Positions 1 to 64,000 of a stretch of DNA of 64,000 nt are shown piece after piece. Source of the stretch: Pseudanabaena sp. FACHB-2040 (GTDB lineage: Bacteria; Cyanobacteriota; Cyanobacteriia; Phormidesmidales; Phormidesmidaceae). The DNA lies in assembly GCF_014696715.1 (NCBI RefSeq), contig NZ_JACJQO010000022.1, forward strand, positions 1 to 64,000, given 5' to 3'. Below the pieces are notes generated by a model, which saw only the letters and a list, made by a program, of their open reading frames with translations, ran no database searches and was not told where the DNA came from. The number at the start of each line of letters is the position of its first letter. Positions within the stretch are counted from its first letter, which is position 1. The translations under genes and the position numbers were made by a program.

Positions 1-608
1 CCGGTATAGAGGTCGTAGGAGACTTCGACGCCGCTACTGAGGGTGGTGTTGATCTGGCTGCCGCTGGTGATTTGCCCGGTGGTGGGAGAAAAGTCGGAGG
101 ACTGCCCCTCCTGGGCGGTTAGCGAAGCAGAGAGGTTGACGCCGGGCAGGCGGTCGGCTTGGGCTTCTCGCAGGGCGGCTTGGCTGCGCTCAAGTTCGAG
201 CAGGGCGATTTGCAGCTCTTGGTTGTTGCGGGCAGACAGCTCGATGGCCTGCTCTAGGGTGATGGCCTGAGCCTCTGTGATGCTCACTTCCCCAGGTCGA
301 GTCGGCAGCAGCAGTGGGTTGGCCTCGGGGTCGAGGGCTGAAGAGGTCGGTGGGATTGCGGGTCTGCCAGTGGTTGCCGGGGCAGCAGGTGCCTCCTCAA
401 CCTCCAAGGGTTCCGTGACGGGTTCTTGCTGGGCTAGCAGTGAGGCCGGGGTGACTACATCAGCCTTCAAAGTTTGATTAGTGGAAGAGGAAGCGACTGC
501 GGAGACAGGCAGCTTGGCTTGGGCAGAACTTTGGTGGGATAGCGGGAAAACTGCGATCGCAGTTCCCAGCCCCAGAGTCATCAAATAACGGTGAAAGATA
601 CCTTGCAT
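1..608 (-). CDS. TolC-like outer-membrane efflux protein, N-terminal part (runs off window)
   Basis: An open frame continues from the ATG at 608 to the window edge without a stop (about 202 residues). It begins with a signal peptide-like stretch (hydrophobic residues 10-22, then SSAQA), followed by a Pro/Ala-rich linker. From about residue 115 comes an ITLEQAIELSARNN segment followed by LEQAI-type helices and ALREAQADRLPGVNLSAS, the typical entry of the outer-membrane factor (OEP) fold. Such proteins form the outer-membrane channel of tripartite exporters; the HgdD protein of Anabaena does this for DevBCA. The gene lies last in a co-oriented run that starts with a TetR regulator and DevBCA, so it is probably the channel for that exporter. 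The C-terminal half is outside the window. Confidence 0.8.
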   Translation of the reverse strand, partial: MQGIFHRYLMTLGLGTAIAVFPLSHQSSAQAKLPVSAVASSSTNQTLKADVVTPASLLAQQEPVTEPLEVEEAPAAPATTGRPAIPPTSSALDPEANPLLLPTRPGEVSITEAQAITLEQAIELSARNNQELQIALLELERSQAALREAQADRLPGVNLSASLTAQEGQSSDFSPTTGQITSGSQINTTLSSGVEVSYDLYT

Positions 609-711
609 AGATAATCGATGTCTGTCTGTTGTGGGGGAATTTGCTGGAGAAATAGTGTGCTTCTTCTAAAGACTTTCAGAGGGTTTCTGTGAAATAGAAG
701 AGTTGCCCTGG

Positions 712-2370
712 CTATAGCTTCAGGGCAGTTATTTCAGAACAGGCAAGGTTCAAAGATTGAGCGATCGGAGCATTGCTTAGGGCATTCGTTAAGTAAAGTT
801 CTAGGGGAAATTGATTGAAGTGCTGGCCATAGTTGACGTTAGATAGCAGCTGATATTCAGATTGCCTTTCAAGATAGGTGTTAAAGAAGGCAAGGCTGAG
901 CAGCTTCAAGTACCGCTTTGCTACAGCTGGGTCAGCGCCAGCCAACTCATTCAGCAAACTGCTTTGCCCAGTAGAGACTGCATCATAGCTATGTCCTCCG
1001 CCTTGAATCAGCGCCAGGTACTTGTCAGAGGAATCTAGCCAGGTGAATGGGCAGATTTGCTCTAGCAGCGGTGGTGCAACCCAATCGTCACTGCCCGCCA
1101 CTATGAGCAGGGGAGTGCTTAAGTGCTTTAAGCCTTCTTCTCCAAATAGAGCACTGCCAATTGGGTTAAACACAAAGGCAGCCTGAATGCGTTCGTCCTG
1201 TAATTCATAGTCTACGTTTGGCAGTTGGAGCGCTGAGCACTGCAATAACAGCGATACATTTGCCATATTCAAACTGAACTGAGTTTGGCTGCAAATGTGA
1301 TTCAGGTTCGTAAAATCGATACTGGCCCCCACTAACGCCAAAGCCGTATAGCCGCCAAAAGAATGGCCCACAACTCCAATCTGCCGTAAGTTCAAGCGGT
1401 TTCGTCGGGGCCCAAACTGGTTGCGAGTTTGCAGTTCATCAAGCAAAAAGGTGATATCTCTAGGGCGCTCAATAAATTCGCTGGGTTCTGTCACCTCACG
1501 GGCCAAACCTCGTAAAAGGTTTTGCACCTGCTCAGTGTTGCTATTTGGATGCTCCACCACAGCTACAGCAAACCCATGAGAAGCTAAATGTTCCGCCAAC
1601 TCAATCAGGTCCGTTCGGCTAGCGGCCAACCCATGAGAGAACACGATTACAGGAGCAGGACTGGTTGTAAGAGGTTGATAGAAATCTACGAGGATACGGC
1701 GCTGGCGCAGCTCATCAAAGAGCATTAACACCTCTTTATTCCAAGCGATTTCTCCCAACTCGCTAAGACTTGAGGTTGTCATCGCCTCAAAGTCAGTCAT
1801 TTCCTGATTAGCCAGTTGAGCAATCAAGGTCATGGCCTGATGATTGCGATCGAAAAGCTGGTTGAATTGACCGACGATGTGCTGGGCATAGCTTGCATCA
1901 ACTCGAAGGGTTGACGTAGGAAACTGCCTGATGACATTGAGCGGGGTTAAGCCCTCTGGTTCCGCTGCGGCTAAAATCAAGGCTCCTCGCAAACCCGAAA
2001 ATCCATTTTGCCGAGCCCCGGTTTGAATCGTGTCTCCAAAAAAGCGCAGAGTCTCTTCACCAAAGGAAGAGTAGGTAAGCTGCCCGATCTCAACGGGGGA
2101 TAAAGGGATTGGCTGGATTAAAAACTGGCGAATTTGAGTTAGCTGATCTTCAGGGAGGTAGCGCGCGTAAGCCTGCAGTTCGCTATCAACAGTTCCCTCA
2201 TAAGCAAAGGCTTCTAGGGAAGAGACTGAAATTGAGAATTCAAAAAGCCTATAGGAAACCACTACCCTCTCTGCAGACCAGCTCGGCAGAGGGCGGATAG
2301 CGGCTAAAATTCCAACCGGCAAGGTTGCGATCGCAAAACCATATCTGAGCCATCGATTCCTCAAAACCAT
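712..2370 (-). CDS. Secreted alpha/beta hydrolase with N-terminal DUF1400 domain
   Basis: The 552-residue protein starts with a membrane or signal segment (about residues 8-30). A cyanobacteria-typical DUF1400 domain follows (about 35-165), then an alpha/beta-hydrolase domain from about 240. Visible catalytic elements are the oxyanion-side motif VIVFSHG (241-247), the nucleophile elbow GHSFGG (335-340, Ser337), an acid in VAGSDDW and a His in QGGGHSYD. The domain resembles platelet-activating-factor acetylhydrolase/dienelactone hydrolase types, so an esterase or lipase-like activity on the periplasmic side is inferred; the substrate is unknown. It sits between devA (65 bp upstream) and the TolC-like gene, all on the same strand, which suggests a role connected with the exported compound. 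Confidence 0.82.
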   Translation of the reverse strand: MVLRNRWLRYGFAIATLPVGILAAIRPLPSWSAERVVVSYRLFEFSISVSSLEAFAYEGTVDSELQAYARYLPEDQLTQIRQFLIQPIPLSPVEIGQLTYSSFGEETLRFFGDTIQTGARQNGFSGLRGALILAAAEPEGLTPLNVIRQFPTSTLRVDASYAQHIVGQFNQLFDRNHQAMTLIAQLANQEMTDFEAMTTSSLSELGEIAWNKEVLMLFDELRQRRILVDFYQPLTTSPAPVIVFSHGLAASRTDLIELAEHLASHGFAVAVVEHPNSNTEQVQNLLRGLAREVTEPSEFIERPRDITFLLDELQTRNQFGPRRNRLNLRQIGVVGHSFGGYTALALVGASIDFTNLNHICSQTQFSLNMANVSLLLQCSALQLPNVDYELQDERIQAAFVFNPIGSALFGEEGLKHLSTPLLIVAGSDDWVAPPLLEQICPFTWLDSSDKYLALIQGGGHSYDAVSTGQSSLLNELAGADPAVAKRYLKLLSLAFFNTYLERQSEYQLLSNVNYGQHFNQFPLELYLTNALSNAPIAQSLNLACSEITALKL

Positions 2371-2435
2371 TTTCGTTTTCCTATCTCAATAAAGAAGGTG
2401 AAATCGGTTTGCTCTGCTCAAATCAGGATTTCGGC

Positions 2436-3179
2436 CTAGTGAGCCAGCGCTGCTGGGTCAGGGTGATTGGCTAATCGGCCATCCTCCATGTAGACAATGC
2501 GATCTGCGATATCGAGAATTCGGTTGTCGTGGGTGACGATTAAAATCGTGCAGCGCTGCTCTTTGGCGAGCTGCTGCATTAGGTTGACGACATCTCGGCC
2601 TGATTTTTTGTCTAGTGCGGCTGTGGGTTCATCGGCCAGAATGATTTTGGGGCGGCTGACTAGGGCCCGTGCGATCGCAACCCGCTGCTTTTGCCCACCA
2701 GACAAGTTCTCAGCGTAGTAATCGATGCGGTTTTCTAGGCCGACTGCTTTGATCATGTCGGCGGCCACCGTATCTAAGTCTCCCTGCAAATACTGCTCGT
2801 GCAGTTCCAGCGCCATGCGGACGTTTTGCTTAGCCGTTAGAAACGTCATCAGGTTGTGGGCCTGAAAAATGTAGCCAATCTGTTTGCGCAGCTGCAGTAG
2901 CTGCTGCCGAGTTGCCCCGCAAATCTCCTGGCCCAAAAGTTTGAGGCTGCCTTCTTGGGCAGATCGCAGCCCGCCCATCAGCGTTAGCAGCGTCGTTTTA
3001 CCCGAACCCGACGGGCCGGTCATAATGATGATCTCGCCTGCCCGGATCTCAAGGTTGATATCAAACAGGGCCTGCTTTCGCAGATCTCCCTGACCAAAGT
3101 AATGGTTCAAATTCTGAGCCAAAATAACAGGCTGTTCTACGGCTGCAGCTGTTGCTACAGGAGATGAAAAGGTATCCAT
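2436..3179 (-). CDS. devA: DevA-type ABC exporter ATP-binding subunit
   Basis: The 247-residue nucleotide-binding protein has Walker A GPSGSGKT (55-62), a Q-loop in YIFQAHNL (103-110), signature LSGGQKQR (159-166), Walker B with catalytic Glu (ILADEP, about 180-185) and a THD switch His near 216, so it should be ATPase-competent. It belongs to the MacB/LolD-like group, and its neighbours identify it as DevA, the ATPase of DevBCA. In Anabaena DevBCA exports heterocyst glycolipids; many non-heterocystous cyanobacteria carry paralogues with other, mostly unknown cargo. The gene follows devC after a 76-bp spacer containing a HIP1 site. Which paralogue this is cannot be settled from the sequence alone. 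Confidence 0.88.
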   Translation of the reverse strand: MDTFSSPVATAAAVEQPVILAQNLNHYFGQGDLRKQALFDINLEIRAGEIIIMTGPSGSGKTTLLTLMGGLRSAQEGSLKLLGQEICGATRQQLLQLRKQIGYIFQAHNLMTFLTAKQNVRMALELHEQYLQGDLDTVAADMIKAVGLENRIDYYAENLSGGQKQRVAIARALVSRPKIILADEPTAALDKKSGRDVVNLMQQLAKEQRCTILIVTHDNRILDIADRIVYMEDGRLANHPDPAALAH

Positions 3180-3255
3180 GGTGCACCAAATTCGCTAAAT
3201 GGATTGCGATCGCAAATTCTTCTGATGGGCTTGGGCACTTTGCCCCTCAGCCCGG

Positions 3256-4428
3256 TTAAAAAATATCGGCTGGGTCGGCGCTGTAGAGCTTGCGCATAGC
3301 CACCGTTCCAGAACCGGCGCACATCACAAGGGTCAGCACCAGCACCGTAATCGCCCGGTCGAGCTTCATGCCAATGGGCAGCAGAGTGGCTGCATAGACA
3401 ACCTGATAAAGCCCAGTCGCCAACAGCACACTGGGCACAAAGCCAATCAGCGCCAAAATTAGAGATTCCTGCAGCAATACCATCAGCAGGTAGCGATCGC
3501 TATAGCCCATCGCCTTGAGCGTGGCAAATTCCGGCAGGTGATCGGACACATCAGAGTAGAGAATCTGGTAGACAATCACCACGCCGACGATAAAACCAAT
3601 CACGGTACCCAGACCAAAAATAAAGCCAATGCCGGTACCCTCAGACCAGTACAGCTTCTCAATGTCGGCAAAACCCTCCGGGGTCAGCACCGTGACATCA
3701 TCGGGCAAAGTCGCCTGTAGCTGCTGCATAACCCCTTCAACGTCCGCACCTGGATCAAGCTGAATTAAGCCCACCTCAATCTGGCTAGGGGATCGTTCAG
3801 GAAACAGGTTGAGAAAGGTGGAATCGCTAACGACAACGTTGCCGTCAGCAGCAAAGGAAGACCCCATCTGAAACACCTGGTTTACCTGAAGCTGCCTGCC
3901 GTTTACCTGAACCTGCAGCGGCCCATTTTCAGCTAACAGATCGGGAATCGGGCCATACTCCGGTCGGCCCGCCCGGTCAAAGAGCGCTCCATTCAAAGGC
4001 TTGATGGCCTCCAGGTTTTGCTGAATCTCTGGGTTGGTAAAGGCCGGATTGGCCGGATCGACGCCCCAAATCAGGATGGTGCGGCTCAGCAAAGTCTCAG
4101 GATTGCGCCACTGGGCAGAAGCAATATAAAGCGGGCTGACGGTGGCCACGCCCGCCACACCCAACGCTTGATAAAGCCGCTCCCGCGGGCTGCTGCGAAC
4201 AGCAAACAAAGTTTGAAACTGGGGGTTAGCAATCACTAGATCTGCATTTAGATCCTGATAGGGCTTGGTCGCAGCATCAAACAGTGCCCCCTGAAAGCCC
4301 ATCTGCACAAACATCAAGATGTCGGCAAAGGCAATGCCAGATAGGGCAACTGCTAGGCGGGCCTTTTGCTTAGTTAGCAGCAGCCAGGCCAGGGGAGTTT
4401 TTCGGGTGCGAAATGGCAGCATGGGCAA
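3256..4428 (-). CDS. devC: DevC-type ABC exporter permease
   Basis: The 390-residue protein has the MacB/FtsX-like permease plan: one N-terminal membrane helix (about 25-48, in the conserved region ending MFVQMGFQGALFD), a long periplasmic domain (about 50-260) and three C-terminal membrane helices (about 265-380). The opening stretch with RTKTP-like and LAWLLLTKQKARL segments is characteristic of cyanobacterial DevC. It would form the inner-membrane channel with DevA, coupled through DevB to an outer-membrane factor. It lies 9 bp downstream of devB and 76 bp upstream of devA, which indicates co-transcription. Confidence 0.88.
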   Translation of the reverse strand: MPMLPFRTRKTPLAWLLLTKQKARLAVALSGIAFADILMFVQMGFQGALFDAATKPYQDLNADLVIANPQFQTLFAVRSSPRERLYQALGVAGVATVSPLYIASAQWRNPETLLSRTILIWGVDPANPAFTNPEIQQNLEAIKPLNGALFDRAGRPEYGPIPDLLAENGPLQVQVNGRQLQVNQVFQMGSSFAADGNVVVSDSTFLNLFPERSPSQIEVGLIQLDPGADVEGVMQQLQATLPDDVTVLTPEGFADIEKLYWSEGTGIGFIFGLGTVIGFIVGVVIVYQILYSDVSDHLPEFATLKAMGYSDRYLLMVLLQESLILALIGFVPSVLLATGLYQVVYAATLLPIGMKLDRAITVLVLTLVMCAGSGTVAMRKLYSADPADIF

Positions 4429-4437
4429 GTTCCTAGG

Positions 4438-5673
4438 TTATTGAGCGGCTGGCTGAGTGGTTCTATACCGAACGTCCGTTATGCTTTGAGGCGCAGAAGT
4501 CTCTGGCTGAATCACGACTTGGACCTGTAGATTGGTCAGATTGGCAACGGTGCGGCTGGCTTCGGGGGTGAGGGCGATGCGAACTTCCACCACCCGACGG
4601 TCTAAGTTTTCGCCTGGCTGGTTGCTAAAAACGTTTTGGCGGTCGATCTGCAGGCCCACCTGCGAGACTACGCCCTGCAGCTCTCCACCAAAAGCCTGCC
4701 CGGTGACGACCGCAGCCTGGCCTGGCGTAACTCGGCCAACATCGCTCTGGTAGACCTCTGCCACTACCGCCATTTCATCGGTTTGGCCCAGATCGGCAAT
4801 GCCGCTATCGGTGAGCTTTTCTCCCGGACGGGCATGGACTTTGAGCACCTGTCCGGCGATAGGAGCCCGGATATTGGCCTGCTCTAGGTTGGTTTGAGCT
4901 TGCTGGAGAGCTGCGATCGCACCCTCCACCTCAGCCTGAGCCACCTGCACATCTACCGGACGCACCTCCGCAATGCGATCTAAAGTTGCAGTTGCTTCCC
5001 GCAGCTGAGCCTGAAGGGTAGTCAGCGTGCGGTTGGCGCTCTCTCTGGCCTCGCTCAGCTGAGCTTGAGCGGTGGTCGCTGTCAGGCGATAGCCATCGAG
5101 AGTAGAGGCCGACACCGCCCCTTGCTGGTAAAGCTGCTCAAATCGCTGATACTCCCGCTCAGCGGTTTGCACTTCTGCCTCTAGGCGGGCAAGAGTAGCC
5201 GCCTGCACCGAGCGAGATCCCTCAATTTCGGCCTGCAGTCGGCTGATGTTGGCCCGCTGAGCCTGCAGTTCGCCCGTCTGAGCGCCAGCCTGCACTTGGG
5301 CTAAGCGAGCCTGGGCTGCTCGCACCCGCTCCTGGGCCTGCTGCACCTCATCCTGCAGTCGATTGCGAGAGTCGAGCACCGCGATCACCTGACCGGCCTC
5401 TACCCGATCGCCCTCTCCTACCTGGAGTTCTAGCAGGCGATCGCCATCGAGCGCCATGGGAGCCGCCACTTGAATCACCTCGGTAGCAGGTTCGAGCCGC
5501 CCGAGAGCAGCAATTCCTACAGGTGGCAGCACTTCAGCAGACGATTCCGCCTCTTCCCTAGCCTGGTTAAAGGTGGCAACACCGTAAACGGTTAGGCCGC
5601 TGACGGCTGCGATCGCACCGATAGCCAACCCCCACGCCCTACGATTCTTTAGCCTCAATACGCCCTGCAGCAT
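4438..5673 (-). CDS. devB: DevB-type membrane fusion protein (HlyD family)
   Basis: The 411-residue periplasmic adaptor has one N-terminal membrane anchor (about 13-33). It is followed by the first half of a lipoyl-like domain (LEVGEGDRVEAGQVIAVLDS region), a long Gln/Ala-rich coiled-coil hairpin (about 110-270), then the second lipoyl half (ANIRAPIAGQVLKVHARPGE) and a beta-barrel domain. This is the HlyD/DevB architecture that bridges inner-membrane permease and outer-membrane channel. The start lies 21 bp after the tetR stop and the stop 9 bp before devC, so it reads as the first structural gene of the exporter operon. Confidence 0.88.
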   Translation of the reverse strand: MLQGVLRLKNRRAWGLAIGAIAAVSGLTVYGVATFNQAREEAESSAEVLPPVGIAALGRLEPATEVIQVAAPMALDGDRLLELQVGEGDRVEAGQVIAVLDSRNRLQDEVQQAQERVRAAQARLAQVQAGAQTGELQAQRANISRLQAEIEGSRSVQAATLARLEAEVQTAEREYQRFEQLYQQGAVSASTLDGYRLTATTAQAQLSEARESANRTLTTLQAQLREATATLDRIAEVRPVDVQVAQAEVEGAIAALQQAQTNLEQANIRAPIAGQVLKVHARPGEKLTDSGIADLGQTDEMAVVAEVYQSDVGRVTPGQAAVVTGQAFGGELQGVVSQVGLQIDRQNVFSNQPGENLDRRVVEVRIALTPEASRTVANLTNLQVQVVIQPETSAPQSITDVRYRTTQPAAQ

Positions 5674-5694
5674 CTCACAACCCTCGCCTCATAG

Positions 5695-6294
5695 CTAACA
5701 ATCAACGACTTTTGACTCGGAAGCCTGCTGTTTTTCCAGATAGAGCCGCAGCATCTCCAGCAGCAGGCGGGCATGGTCTTGGAACGAAAAGCCTTCTGGC
5801 TCATACATCCGGTGCAGCAAAATGCCGTCTACAACACAGCCCAGAAATTCTAGAAGAGGCTTGTCCTCAATACCCAACAGCTCAGCTATCTGCGGCTCGC
5901 TCTCCCTCCAGACATCGTGAAATACCTGACAAGGAGACTTATTCTCACGCTGCTGATGCTGATAAAACTCGACCCAAATCAGGTTCTGCTTGATGAAATA
6001 GTCTTCGTGCTCAGCAACAAATTGAAGGGCCACTTCAGCTCGTTCGAGCGTTGCCTCTTTTTCACTCATAACAGCGATCGCATTTTTAATGTCCTGCAAA
6101 GACATCTCCCGCACTAGCTGTTCAAAGAGGGCTTCTTTGCTAGGGAAGTAGTGGTAAAGCGTGCCAGTAGACACCCCCAACCCTTGAGCAATTTGCCGCA
6201 TTGTTAAAGCGGCGTATCCCTTCTCGGCAAACAAGTCGAAGCATTGCCTCAGTAACTCCCTACGGTATTGATCATGGTCAACAATCTTGGGCAT
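5695..6294 (-). CDS. TetR/AcrR-family transcriptional regulator
   Basis: The 199-residue protein has a classical N-terminal TetR helix-turn-helix (about residues 9-55), including LTMRQIAQGLGVSTGTLYHYF and SKEALFEQLV. The rest is a helical ligand-binding and dimerisation domain. It is the first gene of the run tetR-devB-devC-devA-hydrolase-tolC, only 21 bp from devB, so it probably regulates its own operon in response to the exported compound. A short inverted repeat in the upstream spacer (6380-6398) is a candidate operator. The effector is unknown. Confidence 0.88.
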   Translation of the reverse strand: MPKIVDHDQYRRELLRQCFDLFAEKGYAALTMRQIAQGLGVSTGTLYHYFPSKEALFEQLVREMSLQDIKNAIAVMSEKEATLERAEVALQFVAEHEDYFIKQNLIWVEFYQHQQRENKSPCQVFHDVWRESEPQIAELLGIEDKPLLEFLGCVVDGILLHRMYEPEGFSFQDHARLLLEMLRLYLEKQQASESKVVDC

Positions 6295-6379
6295 AATCGC
6301 TCGAACGGCTTGGAATATAAAAAGTAGAGCTGCTTAAAAATAACTCCACTCACTGTCCAATATTTTATATCGAACGATT

Positions 6380-6398
6380 GTTATACAAATTTTATAAC
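6380..6398. promoter_or_regulatory. Candidate operator: inverted repeat GTTATA-N7-TATAAC
   Basis: A perfect 6-bp inverted repeat (GTTATA, 7-bp spacer, TATAAC) lies in the AT-rich divergent spacer between the TetR gene (starts at 6294, minus) and the RRM gene (starts at 6546, plus). Its size fits TetR-family operators, but no binding data exist and a short AT-rich palindrome can arise by chance. Confidence 0.3.
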
Positions 6399-6423
6399 GC
6401 AGCTGAGCTTCCTTGTAAAGGGG

Positions 6424-6451
6424 TTGGCCGCCTAAAAAGCCATGCTATGCT
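6424..6451 (+). promoter_or_regulatory. Possible sigma70-type promoter for the RRM gene
   Basis: TTGGCC at 6424-6429 and TATGCT at 6446-6451 are separated by 16 bp and point toward the RRM gene. Transcription from here would leave a leader of roughly 85-90 nt, in keeping with the long regulated 5' leaders reported for cyanobacterial cold-induced rbp genes. The match is visual only and the -35 element is weak. Confidence 0.28.
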
Positions 6452-6545
6452 AGAAGAACATTTGGGATTATTTTCGGTTGTGTAATTCGTCTTCAGGCGT
6501 TTCTCCGGATCTAACTCTCCTCAAATCTCGATTCGGAGATCTTTC

Positions 6546-6818
6546 ATGTCTATCTACGTTGGAAATTTGTCTTACCAGGCTACTGAGGGAGACATTTCCC
6601 AAATTTTTGCCGAGTATGGAACTGTTAAGCGCGTTCAGCTGCCGACTGACCGCGAAACCGGACGGATGCGGGGCTTTGCTTTTGTAGAAATGGCTACAGA
6701 TGCTGAGGAAGATGCGGCAATCGAAGCTCTAGACGGAGCTGAGTGGATGGGTCGCGACATCAAAGTTAACAAAGCCAAGCCGCGTGAAAGCAGAGGCCCT
6801 TCTCGCAGCAGCTGGTAA
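6546..6818 (+). CDS. RNA-binding protein with one RRM domain (cyanobacterial Rbp type)
   Basis: The 90-residue protein is almost entirely one RNA recognition motif. RNP2 is IYVGNL (3-8) and RNP1 is RGFAFVEM (42-49), followed by the typical ALDGAEWMGRDIKVNKAKPRE end of the domain and a short Arg/Ser/Gly tail. Cyanobacterial Rbp proteins bind single-stranded RNA, and several are induced by cold or help localise mRNAs near thylakoids. It is followed after 146 bp by rpsU with a hairpin terminator in between; the rbp-rpsU pairing is known from Anabaena species. Confidence 0.92.
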   Translation: MSIYVGNLSYQATEGDISQIFAEYGTVKRVQLPTDRETGRMRGFAFVEMATDAEEDAAIEALDGAEWMGRDIKVNKAKPRESRGPSRSSW

Positions 6819-6876
6819 GCCAGCCATTAAAGTTCAACCGCTAGCAGGCTTTTAAGCTTGAGCGTTACAGTCTTGA

Positions 6877-6906
6877 GGGTAGACAAGGCGTCTACCCTTT
6901 TTGTTT
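6877..6906 (+). terminator. Rho-independent terminator/attenuator between rbp and rpsU
   Basis: GGGTAGAC (6877-6884) pairs perfectly with GTCTACCC (6890-6897) around a 5-nt loop and is followed by a U-rich run (TTTTTGTTT). It ends the rbp transcript, but partial read-through would feed rpsU 59 bp further on. Confidence 0.75.
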
Positions 6907-6964
6907 ACCTCTATTCAATCAATTCGTCTTCTTTAAGACAGACGCAAGCTTATCAGGAGATCGA

Positions 6965-7150
6965 ATGGCACAAGTCACACTAGGCGAAGATGAGGGCATT
7001 GAGTCAGCCCTACGCCGCTTCAAACGAAAAGTATCTCGAGCGGGAATTTTCCCAGACATGCGGAAAAACCGCCACTTTGAAACCCCCATCGAAAAACGCA
7101 AGCGCAAGGCGCTCTCTAGACAAAAACGGAGACGCAGTAACTTCCGTTAA
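6965..7150 (+). CDS. rpsU: 30S ribosomal protein bS21
   Basis: The 61-residue, very basic protein has the bS21 signature: [17 protein letters not shown] in the first half, then a conserved RKNRHFETP segment and the terminal Arg/Lys cluster ([13 protein letters not shown]). bS21 joins the small ribosomal subunit late and influences initiation. A good Shine-Dalgarno (AGGAG near 6955-6959) precedes the ATG. It follows the RRM gene, an arrangement known in other cyanobacteria, so its supply may be tied to the terminator upstream. Confidence 0.95.
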
Positions 7151-7310
7151 ATTTCTCCGCCATACTGCCCCAAGCTAGCGTCTATGACAACCCTTCTAGC
7201 AAGATGGACAAGGCGTAGGGGCGGGTTCTTTTGCAGCTAGAAGTGCAGCCAATTTACAAATACTTGTAAAAGCTGTAGCTCATGCCTGGAAAACATTTAG
7301 AGGTTATCGA

Positions 7311-7634
7311 ATGATGAAAGTTCCAGAATTAGTAAGTCGTTACAAAGCCGGACAACGAGATTTCAGAAACCTAAACCTGATTGCGGCAAATCTTAGAAAC
7401 CTCAATTTTGCCGGTGCGAACTTCAGCGGCAGTAATTTCACTGGCGCAAATTTGACGGGAACCAATTTGAGCTGTGCCAACTTAACTGGCGCAAATCTAA
7501 CCAAGGCCAAGTTCTCAGAAACCAACCTAACGCGCTCAAATCTCAGCAATTCTGATTTAAGTGGTGTTGATCTGAGCCGGGCCAATCTTAGGCAAGCATA
7601 TCTCACTGGGGCCAACATGCCGCAGCCTATCTAG
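7311..7634 (+). CDS. Pentapeptide-repeat protein
   Basis: The 107-residue protein consists, after about 25 residues, of uninterrupted A(N/D)LXX-type pentapeptides (ANLRNLNFAGANFSGSNFTG and onward to ANLRQAYLTGANM). Such repeats fold into a right-handed quadrilateral beta-helix. Cyanobacteria encode many of these proteins, mostly of unknown function. No signal peptide or extra domain is visible. Two adjacent ATG codons (7311 and 7314) could serve as start. It is followed by a strong hairpin that separates it from convergent malQ. Confidence 0.85.
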   Translation: MMKVPELVSRYKAGQRDFRNLNLIAANLRNLNFAGANFSGSNFTGANLTGTNLSCANLTGANLTKAKFSETNLTRSNLSNSDLSGVDLSRANLRQAYLTGANMPQPI

Positions 7635-7670
7635 CCGTGGCCGATGTAGCCGCAGCTTGCGTAGAAGATT

Positions 7671-7704
7671 GAAACAGAGGTGCAGCCAGCTGCACCTCTG
7701 TTTC
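7671..7704. terminator. Strong bidirectional hairpin between pentapeptide gene and malQ
   Basis: A perfect 15-bp stem (GAAACAGAGGTGCAG at 7671-7685 with CTGCACCTCTGTTTC at 7690-7704) closes a 4-nt loop. It lies between two convergent genes (stops at 7634 plus and 7726 minus), so it can terminate both. The T tract is imperfect on both sides. Confidence 0.7.
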
Positions 7705-7725
7705 GTTAGGGTGTTTTGTTAGGGC

Positions 7726-9234
7726 CTAGCGGCTGTAAATTCGGGTAAGTTCTCGAATGCGATCGCTAATCTCTTGAGTTAGCAAATCAGAACTGCCGTA
7801 GCGCCAGCGCCAATTGCCAGGAATTTTGCTGGGATCATTCATTCTGGCCCAACCCTCTAGACCTAAGAGATCTTGCAGGGGAATGATCGCCAGGTCGCTA
7901 ACAGTAGACAGCGCCAGCCGAATCAGCACCCAGTTGATCTCGCTAACAGCATCCGGGCTGGCATAGCCCAGGTATTGGGCAAAGAACTGTTTTTCCTCAG
8001 GTCTAAGCGTCGCCCACCAGCCCAACGTAGTGTCGTTGTCATGGGTGCCCGAGTACACAACGCTATTGCGGGCATAGTGGTGGGGCAGATGGGTGTCTTC
8101 GGGGTTGCCGTTAAAGCCAAACATCAGAATCTTCATGCCCGGAAAGTCAAACTGATCGCGCAGAGCCTCGACCTCCGGCGTAATGATCCCCAAGTCTTCA
8201 GCCATGATGGGCAGACTGCCTAGGCGCTCACCCAACGTTTTGAAGAACGCTTCGCCTGGGGCTTTAACCCATTCACCGTTAATTGCTGTGGCTTCTCCCG
8301 CAGGCACTTGCCAGTAGGCTTCAAAGCCTCGAAAATGGTCAACCCGTACAACATCAACATATTGCAGGGTCGCCTTAAAGCGCTGAGTCCACCAATCAAA
8401 CTCGGTGCGCTGACATTCATCCCAATCGTAGACAGGGTTGCCCCAGAGTTGCCCAGTCTCACTAAAGTAGTCGGGCGGCACACCGGCAATGTAGGCCGAC
8501 TCTAGGGTTTCGGGATTGAGCTTGAAGAGTTTGGGGTGAGCCCACACATCAGAGCTGTTGTGGCAGACGTAGATCGAGACATCTCCGACAATTTGGATGC
8601 CTTTGCCGTTGGTATAGGCGCGCAGTCTCGACCACTGCTCAAAAAACTTGAACTGTAAAAAGCGGTGGAACTGAATCTGCTCGTGCAGCGCTTCAGTTTT
8701 AGCCTGCAATGCTTCAGGCTGGCGGCGAGCCACAGCCTCTTCCCACTGGCTCCAAGGTTTGCCGTCATTGGCCTCCAGCAAAGCCATAAACAGGACAAAA
8801 TCATCCAGCCACCAGGCCTGTTCCTGGCAAAACTGGTCAAACTGGGCCTGATTATCCCCAGTCAGTGACGCTTGAAATCGCTCAAAAGCTTTTCCTAGGA
8901 ACTGTCGCTTGTGGGGAATGACCCGGCTAAACTCCACTCGATTGGGGTTGCTGTTGGGCAGCGGCTCCAGTTCATTGGTTTCCAGCAAGCCCTCTTCTAC
9001 CAACCGCTCCAGGCTAATCATCAGCGGGTTGCCCGCAAAAGCGCTGAAGTTCATAGTGTAGGGCGAGTGGTCGTAGCCCGTAGGCCCCAGCGGAAGCACC
9101 TGCCACAGACTTTGACCACTGCGTTTCAGGAAGTCTACAAAATCATAGGCGGCCTGACCCAAATCCCCAATACCGAAGGCACTGGGAAGAGACGTGGGGT
9201 GCAGCAAAACACCGCTGGCGCGTTTAAAACTCAT
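7726..9234 (-). CDS. malQ: 4-alpha-glucanotransferase (amylomaltase)
   Basis: This GH77 enzyme transfers maltooligosaccharide chains and disproportionates alpha-1,4-glucans during glycogen turnover in the cytosol. The start was placed at MSFKRASGVLLHPTSLPS (ATG at 9234), the usual beginning of the family, and gives about 502 residues; the frame extends 30 codons further upstream but without homology-like sequence. Catalytic features are visible in this numbering: nucleophile Asp in VRVDHFRG (about 299), acid/base Glu in MAEDLG (about 346) and the stabilising Asp in GTHDND (about 398). Early conserved segments such as FGIGDLG and WQVLPLGPTG are present. It is flanked by mnmE and a convergent pentapeptide gene. 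Confidence 0.95.
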   Translation of the reverse strand: MSFKRASGVLLHPTSLPSAFGIGDLGQAAYDFVDFLKRSGQSLWQVLPLGPTGYDHSPYTMNFSAFAGNPLMISLERLVEEGLLETNELEPLPNSNPNRVEFSRVIPHKRQFLGKAFERFQASLTGDNQAQFDQFCQEQAWWLDDFVLFMALLEANDGKPWSQWEEAVARRQPEALQAKTEALHEQIQFHRFLQFKFFEQWSRLRAYTNGKGIQIVGDVSIYVCHNSSDVWAHPKLFKLNPETLESAYIAGVPPDYFSETGQLWGNPVYDWDECQRTEFDWWTQRFKATLQYVDVVRVDHFRGFEAYWQVPAGEATAINGEWVKAPGEAFFKTLGERLGSLPIMAEDLGIITPEVEALRDQFDFPGMKILMFGFNGNPEDTHLPHHYARNSVVYSGTHDNDTTLGWWATLRPEEKQFFAQYLGYASPDAVSEINWVLIRLALSTVSDLAIIPLQDLLGLEGWARMNDPSKIPGNWRWRYGSSDLLTQEISDRIRELTRIYSR

Positions 9235-9405
9235 GGCAGACGGGCTGATAAGACAACAGAGGGCGATAGACCTAGAAAGTCCGTAACCCAATCCCTTGAT
9301 AGGGGAAAAACAGCAAAGAGACAACTATCTTTAGGTGGGCTAAAGAATTCGATAGGGTGCCAGAAAGCATTTCGTTCTGCTGTTTACCGCTGTTTCAGCC
9401 CAGCC

Positions 9406-10791
9406 TTACTTGCCAATGCAGAACCGGCTAAAGATCTCGTCTAGCATTGACTCGGTGATCTCATTGCCAGTGATTTCTCCTAGAGCCTGAATTGCAATTC
9501 GCAGGTCAATCGTCCAAAAATCTAGGGGCAGCTGGTTGTTGATAGTTTCCTGCACCTGCTCTAGGGCGGCTTGGGCGCGAGCTAGAGCTGCTGCCTGTCG
9601 TTGGTTGATGGCTAGGTCTAGATTTGCCGCCGACAGATTATCCGCCTGCACGGTTTTGAGGATGGTTTGTTCTAGGGCTTCAATGCCTTGATTTTGGGCG
9701 GCTGCAGTGTAGACAACGGGAAGTGCCGAATCTGGCAGAGTGGGCAAAGAGCTGGAGTCTACCAGATCCAGCTTGTTGACCACAAAGATGAGAGGCCGGT
9801 GTTTGACCGTGTCATACAGCCGCTGATCCTCGGCTGTCCACCCGGCTGCGGCATCGAGGGTGAGCAAAACTAGATCGGCAGACTGGGCCGCTTGGCGGGA
9901 TCGCTCAATGCCCATACGCTCGACCTGATCAGCCGCATCTCGAATCCCTGCCGTATCCAGCACCTGGACTGGGATGCCGCCGACCACTAGCTGAGACTCA
10001 ACCACATCGCGCGTCGTGCCCGGCAGGTCAGTAACGATGGCGCGATCGCAACGGCTCCAGGCATTGAGCAAACTCGATTTACCCACATTGGGGCGACCCA
10101 CAATCGCCACCTTCAGGCCGCTACGCAACAGCTCTCCCTGATGCGCTGTGTCTAAAATGCGGCGTACCTCCGCCAGCGCATCTGTCAGCTGCTGGCAAAT
10201 GGCCGGTTCATCTAGGGGCGGCAGGTCTTCTTCAAAATCAATGCGGGCCTCTACCTCTGCCAGCATATCCAGACAGGCCGAGCGCAAGGTCTGAATCGGC
10301 TGCATCAACCGTCCTTGAAGACCTGCTAGGGCTGCTTGAGCCGCTTGAGGAGACTGAGCCCCGACTAAGTCGGCAATGCCCTCGGCCTGGGTCAGGTCCA
10401 GCCGACCGTTGAGAAAGGCGCGCAGGGTAAATTCTCCGGGCTGGGCCAGCCGGGCTCCTTGGGCAATGCAGAGCTGCTGCACTTGCTGCACCGCCATAAT
10501 GCCGCCATGACAGTGAAACTCCACCACGTCTTCACGGGTGTACGACCGGGGAGTAAGCATGAGCAGCAGCAGCGCCTCGTCGATCACCTGCTGGGTTTGA
10601 GGATGGCAGATATGGCCGTAGAGAATGCGGTGGCTTTCCCATGGCTGCTGGCCTAGTGCTCGAAAGAGGGCCTTTGCGATCGCAACTGCCGTTGCTCCCG
10701 ACAGCCGCACAATGCCGACACTGCCCTGTTGGGGCACAATCGCGGTTGCGATCGCAACAATCGTTTCTCCCTGGGTGATGGAATGAGCCAT
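9406..10791 (-). CDS. mnmE: tRNA-modification GTPase MnmE (TrmE)
   Basis: The 461-residue protein has an N-terminal folate-binding domain (1-120), a helical domain, and an inserted GTPase domain with G1 GRPNVGKS (232-239), G3 DTAGI and G4 NKLD. It ends with the diagnostic CIGK motif. With MnmG it installs 5-carboxymethylaminomethyl groups at wobble uridine 34 of certain tRNAs. All motifs look intact and the length is normal. It lies 171 bp upstream of malQ on the same strand. Confidence 0.96.
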
Positions 10792-11046
10792 GGCACTCTT
10801 TAATTAAGCCTGATTCCATTGTGGGTGACGGGTTGCGGATTGCGGCGGTTTGAGAGGAGACGCGGAGAGGGGAAGCGGGTGAAGTGGCACAAGGGTTTTA
10901 GAGGCAAAAAGCAGCGATCGATACAATGGGCTATAGGGCTTCTACATTGCTAACTCGCTGGTCTATAGCACTCTCTGTCTTTAGAGATAGAGCGGCCTGA
11001 GTGGGATTGCACTGGCTTCCTAATCTTTTTTCTGAAACTGCGTCTT

Positions 11047-11568
11047 ATGCCGATTCCGACATCTTCTCGAACTGGGCAACAGCGGAACCGTGTGAGATCG
11101 CAGCAAGACTGGCGACGGCGGCTTAAATACTATTATTGGCGTTTGCTGCGGCTTCAGGGCAATCCTCAGGAGATGGCGCGAGGACTGGCCTCGGGCGTTT
11201 TTGCCGGGTGTTTTCCGCTGTTTGGTCTGCAGACGATCATTGGCATTGCGATCGCAACCGTCTTGCGGGGCAACCGGATCTTGGCAGCTGCCGGCACGTG
11301 GATCAGCAATCCGCTGACCTACGTGCCGCTGTTTGCTTTTAACTATCAAGTAGGGCACCGGGCTCTGGGCGGTGGGCCTGGAGTAGCTTTTACCGACCTC
11401 GGTACTTTAAGGGCCTGGATGGAGATGGGCACCGAAGTCACTAGCCGACTAATGCTGGGCAGCACCATCGTGGGCCTATTGACTAGCCTCTTTAGCTACT
11501 ACCTGGGCAGCGTGCTGCTGCGCCGTCTCCACGAACGCCGCAAACGTGCCCGGCTACGTCAGCGATAG
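11047..11568 (+). CDS. DUF2062 membrane protein
   Basis: The 173-residue protein has an N-terminal basic stretch, then the DUF2062 core: a GNPQEMARGLASGVFAGCFP-type segment followed by hydrophobic helices (GLQTIIGIAIATVLRGN, ISNPLTYVPLFAF) and a last helix near 135-155. DUF2062 proteins are small integral membrane proteins of unknown function, sometimes attached to glycosyltransferases. The C-terminus is Arg-rich. Its end overlaps the convergent gene at 11559-11948 by 10 bp. Confidence 0.82.
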   Translation: MPIPTSSRTGQQRNRVRSQQDWRRRLKYYYWRLLRLQGNPQEMARGLASGVFAGCFPLFGLQTIIGIAIATVLRGNRILAAAGTWISNPLTYVPLFAFNYQVGHRALGGGPGVAFTDLGTLRAWMEMGTEVTSRLMLGSTIVGLLTSLFSYYLGSVLLRRLHERRKRARLRQR

Positions 11569-11948
11569 GCCGCTGCCAGTTCGCAGGTGCTGGGATCTGG
11601 CTGCTGATAGATCGCGTTTACAGCTTTTGAGGCTTTGCCAGGGAGAATGCGATCGCCCGTCTCTGCAATCCTGAGGGCCTCACATCCAGGCGGTGCCGGA
11701 AAGACACAGGCCAGCTTGGCAGCCAGTGGTGGCGGCGCTTCAAACAGCACACTTGTAAAAGAGCCATCATTATGACGGCTGAGCAGCCGCGCCTGCTGCT
11801 CAAACAGCCGCAGCGCTACCACCGGATATACCTGTTGGGGAATGCCTAGCAGCGCCCAACCTTTGCTGTCTTTGGCGCGCCGAAAGCGAATGGTAGACCA
11901 GGCAGGGGGAGTTGAGACCGAAATAGAAGCGGTTGCCACAGTAGACAT
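11559..11948 (-). CDS. Hypothetical protein
   Basis: About 129 residues from the ATG at 11948 (MSTVATASISVSTPP); 20 more codons are open upstream but lack a plausible context. The protein has no membrane helix, signal peptide or motif that I recognise. The middle (FRRAKDSKGWALLGIPQQVYPVVALRLFE) and the Cys-containing Pro-rich part (CVFPAPPGCEAL) look structured. The frame is intact and overlaps the convergent DUF2062 gene by 10 bp. No function is assigned. Confidence 0.55.
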   Translation of the reverse strand: MSTVATASISVSTPPAWSTIRFRRAKDSKGWALLGIPQQVYPVVALRLFEQQARLLSRHNDGSFTSVLFEAPPPLAAKLACVFPAPPGCEALRIAETGDRILPGKASKAVNAIYQQPDPSTCELAAAYR

Positions 11949-12059
11949 AAGCAGAATCTCAGAACGCAGGCTGACGAAGATCTCATACGTGATTCCAGCA
12001 TAGATCATATGTACTATACTGTCAGCCCCCTCGCTTCCCTGCCGTCACTCGTTACCGCT

Positions 12060-12623
12060 ATGCATCTCCCCCCATTTGAAAGCCCTTGGCGCATCTCTAT
12101 TGTTGGCTGCTCCGGCGTGGGCAAGACTACCTTGGCCCGGCATCTAGCCACACAGCTGCAAATTTCCCACATTGAAATGGATGGTCTGTTTTGGTATCCC
12201 CACTGGCAGGCAGCGCAAACGGAAGAATTTCGCGATCGCATTAGCCACGCCGTTGCCCAACCGGAATGGGTGATCGATGGAAACTACCGCCAAGCTAGAG
12301 ATCTAGTCTGGCAGCGGGCGACCCTAATTCTCTGGCTAGACTATCCGCGCTGGCGGGTAATGCAGCAGATTATCTGGCGCACCTGTAAGCGAGTTGTGCT
12401 GGCCCAGCCCCTATGGAACGACAACCGGGAGAACTGGCGGCAGGCTTTTTTTAGCCGCGACTCCATGATTTACTACGCCTGGTCCACGCACCCTCAAAGG
12501 CGAGAAGAATACAACTGGCTTTTCAGCCTGAGTGAGTTTGAAGGGCGGGTGGTGCGGCTGCGATCGCGTCAAGAAACTGAGGCTTTTCTAAACCAGCTGC
12601 CCACGTCTTCAAAAACGCCTTAG
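12060..12623 (+). CDS. P-loop NTPase, adenylate-kinase/FlaR-like
   Basis: About 187 residues from the ATG at 12060; an earlier in-frame ATG at 12009 is possible but adds low-information sequence. A P-loop close to the N-terminus (IVGCSGVGKTTLARHLA) is followed by an acidic segment (HIEMDGLFWYPHW), VIDGNYR and a LILWLDYPRW strand. This pattern is seen in the topology-modulation (FlaR) family of adenylate-kinase-like proteins. A small-molecule kinase role is plausible but the substrate is unknown. It is 80 bp upstream of glgA on the same strand. Confidence 0.75.
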   Translation: MHLPPFESPWRISIVGCSGVGKTTLARHLATQLQISHIEMDGLFWYPHWQAAQTEEFRDRISHAVAQPEWVIDGNYRQARDLVWQRATLILWLDYPRWRVMQQIIWRTCKRVVLAQPLWNDNRENWRQAFFSRDSMIYYAWSTHPQRREEYNWLFSLSEFEGRVVRLRSRQETEAFLNQLPTSSKTP

Positions 12624-12703
12624 CCCCTCCGCCTACTAGGCATAAACTCCCTCCCCCCGTAGACTGAGGGAAAGGTGAAAAAAAACTAAGCACCGGGGAA
12701 ATC

Positions 12704-14176
12704 ATGCGGATTCTTTTTGTGGCAGCCGAAGCAGCCCCTGTCGCCAAGGTAGGCGGTATGGGCGACGTAGTGGGGTCTCTTCCCAAAGTGCTCCGGAAGA
12801 TGGGGCACGACGTGCGGATTTTCATGCCCTACTACGGCTTTATGGCTGACAAGGTTGAGATTCCGAGTGAGCCTGTCTGGAAGGGGACTGCGATGTTTAA
12901 CGACTTCGCAGTCTACGAAACAGTTCTGCCCAAGTCCGACGTGCCTCTATATCTCTTCGGCCATCCTGCCTTTGATCCGCGTCGAGTCTATGGTGGTGAA
13001 GACGAGGACTGGCGGTTCACCTTCTTTTCCAACGGCGCGGCAGAGTTTGCCTGGAACCACTGGAAGCCTGAGGTGATTCACTGTCACGACTGGCATACCG
13101 GCATGATCCCCGTTTGGATGCACCAGTCACCTGATATTTCCACAGTCTTCACTATTCACAACCTGGCTTACCAAGGACCGTGGCGCTGGAAACTAGAGCA
13201 GATGACCTGGTGCCCCTGGTATATGCAGGGCCACAACGTGATGGCTGCTGCAGTTCAGTTTGCCGATCGGGTAAATACCGTCTCTCCCACCTATGCTCAG
13301 CAGATTCAGACTGTTGACTATGGCGAGAAGCTAGAGGGGCTGTTGTCCTTTGTCGGTGGCAAACTCAGCGGCATTCTCAACGGCATTGATCCCGATAGCT
13401 TCGACCCGGCAGCCGACTCCTACATCGTCAAAAACTTCACGGCAGAGACGCTAGAAGATCGACGCGCTAACAAAATTGCGCTGCAGGAAGAGCTGGGCCT
13501 AGAGGTCAATTCCAAAGCGTTTGTGGTGGGTCTGGTCGGCCGCTTGGTCGAGCAGAAGGGACTGGACTTAGTGCTGCAAATTCTGGATCGGTTCATGGCC
13601 TACACCGATGCTCAGTTTGTGCTGCTGGGAACGGGCGATCGCTATTACGAAACCCAGATGTGGCAGCTAGCCAGCCGCTTTCGCGGGCGCATGGCAACTT
13701 ACCTGCTCTATAGCGAAGGCTTAGGCCGACGCATTTACGCTGGGGCCGATGCCTTTTTGATGCCCTCGCGGTTTGAGCCCTGCGGCATCAGTCAGATGAT
13801 TGCGATGCGCTATGGCTGTGTGCCCATTGTCAGACGAACAGGTGGGCTAGTAGATACCGTGCAGCACAACGACCCGATGAACCATACGGGGACCGGCTAC
13901 TGCTTCGACCGCTACGAACCGCTCGACCTCTATACTTGCCTGATCAGGGCTTGGGAAGGCTTCCGCTACAAAGATGCTTGGCAGGAACTGCAGCAGCGGG
14001 ACATGGCCACAGACTTTAGCTGGAAAAAGTCAGCCCTAGACTATATCAGGCTCTACAGCGATCTCTTGGGTCTCAACTACGAAGATCAGGTGCCTCAGTC
14101 TCTCCCGGAAAGTCTAGAAACCGCTGGAGAAGAGTCTGTAATGAGTGAGGTAATCGAGGTGCCCGTCAAGGCTTAA
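12704..14176 (+). CDS. glgA: Glycogen synthase (GT5 family)
   Basis: The 490-residue ADP-glucose:glycogen glucosyltransferase starts at the canonical [20 protein letters not shown]. The KxGGMGDV motif (15-22) binds ADP-glucose. The HCHDWHTG and [10 protein letters not shown] segments, the [14 protein letters not shown] second-domain start and the [11 protein letters not shown] acceptor-side motif are all present. It elongates glycogen, the main carbon store of cyanobacteria. The ATG follows a GGGGAAAT purine-rich stretch. The C-terminal 35 residues form an acidic tail. It is followed after 12 bp by a histidine phosphatase gene, suggesting co-transcription. Confidence 0.95.
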
Positions 14177-14188
14177 AAGGCTCACCCT

Positions 14189-14923
14189 GTGGCACCGCCT
14201 TTTCTCCAGATACTGCTGATCCGCCATGCCGAGTCGGAGGGCAACCCAGAAGGCCGGATGGTGGGCTGGCAGCCTACGCCGCTAACGGCAGTCGGGCGGC
14301 AACAGGCAGCAGCGCTGGGCCAGCGGCTGCTGGATCTGTCTTGGCAGCCTACCCACATTTACTGCAGTCCGCTTCTGCGATCTAAGGAAACGCTGCGAGG
14401 GATGGTAGCCAAGTTTGGCTGGGCCCTGCCTGACGCGGCAGCTCTGTTAAGTTCAGATGAAGACACACCGCTGCAGCCCTTACCCATTCCTTTAGTTTGG
14501 GCAGAGGAGCTGAAAGAGTATCAAAACGGGGTGTTTCAGGGATTGACCTGGGCAGAGGCACAGCAAAATTACCCCGACCTCTGCCAGCAATTAGAAGCTT
14601 CGCGGGACTGGCTCCCCATTCCTGGCGCTGAAACTTTAGAGCAGGGCCGGGCTAGAGCGGTTCAGTTTGTCGAGCACCTACTGAACCAGCATCAAAACGG
14701 CGATCGCATCTGGATCATCAGCCATCACTGGCTGTTGCAGCAGGTACTATCGGGGCTGCTGGGGTGCGATCGCACCTGGGGCTTTGCCATCTCCTACACG
14801 GCTTTGTTTGAGCTTTGGCTAGATCGTCAGCGCTGGCAAGCAGACGACCACAATCTTTGGAATAGTGAGCTTTGGCAAGTAAAACGGTTTAACGATTGTC
14901 AACATCTCCATCGCTCACTATAA
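14189..14923 (+). CDS. Histidine phosphatase (phosphoglycerate-mutase-like) family protein
   Basis: The 244-residue protein starts with GTG at 14189, 12 bp after the glgA stop. It has the catalytic RHAESEGN motif (LLIRHAESEGNPEG, about 11-22), a second Arg/substrate region (YCSPLLRSKET) and the late catalytic His in IISHHWLLQQ. An insertion is present around 85-110. Members dephosphorylate sugar phosphates, nucleotides or cobalamin precursors. The glgA neighbourhood would fit a sugar-phosphate substrate but does not prove it. Confidence 0.82.
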   Translation: MAPPFLQILLIRHAESEGNPEGRMVGWQPTPLTAVGRQQAAALGQRLLDLSWQPTHIYCSPLLRSKETLRGMVAKFGWALPDAAALLSSDEDTPLQPLPIPLVWAEELKEYQNGVFQGLTWAEAQQNYPDLCQQLEASRDWLPIPGAETLEQGRARAVQFVEHLLNQHQNGDRIWIISHHWLLQQVLSGLLGCDRTWGFAISYTALFELWLDRQRWQADDHNLWNSELWQVKRFNDCQHLHRSL

Positions 14924-14955
14924 TTCGGGGATCATGACCGTTAGGATCAGGGCAA

Positions 14956-15852
14956 ATGGGCCATTCTACCCAGCCTCCCTCTGGATCAATCCCGATGCAA
15001 TCTATCGACGATATCTACTGCCAGGCTCGCCAAGGCAGCATTGCCGCCATCATTCAGATATTGAATGATAAGTTGGCCGACTCTAATATCCGTACCCGTG
15101 CGGTCTTGGATCAGGGTATTTTGCAGCTGCTGTGTGAGGCCCCCTCGCCTGAGCAGCTCCCCCAAGATAAGGTCGTCGACCGGGTCAAAGCCTTGCTAGA
15201 GGGCATGAGCCCCCGGAGCATTGGCCGGGTCAATATCAATGGCCGCATTGTGCAGGAGCAGCAGCTGCTCTGGCTCGATGAGATCAAGCGCGACCCCCAA
15301 AACCAGCTGCTTTGGTCAGAGCTGGTGACGCTGCAAAAACCTAATCCAGCAGTGCGGCTCTGGCAGGATATGCGCCTACCTCGCCAGCGCGGGCCCTATA
15401 TCAATGTGCCCGCCAGTAAGACTAGCTCAGGCAACATCGGCTTTTGGCGAGGATTAATCGGCGGCGTCAGCCTGTGTGTGTTTCTAGTGCTGATGGGCTG
15501 GGTGCTCAAAGACTGGTTGGGCTTGGCAAACGGCCCTTTTGCTAACTTGAACAATCAGGAGCAGACAACCCCTGCCGCCGCTCCAGCCCCTGAGTCGATT
15601 GATCCCTTCGCTCAGGCAGTGCGGATTGCCCAGCAGGCGGCAAACGACGGTCAGACGGCCAGCACAGCAGCGGCATGGCTAGACTTGGCCTCTCGCTGGC
15701 AGCGCGCCTCAGATTTAATGGCTGAGGTACCGCCCGAAGATGCCCGCTATGCTACAGCTCAAGAACGGGTGCAGGCTTATCGGCAAAACAGCAGCATGGC
15801 CCTACAGCAGTCAGAACAGCTACAGGCAAGCCCTGAACCCGCTGCTCCATAA
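14956..15852 (+). CDS. Cyanobacterial conserved protein with one membrane helix
   Basis: About 298 residues; a second ATG at 14995 (MQSIDDIYCQARQGS) may be the true start, since conserved-looking sequence begins there. The N-terminal ~140 residues are soluble and helical (IAAIIQILNDKLADSNIRTRAV, then VDRVKALLEGMSPRSIGRVNINGRI). One membrane helix lies at about 165-187, followed by a Pro/Ala linker and a helical region ending in a Pro/Ala tail. The layout suggests a cytosolic domain anchored in a membrane. I know similar sequences only as cyanobacterial proteins of unknown function. Confidence 0.7.
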   Translation: MGHSTQPPSGSIPMQSIDDIYCQARQGSIAAIIQILNDKLADSNIRTRAVLDQGILQLLCEAPSPEQLPQDKVVDRVKALLEGMSPRSIGRVNINGRIVQEQQLLWLDEIKRDPQNQLLWSELVTLQKPNPAVRLWQDMRLPRQRGPYINVPASKTSSGNIGFWRGLIGGVSLCVFLVLMGWVLKDWLGLANGPFANLNNQEQTTPAAAPAPESIDPFAQAVRIAQQAANDGQTASTAAAWLDLASRWQRASDLMAEVPPEDARYATAQERVQAYRQNSSMALQQSEQLQASPEPAAP

Positions 15853-16017
15853 GGTGTAAGCAGTGGCATAGGAGTCTTTGCCGTACGGTCGCGATCGCAA
15901 CCGTGCCCTGAACATCCCTGGCTAGGCAACAAAAGCATTCAGAAGCTAGAGGGCAAACTCTCCCAGGAAGATTATCGTTAGGAAAATCAATTTGCCCTTA
16001 GCTAACTGTTACTGCCT

Positions 16018-16233
16018 ATGGCCGTTTCCCCACAAGACTTCTATTCGACTCAGCCCAAAGCCATCGCCCCCGAATATCTAGAAGCCTACGCTGAGCAAGA
16101 TGCGATCGCAGGTCGTCCCAATCCACGCTTCAAGCAGTCGTCGATCTACTGCAGCCGCTATCTCCAGGTGCGCGTTGATCAGGTTGGGCCAGAAAGCCTG
16201 ACCGACGCAGAGTGGGATCTGACCATCTTTTAA
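16018..16233 (+). CDS. Small hypothetical cyanobacterial protein
   Basis: The 71-residue protein is compact and unrelated to a known domain that I can name. It is rich in aromatic residues (PQDFYSTQPKAIAPEYLEAY, SSIYCSRYLQVRVDQVG) and ends with DAEWDLTIF. No membrane segment is present. It occupies its own space: 165 bp separate it from the upstream gene, and the convergent CobO gene ends 23 bp away. Its coding quality looks real, with a HIP1 site inside, but function is unknown. Confidence 0.6.
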   Translation: MAVSPQDFYSTQPKAIAPEYLEAYAEQDAIAGRPNPRFKQSSIYCSRYLQVRVDQVGPESLTDAEWDLTIF

Positions 16234-16255
16234 GCAGCAAACCACCCAAAATCCC

Positions 16256-17386
16256 CTAAAAATCTACGCCACGCTTCAGGTCAATACCTTTCTCAGCGTA
16301 ATGCTTGTGGCAAAACACCTCTGAGTGAGCACTGGCTAGCGCAAAGTAGGCAGGGGGCTTCTTGCAGCGTCCGGTGATGATAACTTCGGTGTCTTTGGGC
16401 TTACGCAGCAGCGCCTGCACGATTGGCTCCTCGGGCAGCAGCTCTAAATCGACTGTAGGGTTTAGCTCGTCGAGAATGATCGTTTTGTAGAGGCCCGATG
16501 CGATCGCAGTGCGGGCAGTTTCCCAGCCCCGCTCTGCTTCAACGTAGTCAATCTCTTGCTGCTGTCCTCGCCAGACAATGGCATCGCGGCCACAGCGCTG
16601 GTGGTCTACCAGGTTGGGATAGCTCTTGCGTAGGGCAGCAATGGCAGCATCTTCGGTGTAGCCGTTGCCACCCTTGAGCCACTGCATCACCAACACCCGG
16701 TGCGACTTGTCCTGACTGATGCCGCGACCGATGGCCTGCAGCGCTTTGCCCAGGGCGCTAGTCGATTTGCCCTTGCCATCTCCGGTATAGATTTCAATGC
16801 CGTCTATGCCAGCCTCCCCGTGTTGTTGCGGCTTCATTTCAGAGTGCAGGTCGGCAATCTCCAGCAGCGGTTGGGGTGCGCCTCGACCCGTGGCAATGAT
16901 TTCTAGGTGTTCTGGCTTACGCTGCAGGCTGCGCACCACCTCGTCTAGAGGCAGCAGACCCAGATCCAGCACCGGATTAATCTCATCCAGCACCACCACC
17001 GAGTAGAGGCCCGATGCGATCGCACCTTTAGCCACATCCCATCCCCGTTGAGCTTCCTGCTTATCAAAGCGAGTGATGTCTTGGGGACCAAAAAATTCCG
17101 CCCGTCCAGTGCGCACCTGGTCAATCAGGTGGGGAAACCCTCGCTGCAGCGCTTCAATGGCAGCATCTTCATCATAGGTACGGCCTGGCCCCTTCAAAAA
17201 CCGTAGCAGCAGCACCCGGCTCTCCATCTCCATAAAGTGGTGAATGCCCAGCCCAATCGAGCGCAGCACCACACCGAGGGCTACCTGAGACTTGCCCTTG
17301 CCCTCCCCGTCGTAGACGTGGATTTGCCCTGTTAGTCGCTCGCTGTTTTGCTGCGCTGTCCGAATGCCGATGCCGCTTCTGATCAT
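16256..17386 (-). CDS. Tandem CobO-type corrinoid adenosyltransferase / P-loop protein
   Basis: About 376 residues from ATG 17386 (MIRSGIGIRTAQQN). The protein contains two complete CobO-like domains in tandem. Each has its own P-loop (GEGKGKS near 29-35 and GDGKGKS near 201-207), a YDEDAAIEALQRGFPHL or YTEDAAIAALRKSYPNL segment, a strand with VLDEINPVLDL or ILDELNPTVDL, and an IIATGRG or VIITGRC motif. Single-domain CobO (BtuR) adenosylates Co(I) corrinoids on the path to adenosylcobalamin. Most cyanobacteria make pseudocobalamin, so a corrinoid role is plausible. Only part of the second copy keeps the usual end, and the two halves may have diverged. Confidence 0.82.
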   Translation of the reverse strand: MIRSGIGIRTAQQNSERLTGQIHVYDGEGKGKSQVALGVVLRSIGLGIHHFMEMESRVLLLRFLKGPGRTYDEDAAIEALQRGFPHLIDQVRTGRAEFFGPQDITRFDKQEAQRGWDVAKGAIASGLYSVVVLDEINPVLDLGLLPLDEVVRSLQRKPEHLEIIATGRGAPQPLLEIADLHSEMKPQQHGEAGIDGIEIYTGDGKGKSTSALGKALQAIGRGISQDKSHRVLVMQWLKGGNGYTEDAAIAALRKSYPNLVDHQRCGRDAIVWRGQQQEIDYVEAERGWETARTAIASGLYKTIILDELNPTVDLELLPEEPIVQALLRKPKDTEVIITGRCKKPPAYFALASAHSEVFCHKHYAEKGIDLKRGVDF

Positions 17387-17609
17387 TGTGTTCGAATATG
17401 ATTGTGAGGCCCAACTCAAGATTCTATCGGAACCTGAAAGCGCACCATCACGCTTCCCTAGAGCCTAAGCGGTTTTGGCGCTGCCTGCCTCTCGCACAAA
17501 GGGGGGATCAACCCGCAATCATTTTGAGAATCTAGGCCATAATTAAGCTCGCTCACCCGCAATCAGTCCTTTGCCTGCTTGCCCAGTGTTGCCCTGACGG
17601 TGTCTGGCT

Positions 17610-18194
17610 ATGCCCTTTGCAGATTTTTTTGACGAACTAGGGGTCTTGCCCCTGCGTGCGATTGTATTCCAGAGCCTCTTGCTGCTGGTCGCCGTTGCCT
17701 TAGAAGCGATTATCCTGCGCCAGCGGCTGCGTATCGGCTACCGCCCCAGCGTGCAATACGCAGCCACCCTTAACCTGCTGGCAACCAGCCTGGGCTGGCT
17801 AACTTTTTTGAGCCTAGAGCCAGTCACCCCAGAGCCGCTAAGAACCCAAATTATCAGCTACATCCTGTTCAACCACTTCTACCTCAATGAGTGGGCAGGC
17901 AACCTGCCGATCATTTTGGTTATGGCTGGCATCATTTCTTTCTTCGCCACCCTCTGGATCAAACTCAAAGCGCTAGAGTGGCTGCTGAAGCTACTGGGCA
18001 TTACCCCGATAGAAGAACCGGAGAAAGATCCCATCTTGTCTCGCAAGGAACGCTATGACTTAGCCCGGCGGGGGCAACAGGGAAAAGGCACCACTTCAAC
18101 GAGAACCGTAGCCGTTCTGGAGGCCAATGCCGTCAGCTTTACAGCCATTCTGCTGCTGCTGCTGCTGCGCAACGCCATTGAATCTACCTATTAA
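17610..18194 (+). CDS. fraC: Filament integrity protein FraC
   Basis: The 194-residue membrane protein has three to four hydrophobic segments (about 14-36, 46-66, 95-120 and a short one near 172-187) and a conserved middle SYILFNHFYLNEWAGNLPII. A soluble stretch with SRKERYDLARRGQQG follows. This pattern, and the two genes behind it, match FraC of Anabaena and other filamentous cyanobacteria, where FraC acts at septa to keep filaments intact and supports septal-junction exchange. It is the first gene of a fraC-fraD-fraE operon (35 bp to fraD). Confidence 0.85.
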   Translation: MPFADFFDELGVLPLRAIVFQSLLLLVAVALEAIILRQRLRIGYRPSVQYAATLNLLATSLGWLTFLSLEPVTPEPLRTQIISYILFNHFYLNEWAGNLPIILVMAGIISFFATLWIKLKALEWLLKLLGITPIEEPEKDPILSRKERYDLARRGQQGKGTTSTRTVAVLEANAVSFTAILLLLLLRNAIESTY

Positions 18195-18229
18195 ACTGAC
18201 TGACTGAGCCTGACTACAGAGCCCGCCTG

Positions 18230-19297
18230 ATGTTTCCTTTCCTGCGAAACCTAATTATCTTTAAGATCTTCCAGCCGTTTTTTCAGACAGTTCGGGACTC
18301 CATTATCCCGTCTGATTATTTCTCCTGGAAGACGATGGTTTACCTCAGCCTGTTCTCCTGGCTGATGTCCTGGGTGGCTTACGGCTTTGAGGCCACTCGT
18401 TTTACAATTATGCTGCTGACCAGCTTTAGCTGGCTATTTTTAGCCTTTGGCGTAGGCTGGGGACTACAGGCCAACCATGTCAAACTCTTTGGCATTCCTC
18501 TGGCTCCTTGGGTTGCCGGAGCGATTCTGTGCGGCTTTATTTTCGGGCTGATTCCGGGCAACCAGATAGAGCTTTCGATCGTCACGTGGCCGCTGATCTC
18601 GGCTTTGATTATCATCGTCCCTCAGTTTCTCACCTGGGATGGAAAAGTCAAAGTTCCCCCACCTATAACGCGGCAGCAGGTCATTCTGGTATTTCTGATC
18701 AGCTTGCTGTTGAGTAGCTGGCTGCAGTTTTACTTCCGGATACAAAACTGGTTTGACGACTATCCCAGCCTGATGGCCGAAGATTTCGGTACCAGCGGTT
18801 TTGTCTACCGAGTGCCAGGCCGGGCCGCTCCCCTCTCAGACGGGGTCGCCCTGCTCACCCTGACCGAAACTACCCTGCAGCAGGAGCTGCACAATCGCCC
18901 TTGGTCTGGGGTTGAGCGCTGGCTCCTAAACATTAATGACCAGCTAGTCAACCTGCGGCGGGAAATTCGCGATCGTTTGGTTAGCCCCTCGCGAGAGCAG
19001 CGCTTTTGGCGCATAGACGTGCGGCCCGTCACCGCCAGCAATGGCTACGACTTGAAACTACAGGCTATTTGGCAAGGCCCCACTGCCGAGCCCAACGGCT
19101 ATTACCTGGAGAAGTCCTGCCAACTCACGCGCGTTGAGCGCCCTACCCCAAGCCCTACTACGGGGCTTACCCCTGGCGCACCGGCTAACCCAACGCCAGC
19201 AGTAGGGGTTGCCCCGGCTGCTGGCGCTAGCACTACCCCCTGGTCTAACCTCACCTGCGACCTGCAAACCGAACGCAAGTCTGGACAGCCTGCCTAG
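18230..19297 (+). CDS. fraD: Septal junction protein FraD
   Basis: The 355-residue protein has about five membrane helices in the N-terminal half (roughly 33-52, 57-78, 85-112, 118-136, 148-166), followed by a periplasmic domain with a predicted helical stretch (about 215-255) and a Pro/Ala/Gly-rich C-terminal region before a Cys-containing end. The first residues (FPFLRNLIIFKIFQPFF, then PSDYFSWKTMVYLSLFSWL) resemble FraD. In Anabaena FraD is a structural component of septal junctions and is needed for the plug and intercellular molecular exchange. The genomic position behind fraC and ahead of fraE supports the call. Confidence 0.85.
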   Translation: MFPFLRNLIIFKIFQPFFQTVRDSIIPSDYFSWKTMVYLSLFSWLMSWVAYGFEATRFTIMLLTSFSWLFLAFGVGWGLQANHVKLFGIPLAPWVAGAILCGFIFGLIPGNQIELSIVTWPLISALIIIVPQFLTWDGKVKVPPPITRQQVILVFLISLLLSSWLQFYFRIQNWFDDYPSLMAEDFGTSGFVYRVPGRAAPLSDGVALLTLTETTLQQELHNRPWSGVERWLLNINDQLVNLRREIRDRLVSPSREQRFWRIDVRPVTASNGYDLKLQAIWQGPTAEPNGYYLEKSCQLTRVERPTPSPTTGLTPGAPANPTPAVGVAPAAGASTTPWSNLTCDLQTERKSGQPA

Positions 19298-19390
19298 TTC
19301 TGGCAGCATTCGTGGAATACTCAGTTTTGAAAGTATGTTTTGCAGGAAACATCAGAAATAACAGGCGGTTGCTGCGCCTAAGGGGTGTCC

Positions 19391-20170
19391 ATGAATCTAG
19401 CCAGAATTGGGGTAATTGCCCGCAACGTGTTTTTTGAGGTCATTCGCGATCGCATTCTTTACCTAGTCGCCCTGTTTGCCGTGCTGATGGTGGCTGCGAT
19501 CGCACTACTGCCCGATGTCTCCGCCGGAGCCCAAGATAAAATCACCCTCGATCTGGGGCTGGCCGCCATCAATTTACTCAGCGTAGTCGTCGCGGTATTC
19601 GTCGGCACTGGCTTGATTAACAAAGAGATTGAAAAGCGCACAGTGCTAGTGCTAATTGCCAAACCCGTCAGCCGACTAGAGTTTATTCTGGGTAAGCACC
19701 TGGGGCTGTCGGCAGTGCTAGCGGTGCTGATATTTCTGCTGGCCCTTATTTTTCTGGCAGTGGTTAGCCTCAGCGGCATCAGCTACCCGCTAGGCAGTAT
19801 TTTGCTGTCCATTCTGTTCATGTTTCTAGAAGTGGTTCTGCTCACTGCCGTAGCCATTCTCTTTGGCGTTTTCACTAGCTCACTGCTGGCTACCCTGCTG
19901 ACCTTTGCCGTGTTCCTGGTGGGGCACCTCAGCCAAGACATCGTTGCCCTGGGCCAGCTTAGCGAAAATGCTGGTCTCCAGCGGATCACCAATGGGCTGT
20001 ATCTGGTGCTGCCTGACCTAGAGCGATTGAATCTCAAAAACGAAGCCATTTACGGTATGCAGCTGCTGCCCTCAGGGCTAGAACTGTCCAGCCACGTTCT
20101 CTACGCCCTGCTCTACACGGCCCTGCTGCTAGCCATTTCCGTTGGCGTTTTTACCCGCCGCCAGTTTTAA
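19391..20170 (+). CDS. fraE: FraE-type ABC-2 permease
   Basis: About 259 residues from ATG 19391; a GTG two codons earlier is possible, but the AAGGGG purine run is spaced better for the ATG. There are six hydrophobic helices: about 22-42, 58-78 (with GTGLINKEIEKRTVLVLIAKPVSR directly after), 100-130, 135-165, 168-182 and 230-255. This is the topology of the ABC-2 permease superfamily without an ATPase. As the third gene behind fraC and fraD it corresponds to FraE, which in Anabaena is needed for filament integrity. An ATPase partner is not in the neighbourhood. Confidence 0.82.
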   Translation: MNLARIGVIARNVFFEVIRDRILYLVALFAVLMVAAIALLPDVSAGAQDKITLDLGLAAINLLSVVVAVFVGTGLINKEIEKRTVLVLIAKPVSRLEFILGKHLGLSAVLAVLIFLLALIFLAVVSLSGISYPLGSILLSILFMFLEVVLLTAVAILFGVFTSSLLATLLTFAVFLVGHLSQDIVALGQLSENAGLQRITNGLYLVLPDLERLNLKNEAIYGMQLLPSGLELSSHVLYALLYTALLLAISVGVFTRRQF

Positions 20171-20264
20171 AGCCTTTCCCCCGGCAGCCGACAATCCATC
20201 AAATAGCGAGTAGTCTAGAGAAGATTGCCGTCTTCTACTCTGATTTGAGATATTCCTGACAACT

Positions 20265-21086
20265 ATGGTGGCCGACAAGCTAAATAGGCTAAAAGCCCTG
20301 TTTGCGGAGATGGATCGGGCCTTGATTGCCTACTCCGGGGGCATCGACAGCACCCTGGTTGCAAAGGTTGCCTACGATGTATTAGGCGATCGGGCGTTGG
20401 CGGTAACAGCCAACTCCCCTTCTCTGCTGCCCGAGGATTTAGAAGATGCCCAAATCCAGGCAGCTGAGATTGGAGTACGCCATGAAATTGTCACTACCCA
20501 TGAGCTAGAAAATCCTAGCTACGCTGCTAATCCAGTAAACCGCTGCTATTTCTGCAAAAGCGAACTGCACGACACCCTCAAGCCTCTGGCCTTAGAGCGT
20601 GGCTACCCCTACGTGGTAGATGGCGTCAATGCAGACGATCTGCAGGACTATCGTCCCGGTATTCAAGCAGCCAAAGAGCGGGGAGCGCGTTCGCCATTAG
20701 CAGAAGTGGGCATTACCAAGCTAGAAGTCCGGCAGATTGCTCAGAATTTGGGCTTACCCTGGTGGGATAAGCCAGCGCAGCCCTGCCTCAGCTCTCGCTT
20801 TCCCTACGGGGAGGCCATCACTGCTGAGAAACTTCAGCGGGTCGGTCGGGCTGAGCGCTACCTGCGACAATTGGGCTGCCGCACGCTGCGGGTGCGTTCG
20901 GCTGGCGACACGGCTCGCATTGAGCTGCCGGCCGAGGCGATTCGCTCGTTTGTAGCTGAGGTAGACTTGGAGGCTTTGGTTACCGCGCTACAGAGCTACG
21001 GCTTTACCTATGTCACCCTTGATTTAGAAGGCTTTCGCAGCGGCAAACTGAATCAGGTTCTACAGACCACTGGAGCAAACCGTTAG
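20265..21086 (+). CDS. larE: LarE-type ATP-dependent sulfur transferase
   Basis: The 273-residue protein has a PP-loop ATP-pyrophosphatase motif near the start (YSGGIDSTL), the PVNRCYFCKSEL segment, a D-rich VVDGVNADDLQDYRPG region and KPAQPCLSSRFPYG. In Lactiplantibacillus LarE one Cys at the last site is sacrificed to thiolate the nickel-pincer nucleotide precursor. Other LarE proteins use three Cys to hold a [4Fe-4S] cluster. Here the CxxC plus the later Cys give exactly three candidate ligands, so the cluster type is inferred. No larB, larC or larA is adjacent. Confidence 0.85.
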   Translation: MVADKLNRLKALFAEMDRALIAYSGGIDSTLVAKVAYDVLGDRALAVTANSPSLLPEDLEDAQIQAAEIGVRHEIVTTHELENPSYAANPVNRCYFCKSELHDTLKPLALERGYPYVVDGVNADDLQDYRPGIQAAKERGARSPLAEVGITKLEVRQIAQNLGLPWWDKPAQPCLSSRFPYGEAITAEKLQRVGRAERYLRQLGCRTLRVRSAGDTARIELPAEAIRSFVAEVDLEALVTALQSYGFTYVTLDLEGFRSGKLNQVLQTTGANR

Positions 21087-21098
21087 AGCACTACCTTT

Positions 21099-22160
21099 AT
21101 GACTTATCTGTTGGCTGGCGACATTGGCGGGACGAAAACCATTCTGCGTCTCGTTAGAGTCCACCCAGATCCCACAGCCGCAACGGCCCGGACACTGCTA
21201 GAGAGCTGCTATGAGGAGCGCTACTTCAGTGCTGCTTATCCAGACTTGGTTCCGATGGTCAAAGCCTTTCTCCACGAAGCTGAGGCTCGAACTGGGGAAC
21301 ATCGGCAGCCTACGCGGGCCTGTTTTGCGATCGCAGGCCCCGTGGTCGACAACACCTCTAGCCTAACTAACCTCTCCTGGTCCCTCTCAGCCCAGCGCTT
21401 AGAGACTGACCTGCAGCTAGAAAAAGTCCATCTGATCAACGACTTTGAGGCCGTAGGCTACGGTACGCTGGGCCTGCAAGCCGACGACCTGCAAACGCTG
21501 CAGGCTGGGCAGTACGATGCCAATGCCCCAATTGCGGTGATCGGGGCAGGTACTGGCTTGGGGCAAGGCTTTTTGATCCCCAAAGGCGACACCTTCACCA
21601 TCTTCCCCACAGAGGGCGGCCATGCCGACTTCGCACCCCGCTCAGAGTTAGAGTTTCAGCTTCTCAAATACCTGCGCGACAAGCACCAGATTTCCCGCGT
21701 CTCGGTAGAGCGGGTGGTGTCGGGCCAGGGCATTGTCTCGATCTACCAGTTTTTGCGCGACCGCCAATACGCCGAAGAATCTCCTAGTGTGGCCGAAGCC
21801 ATCACCACCTGGGAGCGGCAGACTGGAATGCAGACTAAAACCGTCGACCCAGGCGCAGCAATCTCGCTAGCCGCCTTGGAAAAGCGCGATCGGCTCTGTG
21901 AAAAGACCATGGAAATTTTCGTCGAAGCCTACGGGGCTGAGGCAGGCAACTTAGGGCTGAAGCTGCTGCCCTACGGCGGACTTTATGTAGCAGGCGGGAT
22001 CGCGGCCAAGAACCTGCCGCTAATGCAGACAGGAGCCTTCCTGCGGGCCTTTAGCGACAAAGGCCGGGTTAGCCACCTGCTAGAGAAGGTGCCGGTTCAC
22101 ATCATTCTTAATGCTCAGGTAGGCCTGGTTGGGGCTGCTCTCTGTGCTGCTCGGCTCTAG
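21099..22160 (+). CDS. glk: Glucokinase
   Basis: The 353-residue protein opens with the phosphate-binding AGDIGGTKT motif and contains [19 protein letters not shown] (catalytic Asp) and [12 protein letters not shown], followed by [17 protein letters not shown]. These are hallmarks of the bacterial glucokinase (Glk) family that phosphorylates glucose to glucose-6-phosphate. It is just 12 bp downstream of larE. With glgA and malQ in the same window it fits glycogen and glucose recycling. Confidence 0.95.
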
Positions 22161-22224
22161 CTCGGTCTGCTGCCATCACCCCCAGAGGATAAAATCGAAA
22201 CTGCAGTCGTTTTCTTCATGGGGT

Positions 22225-22992
22225 ATGGCAGGGCACAGTAAATGGGCCAACATCAAACGGCAAAAAGCCAGGGTTGATGCCGTTAAGGGCAAAATTTTCG
22301 CCAAAATGTCGCGGGAAATTATCGTCTCGGCCCGCACGGGTGGCCCCGATCCGGATGGCAACTTTCAGCTTCGCACTGCTATCGACAAAGCCAAGGCAGC
22401 TGGAGTGCCCAACGACAATATTGAGCGAGCCATTGCCAAGGGAGCCGGTCAACTCGGTAGCGAAAACCAGCTAGAAGCCATCCGCTATGAGGGATACGGG
22501 CCGGGCGGTGTGGCCGTCTTGATTGAAGCACTGACTGATAACCGCAATCGCACTGCCGCCGACCTGCGAGCCGCCTTCAGTAAAGTTGGCGGTAACTTGG
22601 GCGAAACTGGCTGTGTCGGCTGGATGTTTGCGCAGAAGGGCGTCGTCACTCTGGCCGGTCCGATTGATGAAGACACCCTGCTAGAAGCTTCTCTCGAAGG
22701 TGGGGCAGAGTCCTACGAGCTAACCGAGATCGATGAAGATACGCCAGGGGCCGAGGTTCTTTGCGCTCCCACCGATCTAGAGTCCTTAGACGGAGCGCTA
22801 AAGCAGCAGGGCTACGACGTGCGCCAGGCAGAGCTGCGCTGGCTCTCTAACAACACGGTAGATGTGCAGGATACCGACCAGGCTAGGGCCTTGCTGAAGC
22901 TAATGGATGCCCTAGAAGACCTCGACGATGTTCAGTCGGTGACGGCTAATTTTGAGATGGCTGAAGACCTAATGGCCGCGAGCGCGGCCTGA
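22225..22992 (+). CDS. YebC/PmpR-family protein
   Basis: About 255 residues from the ATG at 22225, which begins the canonical [19 protein letters not shown]. The frame is open 32 codons further upstream, overlapping glk, but that part is not conserved. Typical YebC sequence continues with [57 protein letters not shown] and [12 protein letters not shown]. Family members act as DNA-binding regulators, or as translation factors that help ribosomes through proline stretches, as recently shown for some. It follows glk by 64 bp. Confidence 0.93.
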
Positions 22993-23081
22993 ATCGAGGA
23001 ATTACCCTTGATCGGCCGGTTGCGATCGCGCCACAATATACATAACGTTACAAACCTCCCCACATTCTCTAACGCTGGCTT

Positions 23082-24383
23082 TTGGCCCTTTTCTTTGGCT
23101 CCTTTTTTATGGTGTCTTTTCCGTCTTCGCACCCGTCCTACTTACCCACTGCAGCCGCTGCTCTCGAAACCGGGCCTGCCACGGTCTTGACCGTTGATAT
23201 TGCAATTGTGGGCGGAGGCATTATCGGCCTGACTTTGGCGGCCGCTCTACGTAACTCTGGTCTAACCATTGCCATTATCGAAGCCCAAACTCCAGAGCAG
23301 GCAGCCTCTCGGCAGCGGGCCTATGCCTTTTCGCTCACCTCAGCCCAGATTTTCCAGAACCTCGGACTGTGGCCCCTCGTTGCTCCCAACATCACCCACT
23401 TCCAAGGCGTGAGACTGTCCGACGGCGACCATCCTCAGACCGTCGAATTTTGCCCAGAGGATGCGGGCACTGATGCTGTTTACTATGGAGCCGAGCACTC
23501 CGTGCTAATGCGGGCTCTGCAGCAAGCGGTAGCGGCCGCCTCAATTCACTCTTTAAGTCCAGCCAGGGTGGTCGCGGTAAATGCTGAAGCAGCAGCAACC
23601 TGCCTCCAGGTCGAAAGGGACAATCACCAGCTTACGCTTCAAGCTACGCTGGTCGTTGCTGCCGATGGCGCTACATCACCGCTGCGGCAGCAGGCCGGTA
23701 TCTCAACCTTCGGCTGGCGGTACTGGCAGTCCTGCATCACTGCCCTGCTAGAGCCAGAGCAACCCCACCAAAACACTGCCTACGAGCGGTTCTGGCCCAG
23801 CGGCCCCTTTGCCATATTGCCGTTGCCGGGCAACCGCTGCCAGATTGTCTGGACAGCCCCCCATGCAGAGGCCCAAGCCCTGCTAAACCTGCCCCGAGAG
23901 CAGTTCATGGCAGAGCTACACCGGCGCTACGGCAGCCAGATGGGTCGGCTCAAGCTGCTCAACGAGCCCCGTCTGTTTCCGGTACAGCTCATGCAGAGTC
24001 GCAGCTATGTGCAGCCTCGCTTGGCGCTAATTGGGGATGCGGCCCACTGCTGCCACCCTGTTGGTGGGCAAGGCTTGAATATGGGCATTCGCGATGCGGC
24101 AGCGCTGGCCGAGGTGCTGGTCGAGGCCCATCAACAGGGGGAGGATTTGGGGGCTTTGTCTGTTTTACGGCGCTATGAGCGGTGGCGACGACGGGAAAAC
24201 TGGCTCATACTCAGCTTTACTGATTTCCTTACCCGCTGTTTTTCCAATCGATTCTTTCCCCTGGTATTGCTGCGACAGTTGGGAATAAATGTGCTGCATC
24301 AGGTGCGCCCACTCAGGCAGAGCGCTCTGAGGCTGATGACAGGCCGCTTTGGCCGCATTCCCCAAATTCCTGACCGCCGTTAA
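23082..24383 (+). CDS. FAD-dependent hydroxylase, UbiH/COQ6-like
   Basis: The 433-residue protein has an N-terminal dinucleotide-binding motif (DIAIVGGGIIGLTLAAAL), the second FAD signature ALIGDAAHCCHPVGGQGLNMGIRDA, and the VVAADGATSPLRQ segment of aromatic-ring hydroxylases. The first ~35 residues are a weakly conserved leader, and ATG 23109 is an alternative start. UbiH-like monooxygenases hydroxylate quinone rings; in cyanobacteria homologues have been discussed for plastoquinone or tocopherol metabolism, but the substrate here is not determined. Its TAA stop overlaps the rsgA stop on the other strand (TTAA at 24380-24383). Confidence 0.85.
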   Translation: MALFFGSFFMVSFPSSHPSYLPTAAAALETGPATVLTVDIAIVGGGIIGLTLAAALRNSGLTIAIIEAQTPEQAASRQRAYAFSLTSAQIFQNLGLWPLVAPNITHFQGVRLSDGDHPQTVEFCPEDAGTDAVYYGAEHSVLMRALQQAVAAASIHSLSPARVVAVNAEAAATCLQVERDNHQLTLQATLVVAADGATSPLRQQAGISTFGWRYWQSCITALLEPEQPHQNTAYERFWPSGPFAILPLPGNRCQIVWTAPHAEAQALLNLPREQFMAELHRRYGSQMGRLKLLNEPRLFPVQLMQSRSYVQPRLALIGDAAHCCHPVGGQGLNMGIRDAAALAEVLVEAHQQGEDLGALSVLRRYERWRRRENWLILSFTDFLTRCFSNRFFPLVLLRQLGINVLHQVRPLRQSALRLMTGRFGRIPQIPDRR

Positions 24384-25555
24384 TCCATTTCGTCAAACGC
24401 GAGCTCGTCCAACTCCTCTAGATGCCCCGCTGACTCGATCAAGTCATCACAGAGATCCTGCAGCGCTTGATTACGGCTGCGGCGAGAAATCCGACGATAT
24501 TTTTTTGCCTGCAGCATGGGTTCGTGCTGCGCTCCCGCTTCCGTCGTCTTGATCTTAAAGGCAGCCTCCGGGTCGCGCTGCTGATTCAGCGACTCCTGCC
24601 GCTCCACAGCCTCCTCTAGCAAGACAAGATAGTGCTCATAGCGCTCCCAATCATTACCGACCGCACAGCCTGGTTCATCGCGGTGCAGGCAGTCACTAAA
24701 CTGACAGGATTGCGCTGCCAAGCGCTGGCGAATCTCGGGAAAGCAGTCAGCCAGCTCTTCCGGTGCACAGGTGACATCCGGCTGGTTAAAGCCAGGAGTA
24801 TCCGCTAGAAAACCGCCAGAGGGCAGCTCAAATAGCTCTACATGGCGCGTTGTGTGTCGCCCCCGGCCCAGCTTGCCCGAAACGGCTCCGGTTCGTAAAT
24901 CTGCCGCCGGAATCAGGTGATTAATCAGGCTCGATTTGCCCACCCCTGAAGGTCCTGAGACCACCGTGATATGGTGCTTTAGCTGCTGGTTCAGCTCAGG
25001 CCAAATAGATTCTGTCTGGACGCTGATCATAGTCGGGGTATAACCCCAGGCATGAAGGCGGTCAATCCAGGCTTGACGGGTCTGCTCGTCCACCAAATCA
25101 CGCTTGTTCAAACACAGATTGATTGCTATTCCAGTCGCCTCAGCTTTCACCAAAAAACGGCTGAGCTGAAAAGGATCCAGCTCAGGTTCGGACAGGGCAA
25201 ACACCAGCAAAATCTGGTCAGCATTGGCAACCGGGGGCCGATCTAGTAGGGTAGAGCGGGGCAGCACCTGTGCGATCGCACCTCGTCCCCCAGCCCAGTC
25301 CGGCTCTTCCACCCGTACCCGATCCCCAACCATTACTCGCTGCCCCATCTTCTTTAGACGGGCTCGTCGAGTACACAGCAAGTTTTTAGGGCGTGGTTCC
25401 GACTGCACCGAATCCACCACCGGATTTGGCAGTGCTGGAGCAGGCTCTCCGGTCACCTCATTTAGCTTGACCCAGTAGTAGTTTGCTTGAACTGCCAGGA
25501 CAGTGCCCCAGTAGCCCTGAGTTATTTCAGGTGCGATCGCCGTCCCTTCAGGCAT
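24380..25555 (-). CDS. rsgA: Ribosome small-subunit-dependent GTPase RsgA
   Basis: The 391-residue circularly permuted GTPase has an N-terminal OB-like domain, then G4 (LNKRDLVD), G1 (VSGPSGVGKSSLIN) and G3 (ADTPGF) in the permuted order. The zinc-binding C-terminal domain has CQFSDCLHRDEPGC. An acidic C-terminal tail ends the protein (LEELDELAFDEMD). RsgA checks late 30S assembly at the decoding region. The N-terminal part carries an extra ~20-residue Pro-rich loop (GEPAPALPNPVVDSVQ). It is the last gene of the grpE-dnaK-dnaJ-tusA-rsgA run. Confidence 0.94.
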   Translation of the reverse strand: MPEGTAIAPEITQGYWGTVLAVQANYYWVKLNEVTGEPAPALPNPVVDSVQSEPRPKNLLCTRRARLKKMGQRVMVGDRVRVEEPDWAGGRGAIAQVLPRSTLLDRPPVANADQILLVFALSEPELDPFQLSRFLVKAEATGIAINLCLNKRDLVDEQTRQAWIDRLHAWGYTPTMISVQTESIWPELNQQLKHHITVVSGPSGVGKSSLINHLIPAADLRTGAVSGKLGRGRHTTRHVELFELPSGGFLADTPGFNQPDVTCAPEELADCFPEIRQRLAAQSCQFSDCLHRDEPGCAVGNDWERYEHYLVLLEEAVERQESLNQQRDPEAAFKIKTTEAGAQHEPMLQAKKYRRISRRSRNQALQDLCDDLIESAGHLEELDELAFDEMD

Positions 25556-25570
25556 GTGCCAAAACGCTTC

Positions 25571-25849
25571 CTATTCAGGTTTGCGAACATGCAGAGCAAA
25601 ATAGTCTGAGCAATCCTGAACCTGCTCAATGCGATAGCCTTCCATCGTGAGGCTATCGGGAACCTGCTCCATGGGTTCCCCACCATCCAGCCAAACCTCT
25701 AGCATTGAGCCTGCTGGCATCTGCTCCAGCTTAAGCTTAGTTCTAACGAAATTAATGGGGCAGGGAGTACCGCGCAGGTCTAGTCGCTCCAGCGGGTTCT
25801 CCAAGTTTTCTGCTTGAGCGCCTACTGCTGTCTGGTTTGGTTCACTCAT
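25571..25849 (-). CDS. TusA-family sulfurtransferase-like protein
   Basis: The 92-residue protein has the TusA core: [22 protein letters not shown] with the conserved CPxP-like motif altered to CPIN, followed by a [21 protein letters not shown] segment and a final strand. The active Cys is retained. TusA relays sulfur in 2-thiouridine and cofactor synthesis; distant family members have other roles. The ATG overlaps the dnaJ stop as ATGA (25846-25849), indicating translational coupling with the chaperone operon. Confidence 0.85.
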
Positions 25850-26970
25850 CCGCGAAACAGACCTCCCAAAAAACCTTCAATGCCGCCCTTATTAACTCGA
25901 TCTCCGCTGATCTCCGCCAGTTTCTCGACCAATTCACGCTCCTCCGGCTTCAGCCGCGCTGGAATCGCAACCTGCACCGTCAGCAAATGGTCCCCCCGGC
26001 TTACCGGGTTACCTAAACGCGGCACCCCATGATCCTGCAGTGTTAGCACAGTTCCCGGCTGAGTACCCGGTGGGATATCTAGCTCAATCGGACCATCTAC
26101 CGTAGGAACCTCCAGCTTGCAGCCCAAAATTGCCTGCAAATAGCTAATCTTCAAGTCAGAGAGAATATTGATACCGTCTCGCCGAAACTCGGCATCTTCG
26201 CTGACAAAAAGGTAGACATAGAGATCGCCTGCTGGTCCACTTCGCAGGCCAGCATCGCCCTCTCCAGACACCCGCAAGCGAGTCCCGTTGTCGACCCCGG
26301 CTGGAACCGTAATCTTCAGCTTCTTGGTCTCCTGATTTTGACCGCTGCCGCCACAAACAGTACAGCGCTCCTCAATCACCTCACCCGTGCCCGCACAGGT
26401 CGGACAAGCCGAAACCTGCGTAAAGCTGCCAAACGGAGTGCGCGTTGCCCGCCGCACCTGCCCCGTACCGCTACAGGTCGAACAGGTCCGAGGACGAGTA
26501 CCAGGCTTAGCCCCACTGCCTGTACAGGTATTACAGGTTTCCAGGTGGCTGATTTTGATTTCCTTTTCGCCGCCAAAAACAGCTTCTTTAAAGTCCAGTT
26601 TTAAGTCCAGCCGCAGATCATCTCCACGGGTCGGGCCGCGCCGCCGCGCCGTCTGCCCCATCCCTCCAGAAAATCCGCTGAAGAAGCTCTCAAAGATATC
26701 AGCAAACCCACCCATGTCGTTAAAGTCGGAGTAGGCAGCCGTAGCTGCTCCACCGACCCCAGCTTCACCAAAGCGGTCATAGCGAGCCCGGATCTCCGGC
26801 TCTGACAACACTTCATAAGCCCGGTTAATTTCCTTGAAGGTTTCCTCAGCACCAGGATCTTTATTGACGTCTGGATGGTACTTACGCGCTAACCGACGAT
26901 AGGCGCGTTTAAGCTCGTCTTGATCCGCATTCCGTGAAACGCCAAGAACTTCGTAAAAGTCACGGGCCAT
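25846..26970 (-). CDS. dnaJ: Chaperone DnaJ (Hsp40, type I)
   Basis: The 374-residue protein contains a J domain with HPD ([28 protein letters not shown], about 25-60), a Gly/Phe-rich linker, and a zinc-binding domain with four CxxCxGxG repeats ([32 protein letters not shown]). Two C-terminal beta domains follow. It stimulates the DnaK ATPase and delivers clients. It is 100 bp downstream of dnaK, with tusA-like and rsgA genes behind it. Confidence 0.96.
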
Positions 26971-27070
26971 AGAGGACTACCTGGGCTACAGCGACAACCA
27001 ACTTAAAGTCATTAAACCATTGTAGAAAGGGGTTATCCAGGTGACCAGGTGTGATTCCCGACCTTGCTGG

Positions 27071-29029
27071 TTAATCAATGGCTTCGTAATCGGCAGTCAC
27101 CGTCGCATCTAGATCAGAGCTATCGCTGGTGTCTGAATCATCATCTGCTATGCCATCAGTCCCCGTTCCGGCTACGGTCGCACCGACATAATCAGCCGAA
27201 TCATCATAGTCTTCCTGCCCGGTCTGCTCATACAGATTTGAGCCCACCGCAAACAGATTAGACTGGAGCGCTTCAATATGGTCTCGTAGTTCCTCTACAG
27301 AGATGGCGCGATTGGCCATTGCCGTTCGTAGCTGAGCCGCTTTTTCCTCAAGACCGGCCTTCAAGCTCTCATCCAAGAAGCTGCCATTGTCGCGAATAGT
27401 CGCTTCATAGCTGTAGAAGAGATTTTCTGCTCGGTTTTTCAGATCTACCAGCAGGCGGCGACGATCATCCTCATCCGCATACGTTTCAGCTTCCTGACGC
27501 ATACGTTCAACCTCATCACCATTGAGGCCACCCGTATTGGTAATCCGGATGCTTTGCTCTCGGGCCGTGCCTTTATCGCGAGCTGACACTTGCAAAATAC
27601 CGTCAGCGTCTATTTCAAAAGAAACCTCAATCTGAGGCACTCCACGCGGCGCTGGCGGAATACCCCGCAATTCGAACTTGCCCAGGCTCTTGTTGTCCTT
27701 AGCCATCGCCCGCTCACCCTGAAGCACATGGATCTCCACCGATGTTTGACCATCGGTTGCGGTTGAGAAGACCTGAGATTTGCTAGTCGGGATAGTAGTA
27801 TTGCGCTCAATCACCTTGGTAAAGACCTCACCTAAAGTCTCAATTCCCAAGGAAAGCGGGGTAACATCGAGGAGCAGCAGGTCTTTAACCTCCCCGCCTA
27901 AAACCCCCGCCTGGATTGAAGCCCCAAGGGCCACCGCTTCATCAGGATTGACCGAGCGATCAGGGGTTTTGCCGTTGAAATAGTCAGAAATCGCCTTCTG
28001 AACTGCTGGGATCCGGGTAGAGCCGCCGACTAGAAGAATGCGATCGATATCGTCGGGAGTCAGGTCTGCATCCTTGAGCGCCTGGGCCACCGGCTCAATC
28101 GTGGCCTTCACCAAAGACGCTGCTAGCTGCTCAAATTGAGACCGACTGAGGCTCGTTTCTAAGTGCTTAGGCCCCGTGTCATCAGCCGTAATAAAGGGCA
28201 GGTTAATGGAGGTAGAGGCCATGTTTGAAAGCTCAATTTTGGCTTTCTCAGCAGCTTCTCGAATCCGCTGCAGGGCCATGCGATCTTTCGAAAGATCGAT
28301 CCCTTCCTCAGTACGGAAGCTATTCGTCATCCATTCGACAATACAGTTATCGAAGTCATCTCCGCCAAGATGATTGTTGCCCGCCGTAGCCTTGACCTCA
28401 AAAACCCCGTCTCCTAACTGCAGGATAGACACATCAAAGGTGCCTCCACCCAAGTCAAAGACCAAGATCGTTTGATCTTGGTCCTGCTTATCTAGGCCAT
28501 AAGAGAGAGCCGCTGCCGTAGGCTCGTTAATGATCCGTAGAACCCCCAAGCCAGCAATCGTCCCAGCATCTTTAGTAGCCTGGCGTTGGGCATCGGTAAA
28601 GTAGGCGGGTACGGTGATAACGGCCTGGGTCACTTCTTCTCCTAAGTAAGCTTCTGCATCCTGCTTGAGCTTCTGCAGGATCATGGCAGAGATTTCTTGG
28701 GGCGTGAAGTTCTTACCTCGAATTTGCACATCAACCGTGGTGTCCCGGCCTTTTACGCAGACATAGGGGACACGGGAGCGTTCAGTTTCAGTGTCTTCCC
28801 AGCGACGTCCGATAAACCGTTTGATGCTGTAGACAGTATTTTCAGCGTTGGTAACTGCTTGCCGCTTAGCTAGCTGCCCAACCAAACGGTCACCATTTTT
28901 ACCAAAACCAACCATACTGGGGGTAGTACGCCCACCTTCAGTATTACTAATAACAACCGGCTTGCCGCCTTCTAAAACAGCAACACAGCTGTTGGTTGTG
29001 CCCAAATCAATCCCGATGACTTTACCCAT
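27071..29029 (-). CDS. dnaK: Chaperone DnaK (Hsp70)
   Basis: About 652 residues from ATG 29029 ([22 protein letters not shown]). The open frame extends 16 codons upstream, but this is the family start. Signature motifs are present: [36 protein letters not shown], the linker [16 protein letters not shown], and the substrate domain. The acidic C-terminal tail is Asp/Ser-rich ([24 protein letters not shown]) rather than the EEVD-like end of some homologues. Cyanobacteria often have several DnaK proteins; this one is the copy linked to grpE and dnaJ. No CIRCE element was seen upstream. Confidence 0.96.
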
Positions 29030-29206
29030 AACTCGCGGTGCTATACAAATTCGGAGTAATCCCGGTACAGATGGCACCTCAAAGGTGACCCATCCTCTTC
29101 AAACGGCTCAACTTCTTGAAAGAAACTTAGCCATTTCGTAAATGGTTCCCTATTCGTTGAAAGAAATTACCCCTTTCATCAGGATCCTCTGCTCGAAGCT
29201 TGTAGT

Positions 29207-29956
29207 CTATTCTGCTGGGCTATCTTCACCTGAACTTGAACTTGCAGGCTCCGACTCGGGGGCCGCAGCTACCTTCACCATGGCATGTCGCAAGACCCGA
29301 TCGCCCAAGACATAGCCCCTGACGAACTCCTCTAGGACATGTCCCTCAGGCTGCGCATGGGTAGGCTCTCGCATTACAGCTTCATGCAGGTTGGGATCAA
29401 ACTCTTGACCTTCTGCCCGCATAGCAGATACGCCCAAACGCTTTAAGCAATCCACGAGCTGCTTGTAAACGCTTTGGTAGCTCTTGTGGATAGTCATTTC
29501 GGCCTCAGTTTGAGGCTTAATGTGGGACCGGGCCCGCTCGAAGTTATCAACGACTGGCAGCAGTTCGGTAACGGTGTTGCCTTTGATCTGAACTTCTAAG
29601 TCCTCTTTTTCCTTACTTGTCCGCTTGCGATAATTCTCAAAATCGGCGGCAATACGCATATACTGGCCGGTACGATCTTCTAGCTGTGCCTTGAGCCCTT
29701 CTATCTGGCGCTCTAAGTCAGCGACCGCTGAGGAATAGTCACCCCCTTGAGCAGTGCCTGCAGTTGACCCTGGATCGGCAGTCTCTTCAGCCATGACATA
29801 AACGTCTGCTTCAGCAGCATCGGAGGTCGATTCTAAGGGGTTACCCTCAAACTTGATGTCGATGGTGGCATCTTCCTCATGTAACTCTTCAATCTGCTGG
29901 GCAGATTCTGGAGAGGATACGTTGGGATTGTCAGTCCGATTTACGTCATCAATCAT
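29207..29956 (-). CDS. grpE: Nucleotide exchange factor GrpE
   Basis: The 249-residue protein has an acidic, low-complexity N-terminal ~80 residues. The long dimerising helix ([40 protein letters not shown]) follows, then the conserved [11 protein letters not shown] and the beta domain with [15 protein letters not shown] and [17 protein letters not shown]. GrpE releases ADP from DnaK. It is the first gene of the chaperone run, 177 bp before dnaK. Confidence 0.94.
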
Positions 29957-30400
29957 TGTGTCTGAGACCTGAATGGCTACACGTTACAACAGCATGGTTA
30001 TCCCACTTGACCCCGTCTGCTGTTAGCCAGGAATGCTGGTGGCCCAGCATGAGGAGCATAGGGTCAATGAGATATGGCTGCTACTAGCCTAGCGGCAAAT
30101 TGAGTATCTATATTAAGCTGCTGCCGGAAACAGGGCCACATTCTCTCCAAAGACAGGTTGCAGGCCATTATTTCAGGAATAGTTCGGCTGGCAGAGTTGG
30201 TGCAACACCAGAGGATGAGGCTATTATCAGGGACAGGAGCCATCTTGCTAAAGCAGTTGACATTAGTTACAGGATTCGACATCCGTCTTGGGGAAGCCAT
30301 CTAGATGCCGCAGCTGCTTATGTTAAGCAGAGTTAAAGCAACTGTAGGTAAACCCTTACTTTCTGGGCACATTTGTTAAGGATTTGTTGGCATCAGTGAT
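29957..30400. other. Gene-free spacer between divergent grpE and pilB
   Basis: This 444-bp spacer must hold promoters for grpE (minus) and pilB (plus). I see no CIRCE inverted repeat (TTAGCACTC-N9-GAGTGCTAA), tRNA or clear sigma70 pair. A 7-bp hairpin (ATGCTGG at 30033-30039 with CCAGCAT at 30044-30050) has no T tract and is of unknown meaning. Short open frames inside it have no recognisable product. Confidence 0.6.
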
Positions 30401-32395
30401 ATGACTAACTCCTCATCATCTCGGCGGGCGCTGGTTTTACAAAGAAGTTTTTCGCCTTTTGGCAACAAGCTGATCCAGGCCGGCTTTGTTGATTCCGACC
30501 AGATGCAGCAGGCGTTGGCCGAGAGCCGCAAATCGGGGCGATCGCTGACGGATGTGCTGGAGGCTTTGACGGGTCAGCAGCTTTCTCCAGAGCTGCTGCG
30601 CCAGTACAAGAAGCAGCAGCTCTTTGAACTAAAAATTCTATACGGCGTCGAATCTCTCGATCCGGAACTAGACGACATTTCAACCACCCACGTCACCCAG
30701 CTAATCGACAGGCTGATTCCGGTAGACGTTTGCCGTCGGCATCAGCTAGTGCCCTTGTCCCACACGGAGGGAGAAGCAGGATCTGTCCTGGTGGCAATGG
30801 TTGATCCTGAGAACCTTGAGGCTCAAGACGATTTGAACCGAATTCTGCGGCCTCAGAACCTGAAGCTGCGGCGCATGGTGGTGACTGTTGAAGACTACCA
30901 GCGGCTCATCTCCTCCTATCTTGACGAAGCTGTTGCCCGGCAGAAGAAGGAAGAGTTTGAGCAGGCCGTCGATGTTAAAAGCGACCTAGAGGAGCTTGAC
31001 GTTGGGGGGTTAGAAGAGGTCATCGACGGCGAGGCTGACCTAGGAGAGGCTTTGAAGGATGCTGGCGCTGCTCCTGTCATTGCGCTGGTTAACAAAATTC
31101 TGGTGAAGGCGCTGCAGGAAGGGGTCTCTGATATTCACGTGGAACCCCAGGAAGAGTTTTTGCGGGTGCGCTTCCGTAAGGACGGGGTGCTGCGAGAAGC
31201 TCTGCCAAAAATGCCGAAGAAGATTATTCAGGCGGTTACTGCTCGCTTTAAGATCATTGCCGAACTTGATATTGCTGAGCGCAGAGTACCTCAGGATGGC
31301 CGGATTCGTCGGGTTTTTCAGGGCCGCAAGGTAGACTTCCGGGTCAGCACACTGCCCAGCCGCTGTGGCGAGAAGGTTGTCCTGCGAATTTTGGATAACG
31401 AATCGACCCAGCTTGGACTGGATAAGATGATCACCGATGCCGCAACATTGCGGATTGTGCAGGATATGGCTTCGCGGCCCTATGGCCTGATTTTGGTGAC
31501 GGGACCAACCGGATCGGGCAAAACCACAACCCTGTACTCAGTGCTCTCAGAACGCAACGACCCTGGCGTTAATATCAGCACTGCTGAAGACCCGATTGAG
31601 TACACCCTGCCCGGCCTGACTCAGGTGCAGGTAATTCGCGAAAAGGGCATGAACTTTGCCTCCATTCTGCGAGCCTTTTTGCGGCAGGACCCGGACGTGA
31701 TTCTGGTGGGTGAAACCCGTGACCCGGAAACGGCCAAGACAGCCATCGAAGCAGCCTTGACCGGACACCTGGTACTAACCACACTGCACACTAATGATGC
31801 GGCGGGTGCGATCGCACGTCTCGACGAGATGGGTGTTGAGTCCTTCATGGTATCGAGTGCCCTGATTGGCGTCCTGGCTCAGCGTCTGATGCGCAAAGTG
31901 TGTTCAGAGTGCCGAGTTGCCTATCATCCCAACCAAGAGGAACTGGCTCACTTTGGCCTTAGTGCTTCCAGCGAGACAGACGTCACTTTCTACAAAGCCA
32001 ACCACGTCGAGGACATGGAGGCAGCCAAACGAGATGGCTCTCTCTGTGCCACCTGTCAAGGCATCGGCTACAAAGGCCGAGTTGGCGTATATGAGGTGAT
32101 GCGAGTGACAGAAAGGCTACAGAAGCTGATTTCTGAAGGCGCTCCCACCGAGCACATCAAAGAGGTTGCCGTTGAAGAAGGAATGCAAACGCTATTGGCC
32201 TATAGCCTGAATCTGGTCAGACAAGGCTACACCACGCTTGATGAAGTCGAGCGGGTGACCTTTACAGACACTGGCCTAGAAGCAGAGTTAAAGTCCAAGC
32301 GCAAGGCATCTCTGACCTGCTCATGCTGTGCTGCCCAGCTCAAACAGGAGTGGCTGGACTGCCCTTACTGTCTCACCGCCCGCTTCCAAGACTAA
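30401..32395 (+). CDS. pilB: Type IV pilus extension ATPase PilB
   Basis: The 664-residue GspE/PilB-family ATPase has an N-terminal MshEN-type domain (about 15-180). The catalytic core carries Walker A GPTGSGKTTT (about 367), an Asp box, Walker B (ILVGETRDPETAKTAIEAALTGH) and a His box (LTTLHTNDAAGAI). A zinc-binding tetracysteine follows (CSECRVAY...CATCQGIG). A second C-terminal Cys cluster (CSCC...CPYC, last 25 residues) forms a likely zinc ribbon. In Synechocystis the PilB1 C-terminus binds Hfq. PilB powers pilus extension for phototactic motility and DNA uptake. It is the first gene of a pilB-pilT-pilC set. Confidence 0.95.
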   Translation: MTNSSSSRRALVLQRSFSPFGNKLIQAGFVDSDQMQQALAESRKSGRSLTDVLEALTGQQLSPELLRQYKKQQLFELKILYGVESLDPELDDISTTHVTQLIDRLIPVDVCRRHQLVPLSHTEGEAGSVLVAMVDPENLEAQDDLNRILRPQNLKLRRMVVTVEDYQRLISSYLDEAVARQKKEEFEQAVDVKSDLEELDVGGLEEVIDGEADLGEALKDAGAAPVIALVNKILVKALQEGVSDIHVEPQEEFLRVRFRKDGVLREALPKMPKKIIQAVTARFKIIAELDIAERRVPQDGRIRRVFQGRKVDFRVSTLPSRCGEKVVLRILDNESTQLGLDKMITDAATLRIVQDMASRPYGLILVTGPTGSGKTTTLYSVLSERNDPGVNISTAEDPIEYTLPGLTQVQVIREKGMNFASILRAFLRQDPDVILVGETRDPETAKTAIEAALTGHLVLTTLHTNDAAGAIARLDEMGVESFMVSSALIGVLAQRLMRKVCSECRVAYHPNQEELAHFGLSASSETDVTFYKANHVEDMEAAKRDGSLCATCQGIGYKGRVGVYEVMRVTERLQKLISEGAPTEHIKEVAVEEGMQTLLAYSLNLVRQGYTTLDEVERVTFTDTGLEAELKSKRKASLTCSCCAAQLKQEWLDCPYCLTARFQD

Positions 32396-32497
32396 ATCTC
32401 CAAGCCCCAATCGTGATTTGGGTGACAGCCTAATTGCTGCTTTGGGGCATGCTGAAAACTAAGCTCAATGCAACTACACGTGACTTGAGGTGGCTCT

Positions 32498-33616
32498 ATG
32501 GAACTGATGATTGAAGATCTGATGGAGGAGGTAATTGAGCGGGGCGGGTCTGACCTGCACCTCTCCGCCGGCTTACCTCCCTACATCCGGATCAGCGGCA
32601 AGCTCACCCCGACCGAGCATGAGCCCATGACAGCCGAAGCCTGCCAGCGGCTGATTTTCCAAATGCTCAACAACACCCAGCGCAAGACCCTAGAGCAGAC
32701 CTGGGAGTTGGACTGCTCCTACGGCGTCAAAGGGCTGGCCCGGTTCCGGGTCAACGTTTACAAAGATCGGGGTACCTACGCTGCCTGTTTGCGAGCGCTT
32801 AGCTCCAAAATTCCCAGCATGGAGATGTTGGGCTTGCCCAATATTGTTCGGGAGCTTTCAGAAAAGCCAAGAGGACTCATTTTGGTGACGGGGCCTACCG
32901 GTTCGGGTAAGTCTACAACCCTGGCCTCGATGATTAACAACATCAACCTGACTCGGCCGGAGCACATCCTCACCATCGAAGACCCGATCGAGTTTATCTA
33001 CGAACCCCACAAAAGCCTGATTCACCAACGGCAGATTGGTGAAGACACCAAGAGCTTCTCTAATGCACTGCGGGCAGCCCTGCGGGAAGACCCTGACGTC
33101 GTTCTGGTAGGCGAAATGCGGGACCTAGAGACCATCTCCCTCGCAGTTTCAGCAGCAGAAACAGGTCACCTCGTCTTTGGCACGCTGCACACTAGTTCAG
33201 CTGCTCAGACTGTTGACCGGATGGTAGACGTTTTCCCTCCGGACCAACAGCAGCAGGTACGGGTGCAGCTTTCCAACTCTCTGGTAGCGGTCTTGAGCCA
33301 AACCCTGGTACCCAGACACAATCCGAAGCCCGGTGAGTTTGGCCGTATCATGGCTCAGGAGATCATGGTGGTCACGCCCGCTATCTCCAACCTGATTCGG
33401 GAAGGAAAAACGGCACAGATTTATGGCGCTATTCAGACCGGCGGCAAACTGGGCATGCAGACGCTAGAGAAAGTGCTGGCCGACCTTTACAAGGCAGGCA
33501 GCATTTCCTTTGATTCTGCGATGACAAAGACCTCTCGCCCAGACGAACTGCAGCGGCTCATTGGCTCCGGACCAGCCCCTACGGCAGCCGGTCAAAAAGT
33601 AGCAGCCCGACACTAA
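32498..33616 (+). CDS. pilT: Type IV pilus retraction ATPase PilT
   Basis: The 372-residue protein has the N-terminal PAS-like domain (GSDLHLSAGLPPYIRISGKL), Walker A GPTGSGKST (about 131-139), Asp box (TIEDPIEFIYEP), Walker B (VVLVGEMRDLETI) and His boxes (ETGHLVFGTLHTSSA). The AIRNLIRE-like motif typical of PilT is present as AISNLIREGK. PilT depolymerises pili. It is 102 bp after pilB; the two adjacent ATPases and the following pilC form the motor module. Confidence 0.95.
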   Translation: MELMIEDLMEEVIERGGSDLHLSAGLPPYIRISGKLTPTEHEPMTAEACQRLIFQMLNNTQRKTLEQTWELDCSYGVKGLARFRVNVYKDRGTYAACLRALSSKIPSMEMLGLPNIVRELSEKPRGLILVTGPTGSGKSTTLASMINNINLTRPEHILTIEDPIEFIYEPHKSLIHQRQIGEDTKSFSNALRAALREDPDVVLVGEMRDLETISLAVSAAETGHLVFGTLHTSSAAQTVDRMVDVFPPDQQQQVRVQLSNSLVAVLSQTLVPRHNPKPGEFGRIMAQEIMVVTPAISNLIREGKTAQIYGAIQTGGKLGMQTLEKVLADLYKAGSISFDSAMTKTSRPDELQRLIGSGPAPTAAGQKVAARH

Positions 33617-33877
33617 ACCCCAATAATCGGCCTGTCTGCCAACACCAGGCAAGCCGTTAGCGGAAGGAGAGCAAACTAGCAATGTCTGCTCTCCTCCCCC
33701 TGCCACCTTTGCAACCCTCAAGCTGTTGTTGCGGCTGTTGCTACGGCCTCAACCGTGTTTTCTCCGCAGGGAACTGCAGGAGCACTTTTAGAGATTCTGT
33801 GTTAGCGTTTCAGCGATCTTTCGCAAGCTACTCAGGCATTCTCTTCCGTTCATTACCTACGAAAGTACCGTTGAACC

Positions 33878-35098
33878 ATGCCTACCTACGTTGCAACAGG
33901 CCGTGACACGTTGGGAAATCAGCGCCGGGAACGGGTCTCAGCCGCTAACCCCAACGAAGCCAGAAATTTACTGAAGGACCAGGGCCTTTACGTCCAGGAT
34001 CTGCAGGAAGAACGAGGTTTTAATATCGACTTCCAGGATCTGCAGACGGCGATGACCAAGGTGTCGGTGAAGGATAAGGCCATCTTTTCCCGACAGTTTG
34101 CTGCGCTGGTCAATGCTGGGGTCGCTTTGGTGCGCGGGCTCGGGGTGCTCTCTGATGAATGCCCTAACCCTAAGCTGAAAAAGGCGCTACTCGAGATTAA
34201 CGCAGACGTGCAGCAGGGAACCAATCTCTCGGACGCAATGCGGAAGCACCCTTCCTGCTTTGACAACCTCTACGTTGCCCTGATCCAGGCTGGTGAGGTT
34301 GGCGGTGTGCTAGACGAGGTGCTGAACCGGCTAGCTAAGCTGCTAGAAGACCTGAACCGCTTGCAGAACCAGATCAAGGCAGCGATGGCCTACCCGGTTA
34401 CGGTCGGCATTTTGGCCGTCGTGATTTTCTTGGCCATGTGTATGTTCCTGCTGCCCATCTTTGCTGACATGTTTGCTCAGTTTGATGCGGAGCTACCGGT
34501 CTTTACCCAGATGCTGCTGATGATCAGTGGCTTTTTGCGGCAGTGGTACAACTGGGTAATCACGATTGCCGTAATCAGTGCTGCGACCTTTGCCTACAGA
34601 CGCTACTATGCGACACCGACGGGCCGCCGCAACATGGACCGCTTTTTCCTGAAGATGCCCCTTTTTGGTGATCTGATTCAAAAGACGGCAACTGCGCGCT
34701 TTTGCCGCACTTTTGGCTCCCTATCTCGTTCTGGGGTGCCTATCTTGACGTCGCTGGAGATCGTTCGAGATACCGCCGGAAACCAGGTCATTGCCGATGC
34801 TGTCGATGAGGCTCGCAAGGAAATTCAGACCGGCGGCATGATCAGCCTAGCGCTCCAGCAGCACAAGGTCTTTCCGGTAATGGCTATTCAGATGATTAGC
34901 ATTGGTGAGGAAACCGGAGAGCTAGACGCAATGCTAATGAAGGTGGCTGACTTTTATGAGGACGAAGTTGAACAAGCGGTAAAAGCGCTGACTAGCATTA
35001 TGGAGCCGCTGATGATCATGGTCCTAGGGGGCATGGTCGGCTCAATTCTAGTCGGAATGTACTTGCCCATGTTCAAAATCATGGATGTGGTTCAGTAA
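33878..35098 (+). CDS. pilC: Type IV pilus inner-membrane platform protein PilC
   Basis: The 406-residue protein has two repeated GspF domains (IFSRQFAALVNAGVALVRGLGVL at about 70 and RFCRTFGSLSRSGVPILTSLEIV at about 275). Three membrane regions are near 170-195, 220-242 and 375-400. The repeated pattern LYVALIQAGEVGGVLDEVLNRLA and MISIGEETGELDAMLMKVADFYE is diagnostic. PilC couples PilB/PilT to pilin assembly. A 261-bp spacer separates it from pilT, and a rho-independent terminator ends the set. Confidence 0.95.
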   Translation: MPTYVATGRDTLGNQRRERVSAANPNEARNLLKDQGLYVQDLQEERGFNIDFQDLQTAMTKVSVKDKAIFSRQFAALVNAGVALVRGLGVLSDECPNPKLKKALLEINADVQQGTNLSDAMRKHPSCFDNLYVALIQAGEVGGVLDEVLNRLAKLLEDLNRLQNQIKAAMAYPVTVGILAVVIFLAMCMFLLPIFADMFAQFDAELPVFTQMLLMISGFLRQWYNWVITIAVISAATFAYRRYYATPTGRRNMDRFFLKMPLFGDLIQKTATARFCRTFGSLSRSGVPILTSLEIVRDTAGNQVIADAVDEARKEIQTGGMISLALQQHKVFPVMAIQMISIGEETGELDAMLMKVADFYEDEVEQAVKALTSIMEPLMIMVLGGMVGSILVGMYLPMFKIMDVVQ

Positions 35099-35147
35099 GC
35101 TCCTGAGCCCTAAACTCTGCCGCTCAATTCTGTTGCATTGAAAAGCT

Positions 35148-35180
35148 AAAAGGCGTACTGCAGTTGCAGTGCGCCTTTTT
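35148..35180 (+). terminator. Rho-independent terminator after pilC
   Basis: AAAGGCGTACTGCA and TGCAGTGCGCCTTT form a stem with one mismatch and a short loop, followed by a T run (TTTTTC). It lies 50 bp after the pilC stop and before the convergent ABC transporter gene, whose 3' end it may also serve. Confidence 0.75.
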
Positions 35181-35219
35181 CAAGGTTTCACGGGACCGAG
35201 GCCGGGGAGCAGTAACAGA

Positions 35220-36968
35220 CTACTGCAGCACTGAGGCCAGCTGATGCTGCTCCCAGAGAGAACGGTACAGACCACCTTGAGCCATGAGCTGATCGTGAGA
35301 CCCGACCTGTAAAATGTGGCCCTGATCCATCACCAGGATGCGGTCAGCCGTGGCAGCAGCAGACATCTGATGTGAGATAAAGATCACAGTTTTTTGCAGC
35401 GTACCCTCAGAAAGTGACTGCAAAATTGCGGTTGCAGTGCGGTTGTCAACGCTGGAGAGGGCATCGTCTAGCACCAGGATAGGAGCATCGACGAGTAAAG
35501 CTCGGGCCAGGGCCGTTCGCTGTCGCTGCCCGCCAGAGAGGGTAATGCCCCGTTCTCCCACAATGGTTTTGTATCGCTGCGGAAAATTTAGAATTTCTTG
35601 GTCAATTTCGGCCTGCTTAGCCGCTAGTTCGACCTCTGGCAGCTCGCTGAGCGGATCCCCATAACGGATGTTGTTCTGGATGCTGGTGCTAAACAGGAAG
35701 CTGTCTTGCGGCACATAGGCAATGGCCCGACGCAAATCTGCCAGGGCGATTTGTGTGATGTCTTGACCGTCTAGGAACAGCTGACCGGGCTGGATGTTGA
35801 GCAGGCGGGGCAGGGCATTGGCCAGGGTGGATTTGCCTGAGCCTATAGGTCCTACGATCGCAACTGTTTCTCCCGGATAGAGGGTGAAATTTACCCCGTT
35901 TAAGGCGGGGCCGTTACTGCCTGGATAGGTATAGCTTAGGTTGTGGGCTTCTAGGCGACCTTTGACCTGGTCGACGGGCAGACTGAGCGCTGTGGGCGCG
36001 GTTTGAATCTGCGGCACTGCGTCAAGAATGGCTTCTACTCGGTCAATGCTCACTTCGCCACGCTGGTAGGCGGTAATGGTGAACCCTAACAGGGCAGTGG
36101 GGAAGACGAGACGCTCGACATAGAGAATGAGAGCCACAAAATCGCCTACGGTAAGTAGGCCGTCTGCGATCGCACCCGCCCCCGTTGCTAAAATGACCAG
36201 CAAACTGATGCTGGCTAAGCCCCCCAGCAGGGGAAACAGGGTGTTGCGGGTACGGGCTAGCGTCAGGTTGGCGTTGAGCAGACGCTGGTTGAGGTTTTCA
36301 AAGGCTCGCTGTTCGTTTTGCTCCTGGGCATAAATCTTGATCAGGGAGATGCCGCTCATGTCCTCCTGGATCAGATCGCTTAGGCGAGAAAGTTGTTCTT
36401 GTACCTCTATCTGTTCGGTGCGCAGTCGCTGACTAAACAGCTGCACCAGCACCAGCATCAGCGGATAAACTGCCAGCGCCACCAAGGTCAGCCGTACATT
36501 AATCGACAGCATAACTGGCACGGTCAGGGCGTAGGCAAAAACCGTGTTAGCCAGACTCAAAATGGCAAAGCCTAGCAGCCGTCGAATATTATCAACGTCG
36601 CTAGTCGCTCGGCTAATCAGTTCACCAGCGGTGTTGCGGGCAAAGTAAGCCGGATCTAGGGTTAGAAGATGCGTAAAGATGCGCTGCTTGAGGTCAAACT
36701 CGACCTGACGGCCTACGCCAAACAGCAAAATTCGAGAGGCCATGCGGATGAACAGCATTACGGTTGCCAGCAGCAGCACCAGCATGACGTAATACAGCAC
36801 CCGATTGAAGCTGAAGGTAACCTGGAGGTCATCAATGCCGTTGCGGATCAGCAGCGGAATCCAGACACCTACGATGTTGACAATCAAGAGGGCAAAGATA
36901 CCTAAGGCCGCAGTGGGCCAGTGGGGCCGCAGGTAGGTGCCCAGTTTCTGCAGTTGCGATCGCGCCAT
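35220..36968 (-). CDS. ABC exporter half-transporter (TMD-NBD fusion)
   Basis: The 582-residue protein has an N-terminal six-helix exporter domain (about 15-310) and a C-terminal ATPase domain. Motifs seen are Walker A GPIGSGKST, Q-loop YVPQDSFLF, signature LSGGQRQR and H-loop ISHQMS. Walker B reads LVLDDALSSVD: the usual catalytic Glu is Asp. That substitution is typical of the degenerate half of heterodimeric exporters (for example MdlA/BmrC/TM287 type). It probably pairs with a second half-transporter encoded elsewhere. Substrate unknown; lipids or drugs are typical for the family. Confidence 0.88.
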   Translation of the reverse strand: MARSQLQKLGTYLRPHWPTAALGIFALLIVNIVGVWIPLLIRNGIDDLQVTFSFNRVLYYVMLVLLLATVMLFIRMASRILLFGVGRQVEFDLKQRIFTHLLTLDPAYFARNTAGELISRATSDVDNIRRLLGFAILSLANTVFAYALTVPVMLSINVRLTLVALAVYPLMLVLVQLFSQRLRTEQIEVQEQLSRLSDLIQEDMSGISLIKIYAQEQNEQRAFENLNQRLLNANLTLARTRNTLFPLLGGLASISLLVILATGAGAIADGLLTVGDFVALILYVERLVFPTALLGFTITAYQRGEVSIDRVEAILDAVPQIQTAPTALSLPVDQVKGRLEAHNLSYTYPGSNGPALNGVNFTLYPGETVAIVGPIGSGKSTLANALPRLLNIQPGQLFLDGQDITQIALADLRRAIAYVPQDSFLFSTSIQNNIRYGDPLSELPEVELAAKQAEIDQEILNFPQRYKTIVGERGITLSGGQRQRTALARALLVDAPILVLDDALSSVDNRTATAILQSLSEGTLQKTVIFISHQMSAAATADRILVMDQGHILQVGSHDQLMAQGGLYRSLWEQHQLASVLQ

Positions 36969-37090
36969 AGTTTCTGCCTTGTCTGCTCTCTTATCCTAGA
37001 CGAATTCGAAAAACAGTCTAAAAGAGCACAAATGCAGTCAGCATCGATCCCCCGCTGGAGGCCGACAACAGCGCGATACGTAAGGCGGAT

Positions 37091-38212
37091 TTAAGGGGCT
37101 ACCGGAGGCTGCACAGTTTCGACAACCTGATCCCACTGCACGTTAAAGGGAGGCAGCCATCCTCTCAAGAAATAATAAATGGAGGTTAGCAGCTCTTCCC
37201 AATAGCGGGTTGTTAGCCATAGCGCTTCTACGTTGGGCACTAGGTCTGCTAAGCGGGCCAGGGTATCTCCAGGGGCTGGTGCATTTAGACCAAAGAGATC
37301 AGTAGGCCAAGCCACTACCTGTAAACCCTGCTGCTCAAAGGTCAGAGCTGAACGACGCATCGTCATAGCTGGGGCTACTAGCGCCACTCGAGTGGCTTCT
37401 CGATTCGGTACATTTTCTCTAAACAGGCCACGCTCCTGTAAAAAGGCCCTTAGATCAACGGCTGCCCGATACATATCCATTCCTGTCGGCTGCACCCGAA
37501 TAGACCCAGTCGGCACGCCTCTATCGGCTAGCCGCTGCACGACTAACTGATCTCTAGCCTGACGCTCCGCTTCAGTACCCGTCACAGAGCCTGCCGTCAC
37601 GACCACGAAGGGATCGGCCCCCTGAGCTCGCAGAGTGCCATAAAGTTCAGCACTGCTGTTTAGCCGAGCGCTCAATGCTGGGTCTAGCTGAGTGTCGGCA
37701 TCAACTTGGCCGGGGAAAGCTCCTGTCGTAGCTCGCCCGTCTAAATTGTCACCCGCCACAAGAATGGCTGAAACCAGGGAAAAAGGGACAGGGTCTATGG
37801 TCGGACAAATATCAGCACAGAGGGCTCGCTGGTTAGCAAAAGCCCTGGAAATCGCCTGCTCAGATTGGTTGGCCAGACTACGAGCAATCAAAGGAATGCT
37901 GCTCAAGAGCAGAATCAGCAAGGCAATCAACACCTGCCGTCCATTGACATTTTTGAGACCCTTGCCCCCCAGAGAAAACAGCAGCAGCAGAATCGATGCC
38001 CCCAGGGGAGTCAGCGGCAGGGAAAGCACCTGCCAGATAGCCCCGATCGTCTGATCATTGGGCTCGATGAAGGAGAGCACAATGAGCGCCAGAATAATAG
38101 CTCCGCCCAACCAGGTGAGAAAGGGGCGGGGAATAAACCGGAGCAGCACCCAGTAGATGAGCAGACCAACGGCTGCCCAGATGAGAAGTCGCGTCAGCAG
38201 GACGAGTAACAT
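37091..38212 (-). CDS. YdcF/ElyC-family (DUF218) membrane protein
   Basis: The 373-residue protein begins with about four membrane helices (1-125: LLIWAAVGLLIYWVLL, LTWLGGAIILALIVLSFI, LGASILLLLFSL, VLIALLILLLSSIPLIA). A periplasmic DUF218 domain follows, with VVTAGSVTGTEAERQARDQL, GVPTGSIRVQ and TRVALVAPAMTMRRSALTFEQQG. This fold is shared by SanA, ElyC and YdcF, which are linked to envelope or peptidoglycan metabolism in enterobacteria. A specific reaction is not known. It is monocistronic here, between an ABC exporter and a hairpin-bounded spacer. Confidence 0.82.
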   Translation of the reverse strand: MLLVLLTRLLIWAAVGLLIYWVLLRFIPRPFLTWLGGAIILALIVLSFIEPNDQTIGAIWQVLSLPLTPLGASILLLLFSLGGKGLKNVNGRQVLIALLILLLSSIPLIARSLANQSEQAISRAFANQRALCADICPTIDPVPFSLVSAILVAGDNLDGRATTGAFPGQVDADTQLDPALSARLNSSAELYGTLRAQGADPFVVVTAGSVTGTEAERQARDQLVVQRLADRGVPTGSIRVQPTGMDMYRAAVDLRAFLQERGLFRENVPNREATRVALVAPAMTMRRSALTFEQQGLQVVAWPTDLFGLNAPAPGDTLARLADLVPNVEALWLTTRYWEELLTSIYYFLRGWLPPFNVQWDQVVETVQPPVAP

Positions 38213-38341
38213 GGTTGCCTGAAATCCCGCAGGAAATGGATTCCATACAGCTATCTAAAGCTGCAATGCCTACATGATGATACAGATGATCCGTCAAAAT
38301 GGCGCATAATCAGCGACCAAGATTACAGGAGTTTCACTGTT

Positions 38342-38386
38342 ATGCAAAATGATGCGGATCTCACGGTCGATCGGGGTGACGCTTGA
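38342..38386 (+). other. Possible 14-residue micro-ORF in the YdcF upstream spacer
   Basis: An ATG at 38342, preceded by AGGAG about 12 bases upstream, opens a 14-codon frame (MQNDADLTVDRGDA) that ends in TGA. A CATAAT -10-like box lies at about 38313, and a hairpin terminator follows at 38405-38429. Together these could form a very short transcription unit on the plus strand. It may equally be chance, because the hairpin is also the natural terminator of the convergent minus-strand gene at 38480-38881. Confidence 0.2.
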
Positions 38387-38404
38387 GTGATGCTTTAAAG
38401 GCAC

Positions 38405-38429
38405 AAAAGCGCATGTAACATGCGCTTTT
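38405..38429. terminator. Hairpin terminator (perfect 11-bp stem)
   Basis: AAAAGCGCATG (38405-38415) and CATGCGCTTTT (38419-38429) form a perfect stem with loop TAA and T runs on both strands. It lies 50 bp beyond the stop of the minus-strand gene at 38480-38881 and so most likely terminates that gene. It could also end a short plus-strand transcript. Confidence 0.7.
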
Positions 38430-38479
38430 AGCTATCTGGGGGCTTCCTAAAAGTTGCTGCAGCGGAACTGTCAGGGAGC

Positions 38480-38881
38480 TTAATGGCCCAGCCGATTTTC
38501 TTCAATCCAGAAAACTACTTCGTTTTCTGACTCCGCGTAAAGCGTCTTACCAGTGCGGGGGTCGAAAACGTACCACCAGGGCTGACCTGCCTCATCTTGC
38601 ACCTGTTTTACCTGAAGCTGAGACTGGTTGGCTAGAGCTGTTTGCAGGTTGAACCAAGACTGGCGAAGGCGCTGAAGCCAGGAGATTTTTATGGGCTGAG
38701 CCCAGTTTGCTTCGAGTTGGTGCTGTTCTTGCTCTAGCAGCATCACTAGAGATCTGTTTTGCTGGGACTTTGCGATCGCAACCCGGCGATTCAAGTTAGA
38801 CAGCAAGTTGGTTCGATGTTGTTCAAAGGCTTCTCGGTCAGACGCCTGAGTACGCGCAGTTCCAACCACACTACTCAGCAT
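38480..38881 (-). CDS. Hypothetical cyanobacterial protein
   Basis: The 133-residue protein has a helical N-terminal two thirds (EAFEQHRTNLLSNLNRRVAIAKSQQNRSLVMLLEQEQHQLEANW) and a compact C-terminal beta part with PWWYVFDPRTGKTLYAESENEVVFWIEENRLGH. No membrane segment is present. A near-perfect Shine-Dalgarno (AAGGAGGG) sits a few bases before the ATG, and TTGACA (minus, at 38961-38966) lies further upstream, so it is probably well expressed. I cannot name a function; the WYVFDPxTGKTLYAES pattern looks like a small conserved cyanobacterial domain. Confidence 0.7.
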   Translation of the reverse strand: MLSSVVGTARTQASDREAFEQHRTNLLSNLNRRVAIAKSQQNRSLVMLLEQEQHQLEANWAQPIKISWLQRLRQSWFNLQTALANQSQLQVKQVQDEAGQPWWYVFDPRTGKTLYAESENEVVFWIEENRLGH

Positions 38882-39032
38882 GGTATTCCCTCCTTAAATG
38901 ACTGATTTCATTTTCAATCTAGTCAATTTCTGTATATTTAGCTACTATCTCAAGATTTTGTGTCAAGAATCCCTAGCATTATCAGGATTGTGGGAGTTTA
39001 CACCCATTCGCTCAAGCCTAGCTACCAATAGT

Positions 39033-39066
39033 CTTTGCCTCAGACTAAGGCCGGGTTGAGGCAAAG
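39033..39066 (-). terminator. Second hairpin downstream of the DUF1517 gene
   Basis: CTTTGCCTCA (39033-39042) and TGAGGCAAAG (39057-39066) form a perfect 10-bp inverted repeat with a 14-nt loop. It lies directly behind the stronger hairpin at 39071-39102 in the direction of transcription from the DUF1517 gene, giving a tandem arrangement. It has no clear T tract of its own. Confidence 0.45.
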
Positions 39067-39102
39067 CAAAAAGCGGTGCAGGAAGTCCTTCCTGCACCGC
39101 TT
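39067..39102 (-). terminator. Rho-independent terminator of the DUF1517 gene
   Basis: A perfect 14-bp stem (AAGCGGTGCAGGAA at 39071-39084 with TTCCTGCACCGCTT at 39089-39102) with a 4-nt loop is followed on the minus strand by TTTTTG. It is 32 bp beyond the DUF1517 stop. Confidence 0.85.
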
Positions 39103-39133
39103 AAGTGGGATTAAACTACACAGACTGCAATTG

Positions 39134-40087
39134 TTAGACCAGCTGCAGGTCAGGGTACTCAGCAATTAGCTCATCTGCCGTCAGGGTTTCACCCGACTGT
39201 TGAGGCGTCCAGAGGACTTCGACCGCCAATAGACGCTCGCTGGAAATAGCTCCAATCTGGCTCAGAGCCCGTCGCAGATCCTGCTCGCTGTTGATAGTTG
39301 GCAGGTCAAGTTTGCCTTGAACGCCCACTACTACCGTCGCCACAATGTATTCACCAGGCTGGTTAGCGCTAGCGCTACCGGGTAGGGCAGCTGTGGGGTC
39401 TGCCTGCTGCAGACGGTTGTTGATGTTGGTCAACGTTTCACCCGTAAACTTGCTGCGCTCAGTCAGCGCTAGCCGGTTAAACTCCTGCTCAGCAGAAAGT
39501 AAGCGGGTTTGCGTATCGTCAGTAGAGGCATAGGCCCAGTAGTCGGGGTGGCGCAGCAGAGACAGTGTCGTTTCCTGCAGCAGCTGAGCTAGACCCTCGT
39601 CAGAAGACGTATTGGCCGTACGGGCAATACGATTTAGGTCTTCCTGCAGACTACGAGCTTCAGCCAGTAGTCCAACCTGAAGCTTAGCAACAGAAACAAC
39701 GGGATTGGACTGGGAGCCGTAGCTAGATTCGTATTCTGTTTCGGTGGAAATGCCTCGGAAGCTACGAACTAGGAAGTTGGCGATGGCAAAGAAAATTAGG
39801 ATCGAGAACAGACCCCCAAAGCCACCACCAATGCCAAAGATCGGCATGATGAAGGGGAAGCCAAAGCCTCCACCTGGGTAATATCCACCACCAGAGGGGC
39901 CTCGGTAAGTCCGGGTGGGGGGAGCGTAGGTCCGACTCGGTGCCCGGAAACTACCGCCTCCCATCCGTCCTCCAGCCCGGGCGGCCAAAGCACCATCTGC
40001 TTGACCCAGAACCAGGGTCAAGATCAGGCCAACTACGGCCAGGGACTTCAAGAAGGGCTTGAATCGTCGGAAAAGTTTTTGAGCCAT
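39134..40087 (-). CDS. DUF1517 membrane-associated protein
   Basis: The 317-residue protein starts with a signal peptide or membrane segment (about 14-35, ending in ALA-AR). A Gly/Arg/Tyr-rich low-complexity stretch (GGRMGGGSFRAPSRTY, GGGYYPGGGFGFPF) and a membrane helix (GGLFSILIFFAIANFLVRSFR, about 90-112) follow. The C-terminal soluble DUF1517 domain carries VSVAKLQVGLLAEARSLQEDL and VATVVVGVQGKLDLP. The family occurs in cyanobacteria and plastids (chloroplast envelope/thylakoid proteins); function is unknown. It is monocistronic with a strong terminator. Confidence 0.85.
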   Translation of the reverse strand: MAQKLFRRFKPFLKSLAVVGLILTLVLGQADGALAARAGGRMGGGSFRAPSRTYAPPTRTYRGPSGGGYYPGGGFGFPFIMPIFGIGGGFGGLFSILIFFAIANFLVRSFRGISTETEYESSYGSQSNPVVSVAKLQVGLLAEARSLQEDLNRIARTANTSSDEGLAQLLQETTLSLLRHPDYWAYASTDDTQTRLLSAEQEFNRLALTERSKFTGETLTNINNRLQQADPTAALPGSASANQPGEYIVATVVVGVQGKLDLPTINSEQDLRRALSQIGAISSERLLAVEVLWTPQQSGETLTADELIAEYPDLQLV

Positions 40088-40337
40088 TATCGTTCAAACA
40101 CGCAATCGAAGGGGCGGCATAAGGATGTCTTGGAATGGGGCGAATAGGTGTCAGAAAGCCTAACTGCCAAGTGTCTGATGCCTAACCCAATTCCCTGCTG
40201 TAGATTGTCTCTCACGCATGCAAGAGGTGCAAACAGCGTAAAGACAGATAACCCTTTTCACTTCTTTACTTTAACGCCTGTCCCTGGCCCTGCCGAGGTG
40301 GATTACGCACCCTTTGGGGTGAATGACCGAACCTTTT

Positions 40338-40571
40338 TTAGGATTGACCGCCGCCTACGATAGTCACGATTTCTAGGCGATCGCCCTCCTGCAAGCAGGT
40401 GTGATCCCAGTACTGGCGATGCAGAATTTCGCCGTTGTATTCCACCGCCACCAGGCGAGGATTAAGGCCTAGCTGCTCTAGAAAAGCGGGCAGACCAGTC
40501 TGGGGAGCACAGGTGCGGGTTTCGCCGTTGACCTGAAGCTGAACTTGGGGCTGGGAGGGCGTCGATTGCAT
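40338..40571 (-). CDS. thiS: Sulfur carrier protein ThiS (with two-residue tail)
   Basis: About 77 residues from ATG 40571; a TTG at 40583 overlapping the thiE stop is an alternative start. The beta-grasp protein contains LQVNGETRTC, VAVEYNGEILHRQYW and EGDRLEIVTIVGGG, the ThiS/MoaD-like C-terminal strand. Normally ThiS ends in exactly Gly-Gly, whose carboxylate is adenylated and thiocarboxylated by ThiF. Here Gln-Ser follows GGG. It is 8 bp behind thiE, as in other cyanobacteria where thiE and thiS are linked for thiazole and thiamine-phosphate synthesis. Confidence 0.88.
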   Translation of the reverse strand: MQSTPSQPQVQLQVNGETRTCAPQTGLPAFLEQLGLNPRLVAVEYNGEILHRQYWDHTCLQEGDRLEIVTIVGGGQS

Positions 40572-40579
40572 GATAGCTG

Positions 40580-41668
40580 TCAAGAAACACGGGCAGCCCG
40601 TAGGGTCTGCTGGTAATTAAGCTGGGCCACAAAAAACTGAGAAATCAGGGTGGGGTTTTCGGCCTGCATGATAGCCCGCACCACAGCCACTCGCTCGGCC
40701 CCCGCCTGAATCACCTCGGTCAGGTTATCTGGGTTGATGCTGCCAATGGCAAACCAAGGGATCGAGGCATGTTCAGCAGCGTAGCGAACGTAATCTAGCC
40801 CGGCTGCCGGTTTGCCCGGCTTCGTGGGGGTGGCATAGACGGGCCCAACCCCGATATAGTCAGCGCCTTCTTCAATGGCGCGGGCCATTTCATCAGGGTT
40901 GGTAGTGGAGCGACCTAGAATGCGCTGACTGCCTAGGATCTGGCGAGCCACTGCAATGGGCATGTCCTGCTGGCCCAGATGCACGCCGTCGGCGTCGATA
41001 GCCAAGGCCAAATCGACTCGGTCATTGACGATAAATAGGGCGCTGTAGCGATGGCAGAGTTCTCTCAATTGCCGAGCGTTTTCCAGGCGAATGCTGTCAT
41101 CGGTATCCTTATCGCGGTACTGCACGATGGAAACGCCGCCCTGCAAAGCCGCTTCGACTGCCCAGAAAAGGTTCTCACCGGGAGTAGTGACCAGGTAGGT
41201 GTGCGATCGCATTAGCTGCTGAAAGCGATGATGGCCCAGCAACTCACTCTCTAGGCTATAGACCTGATAGCGCATATTCTTGCAGGCAGCAGCAAACTCG
41301 ACTTTGTAGAGCTTGCCGTATTCTTCTAGCACCCGCAACGCCTCCTGCACCCGGCAAAAGTTTGCCTGTAGCACAGCGGTGAGGCTGCTGCGTTCAGCTT
41401 CCTGTGGATGGGTCAGGTGAGTGCCCAGATCTCCCGGAGTGTCCCTAGCCAGCCGAATCTGCGGCGTATGCCATTGGGCCAAGGTTTGGCGCAGATGCTT
41501 GATCTGCTCCGTCATCACCCCATGATTTAGGCCAAAGCGGCACCACTCCTCCACGATCCGCAGCCCCTCCCTGGCCCGATCCAGGTTGGCATCAAGAATG
41601 CGAAAAATAGCCAACTCCGTAAACTGGACAGGCTCACCTAACCCCCGCTCAAAATACCGTTCCTGCAT
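40580..41668 (-). CDS. thiE: Thiamine-phosphate synthase with N-terminal extension
   Basis: The 362-residue protein has a C-terminal ThiE TIM barrel (about 150-350) with IVQYRDKD, FIVNDRVDLALAIDADGVHLGQQD, RSTTNPDEM and GVGPVYATPTKPG, which bind HMP-PP and thiazole phosphate. The N-terminal ~150 residues (RILDANLDRAREGLRIVEEWCRF, then VLQANFCRVQEALRVLEEYGKLY) form a helical domain characteristic of cyanobacterial ThiE; its role is not known to me. ThiE joins the pyrimidine and thiazole moieties. thiS follows immediately. No THI-box riboswitch was found upstream. Confidence 0.93.
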   Translation of the reverse strand: MQERYFERGLGEPVQFTELAIFRILDANLDRAREGLRIVEEWCRFGLNHGVMTEQIKHLRQTLAQWHTPQIRLARDTPGDLGTHLTHPQEAERSSLTAVLQANFCRVQEALRVLEEYGKLYKVEFAAACKNMRYQVYSLESELLGHHRFQQLMRSHTYLVTTPGENLFWAVEAALQGGVSIVQYRDKDTDDSIRLENARQLRELCHRYSALFIVNDRVDLALAIDADGVHLGQQDMPIAVARQILGSQRILGRSTTNPDEMARAIEEGADYIGVGPVYATPTKPGKPAAGLDYVRYAAEHASIPWFAIGSINPDNLTEVIQAGAERVAVVRAIMQAENPTLISQFFVAQLNYQQTLRAARVS

Positions 41669-41926
41669 AGCTGTAGGGATGCCGTAGGGATAAGGACATG
41701 ATTTACGCCTTCAACATCCTACCAGGTCAGGTCAGGTCAATTTGACAGACGAGTTCTGGCCAAAAGTTCCTAGATGCCCTATCCTTAGCCAAGATTTCTG
41801 AGACAGCTCAACTGGCCCTACGAAAAGTTCTTCTAGTTAACTTTCGTTAACCTGTGTTCCTCTAGGCCCAGACCTGAGCTATCACTTGGGCGTCTTAACC
41901 CAATTGCTCCATCCCCACGCCGGTTT

Positions 41927-44233
41927 ATGACAGCTCCTTCCCTGGTTCTCACCACTCTACTGACAGGGCTTCTCGTCACCCTTACCGGGCCGGGACAAGC
42001 TCAGACAGCTCCACCACCCCAAAACTCCACTCAACTAGACAGCAGTACCGTTGCCAACACCCCTCAGCCCAATCGTCAGTATGTGCTGATTCACGTCAGT
42101 GCAACGGCTGGCAGTGATGCGACCGGCGACGGCAGCCAAATGAAGCCGCTTCAGACCATTTCGCGAGCGCTGCAGATGGCTGAAGCCGGTACCGTCATTG
42201 TGCTGGCTCCAGGAGAGTACAGTGCCGCCAGCGGAGAGACGTTTCCGCTGCAGCTCCGGCCTGGGGTGACGGTGCAGGGTGCGCCCGGATCTGCCCGCAA
42301 CGTAGCGGTTATCCTGGGTGGCGGCGCTTATCTCAGTTCTACCCAAGGCCAGGTAAACGTTGCCGTTTTGGCCGTTGATCGATCAGGCTTGGGCAATGTC
42401 ATGGTCAGCAATACTAATCCCCAGGGCTATGGAGTTTGGGTGGAAACGGGTAGCCCAATTCTGCGTGAAAATCTCTTTGTCGGCAGCGGCCAGGCGGGGG
42501 TTTATGCTACTGGAGCGGGCCTGCCCCTAATTCAACGAAACTATTTCACTCAAAACGGAGTGGCGGGCCTGATCATTGGCAGTCCCTCCCAGGCACAAGT
42601 CCAGGCCAACGTCTTTGAAAACACCAACATTGGCATTCAGGTTGCTCCTGGTGCAGCTCCTCGCATTGAGGAAAACCGGATTGTTCAGAACCAAGACGGG
42701 CTAATCCTTCAAACCAATGCCCGACCTGTCTTGGAAAACAACACCATTGCCCGCAACCGCCGCAATGGATTGGTCGATTTCCAAGCCGCTACTCAAGCCG
42801 AGTCACCGTCAAACCTGGCAAATCTGAATCAACCCCTCTCTTTAGCGACCACACCTGTAGCGACCCCATCTTTTGCCAGTAATGCAGCCCCTCAGCCAGA
42901 GGTCTTTCCCCCCGCCACAACGCCTCTGCCCACTGCCATACTCGGCGATGAACCGCCCTCACCGAGGCCAGCCCTAGCAAATTCCCAGATGCAGGCTGAG
43001 CCGGAGCTGCCGGCTGCCGACATGGCCCCCGTTACCGTAGCATCTCCAGAGACCGCTCGGTCAGCCAGTACAGTAGCCGTTGCTCCACCAGCCTCACCAG
43101 CCTCGGCTTTAGAAACTGCTAACTCTGAACCTGCTACAGGGGTATTGCCTGAACTAGAGGAGCAGCCTCTCAGCAGTGTATTGCCCGAGCCCGAACCGCC
43201 TGAGGTGGCCTTATCGGCACCTGTCTTGCCAGCTGAACTGCCGGCACAGGCTGCAGTAGTTGACCTACCTGTACCTACACCTACCTCTGCACCAGTCATC
43301 GTCTCTGATCCACCGCTGTCCCAACCTGCACTGCTAGAAGCTGACTCACGGCCAGAACCTGCTGCAGCTTCACTTGCGGTACCAGAACCTGCTCTACCAG
43401 AACCTGCCGTAACCGAGCCAGCCACTGTGGACGTACCGACCCCGACAGCTCCCCAGCAGTCGGCAGCGGCTGAGCGAGAGAACATAACTGCCTTACGGGC
43501 TCGAATTTTAGCCCAGCGGCAGCCGCAACCAGCCAGTTCAGCTGCGGGGGGACCGGATACTCCGTCTGAGACAGAGGCTGTTGATCTAGCTGTAATTCCT
43601 TCTTCGGGGGCGACCCCGGCTACAGAGGCTCTGGATACGCCACAGTCAGGAGGTAATATTACGGCGCTGCGGGAGCGGTTACTCCGCAACCGAACCGCAG
43701 CCCAAGCAGGCACAGCCGACAATTCGGCTGAAGCGGTTGCAATTGATGTCACGCCACCGCCGGTAGAGGCCGTAGCCCAACCTGATCCCCAAAACCTGGC
43801 AGCCCTAAATCAGACCCTGCCGCTGATTCCGACAGAGGGTAGCTTACCAGCCTCACCTGGGCCAGATGTGCCCGCCTTGTCGGCTCCCAGCGGGAGTTTG
43901 CCGCTACTCCAGGTGCCCAGTCCCAATATTCCTATGGGCAGCGGTGGAACGATGCCGGAAATTTTGGCCAGCAGTAGCTTCGTTGGCAGCGGTCCGCCGG
44001 CTCCTCCCTCCCGCGCTGGCAGCCTGGGACTTAACTACAAGGTCTTTGTACCCGCTGCCGACGAAGCTGCTCAGAGCCAGGTGCGGGCTATCGTTCCCGA
44101 TGCTTTTCGGGTGAGGATGAACGGGCAGCTGATGATGCAGGCCGGAGCCTTTACTGACCAGGCAACGGCAGATGCGATCGCAAACACCCTAATCCAGCAA
44201 GGCCTCGATGCTAGAGTTCAGCACATGCCCTAG
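41927..44233 (+). CDS. Secreted DUF1565 beta-helix protein with Pro-rich linker and SPOR-like end
   Basis: The 768-residue protein begins with a hydrophobic export segment (about 5-25, ending GQAQTA). A DUF1565/right-handed beta-helix domain follows (about 45-285), with ATGDGSQMKPLQTISRALQMA and repeated short strands such as LIQRNYFTQNGVAGLIIG and IEENRIVQNQDGLILQ. A ~350-residue Pro/Ala/Glu/Val low-complexity linker comes next; it contains two copies of an NITALRxRxLxxR motif near 525 and 585. A final domain (LNYKVFVPAADE to GLDARVQHMP, about 700-768) looks SPOR-like. A surface or periplasmic glycan-binding role is inferred. Its TAG stop overlaps the cysS stop (CTAG at 44230-44233). Confidence 0.8.
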   Translation: MTAPSLVLTTLLTGLLVTLTGPGQAQTAPPPQNSTQLDSSTVANTPQPNRQYVLIHVSATAGSDATGDGSQMKPLQTISRALQMAEAGTVIVLAPGEYSAASGETFPLQLRPGVTVQGAPGSARNVAVILGGGAYLSSTQGQVNVAVLAVDRSGLGNVMVSNTNPQGYGVWVETGSPILRENLFVGSGQAGVYATGAGLPLIQRNYFTQNGVAGLIIGSPSQAQVQANVFENTNIGIQVAPGAAPRIEENRIVQNQDGLILQTNARPVLENNTIARNRRNGLVDFQAATQAESPSNLANLNQPLSLATTPVATPSFASNAAPQPEVFPPATTPLPTAILGDEPPSPRPALANSQMQAEPELPAADMAPVTVASPETARSASTVAVAPPASPASALETANSEPATGVLPELEEQPLSSVLPEPEPPEVALSAPVLPAELPAQAAVVDLPVPTPTSAPVIVSDPPLSQPALLEADSRPEPAAASLAVPEPALPEPAVTEPATVDVPTPTAPQQSAAAERENITALRARILAQRQPQPASSAAGGPDTPSETEAVDLAVIPSSGATPATEALDTPQSGGNITALRERLLRNRTAAQAGTADNSAEAVAIDVTPPPVEAVAQPDPQNLAALNQTLPLIPTEGSLPASPGPDVPALSAPSGSLPLLQVPSPNIPMGSGGTMPEILASSSFVGSGPPAPPSRAGSLGLNYKVFVPAADEAAQSQVRAIVPDAFRVRMNGQLMMQAGAFTDQATADAIANTLIQQGLDARVQHMP

Positions 44234-45705
44234 CGGTGCCACTCAGTAACGCCGCCCGGCTTGTCGATTAGCGTAATGCCGTGAGCCTGCAGCTCGTCTC
44301 GCAGGCGGTCGGCCTCGGCAAAGTCCTTCCCTTTGCGGGCAGCGTTACGCTGATCGATCAGGGCTGCAACCTCTGTATCCGAGAGTCCTGTAACAGGGGC
44401 CTCTTCCATCTCAGGCTGAGCCTCTAGGCCCAATACCTGAGCCAGACACACCAGCGTCTGCCACTGCTGGCGCAAGCTGTCTGATCCGGTGTCGGCTTTG
44501 CCTTCGTGGACGATCAGGTTGCCCGCGCGGCGCAGATCCTTAGCCAGGTCAAACAGTACTGCCCGTCCCCCGGGAGTATTGAAGTCATCGTCCATTGCTG
44601 CCTGAAACTGCTGGACAGCAGGGCTATCACGGTCAATTCGCATAGCTGCCGGATTGCCGAAGTCAGGGTCATCTACATCGGGCCAGCCCAGCTCTTTACC
44701 AAACTGATAGCCGAACAGCAACCCTTCCTTGAGGGTGTGCCAGCTATTTTGAGCAGATGCGATCGCATCTGCCGTAAAGTCCACCGGCTTGCGGTACTGC
44801 GCCTGCAGCAAAAACAGCCGCACCGCCATCGGATCAGGCCCATCAGGCGCATCCAAAAGCTGGCGGATGGTGGTGAAGTTGCCCAGCGACTTGGACATCT
44901 TTTCCCCATCAACATTCACCATGCCGTTGTGCATCCAGTAGCGAGACAGGGGTTGCCCCGTTGCGGCCTCCGACTGGGCAATCTCATTTTCATGGTGGGG
45001 AAAGACTAAATCGCTGCCGCCTAAGTGAATGTCGATGGTAGTTCCCAAATGCTCACGAATCATGGCGGAGCATTCGATGTGCCAGCCCGGTCGGCCTGGT
45101 CCCCAGGGAGACTCCCAAAAAGGTTCTCCGGGCTTGGCTCCTTTCCACAGGGCAAAGTCAAACGGATCGTGCTTTCGGACTTCTTCACTGCCGACTCGTC
45201 CCCCAGCTCCAGCCTGCATATCGTCAAGGTTGCGGCCTGATAGTTTGCCGTAGCCTTCAAACTTGCGAACTGCGTAGTACACATCTCCCGCCGCCGGGTA
45301 AGCGTAGCCCTTGTGCTCCAGCTCCGAAATCAGCCGCTGAATGCCGTCAAGAGTTTGGGTAGCGTAAGTGTATTTATCGGCTTCGAGGATGTTGAGCCGC
45401 GCCATGTCCTCCAAATAGGCCTGAGTGTAGCGCTCTGCCACCGCCTGCATAGAAGACTGCTCATTCTTTGCCCGATTGAGAATTTTGTCGTCAATATCGG
45501 TAAAGTTCTGGACGTACTGAACGTTGTAGCCGCGCCACAGCAGATAGCGCCGCACCGTGTCCCAAACCACATAGCAGCGGGCATGGCCTAGGTGGGAGTA
45601 GTCGTAAACTGTGACGCCACAGCAGTATATTCTCACGCTGCCTGCTTCTAGCGGCTCGAAGGGTTCTTTCTTGCGAGTCAACTTGTTGTAGAGAGAAAGG
45701 CTCAT
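44230..45705 (-). CDS. cysS: Cysteinyl-tRNA synthetase
   Basis: About 491 residues from ATG 45705 (MSLSLYNKLTRKKEPFEPLE); an in-frame start seven codons earlier is less likely. The class I motifs are HLGHA (HIGH-like) and KMSKS. Zinc ligands are seen as the Cys in CGVTVYD, the Cys in WHIECSAM, and HHENE. The anticodon-binding helical end is complete. CysRS charges tRNA-Cys, and related enzymes can also form persulfides. A strong inverted repeat lies 45 bp upstream of the start. Confidence 0.96.
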   Translation of the reverse strand: MSLSLYNKLTRKKEPFEPLEAGSVRIYCCGVTVYDYSHLGHARCYVVWDTVRRYLLWRGYNVQYVQNFTDIDDKILNRAKNEQSSMQAVAERYTQAYLEDMARLNILEADKYTYATQTLDGIQRLISELEHKGYAYPAAGDVYYAVRKFEGYGKLSGRNLDDMQAGAGGRVGSEEVRKHDPFDFALWKGAKPGEPFWESPWGPGRPGWHIECSAMIREHLGTTIDIHLGGSDLVFPHHENEIAQSEAATGQPLSRYWMHNGMVNVDGEKMSKSLGNFTTIRQLLDAPDGPDPMAVRLFLLQAQYRKPVDFTADAIASAQNSWHTLKEGLLFGYQFGKELGWPDVDDPDFGNPAAMRIDRDSPAVQQFQAAMDDDFNTPGGRAVLFDLAKDLRRAGNLIVHEGKADTGSDSLRQQWQTLVCLAQVLGLEAQPEMEEAPVTGLSDTEVAALIDQRNAARKGKDFAEADRLRDELQAHGITLIDKPGGVTEWHR

Positions 45706-45749
45706 GGTGAGGGAGGCTATGGGCACATTGAACGATTCAACACCTAAAG

Positions 45750-45780
45750 GGAGCCTAGATCAATCCTGCTTCTAGGCTCC
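45750..45780. promoter_or_regulatory. Hairpin in the leader of cysS
   Basis: GGAGCCTAGA (45750-45759) and TCTAGGCTCC (45771-45780) form a perfect 10-bp inverted repeat with an 11-nt loop, 45 bp upstream of the cysS ATG in the divergent spacer. No gene ends here, so an ordinary terminator is unexpected. It may be a leader structure or operator. A second short repeat, TTGAA-CGA-TTCAA, lies at 45728-45740. Confidence 0.4.
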
Positions 45781-45961
45781 TTATTAGAAATGACGAATAC
45801 TTGTCCCTATTTTAGTTCCGCTGTTGCCTCAGCGAATCTAAAGATGACCCTGGTGGGTGACGGCATTGCCAGGTGCAAAGTTCCAGAATGGTTGCAAGCA
45901 GCGAGGGAATCTCAAAACCAGCTTACAGCAAAGGATTGAGCGATCGCTGTGCCCCCACCTA

Positions 45962-46816
45962 ATGGAGTTAGCCCCAATGGAAATTACAACGTTTGAACTG
46001 CTGGTTAAGCGCATTGCCCCACTGCCCCCAGCGGCTATTCCGGGAGCAGATGCGATCGCAGCCGTCGCCCGCCGAGTTGTGCAGGGATACTTTCTAACAA
46101 TTTCTAACCTAGAAGACAAAGACCTCACCTTCCGCCTGGAATTTGTGGTGAGCACCCCCAACCCGCCCGATCCTGACCGCACCCTGACCAGCAACGCCGA
46201 TCTGCTGATTGACATCGCTGGGGCTAATACACCGCTGACCCTTTCCCAAGCTGGAGATACCTTTAGAGGCTCATTCCGCCTACCTGCTAAGCAAACAGCC
46301 TCAGTGCAGCTCCTGCCCAAGCTGCCCCTAGATCTGCTGAGCAATCCCAATCCCGACCTGGAAATCCGCGGCTTTGTGAGGCTGCGGCTGCCCGCCATCT
46401 TCCAGGGATTCCCTGGTCCCTTTATCTTTGGGCCGCAGAATGATCGCCCCGTCAAGGTGCTGCTCAACCCCGAAACCCGAGGCACCTTTCTGCCCAACGA
46501 CTTCCCAGCCTCAACCAGTGGCGAGTTTGACCAGATCAACTACCCAATGGCTCTGGCTAGTGGTCAAGCGCTCAACGAAGTTCCCCCAGAAAGAGGCTTC
46601 CGGCCTCCCTTCTCGCAAGATCTGGTGGCTCAACTGGCAGCGGAGTTGCCTGAGCGGTTCCGCCCCCGCCTTGATGGGCTCTCTGAGGTACAGCAGGCCG
46701 AGGCCCTAGTTGAAATTTTGAGCCAGATTGAGCCCTCCCAGGAAAACCTTAATAACGTCAGCGACCTGCTGTCGAAGCTGAATATTCCTATCCGGATGGA
46801 GGCAATCAATCGCTAA
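45962..46816 (+). CDS. Hypothetical protein
   Basis: About 284 residues from ATG 45962; ATG 45977 (MEITTFELLVKRIAPLPPAAI) is an alternative, and the longer open frame begins at 45857. No signal peptide or membrane helix is visible. The first ~190 residues look beta-rich (GYFLTISNLEDKDLTFRLEFVVSTPNPP, NADLLIDIAGANTPL, FRGSFRLPAKQTASVQLLP). They are followed by a Pro-rich loop and a helical end (QAEALVEILSQIEPSQENL). I do not recognise the family. The frame is intact and isolated. Confidence 0.6.
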   Translation: MELAPMEITTFELLVKRIAPLPPAAIPGADAIAAVARRVVQGYFLTISNLEDKDLTFRLEFVVSTPNPPDPDRTLTSNADLLIDIAGANTPLTLSQAGDTFRGSFRLPAKQTASVQLLPKLPLDLLSNPNPDLEIRGFVRLRLPAIFQGFPGPFIFGPQNDRPVKVLLNPETRGTFLPNDFPASTSGEFDQINYPMALASGQALNEVPPERGFRPPFSQDLVAQLAAELPERFRPRLDGLSEVQQAEALVEILSQIEPSQENLNNVSDLLSKLNIPIRMEAINR

Positions 46817-46938
46817 TTGAGCTTGGCGCTGTTTGAACTCTTCTAATTTGAACTGTTCTGTTTGAACCGTGCAAAGGGGCGAATTGCGGTTCGCCTCTTT
46901 GCCTCAGCCTTTAACCCCCCATTTAACCCCCGCTGCTT

Positions 46939-47952
46939 ATGCTGCCTCAATTTCAGCCCCTTTCCTTTAGCTGGGTAGCGCTCCATCCCCAACCCAAAGG
47001 CGTCATTCAATTTATTGGTGGAGCCTTTTTTGGCACGTTCCCAACGATTTTTTACCGCCACCTGCTAAATGAGCTTTTTCAGGCAGGCTATACCCTGGTT
47101 GCGCTGCCCTTTCGGTTTAGCTTCCGGCACTGGTCTATTGCTTTGAGCCTTTTAGACGAGCAGCAGAGCCTGCGTCAGCTGCTGCCCGCTCAGGCCCAGA
47201 AACGAGGATATGCAGCCGACATCTACTCAGAGTCAGACAGCTACTTCTGGTTGGGGCACAGCCTAGGGTGCAAGTACATAGCGCTGCTGGAGTTGCTGAG
47301 CGGCAAAAACTACCCAGCCGCCATTAGCGAAGTGATTGATGCCCAAACGGCTGAGTGGCTACAGCATAAGCTGGCCGGTAAAGAGCAGGCAATCTGCAAT
47401 CAGCCCTCCCTGCTCATGGCCCCTGATATCAGCGACACGACAACCGCGATTCCCATAAGGTCGCTAGCGCATCTGTTGGATCGTCTAAGGCTAGGCGTAC
47501 GGCCTACGCGGCAGCAAACCCAGCAGCTGATCGACCGCAGCCAGCTATTTCGGCTAACTGGCATGATTTCGTTTGATCGGGATACAGTGGCTGGCAGCAT
47601 CCAAGACACCTGTGAGGCTGAGAGCGATGTGCTGTGGCTATATTGTCATCTTCAAACCCAAGGGCTGCTGCACCATGAACTTCCGGGCAAGCATCTAGAG
47701 CCGGTAGGCGTTCGAGTTGGCGGCTTTATCGTAGATCTCAACCCGCTGGATAAGTTTCTAAAACCGCTGTCTCAATGGCAAACAGGCGCAAAAGTGCTGA
47801 CATTTCTTGACGAACTGTCCCTGCGGCTTACCCCTACTGCCTCCGATCCCGTGATCCCTACTGTTTCTGCCCCTTCCTCTATCCAAAAGGCCGTGGCAGT
47901 CGGCAAAATGGAAGCTACTATAAATGATGTTGCTTCTTCTGGTGTTGGGTGA
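46939..47952 (+). CDS. DUF1350 alpha/beta-hydrolase-like protein
   Basis: The 337-residue protein opens with WVALHPQPKGVIQFIGGAFFGTFPTIFYRHLLNEL and contains FWLGHSLGCKYIALLELLSG, whose GHSLG elbow supplies a putative catalytic Ser. This matches DUF1350, a family of cyanobacteria and plants with an alpha/beta-hydrolase fold and unknown substrate. The C-terminal ~40 residues are less conserved and Pro/Ser/Thr-rich. It is followed after 64 bp by the CobW-like gene on the same strand. Confidence 0.82.
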   Translation: MLPQFQPLSFSWVALHPQPKGVIQFIGGAFFGTFPTIFYRHLLNELFQAGYTLVALPFRFSFRHWSIALSLLDEQQSLRQLLPAQAQKRGYAADIYSESDSYFWLGHSLGCKYIALLELLSGKNYPAAISEVIDAQTAEWLQHKLAGKEQAICNQPSLLMAPDISDTTTAIPIRSLAHLLDRLRLGVRPTRQQTQQLIDRSQLFRLTGMISFDRDTVAGSIQDTCEAESDVLWLYCHLQTQGLLHHELPGKHLEPVGVRVGGFIVDLNPLDKFLKPLSQWQTGAKVLTFLDELSLRLTPTASDPVIPTVSAPSSIQKAVAVGKMEATINDVASSGVG

Positions 47953-48016
47953 TTTTTTGAGTCTCACTGATGCCGAGAAGCTGCCCATCTAGCTAGCTAC
48001 ACGGAATCGCGCCACC

Positions 48017-49150
48017 ATGACATCAGTCGTTACCTCTGACCCACAAAAGCGCATGGATGATGCCAAGCACGGATTGCCCGTCACCATCATCACCGGGTTC
48101 CTTGGCAGCGGTAAAACGACCCTGCTAAACCACATCCTGAGTAATCAGGAAGGGTTAAAAACCGCTGTGCTGGTTAACGAGTTCGGGGAAATCGGCATCG
48201 ATAACGACCTGCTGATTGCCACCGAAAGCAGCGACGACACAATGGTAGAGCTGAGCAACGGCTGTATCTGCTGCACCATCAACAACGATCTGATGGATGC
48301 TGTCTTCAAAGTGCTGGAGCGGCAGGACAAAATTGACTACCTGGTGGTCGAAACAACCGGACTGGCCGACCCCCTCCCTATCGCCCTCACCTTTTTAGGC
48401 ACAGAGCTGCGGGACTTGACCCGGCTCGACTCGATTGTTACCGTGGTCGATGCTGAGAACTACAGCGTGGATCTCTTTAACAGTCAGGCTGCCTACAACC
48501 AGATCGCTTACGGAGATATCCTCCTGCTCAACAAGGCTGATCTGGTGGACGAGGCCGATCTGGATCTGCTAGAAGTCAAAATCCGCGACATCAAAGAAGG
48601 GGCCCGAATTATTCGTACGACGAAGGCTCAAGTGCCCCTGCCGCTTATCCTCAGCGTCGGGCTGTTTGAGTCGGACCAGTATTTCAAGGCTGATAAGGCG
48701 CAGGGTCACGATCACGATCATGACCACGACCACGCTCATGAGCATCATGATCACTCAAGCTGCGACCACGACCACGGCCACTGCGAGCACGATCACGACC
48801 ACGAGCACCATCACCACTCCAACCACCTAGAGGTCGATGGGTTTACCTCGCTGTCCTTCGAAAGCGATCGCCCCTTTGCTATTCGCAAGTTCCAGTATTT
48901 TCTAGACAATCAGTTGCCTGAGAGCATCTTCCGGGCTAAGGGCATTCTCTGGTTTGATGAAAGCCCCAAGCGCCACGTCTTTCACCTCAGCGGCAAGCGC
49001 TTTTCTCTAGATGACGAGGAATGGAAGGGCAGCCCTAAGAACCAGCTAGTGCTAATTGGGCAGAACTTGGACCACGAGGGGCTGCGATCGCAAATTGAAA
49101 GCTGCCTAGCCGTCCCCTCCACCAGCCGGGGCAAAGGCTTTGGCCGATAG
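48017..49150 (+). CDS. CobW/COG0523-family GTPase with His-rich metal-binding loop
   Basis: The 377-residue protein has a P-loop near residue 27 (GFLGSGKTT), the metal-binding CxCC motif in NGCICCTINNDL, NKADLVDE (G4) and a C-terminal CobW_C domain. Between them a ~40-residue stretch (about 230-269) consists almost wholly of His, Asp, Glu and a few Cys (for example HDHDHDHDHAHEHHDH). COG0523 proteins chaperone zinc or cobalt; His-rich versions are usually zinc-linked. No Zur-box palindrome was found upstream. The HIT gene begins 3 bp after it. Confidence 0.9.
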   Translation: MTSVVTSDPQKRMDDAKHGLPVTIITGFLGSGKTTLLNHILSNQEGLKTAVLVNEFGEIGIDNDLLIATESSDDTMVELSNGCICCTINNDLMDAVFKVLERQDKIDYLVVETTGLADPLPIALTFLGTELRDLTRLDSIVTVVDAENYSVDLFNSQAAYNQIAYGDILLLNKADLVDEADLDLLEVKIRDIKEGARIIRTTKAQVPLPLILSVGLFESDQYFKADKAQGHDHDHDHDHAHEHHDHSSCDHDHGHCEHDHDHEHHHHSNHLEVDGFTSLSFESDRPFAIRKFQYFLDNQLPESIFRAKGILWFDESPKRHVFHLSGKRFSLDDEEWKGSPKNQLVLIGQNLDHEGLRSQIESCLAVPSTSRGKGFGR

Positions 49151-49153
49151 GTC

Positions 49154-49612
49154 ATGCAGCATCCTGACTGTCTGGCCTGTCAAACCCTTGCAGGACAAGT
49201 CACAGTGCCCGGTGGCACGATCGCCGAGAATGAGTGGTGGCTGGCAGACCATTGCGTGAGTGCTTATGGTGTAGGCGCTGTAGTGGTTAAGTCCAAACAG
49301 CACCGGGAAAATCTGTGGGACTTAAGCTCAGCAGAATCGGCCTCTCTGGGGCCTTTTTTGCAGCAGATTTCTCAGGCCATTTCAGAGGCGCTGGGGGCAG
49401 AGCGGGTCTATGTTGGCCTGTGGGTTGATCAGCCGCCTTACCACGTCCACTTTGTGGTACAGCCCCGCTATCCGGGCAAAGCCGAATTAGGCCTCAAAGG
49501 ACTGGAACTGCAGGTATTTCGGTCCCTCGGCAAACCGCCCAGCGCCACCGAGATGGCTGAAGCTGCCGGTAAGCTCAAACAGTATTTGCAGTCCCAACAG
49601 CCACAGACCTAA
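49154..49612 (+). CDS. HIT-like family protein
   Basis: The 152-residue protein has the HIT fold order: an N-terminal CxxC (CLACQ), AENEWWLADHCVSAYGVGAVVVKSKQHRENL, and the beta-strand motif YHVHFVVQPRYPG. The canonical HxHxH triad appears as HVHFV, so the last His is missing and nucleotide hydrolase activity is uncertain. HIT proteins normally hydrolyse dinucleoside polyphosphates or AMP conjugates. It begins 3 bp after the CobW gene and is followed 9 bp later by dtd, so the three are likely co-transcribed. Confidence 0.75.
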   Translation: MQHPDCLACQTLAGQVTVPGGTIAENEWWLADHCVSAYGVGAVVVKSKQHRENLWDLSSAESASLGPFLQQISQAISEALGAERVYVGLWVDQPPYHVHFVVQPRYPGKAELGLKGLELQVFRSLGKPPSATEMAEAAGKLKQYLQSQQPQT

Positions 49613-49621
49613 AGGCAGACA

Positions 49622-50080
49622 ATGCGTGTCGTCATTCAACGAGTCAGGGCTTCCAGCGTCTCGGTAGAGGGCAACCTGGTCGGCCAAATCAGCCGAGGCC
49701 TAAATTTGCTGGTGGGCGTTGCTCCGACCGATACGGCTGCCGAACTAGACTGGATGGCGCGCAAATGCCTGGATCTGAGACTTTTTCCAGCAGAGGGCAG
49801 CGATCGCTGGGAGCAATCCGTGCAGGAGATCGGTGGCGAACTCTTAGTCATCAGCCAGTTCACCCTGTATGGAGACTGTCGCAAAGGCCGTCGCCCTTCT
49901 TTTGATCAGGCGGCTCCTCCAGCTCAGGCAGAGGTCTTGTATAACCAGTTTGTCGAGAAGCTGCGACAGAGCGGCTTGCGGGTAGAAACAGGCCAATTTG
50001 GAGCCATGATGCAGGTTCATATCGAAAACGATGGCCCCGTTACCCTGCTGTTAGAGCGATCAGCGGCAACAGATAGCTAA
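49622..50080 (+). CDS. dtd: D-aminoacyl-tRNA deacylase
   Basis: The 152-residue protein starts [18 protein letters not shown]. It contains both family signatures, [17 protein letters not shown] and the cross-subunit Gly-cisPro motif in [13 protein letters not shown] removes D-amino acids and mischarged glycine from tRNA. The length is normal. The gene follows a HIT protein by 9 bp and is ended by a hairpin with a T run at 50080-50123. Confidence 0.96.
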
Positions 50081-50123
50081 GCAAGACTTATCAATTTTCG
50101 AAAAGCCATAAGTCAGCTTTTTT
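50080..50123 (+). terminator. Probable rho-independent terminator after dtd
   Basis: GACTTAT (50085-50091) pairs with ATAAGTC (50108-50114), extended by AAGC/GCTT across a small mismatch, and is followed by a TTTTTT run at 50118-50123. It is immediately behind the dtd stop. Confidence 0.55.
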
Positions 50124-50197
50124 GATTAGCGGATCGCGTAGGGTTGGGCTAAAGTAAATAAGCATTTCTCATTATTAAGTTTTTCTTAAACTGCTCC

Positions 50198-51001
50198 ATG
50201 TCTGACTCAGCATTCGAGCCTCCACAGTCACCAAGAGTTTTGGTTCATGCCTCTGAGGTTGCCCCTGTTAAAGCAACTCCAGGAGTGACCCTCTTTTGCG
50301 ACTTTGATGGTCCTATCGTCGATGTCTCTGATCGCTACTATGCCACCTACCGCATGGGTCTAGAGCACATCCAAGCGGTCAGCCAGAAGCAGGTGCCCAT
50401 TCAAGTTCGCTACCTCTCCAAAGTTCAATTTTGGGCCTTTAAGCAAAACCGGGTGCCCGATCGGCAAATTGCTCTGTGGTCTGGCCTAGAGGGATCGCAG
50501 ATTAACGACTTCCTAAGCTATGTAGCCCAGATCGTTAATCAGCCCACGCTGCTGCACCAAGACCGGCTCCAGCCTGGTGTGCGGCAGTCGCTGAAGCTGC
50601 TGCGCTGCCACGGCATCCGCGTGGTTCTAGTGACACTGCGGGCACCAGAGCAGGTCGTAGCCTTTCTAGAGCAGCACCATCTGGATTGGGCCTTTAGCGG
50701 CCTCTACGGTATGCCTCAAACAGATGCGGCTTATGCTAACCAAGCTAATCATAAAATTCAGCGGCTGCGAGATGCGATCGCAGACCAGCACCACCACGAC
50801 TACAGCACCCAAACCTCGTGGATGATTGGCGACACCGAAGCCGATATCATGGCTGGCCAGTCTGCCGGTCTACCCACAGCCGCTTTGACCTGTGGTATCC
50901 GCAGCAGCAACTACCTTAAGGCTTTTCGCCCTACCCTACTATTGCCCGACCTTTGGAGCACTGCCCAACACATCACTAATCAGGTTGCCTTAAGGGTGTA
51001 A
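50198..51001 (+). CDS. HAD-superfamily hydrolase
   Basis: The 267-residue protein has HAD motif I DFDGPIVD (Asp35, Asp37), motif II LVTLR, a motif III Lys in a helical part after the cap, and motif IV in IGDTEADIMAG. The helical cap lies between residues 50 and 130. The core favours a phosphatase of a small phosphorylated metabolite (phosphoglycolate-phosphatase-like). The N-terminal ~25 residues are a nonconserved extension. Substrate unknown. Confidence 0.85.
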   Translation: MSDSAFEPPQSPRVLVHASEVAPVKATPGVTLFCDFDGPIVDVSDRYYATYRMGLEHIQAVSQKQVPIQVRYLSKVQFWAFKQNRVPDRQIALWSGLEGSQINDFLSYVAQIVNQPTLLHQDRLQPGVRQSLKLLRCHGIRVVLVTLRAPEQVVAFLEQHHLDWAFSGLYGMPQTDAAYANQANHKIQRLRDAIADQHHHDYSTQTSWMIGDTEADIMAGQSAGLPTAALTCGIRSSNYLKAFRPTLLLPDLWSTAQHITNQVALRV

Positions 51002-51079
51002 TGATCAAAGGCCTAATCAAATGCCCAGAGACGCGGGTATCGCATCTTCAGGCTAAAGCGTAATCAAAAAGGTAGGCGA

Positions 51080-51661
51080 CTAAGAGGTCAAATCTTGAGG
51101 TGCGTAGCGCTCCCACCAACGGTTTAGTGGGTAGTAAACGGCAGGTGCCCAAAGACTGCTCAAAATGGCTGAACTCAAAGCCACCCGCTGGTGAAACTGC
51201 CAGATTTCTCCCAAAGACGGGTAGAGAGAATTTGCAGAAAACAGCCGATCGATGCTGACCTGAAGCGCCATCACCGTCTCAGCCACCACCGCCATACCAA
51301 AGACAATCAGCGCAATCGAAATAATGTCTTCTTGAATGTATCGCTGCTTTTGCAGGCGAGCCGTCAATACCCCTACCACGATTAAGCTGAGCGTGTGGGT
51401 CGGGTGAGGAGCCGTTATGGAATCTTGCAGTAGGCCCATCACTAGACCTGCGATCGCACCTTGGGAAGGCGTCCGCTTGACACTCCAGGCCACCACCCAA
51501 ATCAGCATCCAGTTAGGCGCAACTCCCAACAGCTCCATCCCTGGAATACGACTAGGAGATAAAACTAGACACAGTAAAACAGACCCCACCGTCACCAAAA
51601 CATTGAGCCGGCGCTGGCGAAGAGAAACCGGAGACGAGGGCAGCTTAAGTGGAGAAGTCAT
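51080..51661 (-). CDS. mreD: Rod-shape protein MreD
   Basis: The 193-residue integral membrane protein has about five hydrophobic helices and the family segment ELLGVAPNWMLIWVVAWSVKR followed by GAIAGLVMGLLQDSI. It is the third gene of mreB-mreC-mreD and starts at an ATGA overlap with mreC (51658-51661). MreD joins MreC in the elongasome membrane scaffold that guides lateral wall synthesis. Function by homology and context. Confidence 0.9.
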   Translation of the reverse strand: MTSPLKLPSSPVSLRQRRLNVLVTVGSVLLCLVLSPSRIPGMELLGVAPNWMLIWVVAWSVKRTPSQGAIAGLVMGLLQDSITAPHPTHTLSLIVVGVLTARLQKQRYIQEDIISIALIVFGMAVVAETVMALQVSIDRLFSANSLYPSLGEIWQFHQRVALSSAILSSLWAPAVYYPLNRWWERYAPQDLTS

Positions 51662-52464
51662 GGTCTGGCGGGGTTCCTGCCACTATCTGAGTTAGGCGCG
51701 AGCGGATCGTCAACCGTTTCACTGGCTTCAAAAGGATGAATGACCACCCACTCCAAAACCGGCAGGGGTGAGGTCAGCTGAATCGTCGCCTCTGGCGCAG
51801 GGCTTTTCGTAAGGTCTAAAGATTCAATGCGGCCAATGGGAATATCTCGTGGAAACAGGCGGCTGTAGGAAGAGGTAACCACCACATCTCCTGCCTTCAC
51901 ATCGGGAGACTTGTCAAAAAACTCCATGACCAGCCGATTATTAGACTGACCTCGTACATAGCCCATGATCCGGCTGCGGCTGACTTTTGCCCCCACTCGA
52001 CTAGTAGGGTCACTCACCAGCAAAACTCGGCTGGTGCTGGGAGAAACCGCCACAATTCGGCCCACCAGCCCGCCTGGCCCAGTCACTACATAGCCAGGTT
52101 TTACCCCGTCACGGCTACCTCGGTTGAGAATAGCCTGCTGCCACCAATGATCTGCGCTGCGACCAATAACAGCCGCTGGAATGCCTACACCCGATTGAGC
52201 ATCTTCGTACTCCACCAGCTCACGCAGTGAGCGATTTTGGCTCTCTAACTCAACCAGGCGCTGCTGCAGCTCTGAAACATAGCTACTTTCTAGCCGAGCC
52301 TCCCGGCTGATGCCTGGCTGTAGCGGTCGGGTTATCCAGTGGTAGGCTTCAGACAGCACAAAACCATTGGTTTGGCGGAGAATAACAGCAGAACCAACAG
52401 CCAGAAAAACTAGCCCCGATCTCAGAGCATGTCGATTCCACCAACGGCGCAGGGCAAACATCAA
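51658..52464 (-). CDS. mreC: Rod-shape protein MreC
   Basis: The 268-residue bitopic protein has an N-terminal membrane helix (about 14-32) and a coiled coil (SYVSELQQRLVELESQNRSLRELVEYE). The two-barrel periplasmic domain contains VIGRSADHWWQQAILNRGSRDGVKPGYVV, GLVGRIVAVSPSTSRVLLVSDPTSRVG and DVVVTSSYSRLFPRDIPIGRI. MreC links MreB to penicillin-binding proteins. It lies 30 bp downstream of mreB. Confidence 0.95.
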   Translation of the reverse strand: MMFALRRWWNRHALRSGLVFLAVGSAVILRQTNGFVLSEAYHWITRPLQPGISREARLESSYVSELQQRLVELESQNRSLRELVEYEDAQSGVGIPAAVIGRSADHWWQQAILNRGSRDGVKPGYVVTGPGGLVGRIVAVSPSTSRVLLVSDPTSRVGAKVSRSRIMGYVRGQSNNRLVMEFFDKSPDVKAGDVVVTSSYSRLFPRDIPIGRIESLDLTKSPAPEATIQLTSPLPVLEWVVIHPFEASETVDDPLAPNSDSGRNPARP

Positions 52465-52494
52465 AACTCACAGCAGCTAAAAGGTCATAATCAC

Positions 52495-53535
52495 CTAGAG
52501 ACCAGATCGCCCACTAAAGACGCGACCCATCTGGGTAAAGTTCTCTAGCACCAGACCCGTCCCCAACACAACGCAGCTCAGAGGATCCGCTGCCACATGC
52601 ACTACGATGCCCGTCTCATGGCTGATCAAAGTATCGAGCCCTTTTAGCAGAGCACCGCCGCCCGCCAGCATAATACCGCGATCGATAATGTCAGCAGCCA
52701 GTTCTGGAGGTGTGCGCTCCAGCGTGCGCTTAACCGCTTCTACAATCACTGACAGCGGTTCTGCCATGCTTTCGCGAATTTCTGCGCTCTTGACGGTTAC
52801 TGTCCGGGGCAGCCCTGACAGCAGGTGCAGACCGCGCACGTCCATCGCAATTTCGTTGTCATCGGGATTGGGATAGGCAGAGCCAATGGAAATTTTGATT
52901 TCCTCGGAAGTGCGTTCCCCGATCACCAGGTTGTGTACTTTCTTCATGTACTGGGAAATAGATTCACTCAGCTCATCCCCAGCCACTCTGACAGATTCGC
53001 TCAGCACTGTTCCCTGCAAACTCAGGACGGCGACCTCAGTGGTTCCACCCCCGATATCCACAATCATGTTGCCTGTTGGCTCGGCTACTGGCAGCCCGGC
53101 TCCAATGGCAGCCGCGACCGGCTCATCAATCAGGTACACCATGCGGGCACCTGCCTGTTGAGCTGCATCCATTACAGCTCGTCGCTCAACCCCAGTGACG
53201 CCACTGGGAATGCCGATTACGATGCGGGGCGACACCAGAGTTCGGCCTTCGTGAACCTGCCGAATAAAGTGCTTGAGCATGAGTTCAGCAGTATCGAAGT
53301 CGGCAATAACCCCATCTCGCAGAGGTCGTAGAGCAACCACGTTGCCGGGAGTACGACCCAGCATTCGCTTAGCTTCTTCCCCAACCGCCAGGGGTTTTTT
53401 CTCAGTTCTATCGATTGCCACCACAGAAGGTTCCTGCAGGACAACTCCTTTACCAGATACATACACAAGGGTATTGGCTGTTCCCAGATCAATACCCATA
53501 TCTCTTGAAAATGAAAAGCGGTCGAAGAGAGCCAC
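52495..53535 (-). CDS. mreB: Actin-like cell-shape protein MreB
   Basis: The 346-residue protein has the actin-fold nucleotide motifs [31 protein letters not shown] and [17 protein letters not shown]. The [26 protein letters not shown] segment is characteristic of MreB. It forms membrane-bound filaments that organise wall growth and cell shape in cyanobacteria. First gene of mreBCD. Confidence 0.97.
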
Positions 53536-53877
53536 AGGTGGTAACGTCCCTAAAACTTGGCGAACAGGTAGCTAATACAGATGCCGAAGTGGATTCTATT
53601 ACGTTTCGTATCGAGCCGTCTAGTAAGACATGAATCCTTTCTCGGAGAAAAAGGCAGGATTTCAGGATAGATGCTAATAAATTTTCCTGTTTTTGCCAGC
53701 CTTTCTAAAAATCGTTCTTTTAGGCTTCTCTACAGATAGCCCTGGACCTCCCTGATGAAGCCCGTTGCCCCAAAAAGTTCCCTAGTTTTTTGCTATTGGG
53801 TAGATTTCGGCTCATCAAGCAGAGGTCTCACTCTACAATGCTTTAATGAATGCCTCTCTATTATTTCCCAATTCCCT
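53536..53877. other. Spacer between divergent mreB and ssb
   Basis: This 342-bp region precedes mreB (minus) and ssb (plus). An in-frame extension of ssb up to 53755 is open but its sequence is not SSB-like, so I treat it as leader. It is AT-richer than the flanking genes. No convincing promoter pair, hairpin or RNA gene was identified. Confidence 0.5.
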
Positions 53878-54243
53878 ATGAGTATAAACGCTGTTACTTT
53901 GGTAGGGCGGGCCGGAGGTGACCCGGACGTCAAATACTTTGAATCGGGCAATGTGGTCTGCAACCTCACCTTGGCCGTTAAACGCCGCAGCCGCAATAGC
54001 GATCAGCCTGACTGGTTTAATTTAGAGATCTGGGGACGCAGTGCTGAGGTGGCTGCAAACTATGTCCGCAAAGGCAGTCTGATCGGAGTAACTGGCTCAC
54101 TCAAGCTAGAAAGCTGGCAGGATCGAGCTACAGGTGCGGCGCGGTCAAAGCCGGTCATTCGGGTAGACCGACTGGAATTGCTGGGGTCTCGGCGCGACAG
54201 TGAGTCTTCAACCTCAGAAAACTTTGCAGACGACGAGTTTTAA
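53878..54243 (+). CDS. ssb: Single-stranded DNA-binding protein
   Basis: About 121 residues from ATG 53878 (MSINAVTLVGRAGGDPDVKYFESG), the usual SSB start. The OB-fold includes NVVCNLTLAVKRR, DWFNLEIWGRSAEVAANYVRKGSLIGVTGSLKLESWQD and PVIRVDRLELLGS. The tail is short and ends FADDEF, acidic with a terminal Phe as in interacting SSB tails. The protein would act in replication and repair. The stop shares TTAA with the convergent gene at 54240-54527. Confidence 0.93.
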   Translation: MSINAVTLVGRAGGDPDVKYFESGNVVCNLTLAVKRRSRNSDQPDWFNLEIWGRSAEVAANYVRKGSLIGVTGSLKLESWQDRATGAARSKPVIRVDRLELLGSRRDSESSTSENFADDEF

Positions 54244-54527
54244 CCCATAATCTCGCAGCTGTTCCAGGTGGGATAGGGCATTACCCGCACTTTCCCCTCG
54301 AAGGGAATGTCTAGCTTGGCCACACCGCTAGCTCCATTAATGATTAAGTGCTGCCTCAAAAACCCCCTGGCTTCTTCGAGGGAGTTTAGGTAGTAGTTGA
54401 TCACATAGAGGTAAGGCTTAAGCTGGTTTGCCCGTGCGGGAGCCAATTCCCACATGGTTAGCCTAACCCCACTTGGCCGCTCTGAGATGCGGAAATGGAG
54501 AATATGATCCGAGGCTAGGGCGTACAT
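54240..54527 (-). CDS. Hypothetical protein
   Basis: The 95-residue protein has no recognisable domain, membrane helix or signal. Its sequence (LHFRISERPSGVRLTMWELAPARANQLKPYLYVINYYLNSLEEARGF broken into strands and a helix) looks like a small folded alpha/beta protein. A GGAG Shine-Dalgarno precedes the ATG by five bases. It is convergent with ssb, sharing the four-base TTAA stop. Probably real, function unknown. Confidence 0.6.
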   Translation of the reverse strand: MYALASDHILHFRISERPSGVRLTMWELAPARANQLKPYLYVINYYLNSLEEARGFLRQHLIINGASGVAKLDIPFEGKVRVMPYPTWNSCEIMG

Positions 54528-54751
54528 GATGCTCCAAAGAAGACCGTAGATGGACGACGTTAATCCTTAAGCTCCCTGACTGCTGCTGGCTCAAGTGTGA
54601 GCGCTCAACATTCTGAAATTTGCCCAAGACCCGCTGAAACTTCACCCGAATCAAATATATAGTCACAAGCTTAATTCGCCAATAGATCTTCTCCAACTCT
54701 TGCCGTTTCAAAATGAAAATGTAGGCAATTTAGTGGAAACAGCATCATTCG

Positions 54752-56383
54752 CTATTGATGTGTTCTATTTCGCTGTCTAAAAATAAACGCCGAACTCAAG
54801 CCGCATAGGATCAGCAAAACCCAGTTTCCCCAGCGAACATAGGGTGTGAATGTTTGCCGCCGATAGATAATTGCCTTGTGTGTAACGTAGGTGCTGGGGG
54901 TAGCTAACCATTGAGTTCTTCCCTGCGAATCAACAACTCCCGATAGGCCGGTGTTGGTTGCCCGCACCGCCCAGCGATCGTTTTCAATCGCTCGAATCAC
55001 GTCTAGGGCATGGTGCTGCACCATCATGCGAGGGGGGTAGGGGTCGTTGTTGGAAGCCGTCAGGATAAATTCGCCGCCATTGCGGGCCTGCTCCCGGAAG
55101 AGCCAGCTATAGGCAGATTCGTAGCAAATACCTACAATGGCCGGACCTAAACGAGTAGTGAACTGCTGATTAGGGTCGCCCTGTACCAAGTAGCTGTCTA
55201 GCGGCGATAGCCGCCCAATGAGTTGGCCAAGAAGGGATTCAAAGGGCAGGTACTCCCCTAGAGGCACAAGCTGCACCTTGTTGTAGCGACCTGCGGCCAT
55301 TCCTTGATTGTTGATCTCCAGCAGGCTTTGAGTCAGGCGAGGTTTTGGCTGCTGAGAATCGGTGGCAAAGGTGCCTAGCCAAAGGGGGACTCCAGCGGCT
55401 TCAGTGGCTTGCACTAAAGAGTTAGTTTGACCTACACTAACGTCCCAAATAGCTGGAATGGCTCCTTCTGGCGTCAGCACTGCGTCAACTCCTTGGGCCA
55501 CCAATGCTTTGTAGCCTTCGGTGTAGCCGTCCATCGCCCGGCGAATGCCTTCTGGCGTCAGCTTGACGCGCGTAGGCACGTTGCCCTGAATCAAGCCGAT
55601 AGCCACTGCCGAAGTCGGATTGTCTGCAGAGCTACCTATAAACATGGCTGCTCCTAGGCCATGAGCGGCAACCAGCAGTGCGATCGCACCCCCCACCAAC
55701 AACCTAAACCGATGGCTTGGAGCAGCAGCGGCCGACTGATTAAAAAAGACCCACCACGCTTCTGCCAGCAAGCCATTAAATCCCACTAAAACTGCCGCTA
55801 CTAACAACTGTCCCGACAACTGGCTCAGCTGCAGGATTACCAGATTACCGGGGCTTTGGGTGAGGGCCAGGGCTGACCAATCGAGGGGGGTGTGGTTGCG
55901 CAGCTGCTCCAGCAGGACCCACAGAACCGCGCTGTTTAACACCCGAACCCCTGGCCCAGTGGCTTTTAAGCGGCTGAGGTAGTGCAGACCTACGGCCCAT
56001 AGCCCCACAGTCACCGCCCCCCAAAGGGTGACAAAACTCCAGGCAAAGGCTGCGATCGCAACACTTCCCAACCAGGGCACCCCCATCCAAGTCAGAGGAT
56101 GGAGGTGGGTAATCCAGGAGAGAACGCTGCCGTGAAAGCCCACTCCCCAGATCAAGCCATAGGCAAACACAACCCGCCAAGACTGCCCGTTACTGGCTAG
56201 AACCAGCTCCCAGAGGGGAATCAGGCCGAACCAAGCCAGCGGCCAGAGCCCTAGAGGAGGCGTGGCCAGCGACATTAATAGACCACTGCCCATCGCCAGC
56301 AGCGCCGTTTTCCACGACAGCGAAAGGGTTAGTCCGGAGCGCCCTCGTTGCGACTTTGCTAGCAAATCGATCACGTTGCTCAT
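54752..56383 (-). CDS. lnt: Apolipoprotein N-acyltransferase
   Basis: The 543-residue protein has about seven membrane helices before a nitrilase-fold domain and a last membrane helix near the end. The catalytic triad is visible as Glu in VLTPEGAIPAI, Lys in RYNKVQLVPLGEYLPFE and Cys in VGICYESAYSW. It adds the third acyl chain to lipoproteins in the inner membrane. The length is usual for the family. It is alone on the minus strand between ssb/hypothetical and the DUF1232 gene. Confidence 0.93.
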   Translation of the reverse strand: MSNVIDLLAKSQRGRSGLTLSLSWKTALLAMGSGLLMSLATPPLGLWPLAWFGLIPLWELVLASNGQSWRVVFAYGLIWGVGFHGSVLSWITHLHPLTWMGVPWLGSVAIAAFAWSFVTLWGAVTVGLWAVGLHYLSRLKATGPGVRVLNSAVLWVLLEQLRNHTPLDWSALALTQSPGNLVILQLSQLSGQLLVAAVLVGFNGLLAEAWWVFFNQSAAAAPSHRFRLLVGGAIALLVAAHGLGAAMFIGSSADNPTSAVAIGLIQGNVPTRVKLTPEGIRRAMDGYTEGYKALVAQGVDAVLTPEGAIPAIWDVSVGQTNSLVQATEAAGVPLWLGTFATDSQQPKPRLTQSLLEINNQGMAAGRYNKVQLVPLGEYLPFESLLGQLIGRLSPLDSYLVQGDPNQQFTTRLGPAIVGICYESAYSWLFREQARNGGEFILTASNNDPYPPRMMVQHHALDVIRAIENDRWAVRATNTGLSGVVDSQGRTQWLATPSTYVTHKAIIYRRQTFTPYVRWGNWVLLILCGLSSAFIFRQRNRTHQ

Positions 56384-56526
56384 TTCAAAACTGACCTACG
56401 ACAGACGTCGTCAAAACCTGGGCAGGGGATAGTGTGAAAGATCCGCACCCTAGCGGACGGCTATTGCCCCTCAGCCCCACCTGAGGGCATGGCACGATGA
56501 TAATCACGGGTTTAGCAGGCAGCTCC

Positions 56527-56817
56527 ATGCAAAACTTGGCACAGTCTTTTTACAGCTGGTACAGCCAAACGATTCGCCATCCCAAATACCGCTGGTTCTT
56601 AGTTGCAGGTACACTGCTGTACCTGCTTAGTCCAATAGACATTTCACCAGATTTCATTCCTATTATCGGCTGGATCGACGATAGCGTTGTAGCCGTCCTG
56701 CTGGTTGCAGAACTGGCTGAGATCTTGCGCGATGTCCTTAATGGTCGCAGTCGTCAAGGCGATACCGCAGAAGCCCCTGAACCTGAACCTGAACCAAAAA
56801 CCATTGACATTACCTAG
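56527..56817 (+). CDS. DUF1232 (YkvA-like) membrane protein
   Basis: About 96 residues from ATG 56527 (MQNLAQSFYSWYSQ); the frame is open ten codons further. The DUF1232 signature is clear: FLVAGTLLYLLSPIDISPDFIP followed by IIGWIDDSVVAVLLVAEL, one or two hydrophobic hairpin helices. The C-terminus has a short Pro/Glu tract (EAPEPEPEPEP). The family is widespread with unknown function. ftsH follows after about 195 bp. Confidence 0.85.
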   Translation: MQNLAQSFYSWYSQTIRHPKYRWFLVAGTLLYLLSPIDISPDFIPIIGWIDDSVVAVLLVAELAEILRDVLNGRSRQGDTAEAPEPEPEPKTIDIT

Positions 56818-57011
56818 ATTAGGTCTTCAGCACCTGAGCTGAGCTACCAAACTCTAGAAAGAGAAGACAAGGTAGGCAAATCCCTTTACTGCCATGTAGT
56901 TGGCTCTAGCTGCCCCTGCCGTTGGTCCTAGTGCCCTAACACTTTTTGACCACCCATTCTTCTGAGCCTAGTCTCACTAAAGTACAACCGAACCAAACTC
57001 GTAAGCGCAAT

Positions 57012-58877
57012 ATGGCTATTAAAAAAGACCCCCAACCGCCTCGCTCTAGGCTCATTCTCAATATTGTCTTTCTGGTTGCCAGCGGACTTTTGCTGCTGAA
57101 TATTCTCCTGCCTGGGTTCTTGGGGCCATCTATGGCTCGTGAACCCTACAGCATGTTTATTCATCGGGTGCAGGAGCACGAGGTGATGCGAGCATCGGTC
57201 GGTCAGGAGGAAATTCGCTACCAGCTCAAAAATGAGAACGGCGAGCCAGGAGAGGTCTATGCCACCACTCCCATCTTTGACCTGAACTTGCCGCACCTGC
57301 TAGAAGATAACGGCGTTGAGTTTGCAGCGGTCTCGCCTCCCAAAAATCAGTGGCTTGGCAGCCTTTTGAGCTGGGTGATTCCGCCTCTAATCTTTGTCGC
57401 GATCTGGCGCTTCTTCATTGCCCGCAGCGCGGGCGGGGGACCGGCAGGGGCTTTGTCGATTGGCAAGAGCCGGGCCAAGGTCTACGTTGAAGGCGAGTCA
57501 GCCAAGATCACCTTTAACGATGTGGCTGGAGTAGAAGAAGCCAAAACTGAGCTAGTTGAAATCGTAGACTTTTTGAAAACGCCCAAGCGCTTTACTGAGC
57601 TAGGGGCCAAAATTCCCAAAGGGGTCTTGCTCGTTGGCCCGCCGGGAACAGGTAAAACCTTGCTGGCCAAAGCCGTTGCAGGAGAAGCCGGAGTCGCCTT
57701 CTTCAGCATTTCTGGTTCTGAGTTTGTCGAGCTGTTTGTTGGAGTCGGCTCCTCCCGTGTCCGCGACCTCTTTGAGCAGGCTAAAAAGCAGGCTCCCTGT
57801 ATTATCTTTATCGACGAGCTAGATGCTATTGGTAAGTCCCGTTCGTCGGGCGGCTTCTATGGCGGTAATGATGAGCGGGAGCAAACCCTAAACCAGCTCT
57901 TGACCGAGATGGATGGCTTTGATGCAGGTGATACGACCGTCATCGTGCTAGCAGCCACCAACCGCCCCGAATCGCTTGATGCAGCGCTGCTGCGCCCAGG
58001 CCGTTTTGATCGGCAGGTGCTGGTAGATCGCCCCGATCTGATCGGGCGAGAAGCCATTCTCAAGATTCACGCTAAGGATGTCAAGCTGGCTGATAGTGTC
58101 AATTTGAAAGCGATCGCGACTCGTACCCCCGGTTTTGCTGGAGCCGACCTAGCCAACCTAGTCAACGAAGCTGCCCTGCTAGCGGCCCGTAACAACCGCC
58201 AGGAAGTGATCCAGGAAGACTTCGCTGAAGCAATTGAGCGCGTGGTTGCTGGACTAGAGAAAAAGAGTCGAGTACTCAACGAGCGTGAGAAGAAAATCGT
58301 GGCCTACCACGAAGTTGGTCACGCGCTGGTCGGTGCACTAATGCCCGGAAGCGACCAAGTCGAAAAGATCTCCATCGTGCCGCGCGGCATGGCCGCCCTG
58401 GGCTATACCCTGCAGCTACCCACCGAAGATCGCTTCCTGCGAGACGAGGCCGAACTCAAAGGCCAAATTGCCACCCTGCTAGGGGGCCGCTCAGCGGAAG
58501 AGCTAATCTTTGGCAGCATCACCACAGGCGCTGCTAACGACTTGCAGCGGGCTACTGACCTAGCCGAACAGATGGTCACAACCTACGGCATGAGCCAGGT
58601 ACTAGGGCCACTCGCTTACGACCGGGGTCAGCGCAACGCCTTCCTCGACAACGGTATGCCCAATTCTCGCCGTCCGATGAGTGAACAGACTGCCAAGGCC
58701 ATCGATGAAGAGGTCAAAGGACTGGTCGAAGAGGGGCATCAGCGGGCTCTAGCCATTCTTGGGAGCAATCGGGACTTGCTGGAGACACTAGCTCAACAGC
58801 TGCTAGAGGCCGAAGTCATTGAAGGGGAATCTCTGCGGGATACCCTGAAGCAGGTGAATATGCCGGAATCAGCGTAG
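57012..58877 (+). CDS. ftsH: ATP-dependent membrane zinc protease FtsH
   Basis: About 621 residues from ATG 57012 ([13 protein letters not shown]); a TTG at 56946 could add 22 residues. Two membrane helices (about 14-36 and 120-142) flank a periplasmic/lumenal domain. The AAA domain has Walker [10 protein letters not shown], Walker [11 protein letters not shown] and the second region of homology [20 protein letters not shown]. The protease site is HEVGH with a later Asp in [19 protein letters not shown]. FtsH degrades damaged membrane proteins, notably photosystem II D1 in cyanobacteria. Which of the usual four paralogues this is cannot be decided here. Confidence 0.95.
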
Positions 58878-58947
58878 CTCAATGGCCTTCAGGAATTGGC
58901 TTCGGTATAACAGCTCCAGTTTCTGATCCTTCAGCCTAATTACTCTT

Positions 58948-58977
58948 AGTAGAGACGCGATTAATCGCGTCTCTACT
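58948..58977. repeat. Perfect 30-bp palindrome between ftsH and ridA
   Basis: AGTAGAGACGCGATT (58948-58962) is followed at once by its exact reverse complement AATCGCGTCTCTACT (58963-58977). It lies between two convergent genes. Such GAGACGCGATTAATCGCGTCTC palindromes are dispersed in several cyanobacterial genomes as short interspersed repeats; here it may also act as a bidirectional transcription stop. Confidence 0.85.
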
Positions 58978-58990
58978 GGTTTAAAGGGAA

Positions 58991-59377
58991 TCAATCGCCG
59001 CAGTAAGCGATCAGATCAATTTCCACGTCACCATAATCAGCCAGCGCCGTCACTCCCACCGTAGTGCGGCTAGGCATTCGCCCCGGGATGAAGTAGGACT
59101 GATAGGTTTGATTCACCACTTCGTAATAGCGAAAGTCAGTCACAAAAATGCGGGCCATCACCACCTTCTCCAGGCTGCTGCCTGCATGGCTTAGGACCAG
59201 CTTAAGATTTTCCATCACCTGCCGGGTCTGCTCCTCAAGGCTGCCCTTAATAACTTTTCCCGTTTCTGGGTCCTCAGCCAATTGCCCGGTAACAAACAAA
59301 AAATCTCCAGCTCGCACTGCATGAGAATAGGGAGCGACCGGAGGCAGTTGACCAGGAAGCGTAATAAATTCAATCAC
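58991..59377 (-). CDS. RidA/YjgF-family protein
   Basis: About 129 residues from a GTG at 59377 (VIEFITLPGQLPPVAPYSHAV); a TTG 21 bp upstream is the longest option. Family motifs are PYSHAVRAGDFLFVTGQLAEDPETG, ARIFVTDFRYYEVVNQTY and MPSRTTVGV, whose Arg corresponds to the carboxylate-binding Arg of RidA enamine/imine deaminases. RidA detoxifies 2-aminoacrylate and related imines. The GTG lies in one arm of an inverted repeat (59372-59380/59400-59408). Confidence 0.85.
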   Translation of the reverse strand: MIEFITLPGQLPPVAPYSHAVRAGDFLFVTGQLAEDPETGKVIKGSLEEQTRQVMENLKLVLSHAGSSLEKVVMARIFVTDFRYYEVVNQTYQSYFIPGRMPSRTTVGVTALADYGDVEIDLIAYCGD

Positions 59378-59408
59378 GAGAAGACTACAGAGAAACAATC
59401 TCGTGATT
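59372..59408 (-). promoter_or_regulatory. Inverted repeat covering the ridA-type start codon
   Basis: AATCACGAG (59372-59380) and CTCGTGATT (59400-59408) are perfect 9-bp inverted copies with a 19-nt loop. On the minus strand the second arm carries the proposed GTG start, so a folded leader could hide it. The alternative is a protein-binding site. Confidence 0.35.
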
Positions 59409-59452
59409 AGAGCACATTTAATTGCGGGTATCCAGGTATAAGAGATACCGGA

Positions 59453-61282
59453 TTAGAAAATAATGTCTAGGCCCAGGGTCTTAAGGTCCACGGTGTAAAT
59501 TCGGCTGTAAGCTCCCTCTGAAACGGCCCACAGTAGCTGGGTTGCAGAGAGAGGCAACACATCTGCCGGCCGAGGCAATCTATCAATTTGCCCGATCACC
59601 TGCCCCTCTTCGCTAATCAGCCGCAGCTTGCCGTCTAGGCTGATAGCAGCATAACCAGCCCCAGTGTCGATCAGCCAGTGAGGCTGAATATCCAAGCGGT
59701 AGCGGCTGACTCGGAAGGGTTTAAAGTCAATCACTAGAACAACGTTGGGAAAATGCTGCTCTAAAGCTAGAAAACGGTAGGGTTTGGCAGCCGGTACTAA
59801 AGCTTGTAAAGCTGTATACAGAGATAAGGTGCCAACGGCGGTGCCCCGTCGGGTAAAACACTGAAAAGTGGTAGTTGCAGCTTGCGCGATCGCAACCAAA
59901 AAATGACGCGTATCCAACGCGCTCAAAGCCACAACCTGCCCTTCAGCCACCGGCATCGATACCCGCGTCAGGGGTAAGCTTTCAAGGCGGTGATCAGGCC
60001 CGGTTAGTCGTCGCAGCAGAAGCTGGCGCTCTGAGGGTGGGCTCTCTACATTGCAGGCGGCAAACCAGCGGCCATCTGGAGTGAGTGCGGCTTTGACTGG
60101 GTGGTCGAAACGTGCGATCGCAACGACTCCCTGCTTCATCGACAGCATATGGATTGAGTAATCCGTAAACAGACAGCCCCCGTAGGGCACTGCCTGAAAC
60201 TGCCGAATCGGCCAGGGCAGCGTCAAGCCTTGGGGCTGGCCGATTCGCTCCTGTCCCTGCCCCGTCCAGTGGTAAACCCAAACCCGGCGCTGGCAGCCTG
60301 TCACCAGCAGCGTTCCCTGAGTAACCTCCTGTCCTTGAACAGTCTGATGGGTTCTGGTCAGGGGAACGTTTACCCAGCCCACGACTTCAACCGGGTAAGG
60401 CAACGTGACAAAGGTTAGAGCAGGCGCAGACATCGGAGGCTCTAACGGCTGCCGCACCGAACTCGCTAACTGCTCCTGCGGCAGCTGATGCGCTACTGTT
60501 TCAACCGCTGCCAACATTTCAGCCGCCGTCTTATAGCGTTTAGCCAGGAGCTTTTGCAGGGCCTTACGCAGAATCTCATTCAGCGGTACCGGCAGGTGCT
60601 CGGGCAGAATCGCCCGCTGATTTAGGTGAGCCACCATCAACTCTGTCGGTGTTCCCGAGAAAGGCCGCTGTCCCGTCAGCAGCTCATAGAGAATAACGCC
60701 CACAGCATAGAGGTCCGAAGCTGCCGGGTGCTGATTGTAAAACCTTTCTGGAGCCATGTAGGCTGGCGATCCGGTGTTTCCCAGTTCTGCCTCACTGGCC
60801 TCTAGGCTAAGGCGGGCAATGCCAAAGTCCGAAATTTTGACCTGCCAGCCTCCCGGCACAATCGACAGCAGAATGTTCTCAGGCTTGATATCGCAGTGCA
60901 CAATGCCCTGGCGGTGGGCCTGATCAAGCGCCCGTAGAATATCGCTGACAAATCCCAGCACTTCTGCCAGGCTCAAGGGCACCTCATGCTCAATCAGAGC
61001 GCGCAAGGTGCCGCCCTCGCAGTAGTCCAGCACCAGTTGCCGCCCGGTTGCAGAGTGCTCTAGGGCCTGACAAGTGGCAATATTAGGGTGCTCCAGACTC
61101 AGGAGAAACCGCAGCTCTCGAAGAAACTTGTGAGTTGAAAAGCGATCGCGGTTGAGATCCTTAAGCGCTACCAAATCCCCCGTTTGGCGATGGATCGCAC
61201 AGTAGACCCGACCAAACTGCCCATGCCCTACTAGCCCAAGCAATCGATAGTGAGACCGCCGCAACCTCCGGGAAATAGCCAC
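59453..61282 (-). CDS. Hanks-type Ser/Thr protein kinase, SpkG-like by position
   Basis: The 609-residue protein has a complete kinase domain (about 12-270): glycine loop GHGQFGRVY, VALKDL (Lys), catalytic loop HCDIKPEN, DFGIARL, APE, then a TELMVAHLNQR region. There is no membrane helix. The C-terminal ~310 residues form repeated beta strands (TLLVTGCQRRVWVYHWTG, LLLRRLTG, LLWAVSEGAYSRIYTVDLKTLGL) suggestive of a beta-propeller or similar sensor. Its place directly behind a V4R gene (8 bp) corresponds to slr0152 (SpkG) in the Synechocystis Pap operon, although the genes in between are missing here. Confidence 0.88.
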   Translation of the reverse strand: MAISRRLRRSHYRLLGLVGHGQFGRVYCAIHRQTGDLVALKDLNRDRFSTHKFLRELRFLLSLEHPNIATCQALEHSATGRQLVLDYCEGGTLRALIEHEVPLSLAEVLGFVSDILRALDQAHRQGIVHCDIKPENILLSIVPGGWQVKISDFGIARLSLEASEAELGNTGSPAYMAPERFYNQHPAASDLYAVGVILYELLTGQRPFSGTPTELMVAHLNQRAILPEHLPVPLNEILRKALQKLLAKRYKTAAEMLAAVETVAHQLPQEQLASSVRQPLEPPMSAPALTFVTLPYPVEVVGWVNVPLTRTHQTVQGQEVTQGTLLVTGCQRRVWVYHWTGQGQERIGQPQGLTLPWPIRQFQAVPYGGCLFTDYSIHMLSMKQGVVAIARFDHPVKAALTPDGRWFAACNVESPPSERQLLLRRLTGPDHRLESLPLTRVSMPVAEGQVVALSALDTRHFLVAIAQAATTTFQCFTRRGTAVGTLSLYTALQALVPAAKPYRFLALEQHFPNVVLVIDFKPFRVSRYRLDIQPHWLIDTGAGYAAISLDGKLRLISEEGQVIGQIDRLPRPADVLPLSATQLLWAVSEGAYSRIYTVDLKTLGLDIIF

Positions 61283-61290
61283 AAGTCATG

Positions 61291-61953
61291 TCATTCCTGC
61301 TGCAGGAGCGCTTGCATAATAGTCTGATGGGGCTGGCTACCAGCTACCATGGCTTCAGCCTTTTCTAACCGCTTCGCTAGGCCTACAACAAAGCGGTTGC
61401 AGTCATCGCCTTTAGAATCGCAGCTGGTTTGCAGACACTTCAGCTCTCGGCCGGTCAATTGGCTCAGAAAAACCTCTACAATTCCCTGCTCCAAGGAGCC
61501 GGAGGGTTGCTGTCCTTTAGGGGCGTAGGCCGTAAAGGGGGAGTGCCAGATTTCTACCGTCAAAAAGCCCTGCTCTCGGTGAACCGTATCGAGATGAATT
61601 TGGCCCCAACCGTGGGTTCGCCAACATTGCTGGAGAGACTGCAGAAATTCGACCATTGACAGGTCAGCCAGTGGCTTGCCGTAGTAGTCGCTCAGCTCTT
61701 CACAAAACCGGGCATAGAAGTTTTTGCCCCACCAGCGGCCACAGTTATACAGCACCAGTTTGGAAGCATGCCCCGTTTCTTTTTCAAGCCCAGCGTAAAT
61801 TGCTTTGAGCAGCGGTTCAGGAATTGCCAGCAGACGATCGCCCCGGCGGTTTTCCAGCAGGCCCAGTTCGAGCGAACCACGAACGTAAAGATCGCTGGCA
61901 AAGTAGTTACCGGGCAAGCGGCTGTCAATCAGTAAATCAGCAACGGAAACCAT
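61291..61953 (-). CDS. V4R-domain protein, second copy (Slr0147-like by position)
   Basis: The 220-residue protein has an N-terminal region (LLIDSRLPGNYFASDLYVRGSLELGLLENRRGDRLLAIPEPL). It is followed by the V4R (4-vinyl reductase) domain ending in LKCLQTSCDSKGDDCNRFVVG, with the typical clustered Cys. V4R domains bind small hydrophobic ligands; the bacteriochlorophyll protein BchJ is a member. In Synechocystis the slr0144-slr0152 (Pap) operon encodes two V4R proteins needed for efficient photosystem II assembly. The gene is 42 bp behind the helical gene and 8 bp before the kinase. Confidence 0.85.
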   Translation of the reverse strand: MVSVADLLIDSRLPGNYFASDLYVRGSLELGLLENRRGDRLLAIPEPLLKAIYAGLEKETGHASKLVLYNCGRWWGKNFYARFCEELSDYYGKPLADLSMVEFLQSLQQCWRTHGWGQIHLDTVHREQGFLTVEIWHSPFTAYAPKGQQPSGSLEQGIVEVFLSQLTGRELKCLQTSCDSKGDDCNRFVVGLAKRLEKAEAMVAGSQPHQTIMQALLQQE

Positions 61954-61995
61954 GTTCTGACCACCTGTAGGGGGTTATGAAGGGCAAGGGAAATT

Positions 61996-62502
61996 TTAGA
62001 AACCGCTAGAGAAGCCAGCAGGAACACTTTCAACGGTTTCCCGCACATTCTTTAGCAGGGTCTGAGCTTTTTCGAGGCAGGGCTTGAGCAGGCTCATCTG
62101 CTGAGGCGGCAGAGTTTGGCTCAAGCGCTGGGCTAATACTTCAAATAGCTTTTGGTCAACCGCCTCTGTGTTGTAGGCCTTGACTATCTCTGGCAGCCAA
62201 CCCCGCAGCCGCTCTTCTACAAACACCTCGTCATCCATCAGCATGGCCATAGCGGCATAGCGCAAAACCAGTAGGCCGCTGCGAACGCTAAATTCTAAAG
62301 TGGCTTCGGGCACGTCCGGCATTTGCTGCTGCAGACTATCGGCTACTGGCTGCATCAGCGCCACTTCCTGATCTCGCAGCAGACGATAGGCTTTCATGCG
62401 CTCTGGAATAGAGCTAACATACTGACTCAAAACACTCAGTTCGTCGGCATTGAGATAGCGTTTTTCGGGCTCATCAAACAGGGCATCCAATTTAGGGTTC
62501 AT
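61996..62502 (-). CDS. Helical protein of the Pap-type cluster (Slr0146-like by position)
   Basis: The 168-residue protein is predicted nearly all-helical: LNADELSVLSQYVSSIPERMKAYRLLRDQEVALMQPVADSLQQQ, then FSVRSGLLVLRYAAMAMLMDDEVFVEERLRGWLPEIVKAYN and a final amphipathic helix. A distant resemblance to the phycobilisome/globin-like fold is possible but not demonstrated. There is no chromophore-attachment Cys; the only Cys is near residue 145 (LLKPCLEKAQTLL). It lies between the 103-residue protein and the second V4R gene, as slr0146 does in Synechocystis. Confidence 0.75.
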   Translation of the reverse strand: MNPKLDALFDEPEKRYLNADELSVLSQYVSSIPERMKAYRLLRDQEVALMQPVADSLQQQMPDVPEATLEFSVRSGLLVLRYAAMAMLMDDEVFVEERLRGWLPEIVKAYNTEAVDQKLFEVLAQRLSQTLPPQQMSLLKPCLEKAQTLLKNVRETVESVPAGFSSGF

Positions 62503-62682
62503 ATTGGGTCCTCAGGGGTTAGGAGTTAGCAGTAGAAGTTAGGAGTATTGGTTGGGTGTTCAATCGGGCGATGGGAATTGAACGTCAGTGAGTTTAGACG
62601 ATGCCCTTGCCTTAAAACGACCTGCTTGAAGGAAGTTACTCTGGTCTTTAAGAGACCTCGTAATAACCGTTAATAGCCTGAC

Positions 62683-62994
62683 TCAGAACAAGTCAGAGAA
62701 GAGATCGAGGGTGAGAGAATCACCGGCAGCTGCTGGCGCATCAGAAAGCATTTCAATCGGCGCAACTGGAGCTGCAATTACAGGCTGGCCTTCCCAGGGA
62801 AGGGTGCCAAAGAAGGTGCTTACCCGCATTGTCATGAGCGACTCACCCGATGGATCGTCGGTAGGCTCATGGCTGGCAACTTGGGGAGGCCGCCCATCCC
62901 AGGCCATCAATTCGAAGAAGGTGCGAACGGAGTCTTGCAGCCAGGGCTGAGACGCTGTCCCCGCTCCATTGGCTTTGGCGGTCAGATTAATCAT
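62683..62994 (-). CDS. 103-residue protein with internally repeated motif (Slr0145-like by position)
   Basis: The 103-residue, acidic protein starts at an ATGA overlap with the preceding V4R gene. It contains two copies of a short motif: VRTFFELMAWDGRPP (about 23-37) and VSTFFGTLPWEGQPV (about 58-72), i.e. V-x-TFF-x3-x-W-(D/E)-G-x-P. It ends with LTLDLFSDLF. No enzymatic domain or membrane helix is visible; short repeated aromatic motifs suggest a binding or adaptor protein. By position it corresponds to slr0145. Confidence 0.75.
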   Translation of the reverse strand: MINLTAKANGAGTASQPWLQDSVRTFFELMAWDGRPPQVASHEPTDDPSGESLMTMRVSTFFGTLPWEGQPVIAAPVAPIEMLSDAPAAAGDSLTLDLFSDLF

Positions 62995-63674
62995 GCGCCG
63001 CTCTCCCCAGATCGCAGCCGCTTCTCGATATCGCGGGCAGTAGCCCCTTCGTTCATCCAGAAGGCGGCTGCATCAATCCGCTCTTTGCCGCCTAGGAGAA
63101 ACTTGCAGTAGGTTTCCCCCATTGAGTAGCACTGAATTTCAATGCAGCTCAGCTGCTTGCGCACCATTTCTGTAAAGAAGCCCGCAAAGAGCCCAGCATA
63201 GAGGTGACAGACAGGCTTGCCGACATCCCCTAAGGTGCGAGCTACGGCGGAGTCGAAGAGGTTGATGAACATAAAGCCCTGCTTGCGATCGCTCATGTCC
63301 ACCTCCCACCGGCCCCAGCCCTGGGCAATGTACGGCCACCACCAAGTCTCTAGCAGAAACATCAGGTTGGCGCTGCGAGAACTCATGCCAAACTCTTTTT
63401 CAAACCAAGTTTGGAAAACAAGGGAATCGTATTTGCCCCACTCTATGCCGATGGAGTACATGATGGCGGCGGAAGATTCGCCAACCTCTTCTTCCAAACC
63501 TTCTAACAAACCAATGATAAAGTCTTCGCTGGTAAAGACATTGCGGCACTCATTCCAGTCAGTAATAATGCCCTGTTCAGGGTTGAACTGGAAGAAGTCC
63601 CGTAGCGCATAATGGTTATGCTTTTTGGGGTGCTTGTGGTGGAGACGGTGGGCTGTCTCGGTGGTCGTAACCAT
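62991..63674 (-). CDS. V4R-domain protein, first copy (Slr0144-like by position)
   Basis: About 227 residues from ATG 63674 (MVTTTETAHRLHHKHPKKHNHY); the open frame reaches a TTG at 63749, which is less likely. After a His/Lys-rich start comes FFQFNPEQGIITDWNECRNVF. The V4R core has IMYSIGIEWGKYDSLVFQTWFEKEFG and a C-terminal LSCIEIQCYSMGETYCKFLLGG with three Cys, as in slr0144 products. The V4R fold can bind hydrophobic or tetrapyrrole-like ligands. It is the promoter-proximal gene of the cluster and overlaps the next gene by ATGA. Confidence 0.85.
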   Translation of the reverse strand: MVTTTETAHRLHHKHPKKHNHYALRDFFQFNPEQGIITDWNECRNVFTSEDFIIGLLEGLEEEVGESSAAIMYSIGIEWGKYDSLVFQTWFEKEFGMSSRSANLMFLLETWWWPYIAQGWGRWEVDMSDRKQGFMFINLFDSAVARTLGDVGKPVCHLYAGLFAGFFTEMVRKQLSCIEIQCYSMGETYCKFLLGGKERIDAAAFWMNEGATARDIEKRLRSGESGA

Positions 63675-63868
63675 AGGTGTTTTGAGCCCTGAAAGACTGT
63701 ACTCACTGCTAGGTGTAATGTGCCCAGCCTGCAGCGGAAGTAACGGCAACAGAGATCTTGTTGAAAAACTTTAAGCTTTTTCAATACCTATTGATTTGAT
63801 CAGTTATGAGCCCTCTGACTGACTTACAAGTAGAGGAAATGGGAACAATTTAAGAATCAGGAAAAAGC

Positions 63869-63920
63869 TTCTGCCTTCCACCTTCTGCCCCTGCCTTCCA
63901 CCTTTTGCCCTCTGCCCCAC
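63869..63920. repeat. Short degenerate tandem repeat, TTCTGCC-type
   Basis: The tract consists of related pyrimidine-rich units (TTCTGCCTTCCACC, TTCTGCC, CCTGCCTTCCACC, TTTTGCCCTCTGCC). Heptamer-like STRR repeats of this kind are common in intergenic regions of filamentous cyanobacteria. It lies between the rhodanese gene end and the Pap-type cluster. Confidence 0.7.
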
Positions 63921-64000
63921 CTAATACCGAGGCACCGAACGATCAACCACAGCACTATAAGCATCAATACCACCAGCCAGGTTCTTCACGTTGGTAAAGC
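63921..64000 (-). CDS. Rhodanese-like domain protein, C-terminal end (partial)
   Basis: The last 26 codons of a minus-strand gene are present: FTNVKNLAGGIDAYSAVVDRSVPRY and a TAG stop. The NLAGGIDAYS...VDRSVPRY ending is typical of rhodanese-like domains in cyanobacteria, both as single proteins and at the end of MoeB-type adenylyltransferases. Which of the two applies cannot be seen because the rest lies outside the window. Confidence 0.65.
   Translation of the reverse strand, partial: FTNVKNLAGGIDAYSAVVDRSVPRY

Follow-up and report, generated by a model that had tools for sequence, protein, structure and literature searches.

A cyanobacterial DUF1565 beta-helix protein with a long Pro/Ala-rich arm and a SPOR-like C-terminal domain whose halves may be inverted

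SPOR domains mark sites at which peptidoglycan is stripped by amidases in division, and cyanobacteria have perforated septa and multicellular filaments. In the SPOR domain of Pseudomonas aeruginosa RlpA, denuded glycan is touched by the side chains of Q270, R302 and R309, with hydrophobic contacts from F274 and L307 (excerpts of PMC6895207). The Gln motif of Escherichia coli SPOR domains lies in the first half of the domain, and E. coli RlpA also has a Gln in the second half. FtsN is described as not found in cyanobacteria, with one exception (excerpts of PMC7766704). Literature searches joining the SPOR domain with cyanobacteria and peptidoglycan, or with Synechocystis, returned no study of a cyanobacterial SPOR protein, judged by titles. 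For DUF1565 (PF07602), the proteins of Spirulina vesicles include one with three SLH domains (excerpts of PMC11635480).

The gene described here was analysed in a window of 64,000 nucleotides, the whole stretch of DNA under study, from Pseudanabaena sp. FACHB-2040 (contig NZ_JACJQO010000022.1, positions 1 to 64,000). The ORF comprises 768 codons plus stop, and its parts were assigned as follows.

41927..44233, + strand: whole gene of the DUF1565 beta-helix / Pro-rich arm / SPOR-like protein, 768 aa
41927..42001, + strand: export-signal-like N-terminus, aa 1-25, without basic residues (from the sequence and comparison with genome G001)
42080..42790, + strand: right-handed beta-helix domain, DUF1565, aa 52-288 (Pfam E=1.3e-24; AF2 pLDDT 93.9; pectate-lyase-like folds with Z up to 22.5)
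42791..44026, + strand: Pro/Ala-rich arm, about 410 aa (from composition; no Pfam family at E<=10)
44027..44230, + strand: SPOR-like domain, aa 701-768, beta-alpha-beta-beta-alpha-beta (from family profile, Pfam, AF2 and VIA-align)

The C-terminal domain shares with the SPOR domain (PF05036; CwlC, FtsN, RlpA) the beta-alpha-beta-beta-alpha-beta fold, a QxGAF motif, a basic residue in the partner strand and a C-terminal place behind a Pro-rich linker; unlike the canonical SPOR domain, in which the arrangement is the opposite, it carries QxGAF in strand 3 and Tyr-Arg/Lys in strand 1, and Pfam in natural order aligns to just half of it. The N-terminal beta-helix is common to DUF1565 proteins, including the cyanobacterial DUF1565-SLH protein L002, from which the present protein differs by its SPOR-like anchor and by a long Pro/Ala arm with motifs of its own. 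The DUF3747-Amidase_3 protein L003 has a SPOR-like domain 35.9% identical over 64 residues, but is an amidase, whereas the present protein has no recognised catalytic domain. Bitopic SPOR proteins of the FtsN/DedD type likewise place a terminal SPOR domain on a long Pro-rich periplasmic arm; the present protein is, in contrast, apparently exported rather than bitopic and has a beta-helix, and the closer FtsN analogue is the protein L040.

The gene product is, judged by its sequence, probably an exported cyanobacterial protein. Its N-terminus, MTAPSLVLTTLLTGLLVTLTGPGQAQTA, is hydrophobic, has an AxA-like end by eye, and contains zero basic residues counted from the ATG, in agreement with an earlier note on this DNA, which had described an export signal lacking a basic start from the chosen ATG. 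The in-frame sequence upstream is open in the Pseudanabaena genome, and alignment with G001, the sole genome of the same genus found, placed a 56-base length difference 13 bases before the ATG. An upstream start codon as the source of basic residues for the signal was rejected, because G001 does not preserve the frame ahead of the ATG, and for the same reason the chosen ATG is likely to be the start. A scan for promoters and terminators gave nothing over chance level. Of 30 fetched stretches (some of which end at contig edges and some of which contain paralogs), 11 had thiE close to the gene and one had cysS; a functional link with thiE was rejected in favour of synteny alone, without sign of common function, because thiE is divergent from the gene in the Pseudanabaena genome.

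The architecture of beta-helix plus SPOR-like domain is widespread. Protein matches at E<=1e-10 were present in 36 of 39 genomes (own genome included, beta-helix-only matches counted). From 30 loci (L001 and L007-L035, with L027, L032, L034 and L035 left out), 26 ORFs were taken, the Pseudanabaena ORF included; the C-terminal domain was in frame in 23 of these and in another frame in L022, and L029 and L030, both distant DUF1565 ORFs, were without it, as seen by eye. In a sample of the phylum, the SPOR-like domain was detected at E<=1e-6 in 55 of 117 genomes, 44 of them in the organism's own class, and a beta-helix lay in the same ORF in 21 of 29 fetched phylum loci, the Pseudanabaena locus excluded. 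Within the phylum the gene is probably an old one.

SPOR similarity, on which the earlier note had made its proposal of a SPOR-like C-terminus depend, was found by profile search. A family profile built from 18 of 23 aligned C-termini (alignment A1) matched the CwlC SPOR domain in the PDB at E=1.7e-8 and that of FtsN at 2.1e-3, the next match standing at 0.71. Pfam SPOR was found at E<=1 in 17 of the 18 profile members (best 5.6e-7), and the distant ortholog L033 (DUF1565 1.5e-70), whose gene also adjoins thiE (on stretch L063), gave Pfam SPOR E=2e-12 and 47.7 bits over two stretches. For the Pseudanabaena protein as a whole, Pfam SPOR aligned to aa 736-764 (E=0.25, 12.1 bits), covering only profile positions 6-34 of 76; the excised end scored 18.6-19.4 bits against a cut-off of 21 (E=0.0024 for the last 93 residues), and with the same 93 residues as query the NCBIfam FtsN match fell below cut-off. 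AF2 modelled the domain as E-H-E-E-H-E with pLDDT 86. VIA-align ranked CwlC SPOR first (Z 7.7, rmsd 4.0, 74 aligned), a Z value inside the range of common ferredoxin-like arrangements, and gave the denuded-glycan complex of RlpA SPOR 6.1 and FtsN 5.5, both amid other ferredoxin-like folds. Foldseek of the domain model against the PDB returned no match at E<=0.001; CwlC SPOR stood at rank 5 (4.6e-3), with the top query TM-score, 0.60, among the best 50 rows. Sequence profile and matching fold together support a SPOR relationship for the predicted C-terminal domain.

Which residues of this domain correspond to the glycan contacts of RlpA was considered in a half-swapped register, itself inferred, in which two sites stand out.

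44036..44041, + strand: Y704-K705, strand 1; K705 matches RlpA R309 in the half-swapped register
44138..44152, + strand: Q738-A-G-A-F742, strand 3; matches RlpA Q270...A273-F274 in the half-swapped register

Over alignment A1, strand 1 has Y in 17 sequences and F in one, followed by K/R705 in 18/18; strand 3 has Q738 in 18/18 and F/Y742 in 18/18. The canonical pair, a Gln in strand 1 and an Arg in strand 3 (RlpA Q270 and R309), was missing from those strands, with the canonical Gln position occupied by F, I, L or V in 18/18 and the canonical Arg position by M, V, F, L, Y or T, and the counterparts lay in the opposite strands. Because contact-type residues were found there, the domain is classed, on its sequence, as an inverted SPOR-like domain and not as a canonical SPOR domain.

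The first half of Pfam SPOR (positions 6-34) aligns to the second half of the domain in the Pseudanabaena protein. For ten of the 18 sequences of A1 (the Pseudanabaena protein and nine relatives), Pfam SPOR was scored on the natural order, on swapped halves, and on the second half followed by a shuffled first half. Scores in bits, in that order, were 19.4/22.6/19.4, 19.2/24.9/18.4, 24.8/30.0/27.7, 25.1/30.5/25.1 and 21.7/28.8/21.0 for sequences 1-5, and 18.4/23.6/21.9, 19.1/27.0/18.6, 30.2/34.8/28.9, none/19.6/12.6 and 28.7/36.8/29.0 for sequences 6-10. Swapping thus raised the score in 10/10, beating natural order (by 3.2 to 8.1 bits) and shuffled control (by 1.7 to 8.4) alike, and the gathering score was reached by 5/10 sequences in natural order and 9/10 half-swapped. 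Since the ten sequences are related and the gains small, this support is consistent but modest. In four of four E. coli SPOR domains the swap lowered the Pfam score (67.3 to 55.8, 50.2 to 41.0, 57.7 to 44.2 and 65.6 to 56.8). A local profile made from the four E. coli domains was too weak for separating the cases. Against the PDB, the half-swapped family profile gained little (CwlC 1.7e-8 to 3.5e-9, FtsN 2.1e-3 to 5.8e-4); even so, neither the CwlC nor the FtsN match took in the first half of the domain, and this small gain in a sequence search weighs against a strong permutation claim.

The swap was less helpful in other cyanobacterial families with the domain. Of the domain hits, 54 were kept and 12 dropped by the cutting rule; 34 lay outside the beta-helix family, and 23 of these were used, near-duplicates and one badly cut row being omitted. 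Matches at E<=1e-4 rose from 15 to 17 of the 23, and the best from 1.6e-6 to 1.5e-7. Q stood at the motif in 53 of the 54 kept hits, a count biased by a cutting rule that required Q, N or R, so that conservation of the motif is read from A1 instead. Inversion is not universal in the class, as read from the profile alignments, because G091 (Pfam SPOR positions 3-71), G043 (3-65) and G140 (16-75) match both halves in natural order; outside the class, natural-order matches to the whole profile were found at 12 loci (L144-L155). The Pfam second half was N-terminal of the first in one frame in seven of the 117 phylum genomes, the Pseudanabaena genome counted among the 117, all seven being outside its class (G121, G064, G054, G084, G111, G092 and G105). 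Examples are G054, with positions 40-75 (29.1 bits) then 2-41 (26.7), and G121, with 35-75 (21.8) then 2-38 (29.3); by eye, each of these copies stands alone at the end of its protein and not mid-tandem. Gln was found in both halves in L157 and L177, as in CwlC, both halves of which match the A1 profile, and because such copies exist, relocation of the motif by way of an ancestor that carried both Gln residues appears from the sequences as likely as true circular permutation. A literature search joining the SPOR domain with circular permutation found nothing. We tentatively suggest, at somewhat less than even confidence, that photosynthetic cyanobacteria widely use a SPOR domain with functionally inverted halves, in which either route would have re-created the denuded-glycan site (Gln, aromatic, Arg) on the other side of the internal two-fold axis.

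The SPOR-like domain was found by family-profile search at seven places in the Pseudanabaena genome: the present gene, the amidase L003, L005 (two possible copies), L004, L006, L042 and L040. L003 has the order DUF3747 (1.8e-68), SPOR-like domain, Amidase_3 (6.8e-56); its SPOR-like domain was found by the A1 profile (2.6e-20), and the Pfam search of L003 did not report it. L040 is a 453-residue bitopic protein with a SPOR-like end and is FtsN-like. With L040 as query, 33 of 39 genomes matched at E<=1e-6, some of them only over the C-terminal domain; a hydrophobic stretch of 19 residues was present at 30/30 fetched loci of this type and a SPOR-like end at 29/30. At one such locus, L127, the reading frame ends early.

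The reading we favour, and hold to be reasonably probable from sequence and modelled fold, is that of a periplasmic beta-helix protein tethered by its SPOR-like domain to denuded peptidoglycan. The protein would be exported to the periplasm, and the C-terminal domain would hold it on peptidoglycan by gripping glycan strands from which amidases have removed the peptides, the DUF3747-SPOR-like-Amidase_3 protein L003 being a candidate for such an amidase. From this anchor the beta-helix, on its long and probably disordered arm, could range about the periplasm; it would bind a polysaccharide or protein partner, and the whole would act as a wall-tethered scaffold gathered where denuded glycan arises, presumably chiefly at septa. 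Several points stand against wall tethering: the Pseudanabaena sequence by itself falls under the Pfam gathering score, Foldseek has no PDB match at E<=0.001, common ferredoxin-like folds reach Z values like that of CwlC, the strand-1 Gln position of the canonical register is uniformly hydrophobic, Pfam did not report the domain in L003, and L029 and L030 are without it. The missing strand-1 Gln would fit a SPOR fold that no longer binds glycan and serves protein-protein contact or dimerisation instead, as would the many uses of small ferredoxin-like folds, many unrelated ones of which are among the VIA-align matches. We nevertheless consider such a loss unlikely, since Q738, F/Y742 and K/R705 are kept throughout A1 in a register that rebuilds the RlpA site and the domain is also fused to an amidase; the same conservation and shared anchor are why gripping of peptidoglycan is preferred.

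The DUF1565 beta-helix named in the earlier note was confirmed, and the carbohydrate-type binding that the note had ascribed to it would fit the predicted fold. Pfam DUF1565 (PF07602) matched aa 61-265 with 87.4 bits against a cut-off of 20.3, and AF2, run on a 26-sequence alignment, predicted a right-handed beta-helix at high pLDDT. Its VIA-align neighbours were pectate lyases, alginate lyases/epimerases, rhamnogalacturonan lyases, glycoside hydrolases and phage tailspikes, a fold resembling that of carbohydrate-active enzymes. NCBIfam gave one match over cut-off, to a parallel beta-helix repeat; LIC10774 surface proteins, NosD and a further beta-helix family matched below their cut-offs. These lyase- and hydrolase-like neighbours and the NosD match would speak for a catalytically active beta-helix, a lyase, epimerase or hydrolase of polysaccharides, which the SPOR-like domain would place on peptidoglycan or on exopolysaccharide in passage through the wall. 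Over 26 sequences, 24 beta-helix columns were invariant and mostly structural, with G, N or P in 16; the remainder include E62, Y56, F64 and W129 (A3 numbering). E62 is the sole acidic invariant, D22 being nearly invariant, and there was no invariant Lys, Arg or His among the 24; of the charged residues that pectate-lyase-like catalysis would call for, the invariant columns offer E62. For want of an invariant basic residue, catalysis is not suggested by the sequences, and phage tailspikes and other binding beta-helices have the same fold, so that we regard an active enzyme as improbable. The beta-helix is most likely a binding module for a polysaccharide or protein partner.

In the DUF1565 paralog L002, SLH domains (188.1 bits, five stretches) replace the SPOR-like end. 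The occurrence of one beta-helix on either of two predicted wall anchors, SPOR-like and SLH, argues for its display on the wall. The 'surface' or 'sheath-linked' protein of the earlier note found no support, since an end of peptidoglycan-binding type points to the periplasm. An outer-surface or sheath protein, its arm spanning the outer membrane or the extracellular matrix, would have a parallel in the DUF1565-SLH protein of Spirulina vesicles (excerpts of PMC11635480) but is very improbable, since the SPOR-related end implies peptidoglycan contact and no outer-membrane or sorting signal was noticed by eye.

Between about aa 290 and aa 699 lies the arm, rich in P (18.5%), A (18.0%), S (10.2%) and E (7.3%), with no Pfam family at E<=10. 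A Pro/Ala/Glu linker of some 350 residues had been described previously; a Pro/Ala-rich arm does exist, but its length is about 410 residues. Four short motifs were located in it, among them the two NITALRxR(I/L)L copies already described.

43481..43510, + strand: NITALRARIL motif, aa 519-528 (sequence; genome pattern search)
43577..43606, + strand: AVDLAVIPSS, an instance of the pattern (I/V)x(I/L)x(V/I)(I/V)P (13/23 arms; shuffles average 0.25)
43655..43684, + strand: NITALRERLL motif, aa 577-586 (sequence; genome pattern search)
43913..43948, + strand: VPSPNIPMGSGG, the VPxx(x)IPxG motif ahead of the SPOR-like domain (18/23 arms; shuffles average 0.01)

In the 6.28-Mb genome, NITALRxR searched as a degenerate DNA pattern fits just the two places given above, and the control pattern read backwards fits none. 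Arm motifs were counted in 23 arms, L022 being excluded with its C-terminal domain in another frame; the patterns were picked after viewing the sequences, and the shuffle means are guides only. The NITALR motif, for which a search in other cyanobacterial proteins had been proposed, proved real in relatives but patchy: the NITALR-like pattern (A/S/Q/D)LRxR(I/L) occurred in 7/23 arms, above a shuffle mean of 0.04, and was the least kept of the three recurring motifs. The VPxx(x)IPxG motif lay 31-36 residues before strand 1 in 16 of 18 sequences and 20 and 54 residues before it in the remaining two.

A SPOR-like family that recurs in a putative beta-helix scaffold, in an amidase and in a membrane protein resembling FtsN provides direct candidates for septal wall targeting. 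Inverted halves, if true, would mean that sequence searches often detect half the domain, and would explain both the reported near-absence of FtsN in cyanobacteria despite the conserved bitopic L040 family and an unrecognised, phylum-wide set of wall-anchored proteins (DUF1565-SPOR, DUF3747-SPOR-amidase). The inversion would further serve as a clean test case for whether a binding domain with pseudo-symmetry can shift its site across its own symmetry axis.

The 768-aa beta-helix protein encoded at 41927-44233 (+), with its DUF1565 domain, Pro/Ala-rich arm and C-terminal SPOR-like domain, shares the window with the following features.

30401-35098, (+) strand, three successive genes with T2SSE/MshEN, T2SSE and T2SSF domains
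40338-41668 and 39134-40087, (-) strand, thiE, which also encodes a ThiD2 domain, together with thiS and a gene for a DUF1517 protein, adjoining the 41927-44233 gene
42892-43752, (-) strand, antisense ORF of 286 aa opposite the Pro-rich arm

Many of the genome segments retrieved from cyanobacteria show a conserved order of thiE, thiS and the DUF1517 gene beside the beta-helix gene. The antisense ORF is most likely a shadow of the codon bias of the Pro-rich arm. By eye, the genes of 30401-35098 (+) resemble pilB, pilT and pilC, the motor genes of the type IV pilus.

Among orthologs from other cyanobacterial genomes, the L033 protein (G035) gave two Pfam SPOR stretches at 47.7 bits, the highest SPOR score seen for the DUF1565/SPOR-like architecture. 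At L022 (G030:C36), the beta-helix and the SPOR-like end were located in separate frames, reflecting either a frameshift or an assembly error.

Proteins with the beta-helix or the SPOR-like domain were also noted at the following loci of the window's own genome (G000); coordinates are those of each locus.

L002, 1477-3657, DUF1565 paralog
L003, 910-2409, (-) strand, single protein with DUF3747, SPOR-like and Amidase_3 domains
L004, 1306-1698, exported-looking protein of 130 aa
L040, 376-1737 (G000:C17:136475-137833), protein of 453 aa

In L002, the SPOR-like end is replaced by SLH domains (188.1 bits, five stretches). The L004 protein, whose gene overlaps at its start the end of a FecR-domain gene, is scarcely more than a SPOR-like domain, matched by the A1 profile (built from 18 C-terminal SPOR-like sequences of the window protein and its relatives); a Pfam search of this protein returned no match. 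The L040 protein consists of a cytoplasmic-looking part, a single hydrophobic stretch, a Pro/Ala arm and a SPOR-like end, the latter scoring above the cut-off with Pfam SPOR (21.2 bits). Matches were obtained in 33 of 39 genomes, part of them confined to the C-terminal domain, and the protein looks like an FtsN/DedD counterpart. The SPOR-like domain of L003 was detected by the A1 profile only; from its predicted domains, L003 would be a cyanobacterial amidase bearing its own SPOR-like targeting domain.

Follow-up and report, generated by a model that had tools for sequence, protein, structure and literature searches.

For years the Pap operon of Synechocystis (slr0144–slr0152) has been associated with a photosystem phenotype, slower growth and lower photosystem II activity (PMC9145668), but a mechanism has been lacking. 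Two other groups of described systems resemble parts of it. First, the V4R/Fe–S/globin and pre-PcyA clusters (Rockwell 2023, PMC10151467) combine a V4R A/B pair with a phycobiliprotein-family globin and an Fe–S protein; the related clusters of other bacteria carry a heme oxygenase and a bilin reductase, and a kinase is not among their typical genes. Second, the sensor domains of PoxR, MopR and DmpR are V4R domains, and in DmpR the zinc ligands are Cys151, Glu172, Cys177 and Cys185 (PMC7264223).

The locus considered here lies in a window of 64,000 nucleotides (the whole stretch of DNA analysed) from Pseudanabaena sp. FACHB-2040. On its minus strand, from 63674 to 59453, five co-directional genes, V4Ra–S–H–V4Rb–K, stand between a rhodanese gene and a Rid-family gene, with all five open reading frames present:

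63921..64000, minus strand: 3' end of a rhodanese gene, which runs on to contig position 64277
62991..63674, minus strand: V4Ra (slr0144 type); PF02830, 2e-20
62683..62994, minus strand: S (slr0145 type), 103 aa; assigned by motif architecture and position, no Pfam match
61996..62502, minus strand: H (slr0146 type), a phycobiliprotein-family globin; PF00502, 1e-8
61291..61953, minus strand: V4Rb (slr0147 type); PF02830, 1e-11
59453..61282, minus strand: K (slr0152/SpkG type), a Hanks-type kinase; PF00069, 2e-49
58991..59398, minus strand: Rid-family protein (TIGR00004), 54 bp past the end of K

The reading frames of V4Ra and S share 4 bp; the spacing is 180 bp between S and H, 42 bp between H and V4Rb, and 8 bp between V4Rb and K, so that the close linkage of kinase and V4R gene described in the first-pass annotation is confirmed by the coordinates. 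Nine sampled loci, this one and eight others, have a co-directional Rid-family gene after K, and the rhodanese gene is the same-strand upstream neighbor in eight V4R loci. Past the end of the window, contig C22 64524–70123 holds, upstream of the cluster and in its orientation, the genes for ChlN, two small proteins, ChlL and light-dependent protochlorophyllide reductase (LPOR), an adjacency that among the sampled loci occurs in this genome only. A scan for promoters and terminators gave no signal above chance, and an Rfam search gave no match.

The five genes had been equated with slr0144, slr0145, slr0146, slr0147 and slr0152, in the same order and direction, and this assignment holds, for H through its clade; for S it is probable, from motif architecture and position. 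The Synechocystis reference loci are the Synechocystis-like locus L090 and locus L112 of Synechocystis salina, PCC 6803 being outside the 80 named loci, and slr names are therefore given by position. The C-terminal domain of the kinase is also common to both systems. The Synechocystis operon differs in having ferredoxin 5 (Fd5, slr0148), the slr0149-type globin (Hp), the slr0150 ferredoxin and the slr0151 TPR protein between V4Rb and K.

A V4R gene was present in 42 of the 59 genomes of relatives that were searched, and 133 loci were classified in all, comprising 40 neighborhoods of relatives and 93 further ones. The order of the V4Ra–S–H–V4Rb quartet is unchanged in nearly all of them, and the window locus is collinear; the same gene order in dozens of genomes cannot be due to chance. 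What follows the quartet varies. In the arrangement of this lineage, K comes directly after V4Rb (31 of the 40 relatives' loci), and thus the compact form is the ordinary state here and no striking reduction, in agreement with the reported variability of the cluster's neighbors (PMC10151467). At 50 of the 133 loci V4Rb is followed by Fd5, usually then by Hp and TPR, and in part with Fd150 and K; the hosts include Synechocystis, Crocosphaera, Thermosynechococcus and Xenococcus. A third arrangement, found in Microcoleus, Oscillatoria and Planktothrix, places a divergent Hp/Fd5 pair between V4Rb and K. The complete nine-gene order occurs in L090 (genome G096) and L110, and S. salina has eight of the nine genes, with S undetected at that locus. 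The window cluster is a real and widespread cyanobacterial one, presumably an operon, tied to photosystem assembly, in a common short form with the kinase as its fifth gene; a role in photosystem II for this particular copy is presumptive.

The genes that intervene in Synechocystis had been called absent, which proved right for some of them. Neither the slr0150-type ferredoxin nor the slr0151 gene lies between V4Rb and K, and a search of the whole genome, as had been proposed for homologues of slr0148–slr0151, found no slr0151 ortholog: the organism's own genome gave weak TPR matches only (best 5.8e-9), and in relatives the alignments fall, among the matches listed, in the repeat region. Hp was found neither at the window locus nor, as such, in the genome; in many relatives it sits upstream of V4Ra. 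The ferredoxin, however, is there. Fd5 is encoded on another contig, unlinked to the cluster (C5:51564–52046), flanked by hrcA and by a gene that also adjoins Fd5 in other genomes, which rules out loss of the ferredoxin. A gene missing from a cluster should be sought in the whole genome before its absence is read as loss. At the same place (G000:C5:51564-52939, locus L103) Fd5 is paired with an uncharacterized protein of 270 aa with no Pfam match, and this pair adjoins V4Ra in L048, L060, L062 and L064.

The first-pass annotation took the V4R pair and the kinase as the functional core, the V4R proteins sensing a pigment-like ligand and switching the kinase on. The position of K, directly after V4Rb in most loci of relatives and at or close to the cluster end in the other main arrangements, would fit this idea, as would the resemblance of V4R folds to small-molecule sensors. 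Co-inheritance, counted over raw genome numbers with kinship ignored, argues against it. Among 388 genomes, V4R occurs in 244 and Fd5 in 242; 240 have both and only six have one of the two (240 of 246 shared). The kinase occurs in 235, of which 223 also have V4R, leaving 21 genomes with V4R but no kinase and 12 with kinase but no V4R. The phi coefficient is accordingly 0.97 for the quartet and Fd5 versus 0.82 for the quartet and the kinase. All seven sampled genomes of family f16 have the quartet and the ferredoxin without the kinase, and nine V4R-less genomes in the same family as the window organism still match the kinase. Moreover, in three relatives that lack V4R and Fd5 (L225, L226 and L227) the rhodanese gene directly adjoins the kinase, at distances of 82 bp in L225 and 13 bp in L227, the pattern that a deletion of the quartet from between them would leave. 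Because the kinase is kept in relatives without V4R and Fd5, and is missing from lineages that have both, it is separable. Its looser co-occurrence and its adjacency to rhodanese together indicate that the co-inherited core is the V4R–globin quartet with ferredoxin 5, not V4R with kinase, and that the kinase and the TPR protein are more loosely attached. We therefore regard a V4R–kinase core as unlikely.

It strikes us as highly improbable that the cluster lacks a conserved function and is only a vestige, or a neutral leftover, of a pre-PcyA cluster acquired earlier. Its distribution is patchy (the 244 of 388 genomes above), and it has been described as non-essential and variable (PMC10151467). 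Nevertheless, V4Ra is 52–88% identical to the window protein across sampled loci, with invariant ligands, the quartet order is constant, co-inheritance is near-perfect, and a phenotype of the Synechocystis operon has already been reported (PMC9145668).

By its sequence, K is a Hanks-type kinase with intact catalytic residues: the catalytic Lys, Glu, HxD, Asn and DFG are invariant in 34 sequences, the catalytic motif being HCD, not HRD, in 85 of 91. Its kinase domain aligns to PknB (Z 30.8), and the whole protein aligns over its full length with the L090 and L112 kinases at 35–36% identity. The C-terminal domain is all-beta in the AF2 model (about 28 strands, pLDDT 88) and is probably a seven-bladed propeller; among the matches listed, which are kinase matches, none is to a solved fold for this domain.

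Two threonines of Fd5 divide along the presence of this kinase. At T18, which together with T72 we take to be a mapped phosphosite, Thr occurs in 100 of 103 rows from other loci (kinase-positive or of status not tested) versus 0 of 15 rows from kinase-less genomes, these 15 representing three deep lineages and including duplicate loci of one genome; for T72 the corresponding counts are 99 of 103 and 3 of 15. T45, T67, S78, T124 and S138 show no split by kinase presence. Six genomes in which the kinase was not found, some of them incomplete, retain both threonines. When the tree is computed with these columns left out, about five changes map to each site, and two f11 genomes (L060 and L220; G045 and G091) have D/E at position 18 even though a strongly diverged kinase adjoins V4Rb. 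The few changes per site, the small number of kinase-less deep lineages and this f11 case weaken a phosphosite reading. It gains support from Synechocystis, where, as PMC11863333 relays from Angeleri 2018, Fd5 phosphorylation needs SpkG and is lost in the spkG mutant.

These observations also bear on another possibility, that the quartet and Fd5 form a tetrapyrrole-processing or chaperone module outside signaling, the kinase being merely co-transcribed and acting on other targets in salt or lipid responses. Such a module would account for the tighter bond of the quartet to Fd5 than to the kinase, for related bacterial clusters with heme oxygenase and bilin reductase in which no kinase is listed as typical (PMC10151467), and for the salt and fatty-acid phenotypes of spkG mutants. 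It would leave unexplained why T18 and T72 follow the kinase and why the spkG mutant loses Fd5 phosphorylation (PMC11863333). We consider it doubtful, about as much so as the V4R–kinase core.

We favor, with moderate confidence, a tetrapyrrole-binding V4R–globin module coupled to ferredoxin 5, with an SpkG-type kinase controlling the ferredoxin. V4Ra and V4Rb would most likely form an asymmetric pair, possibly a heterodimer, of one metal-competent and one metal-less subunit. Together with H, which has a globin fold, and S, with its multivalent motifs, this pair may bind or hand over a tetrapyrrole of bilin or chlorophyll type; Fd5, encoded elsewhere, would be the electron-transfer partner. The kinase would phosphorylate Fd5, probably at T18 and T72, and so adjust electron transfer in response to light, redox or salt stress. 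The control of Fd5 by the kinase is suggested by the threonine pattern and the SpkG dependence in Synechocystis, and the tetrapyrrole by the sensor-like V4R fold, the bilin-binding relatives of H and the chlL/chlN/LPOR genes upstream, a neighborhood that fits such a ligand without proving it. To this extent the pigment-like ligand of the first-pass annotation is plausible.

The metal-site asymmetry is plain in the alignments. In V4Ra the ligand set C156/E179/C182/C190 is invariant (144 of 144), whereas in V4Rb the site is degenerate, with Q179 in 150 and N190 in 151 of 155; three cysteines at spacings of 26 and 8 with a nearby Glu occur in V4Ra and not in V4Rb. The AF2 model of V4Ra matches PoxR, MopR and DmpR and, at lower rank, TRAPP subunits and BcsD. 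With these sensor domains V4Ra shares the fold and the Cys-26-Cys-8-Cys spacing of metal ligands, although its Glu is offset from the published DmpR numbering. Unlike them, the window proteins are separate and small, lack AAA+ and DNA-binding domains, and include a metal-less paralogue as partner. A V4Rb profile found no convincing match among solved structures (best BcsD, E 0.26). Telling the core of quartet and Fd5 from the looser kinase and TPR protein, and naming residues (the V4Ra metal site, the S motifs, Fd5 T18 and T72), makes the biochemistry directly testable.

In S, the motif V-x-x-F-F-x4-W-[DE]-G occurs twice and the C-terminus carries LTLDxFSDLF. In a motif analysis of 137 homologues, the copy number of V-x-x-FF-x4-W-x-G varies, up to four with the pattern used. 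In 59 genomes, 35 of 37 motif matches lie inside S genes, which rules out a common genomic motif. A direct BLAST comparison of S with the protein at the slr0145 position in L090 is not significant; the two are linked via intermediates and have the tandem motif, C-terminus, position and overlap in common. The tandem FF–W motifs invite an extension of our preferred reading, in which S strings together V4Ra/V4Rb and globin units as a tetrapyrrole-responsive scaffold whose ligand state gates SpkG phosphorylation of Fd5 at T18 and T72. This stays speculative, and we would not expect it to hold.

H forms one clade with the protein at the slr0146 position in L090 (support 99; naming by position), and Hp is separate in the tree, which rules out H as the slr0149-type globin. 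The relatives of the H family are bilin-binding globins (PMC10151467). The tetrapyrrole reading is weakened at this point, as H lacks the CxRD chromophore motif: the window protein has neither its bilin-attaching Cys nor its Asp, and across the family these occur in 10 and 8 of 144. In Hp, Asp occurs in 122 of 122 and Cys in 69 of 122. The window cluster thus departs from the pre-PcyA clusters in the missing CxRD, in having no heme oxygenase or bilin reductase, and in its attached kinase; its Fe–S protein is encoded elsewhere in the genome. Separately, two lone PF00502 proteins (G000:C10:153231-153647 and C5:739993-740418), which belong neither with the antenna subunits nor with the globins of the cluster, resemble another group and carry a Cys-x-x-Asp motif (CQYD and CQRD).
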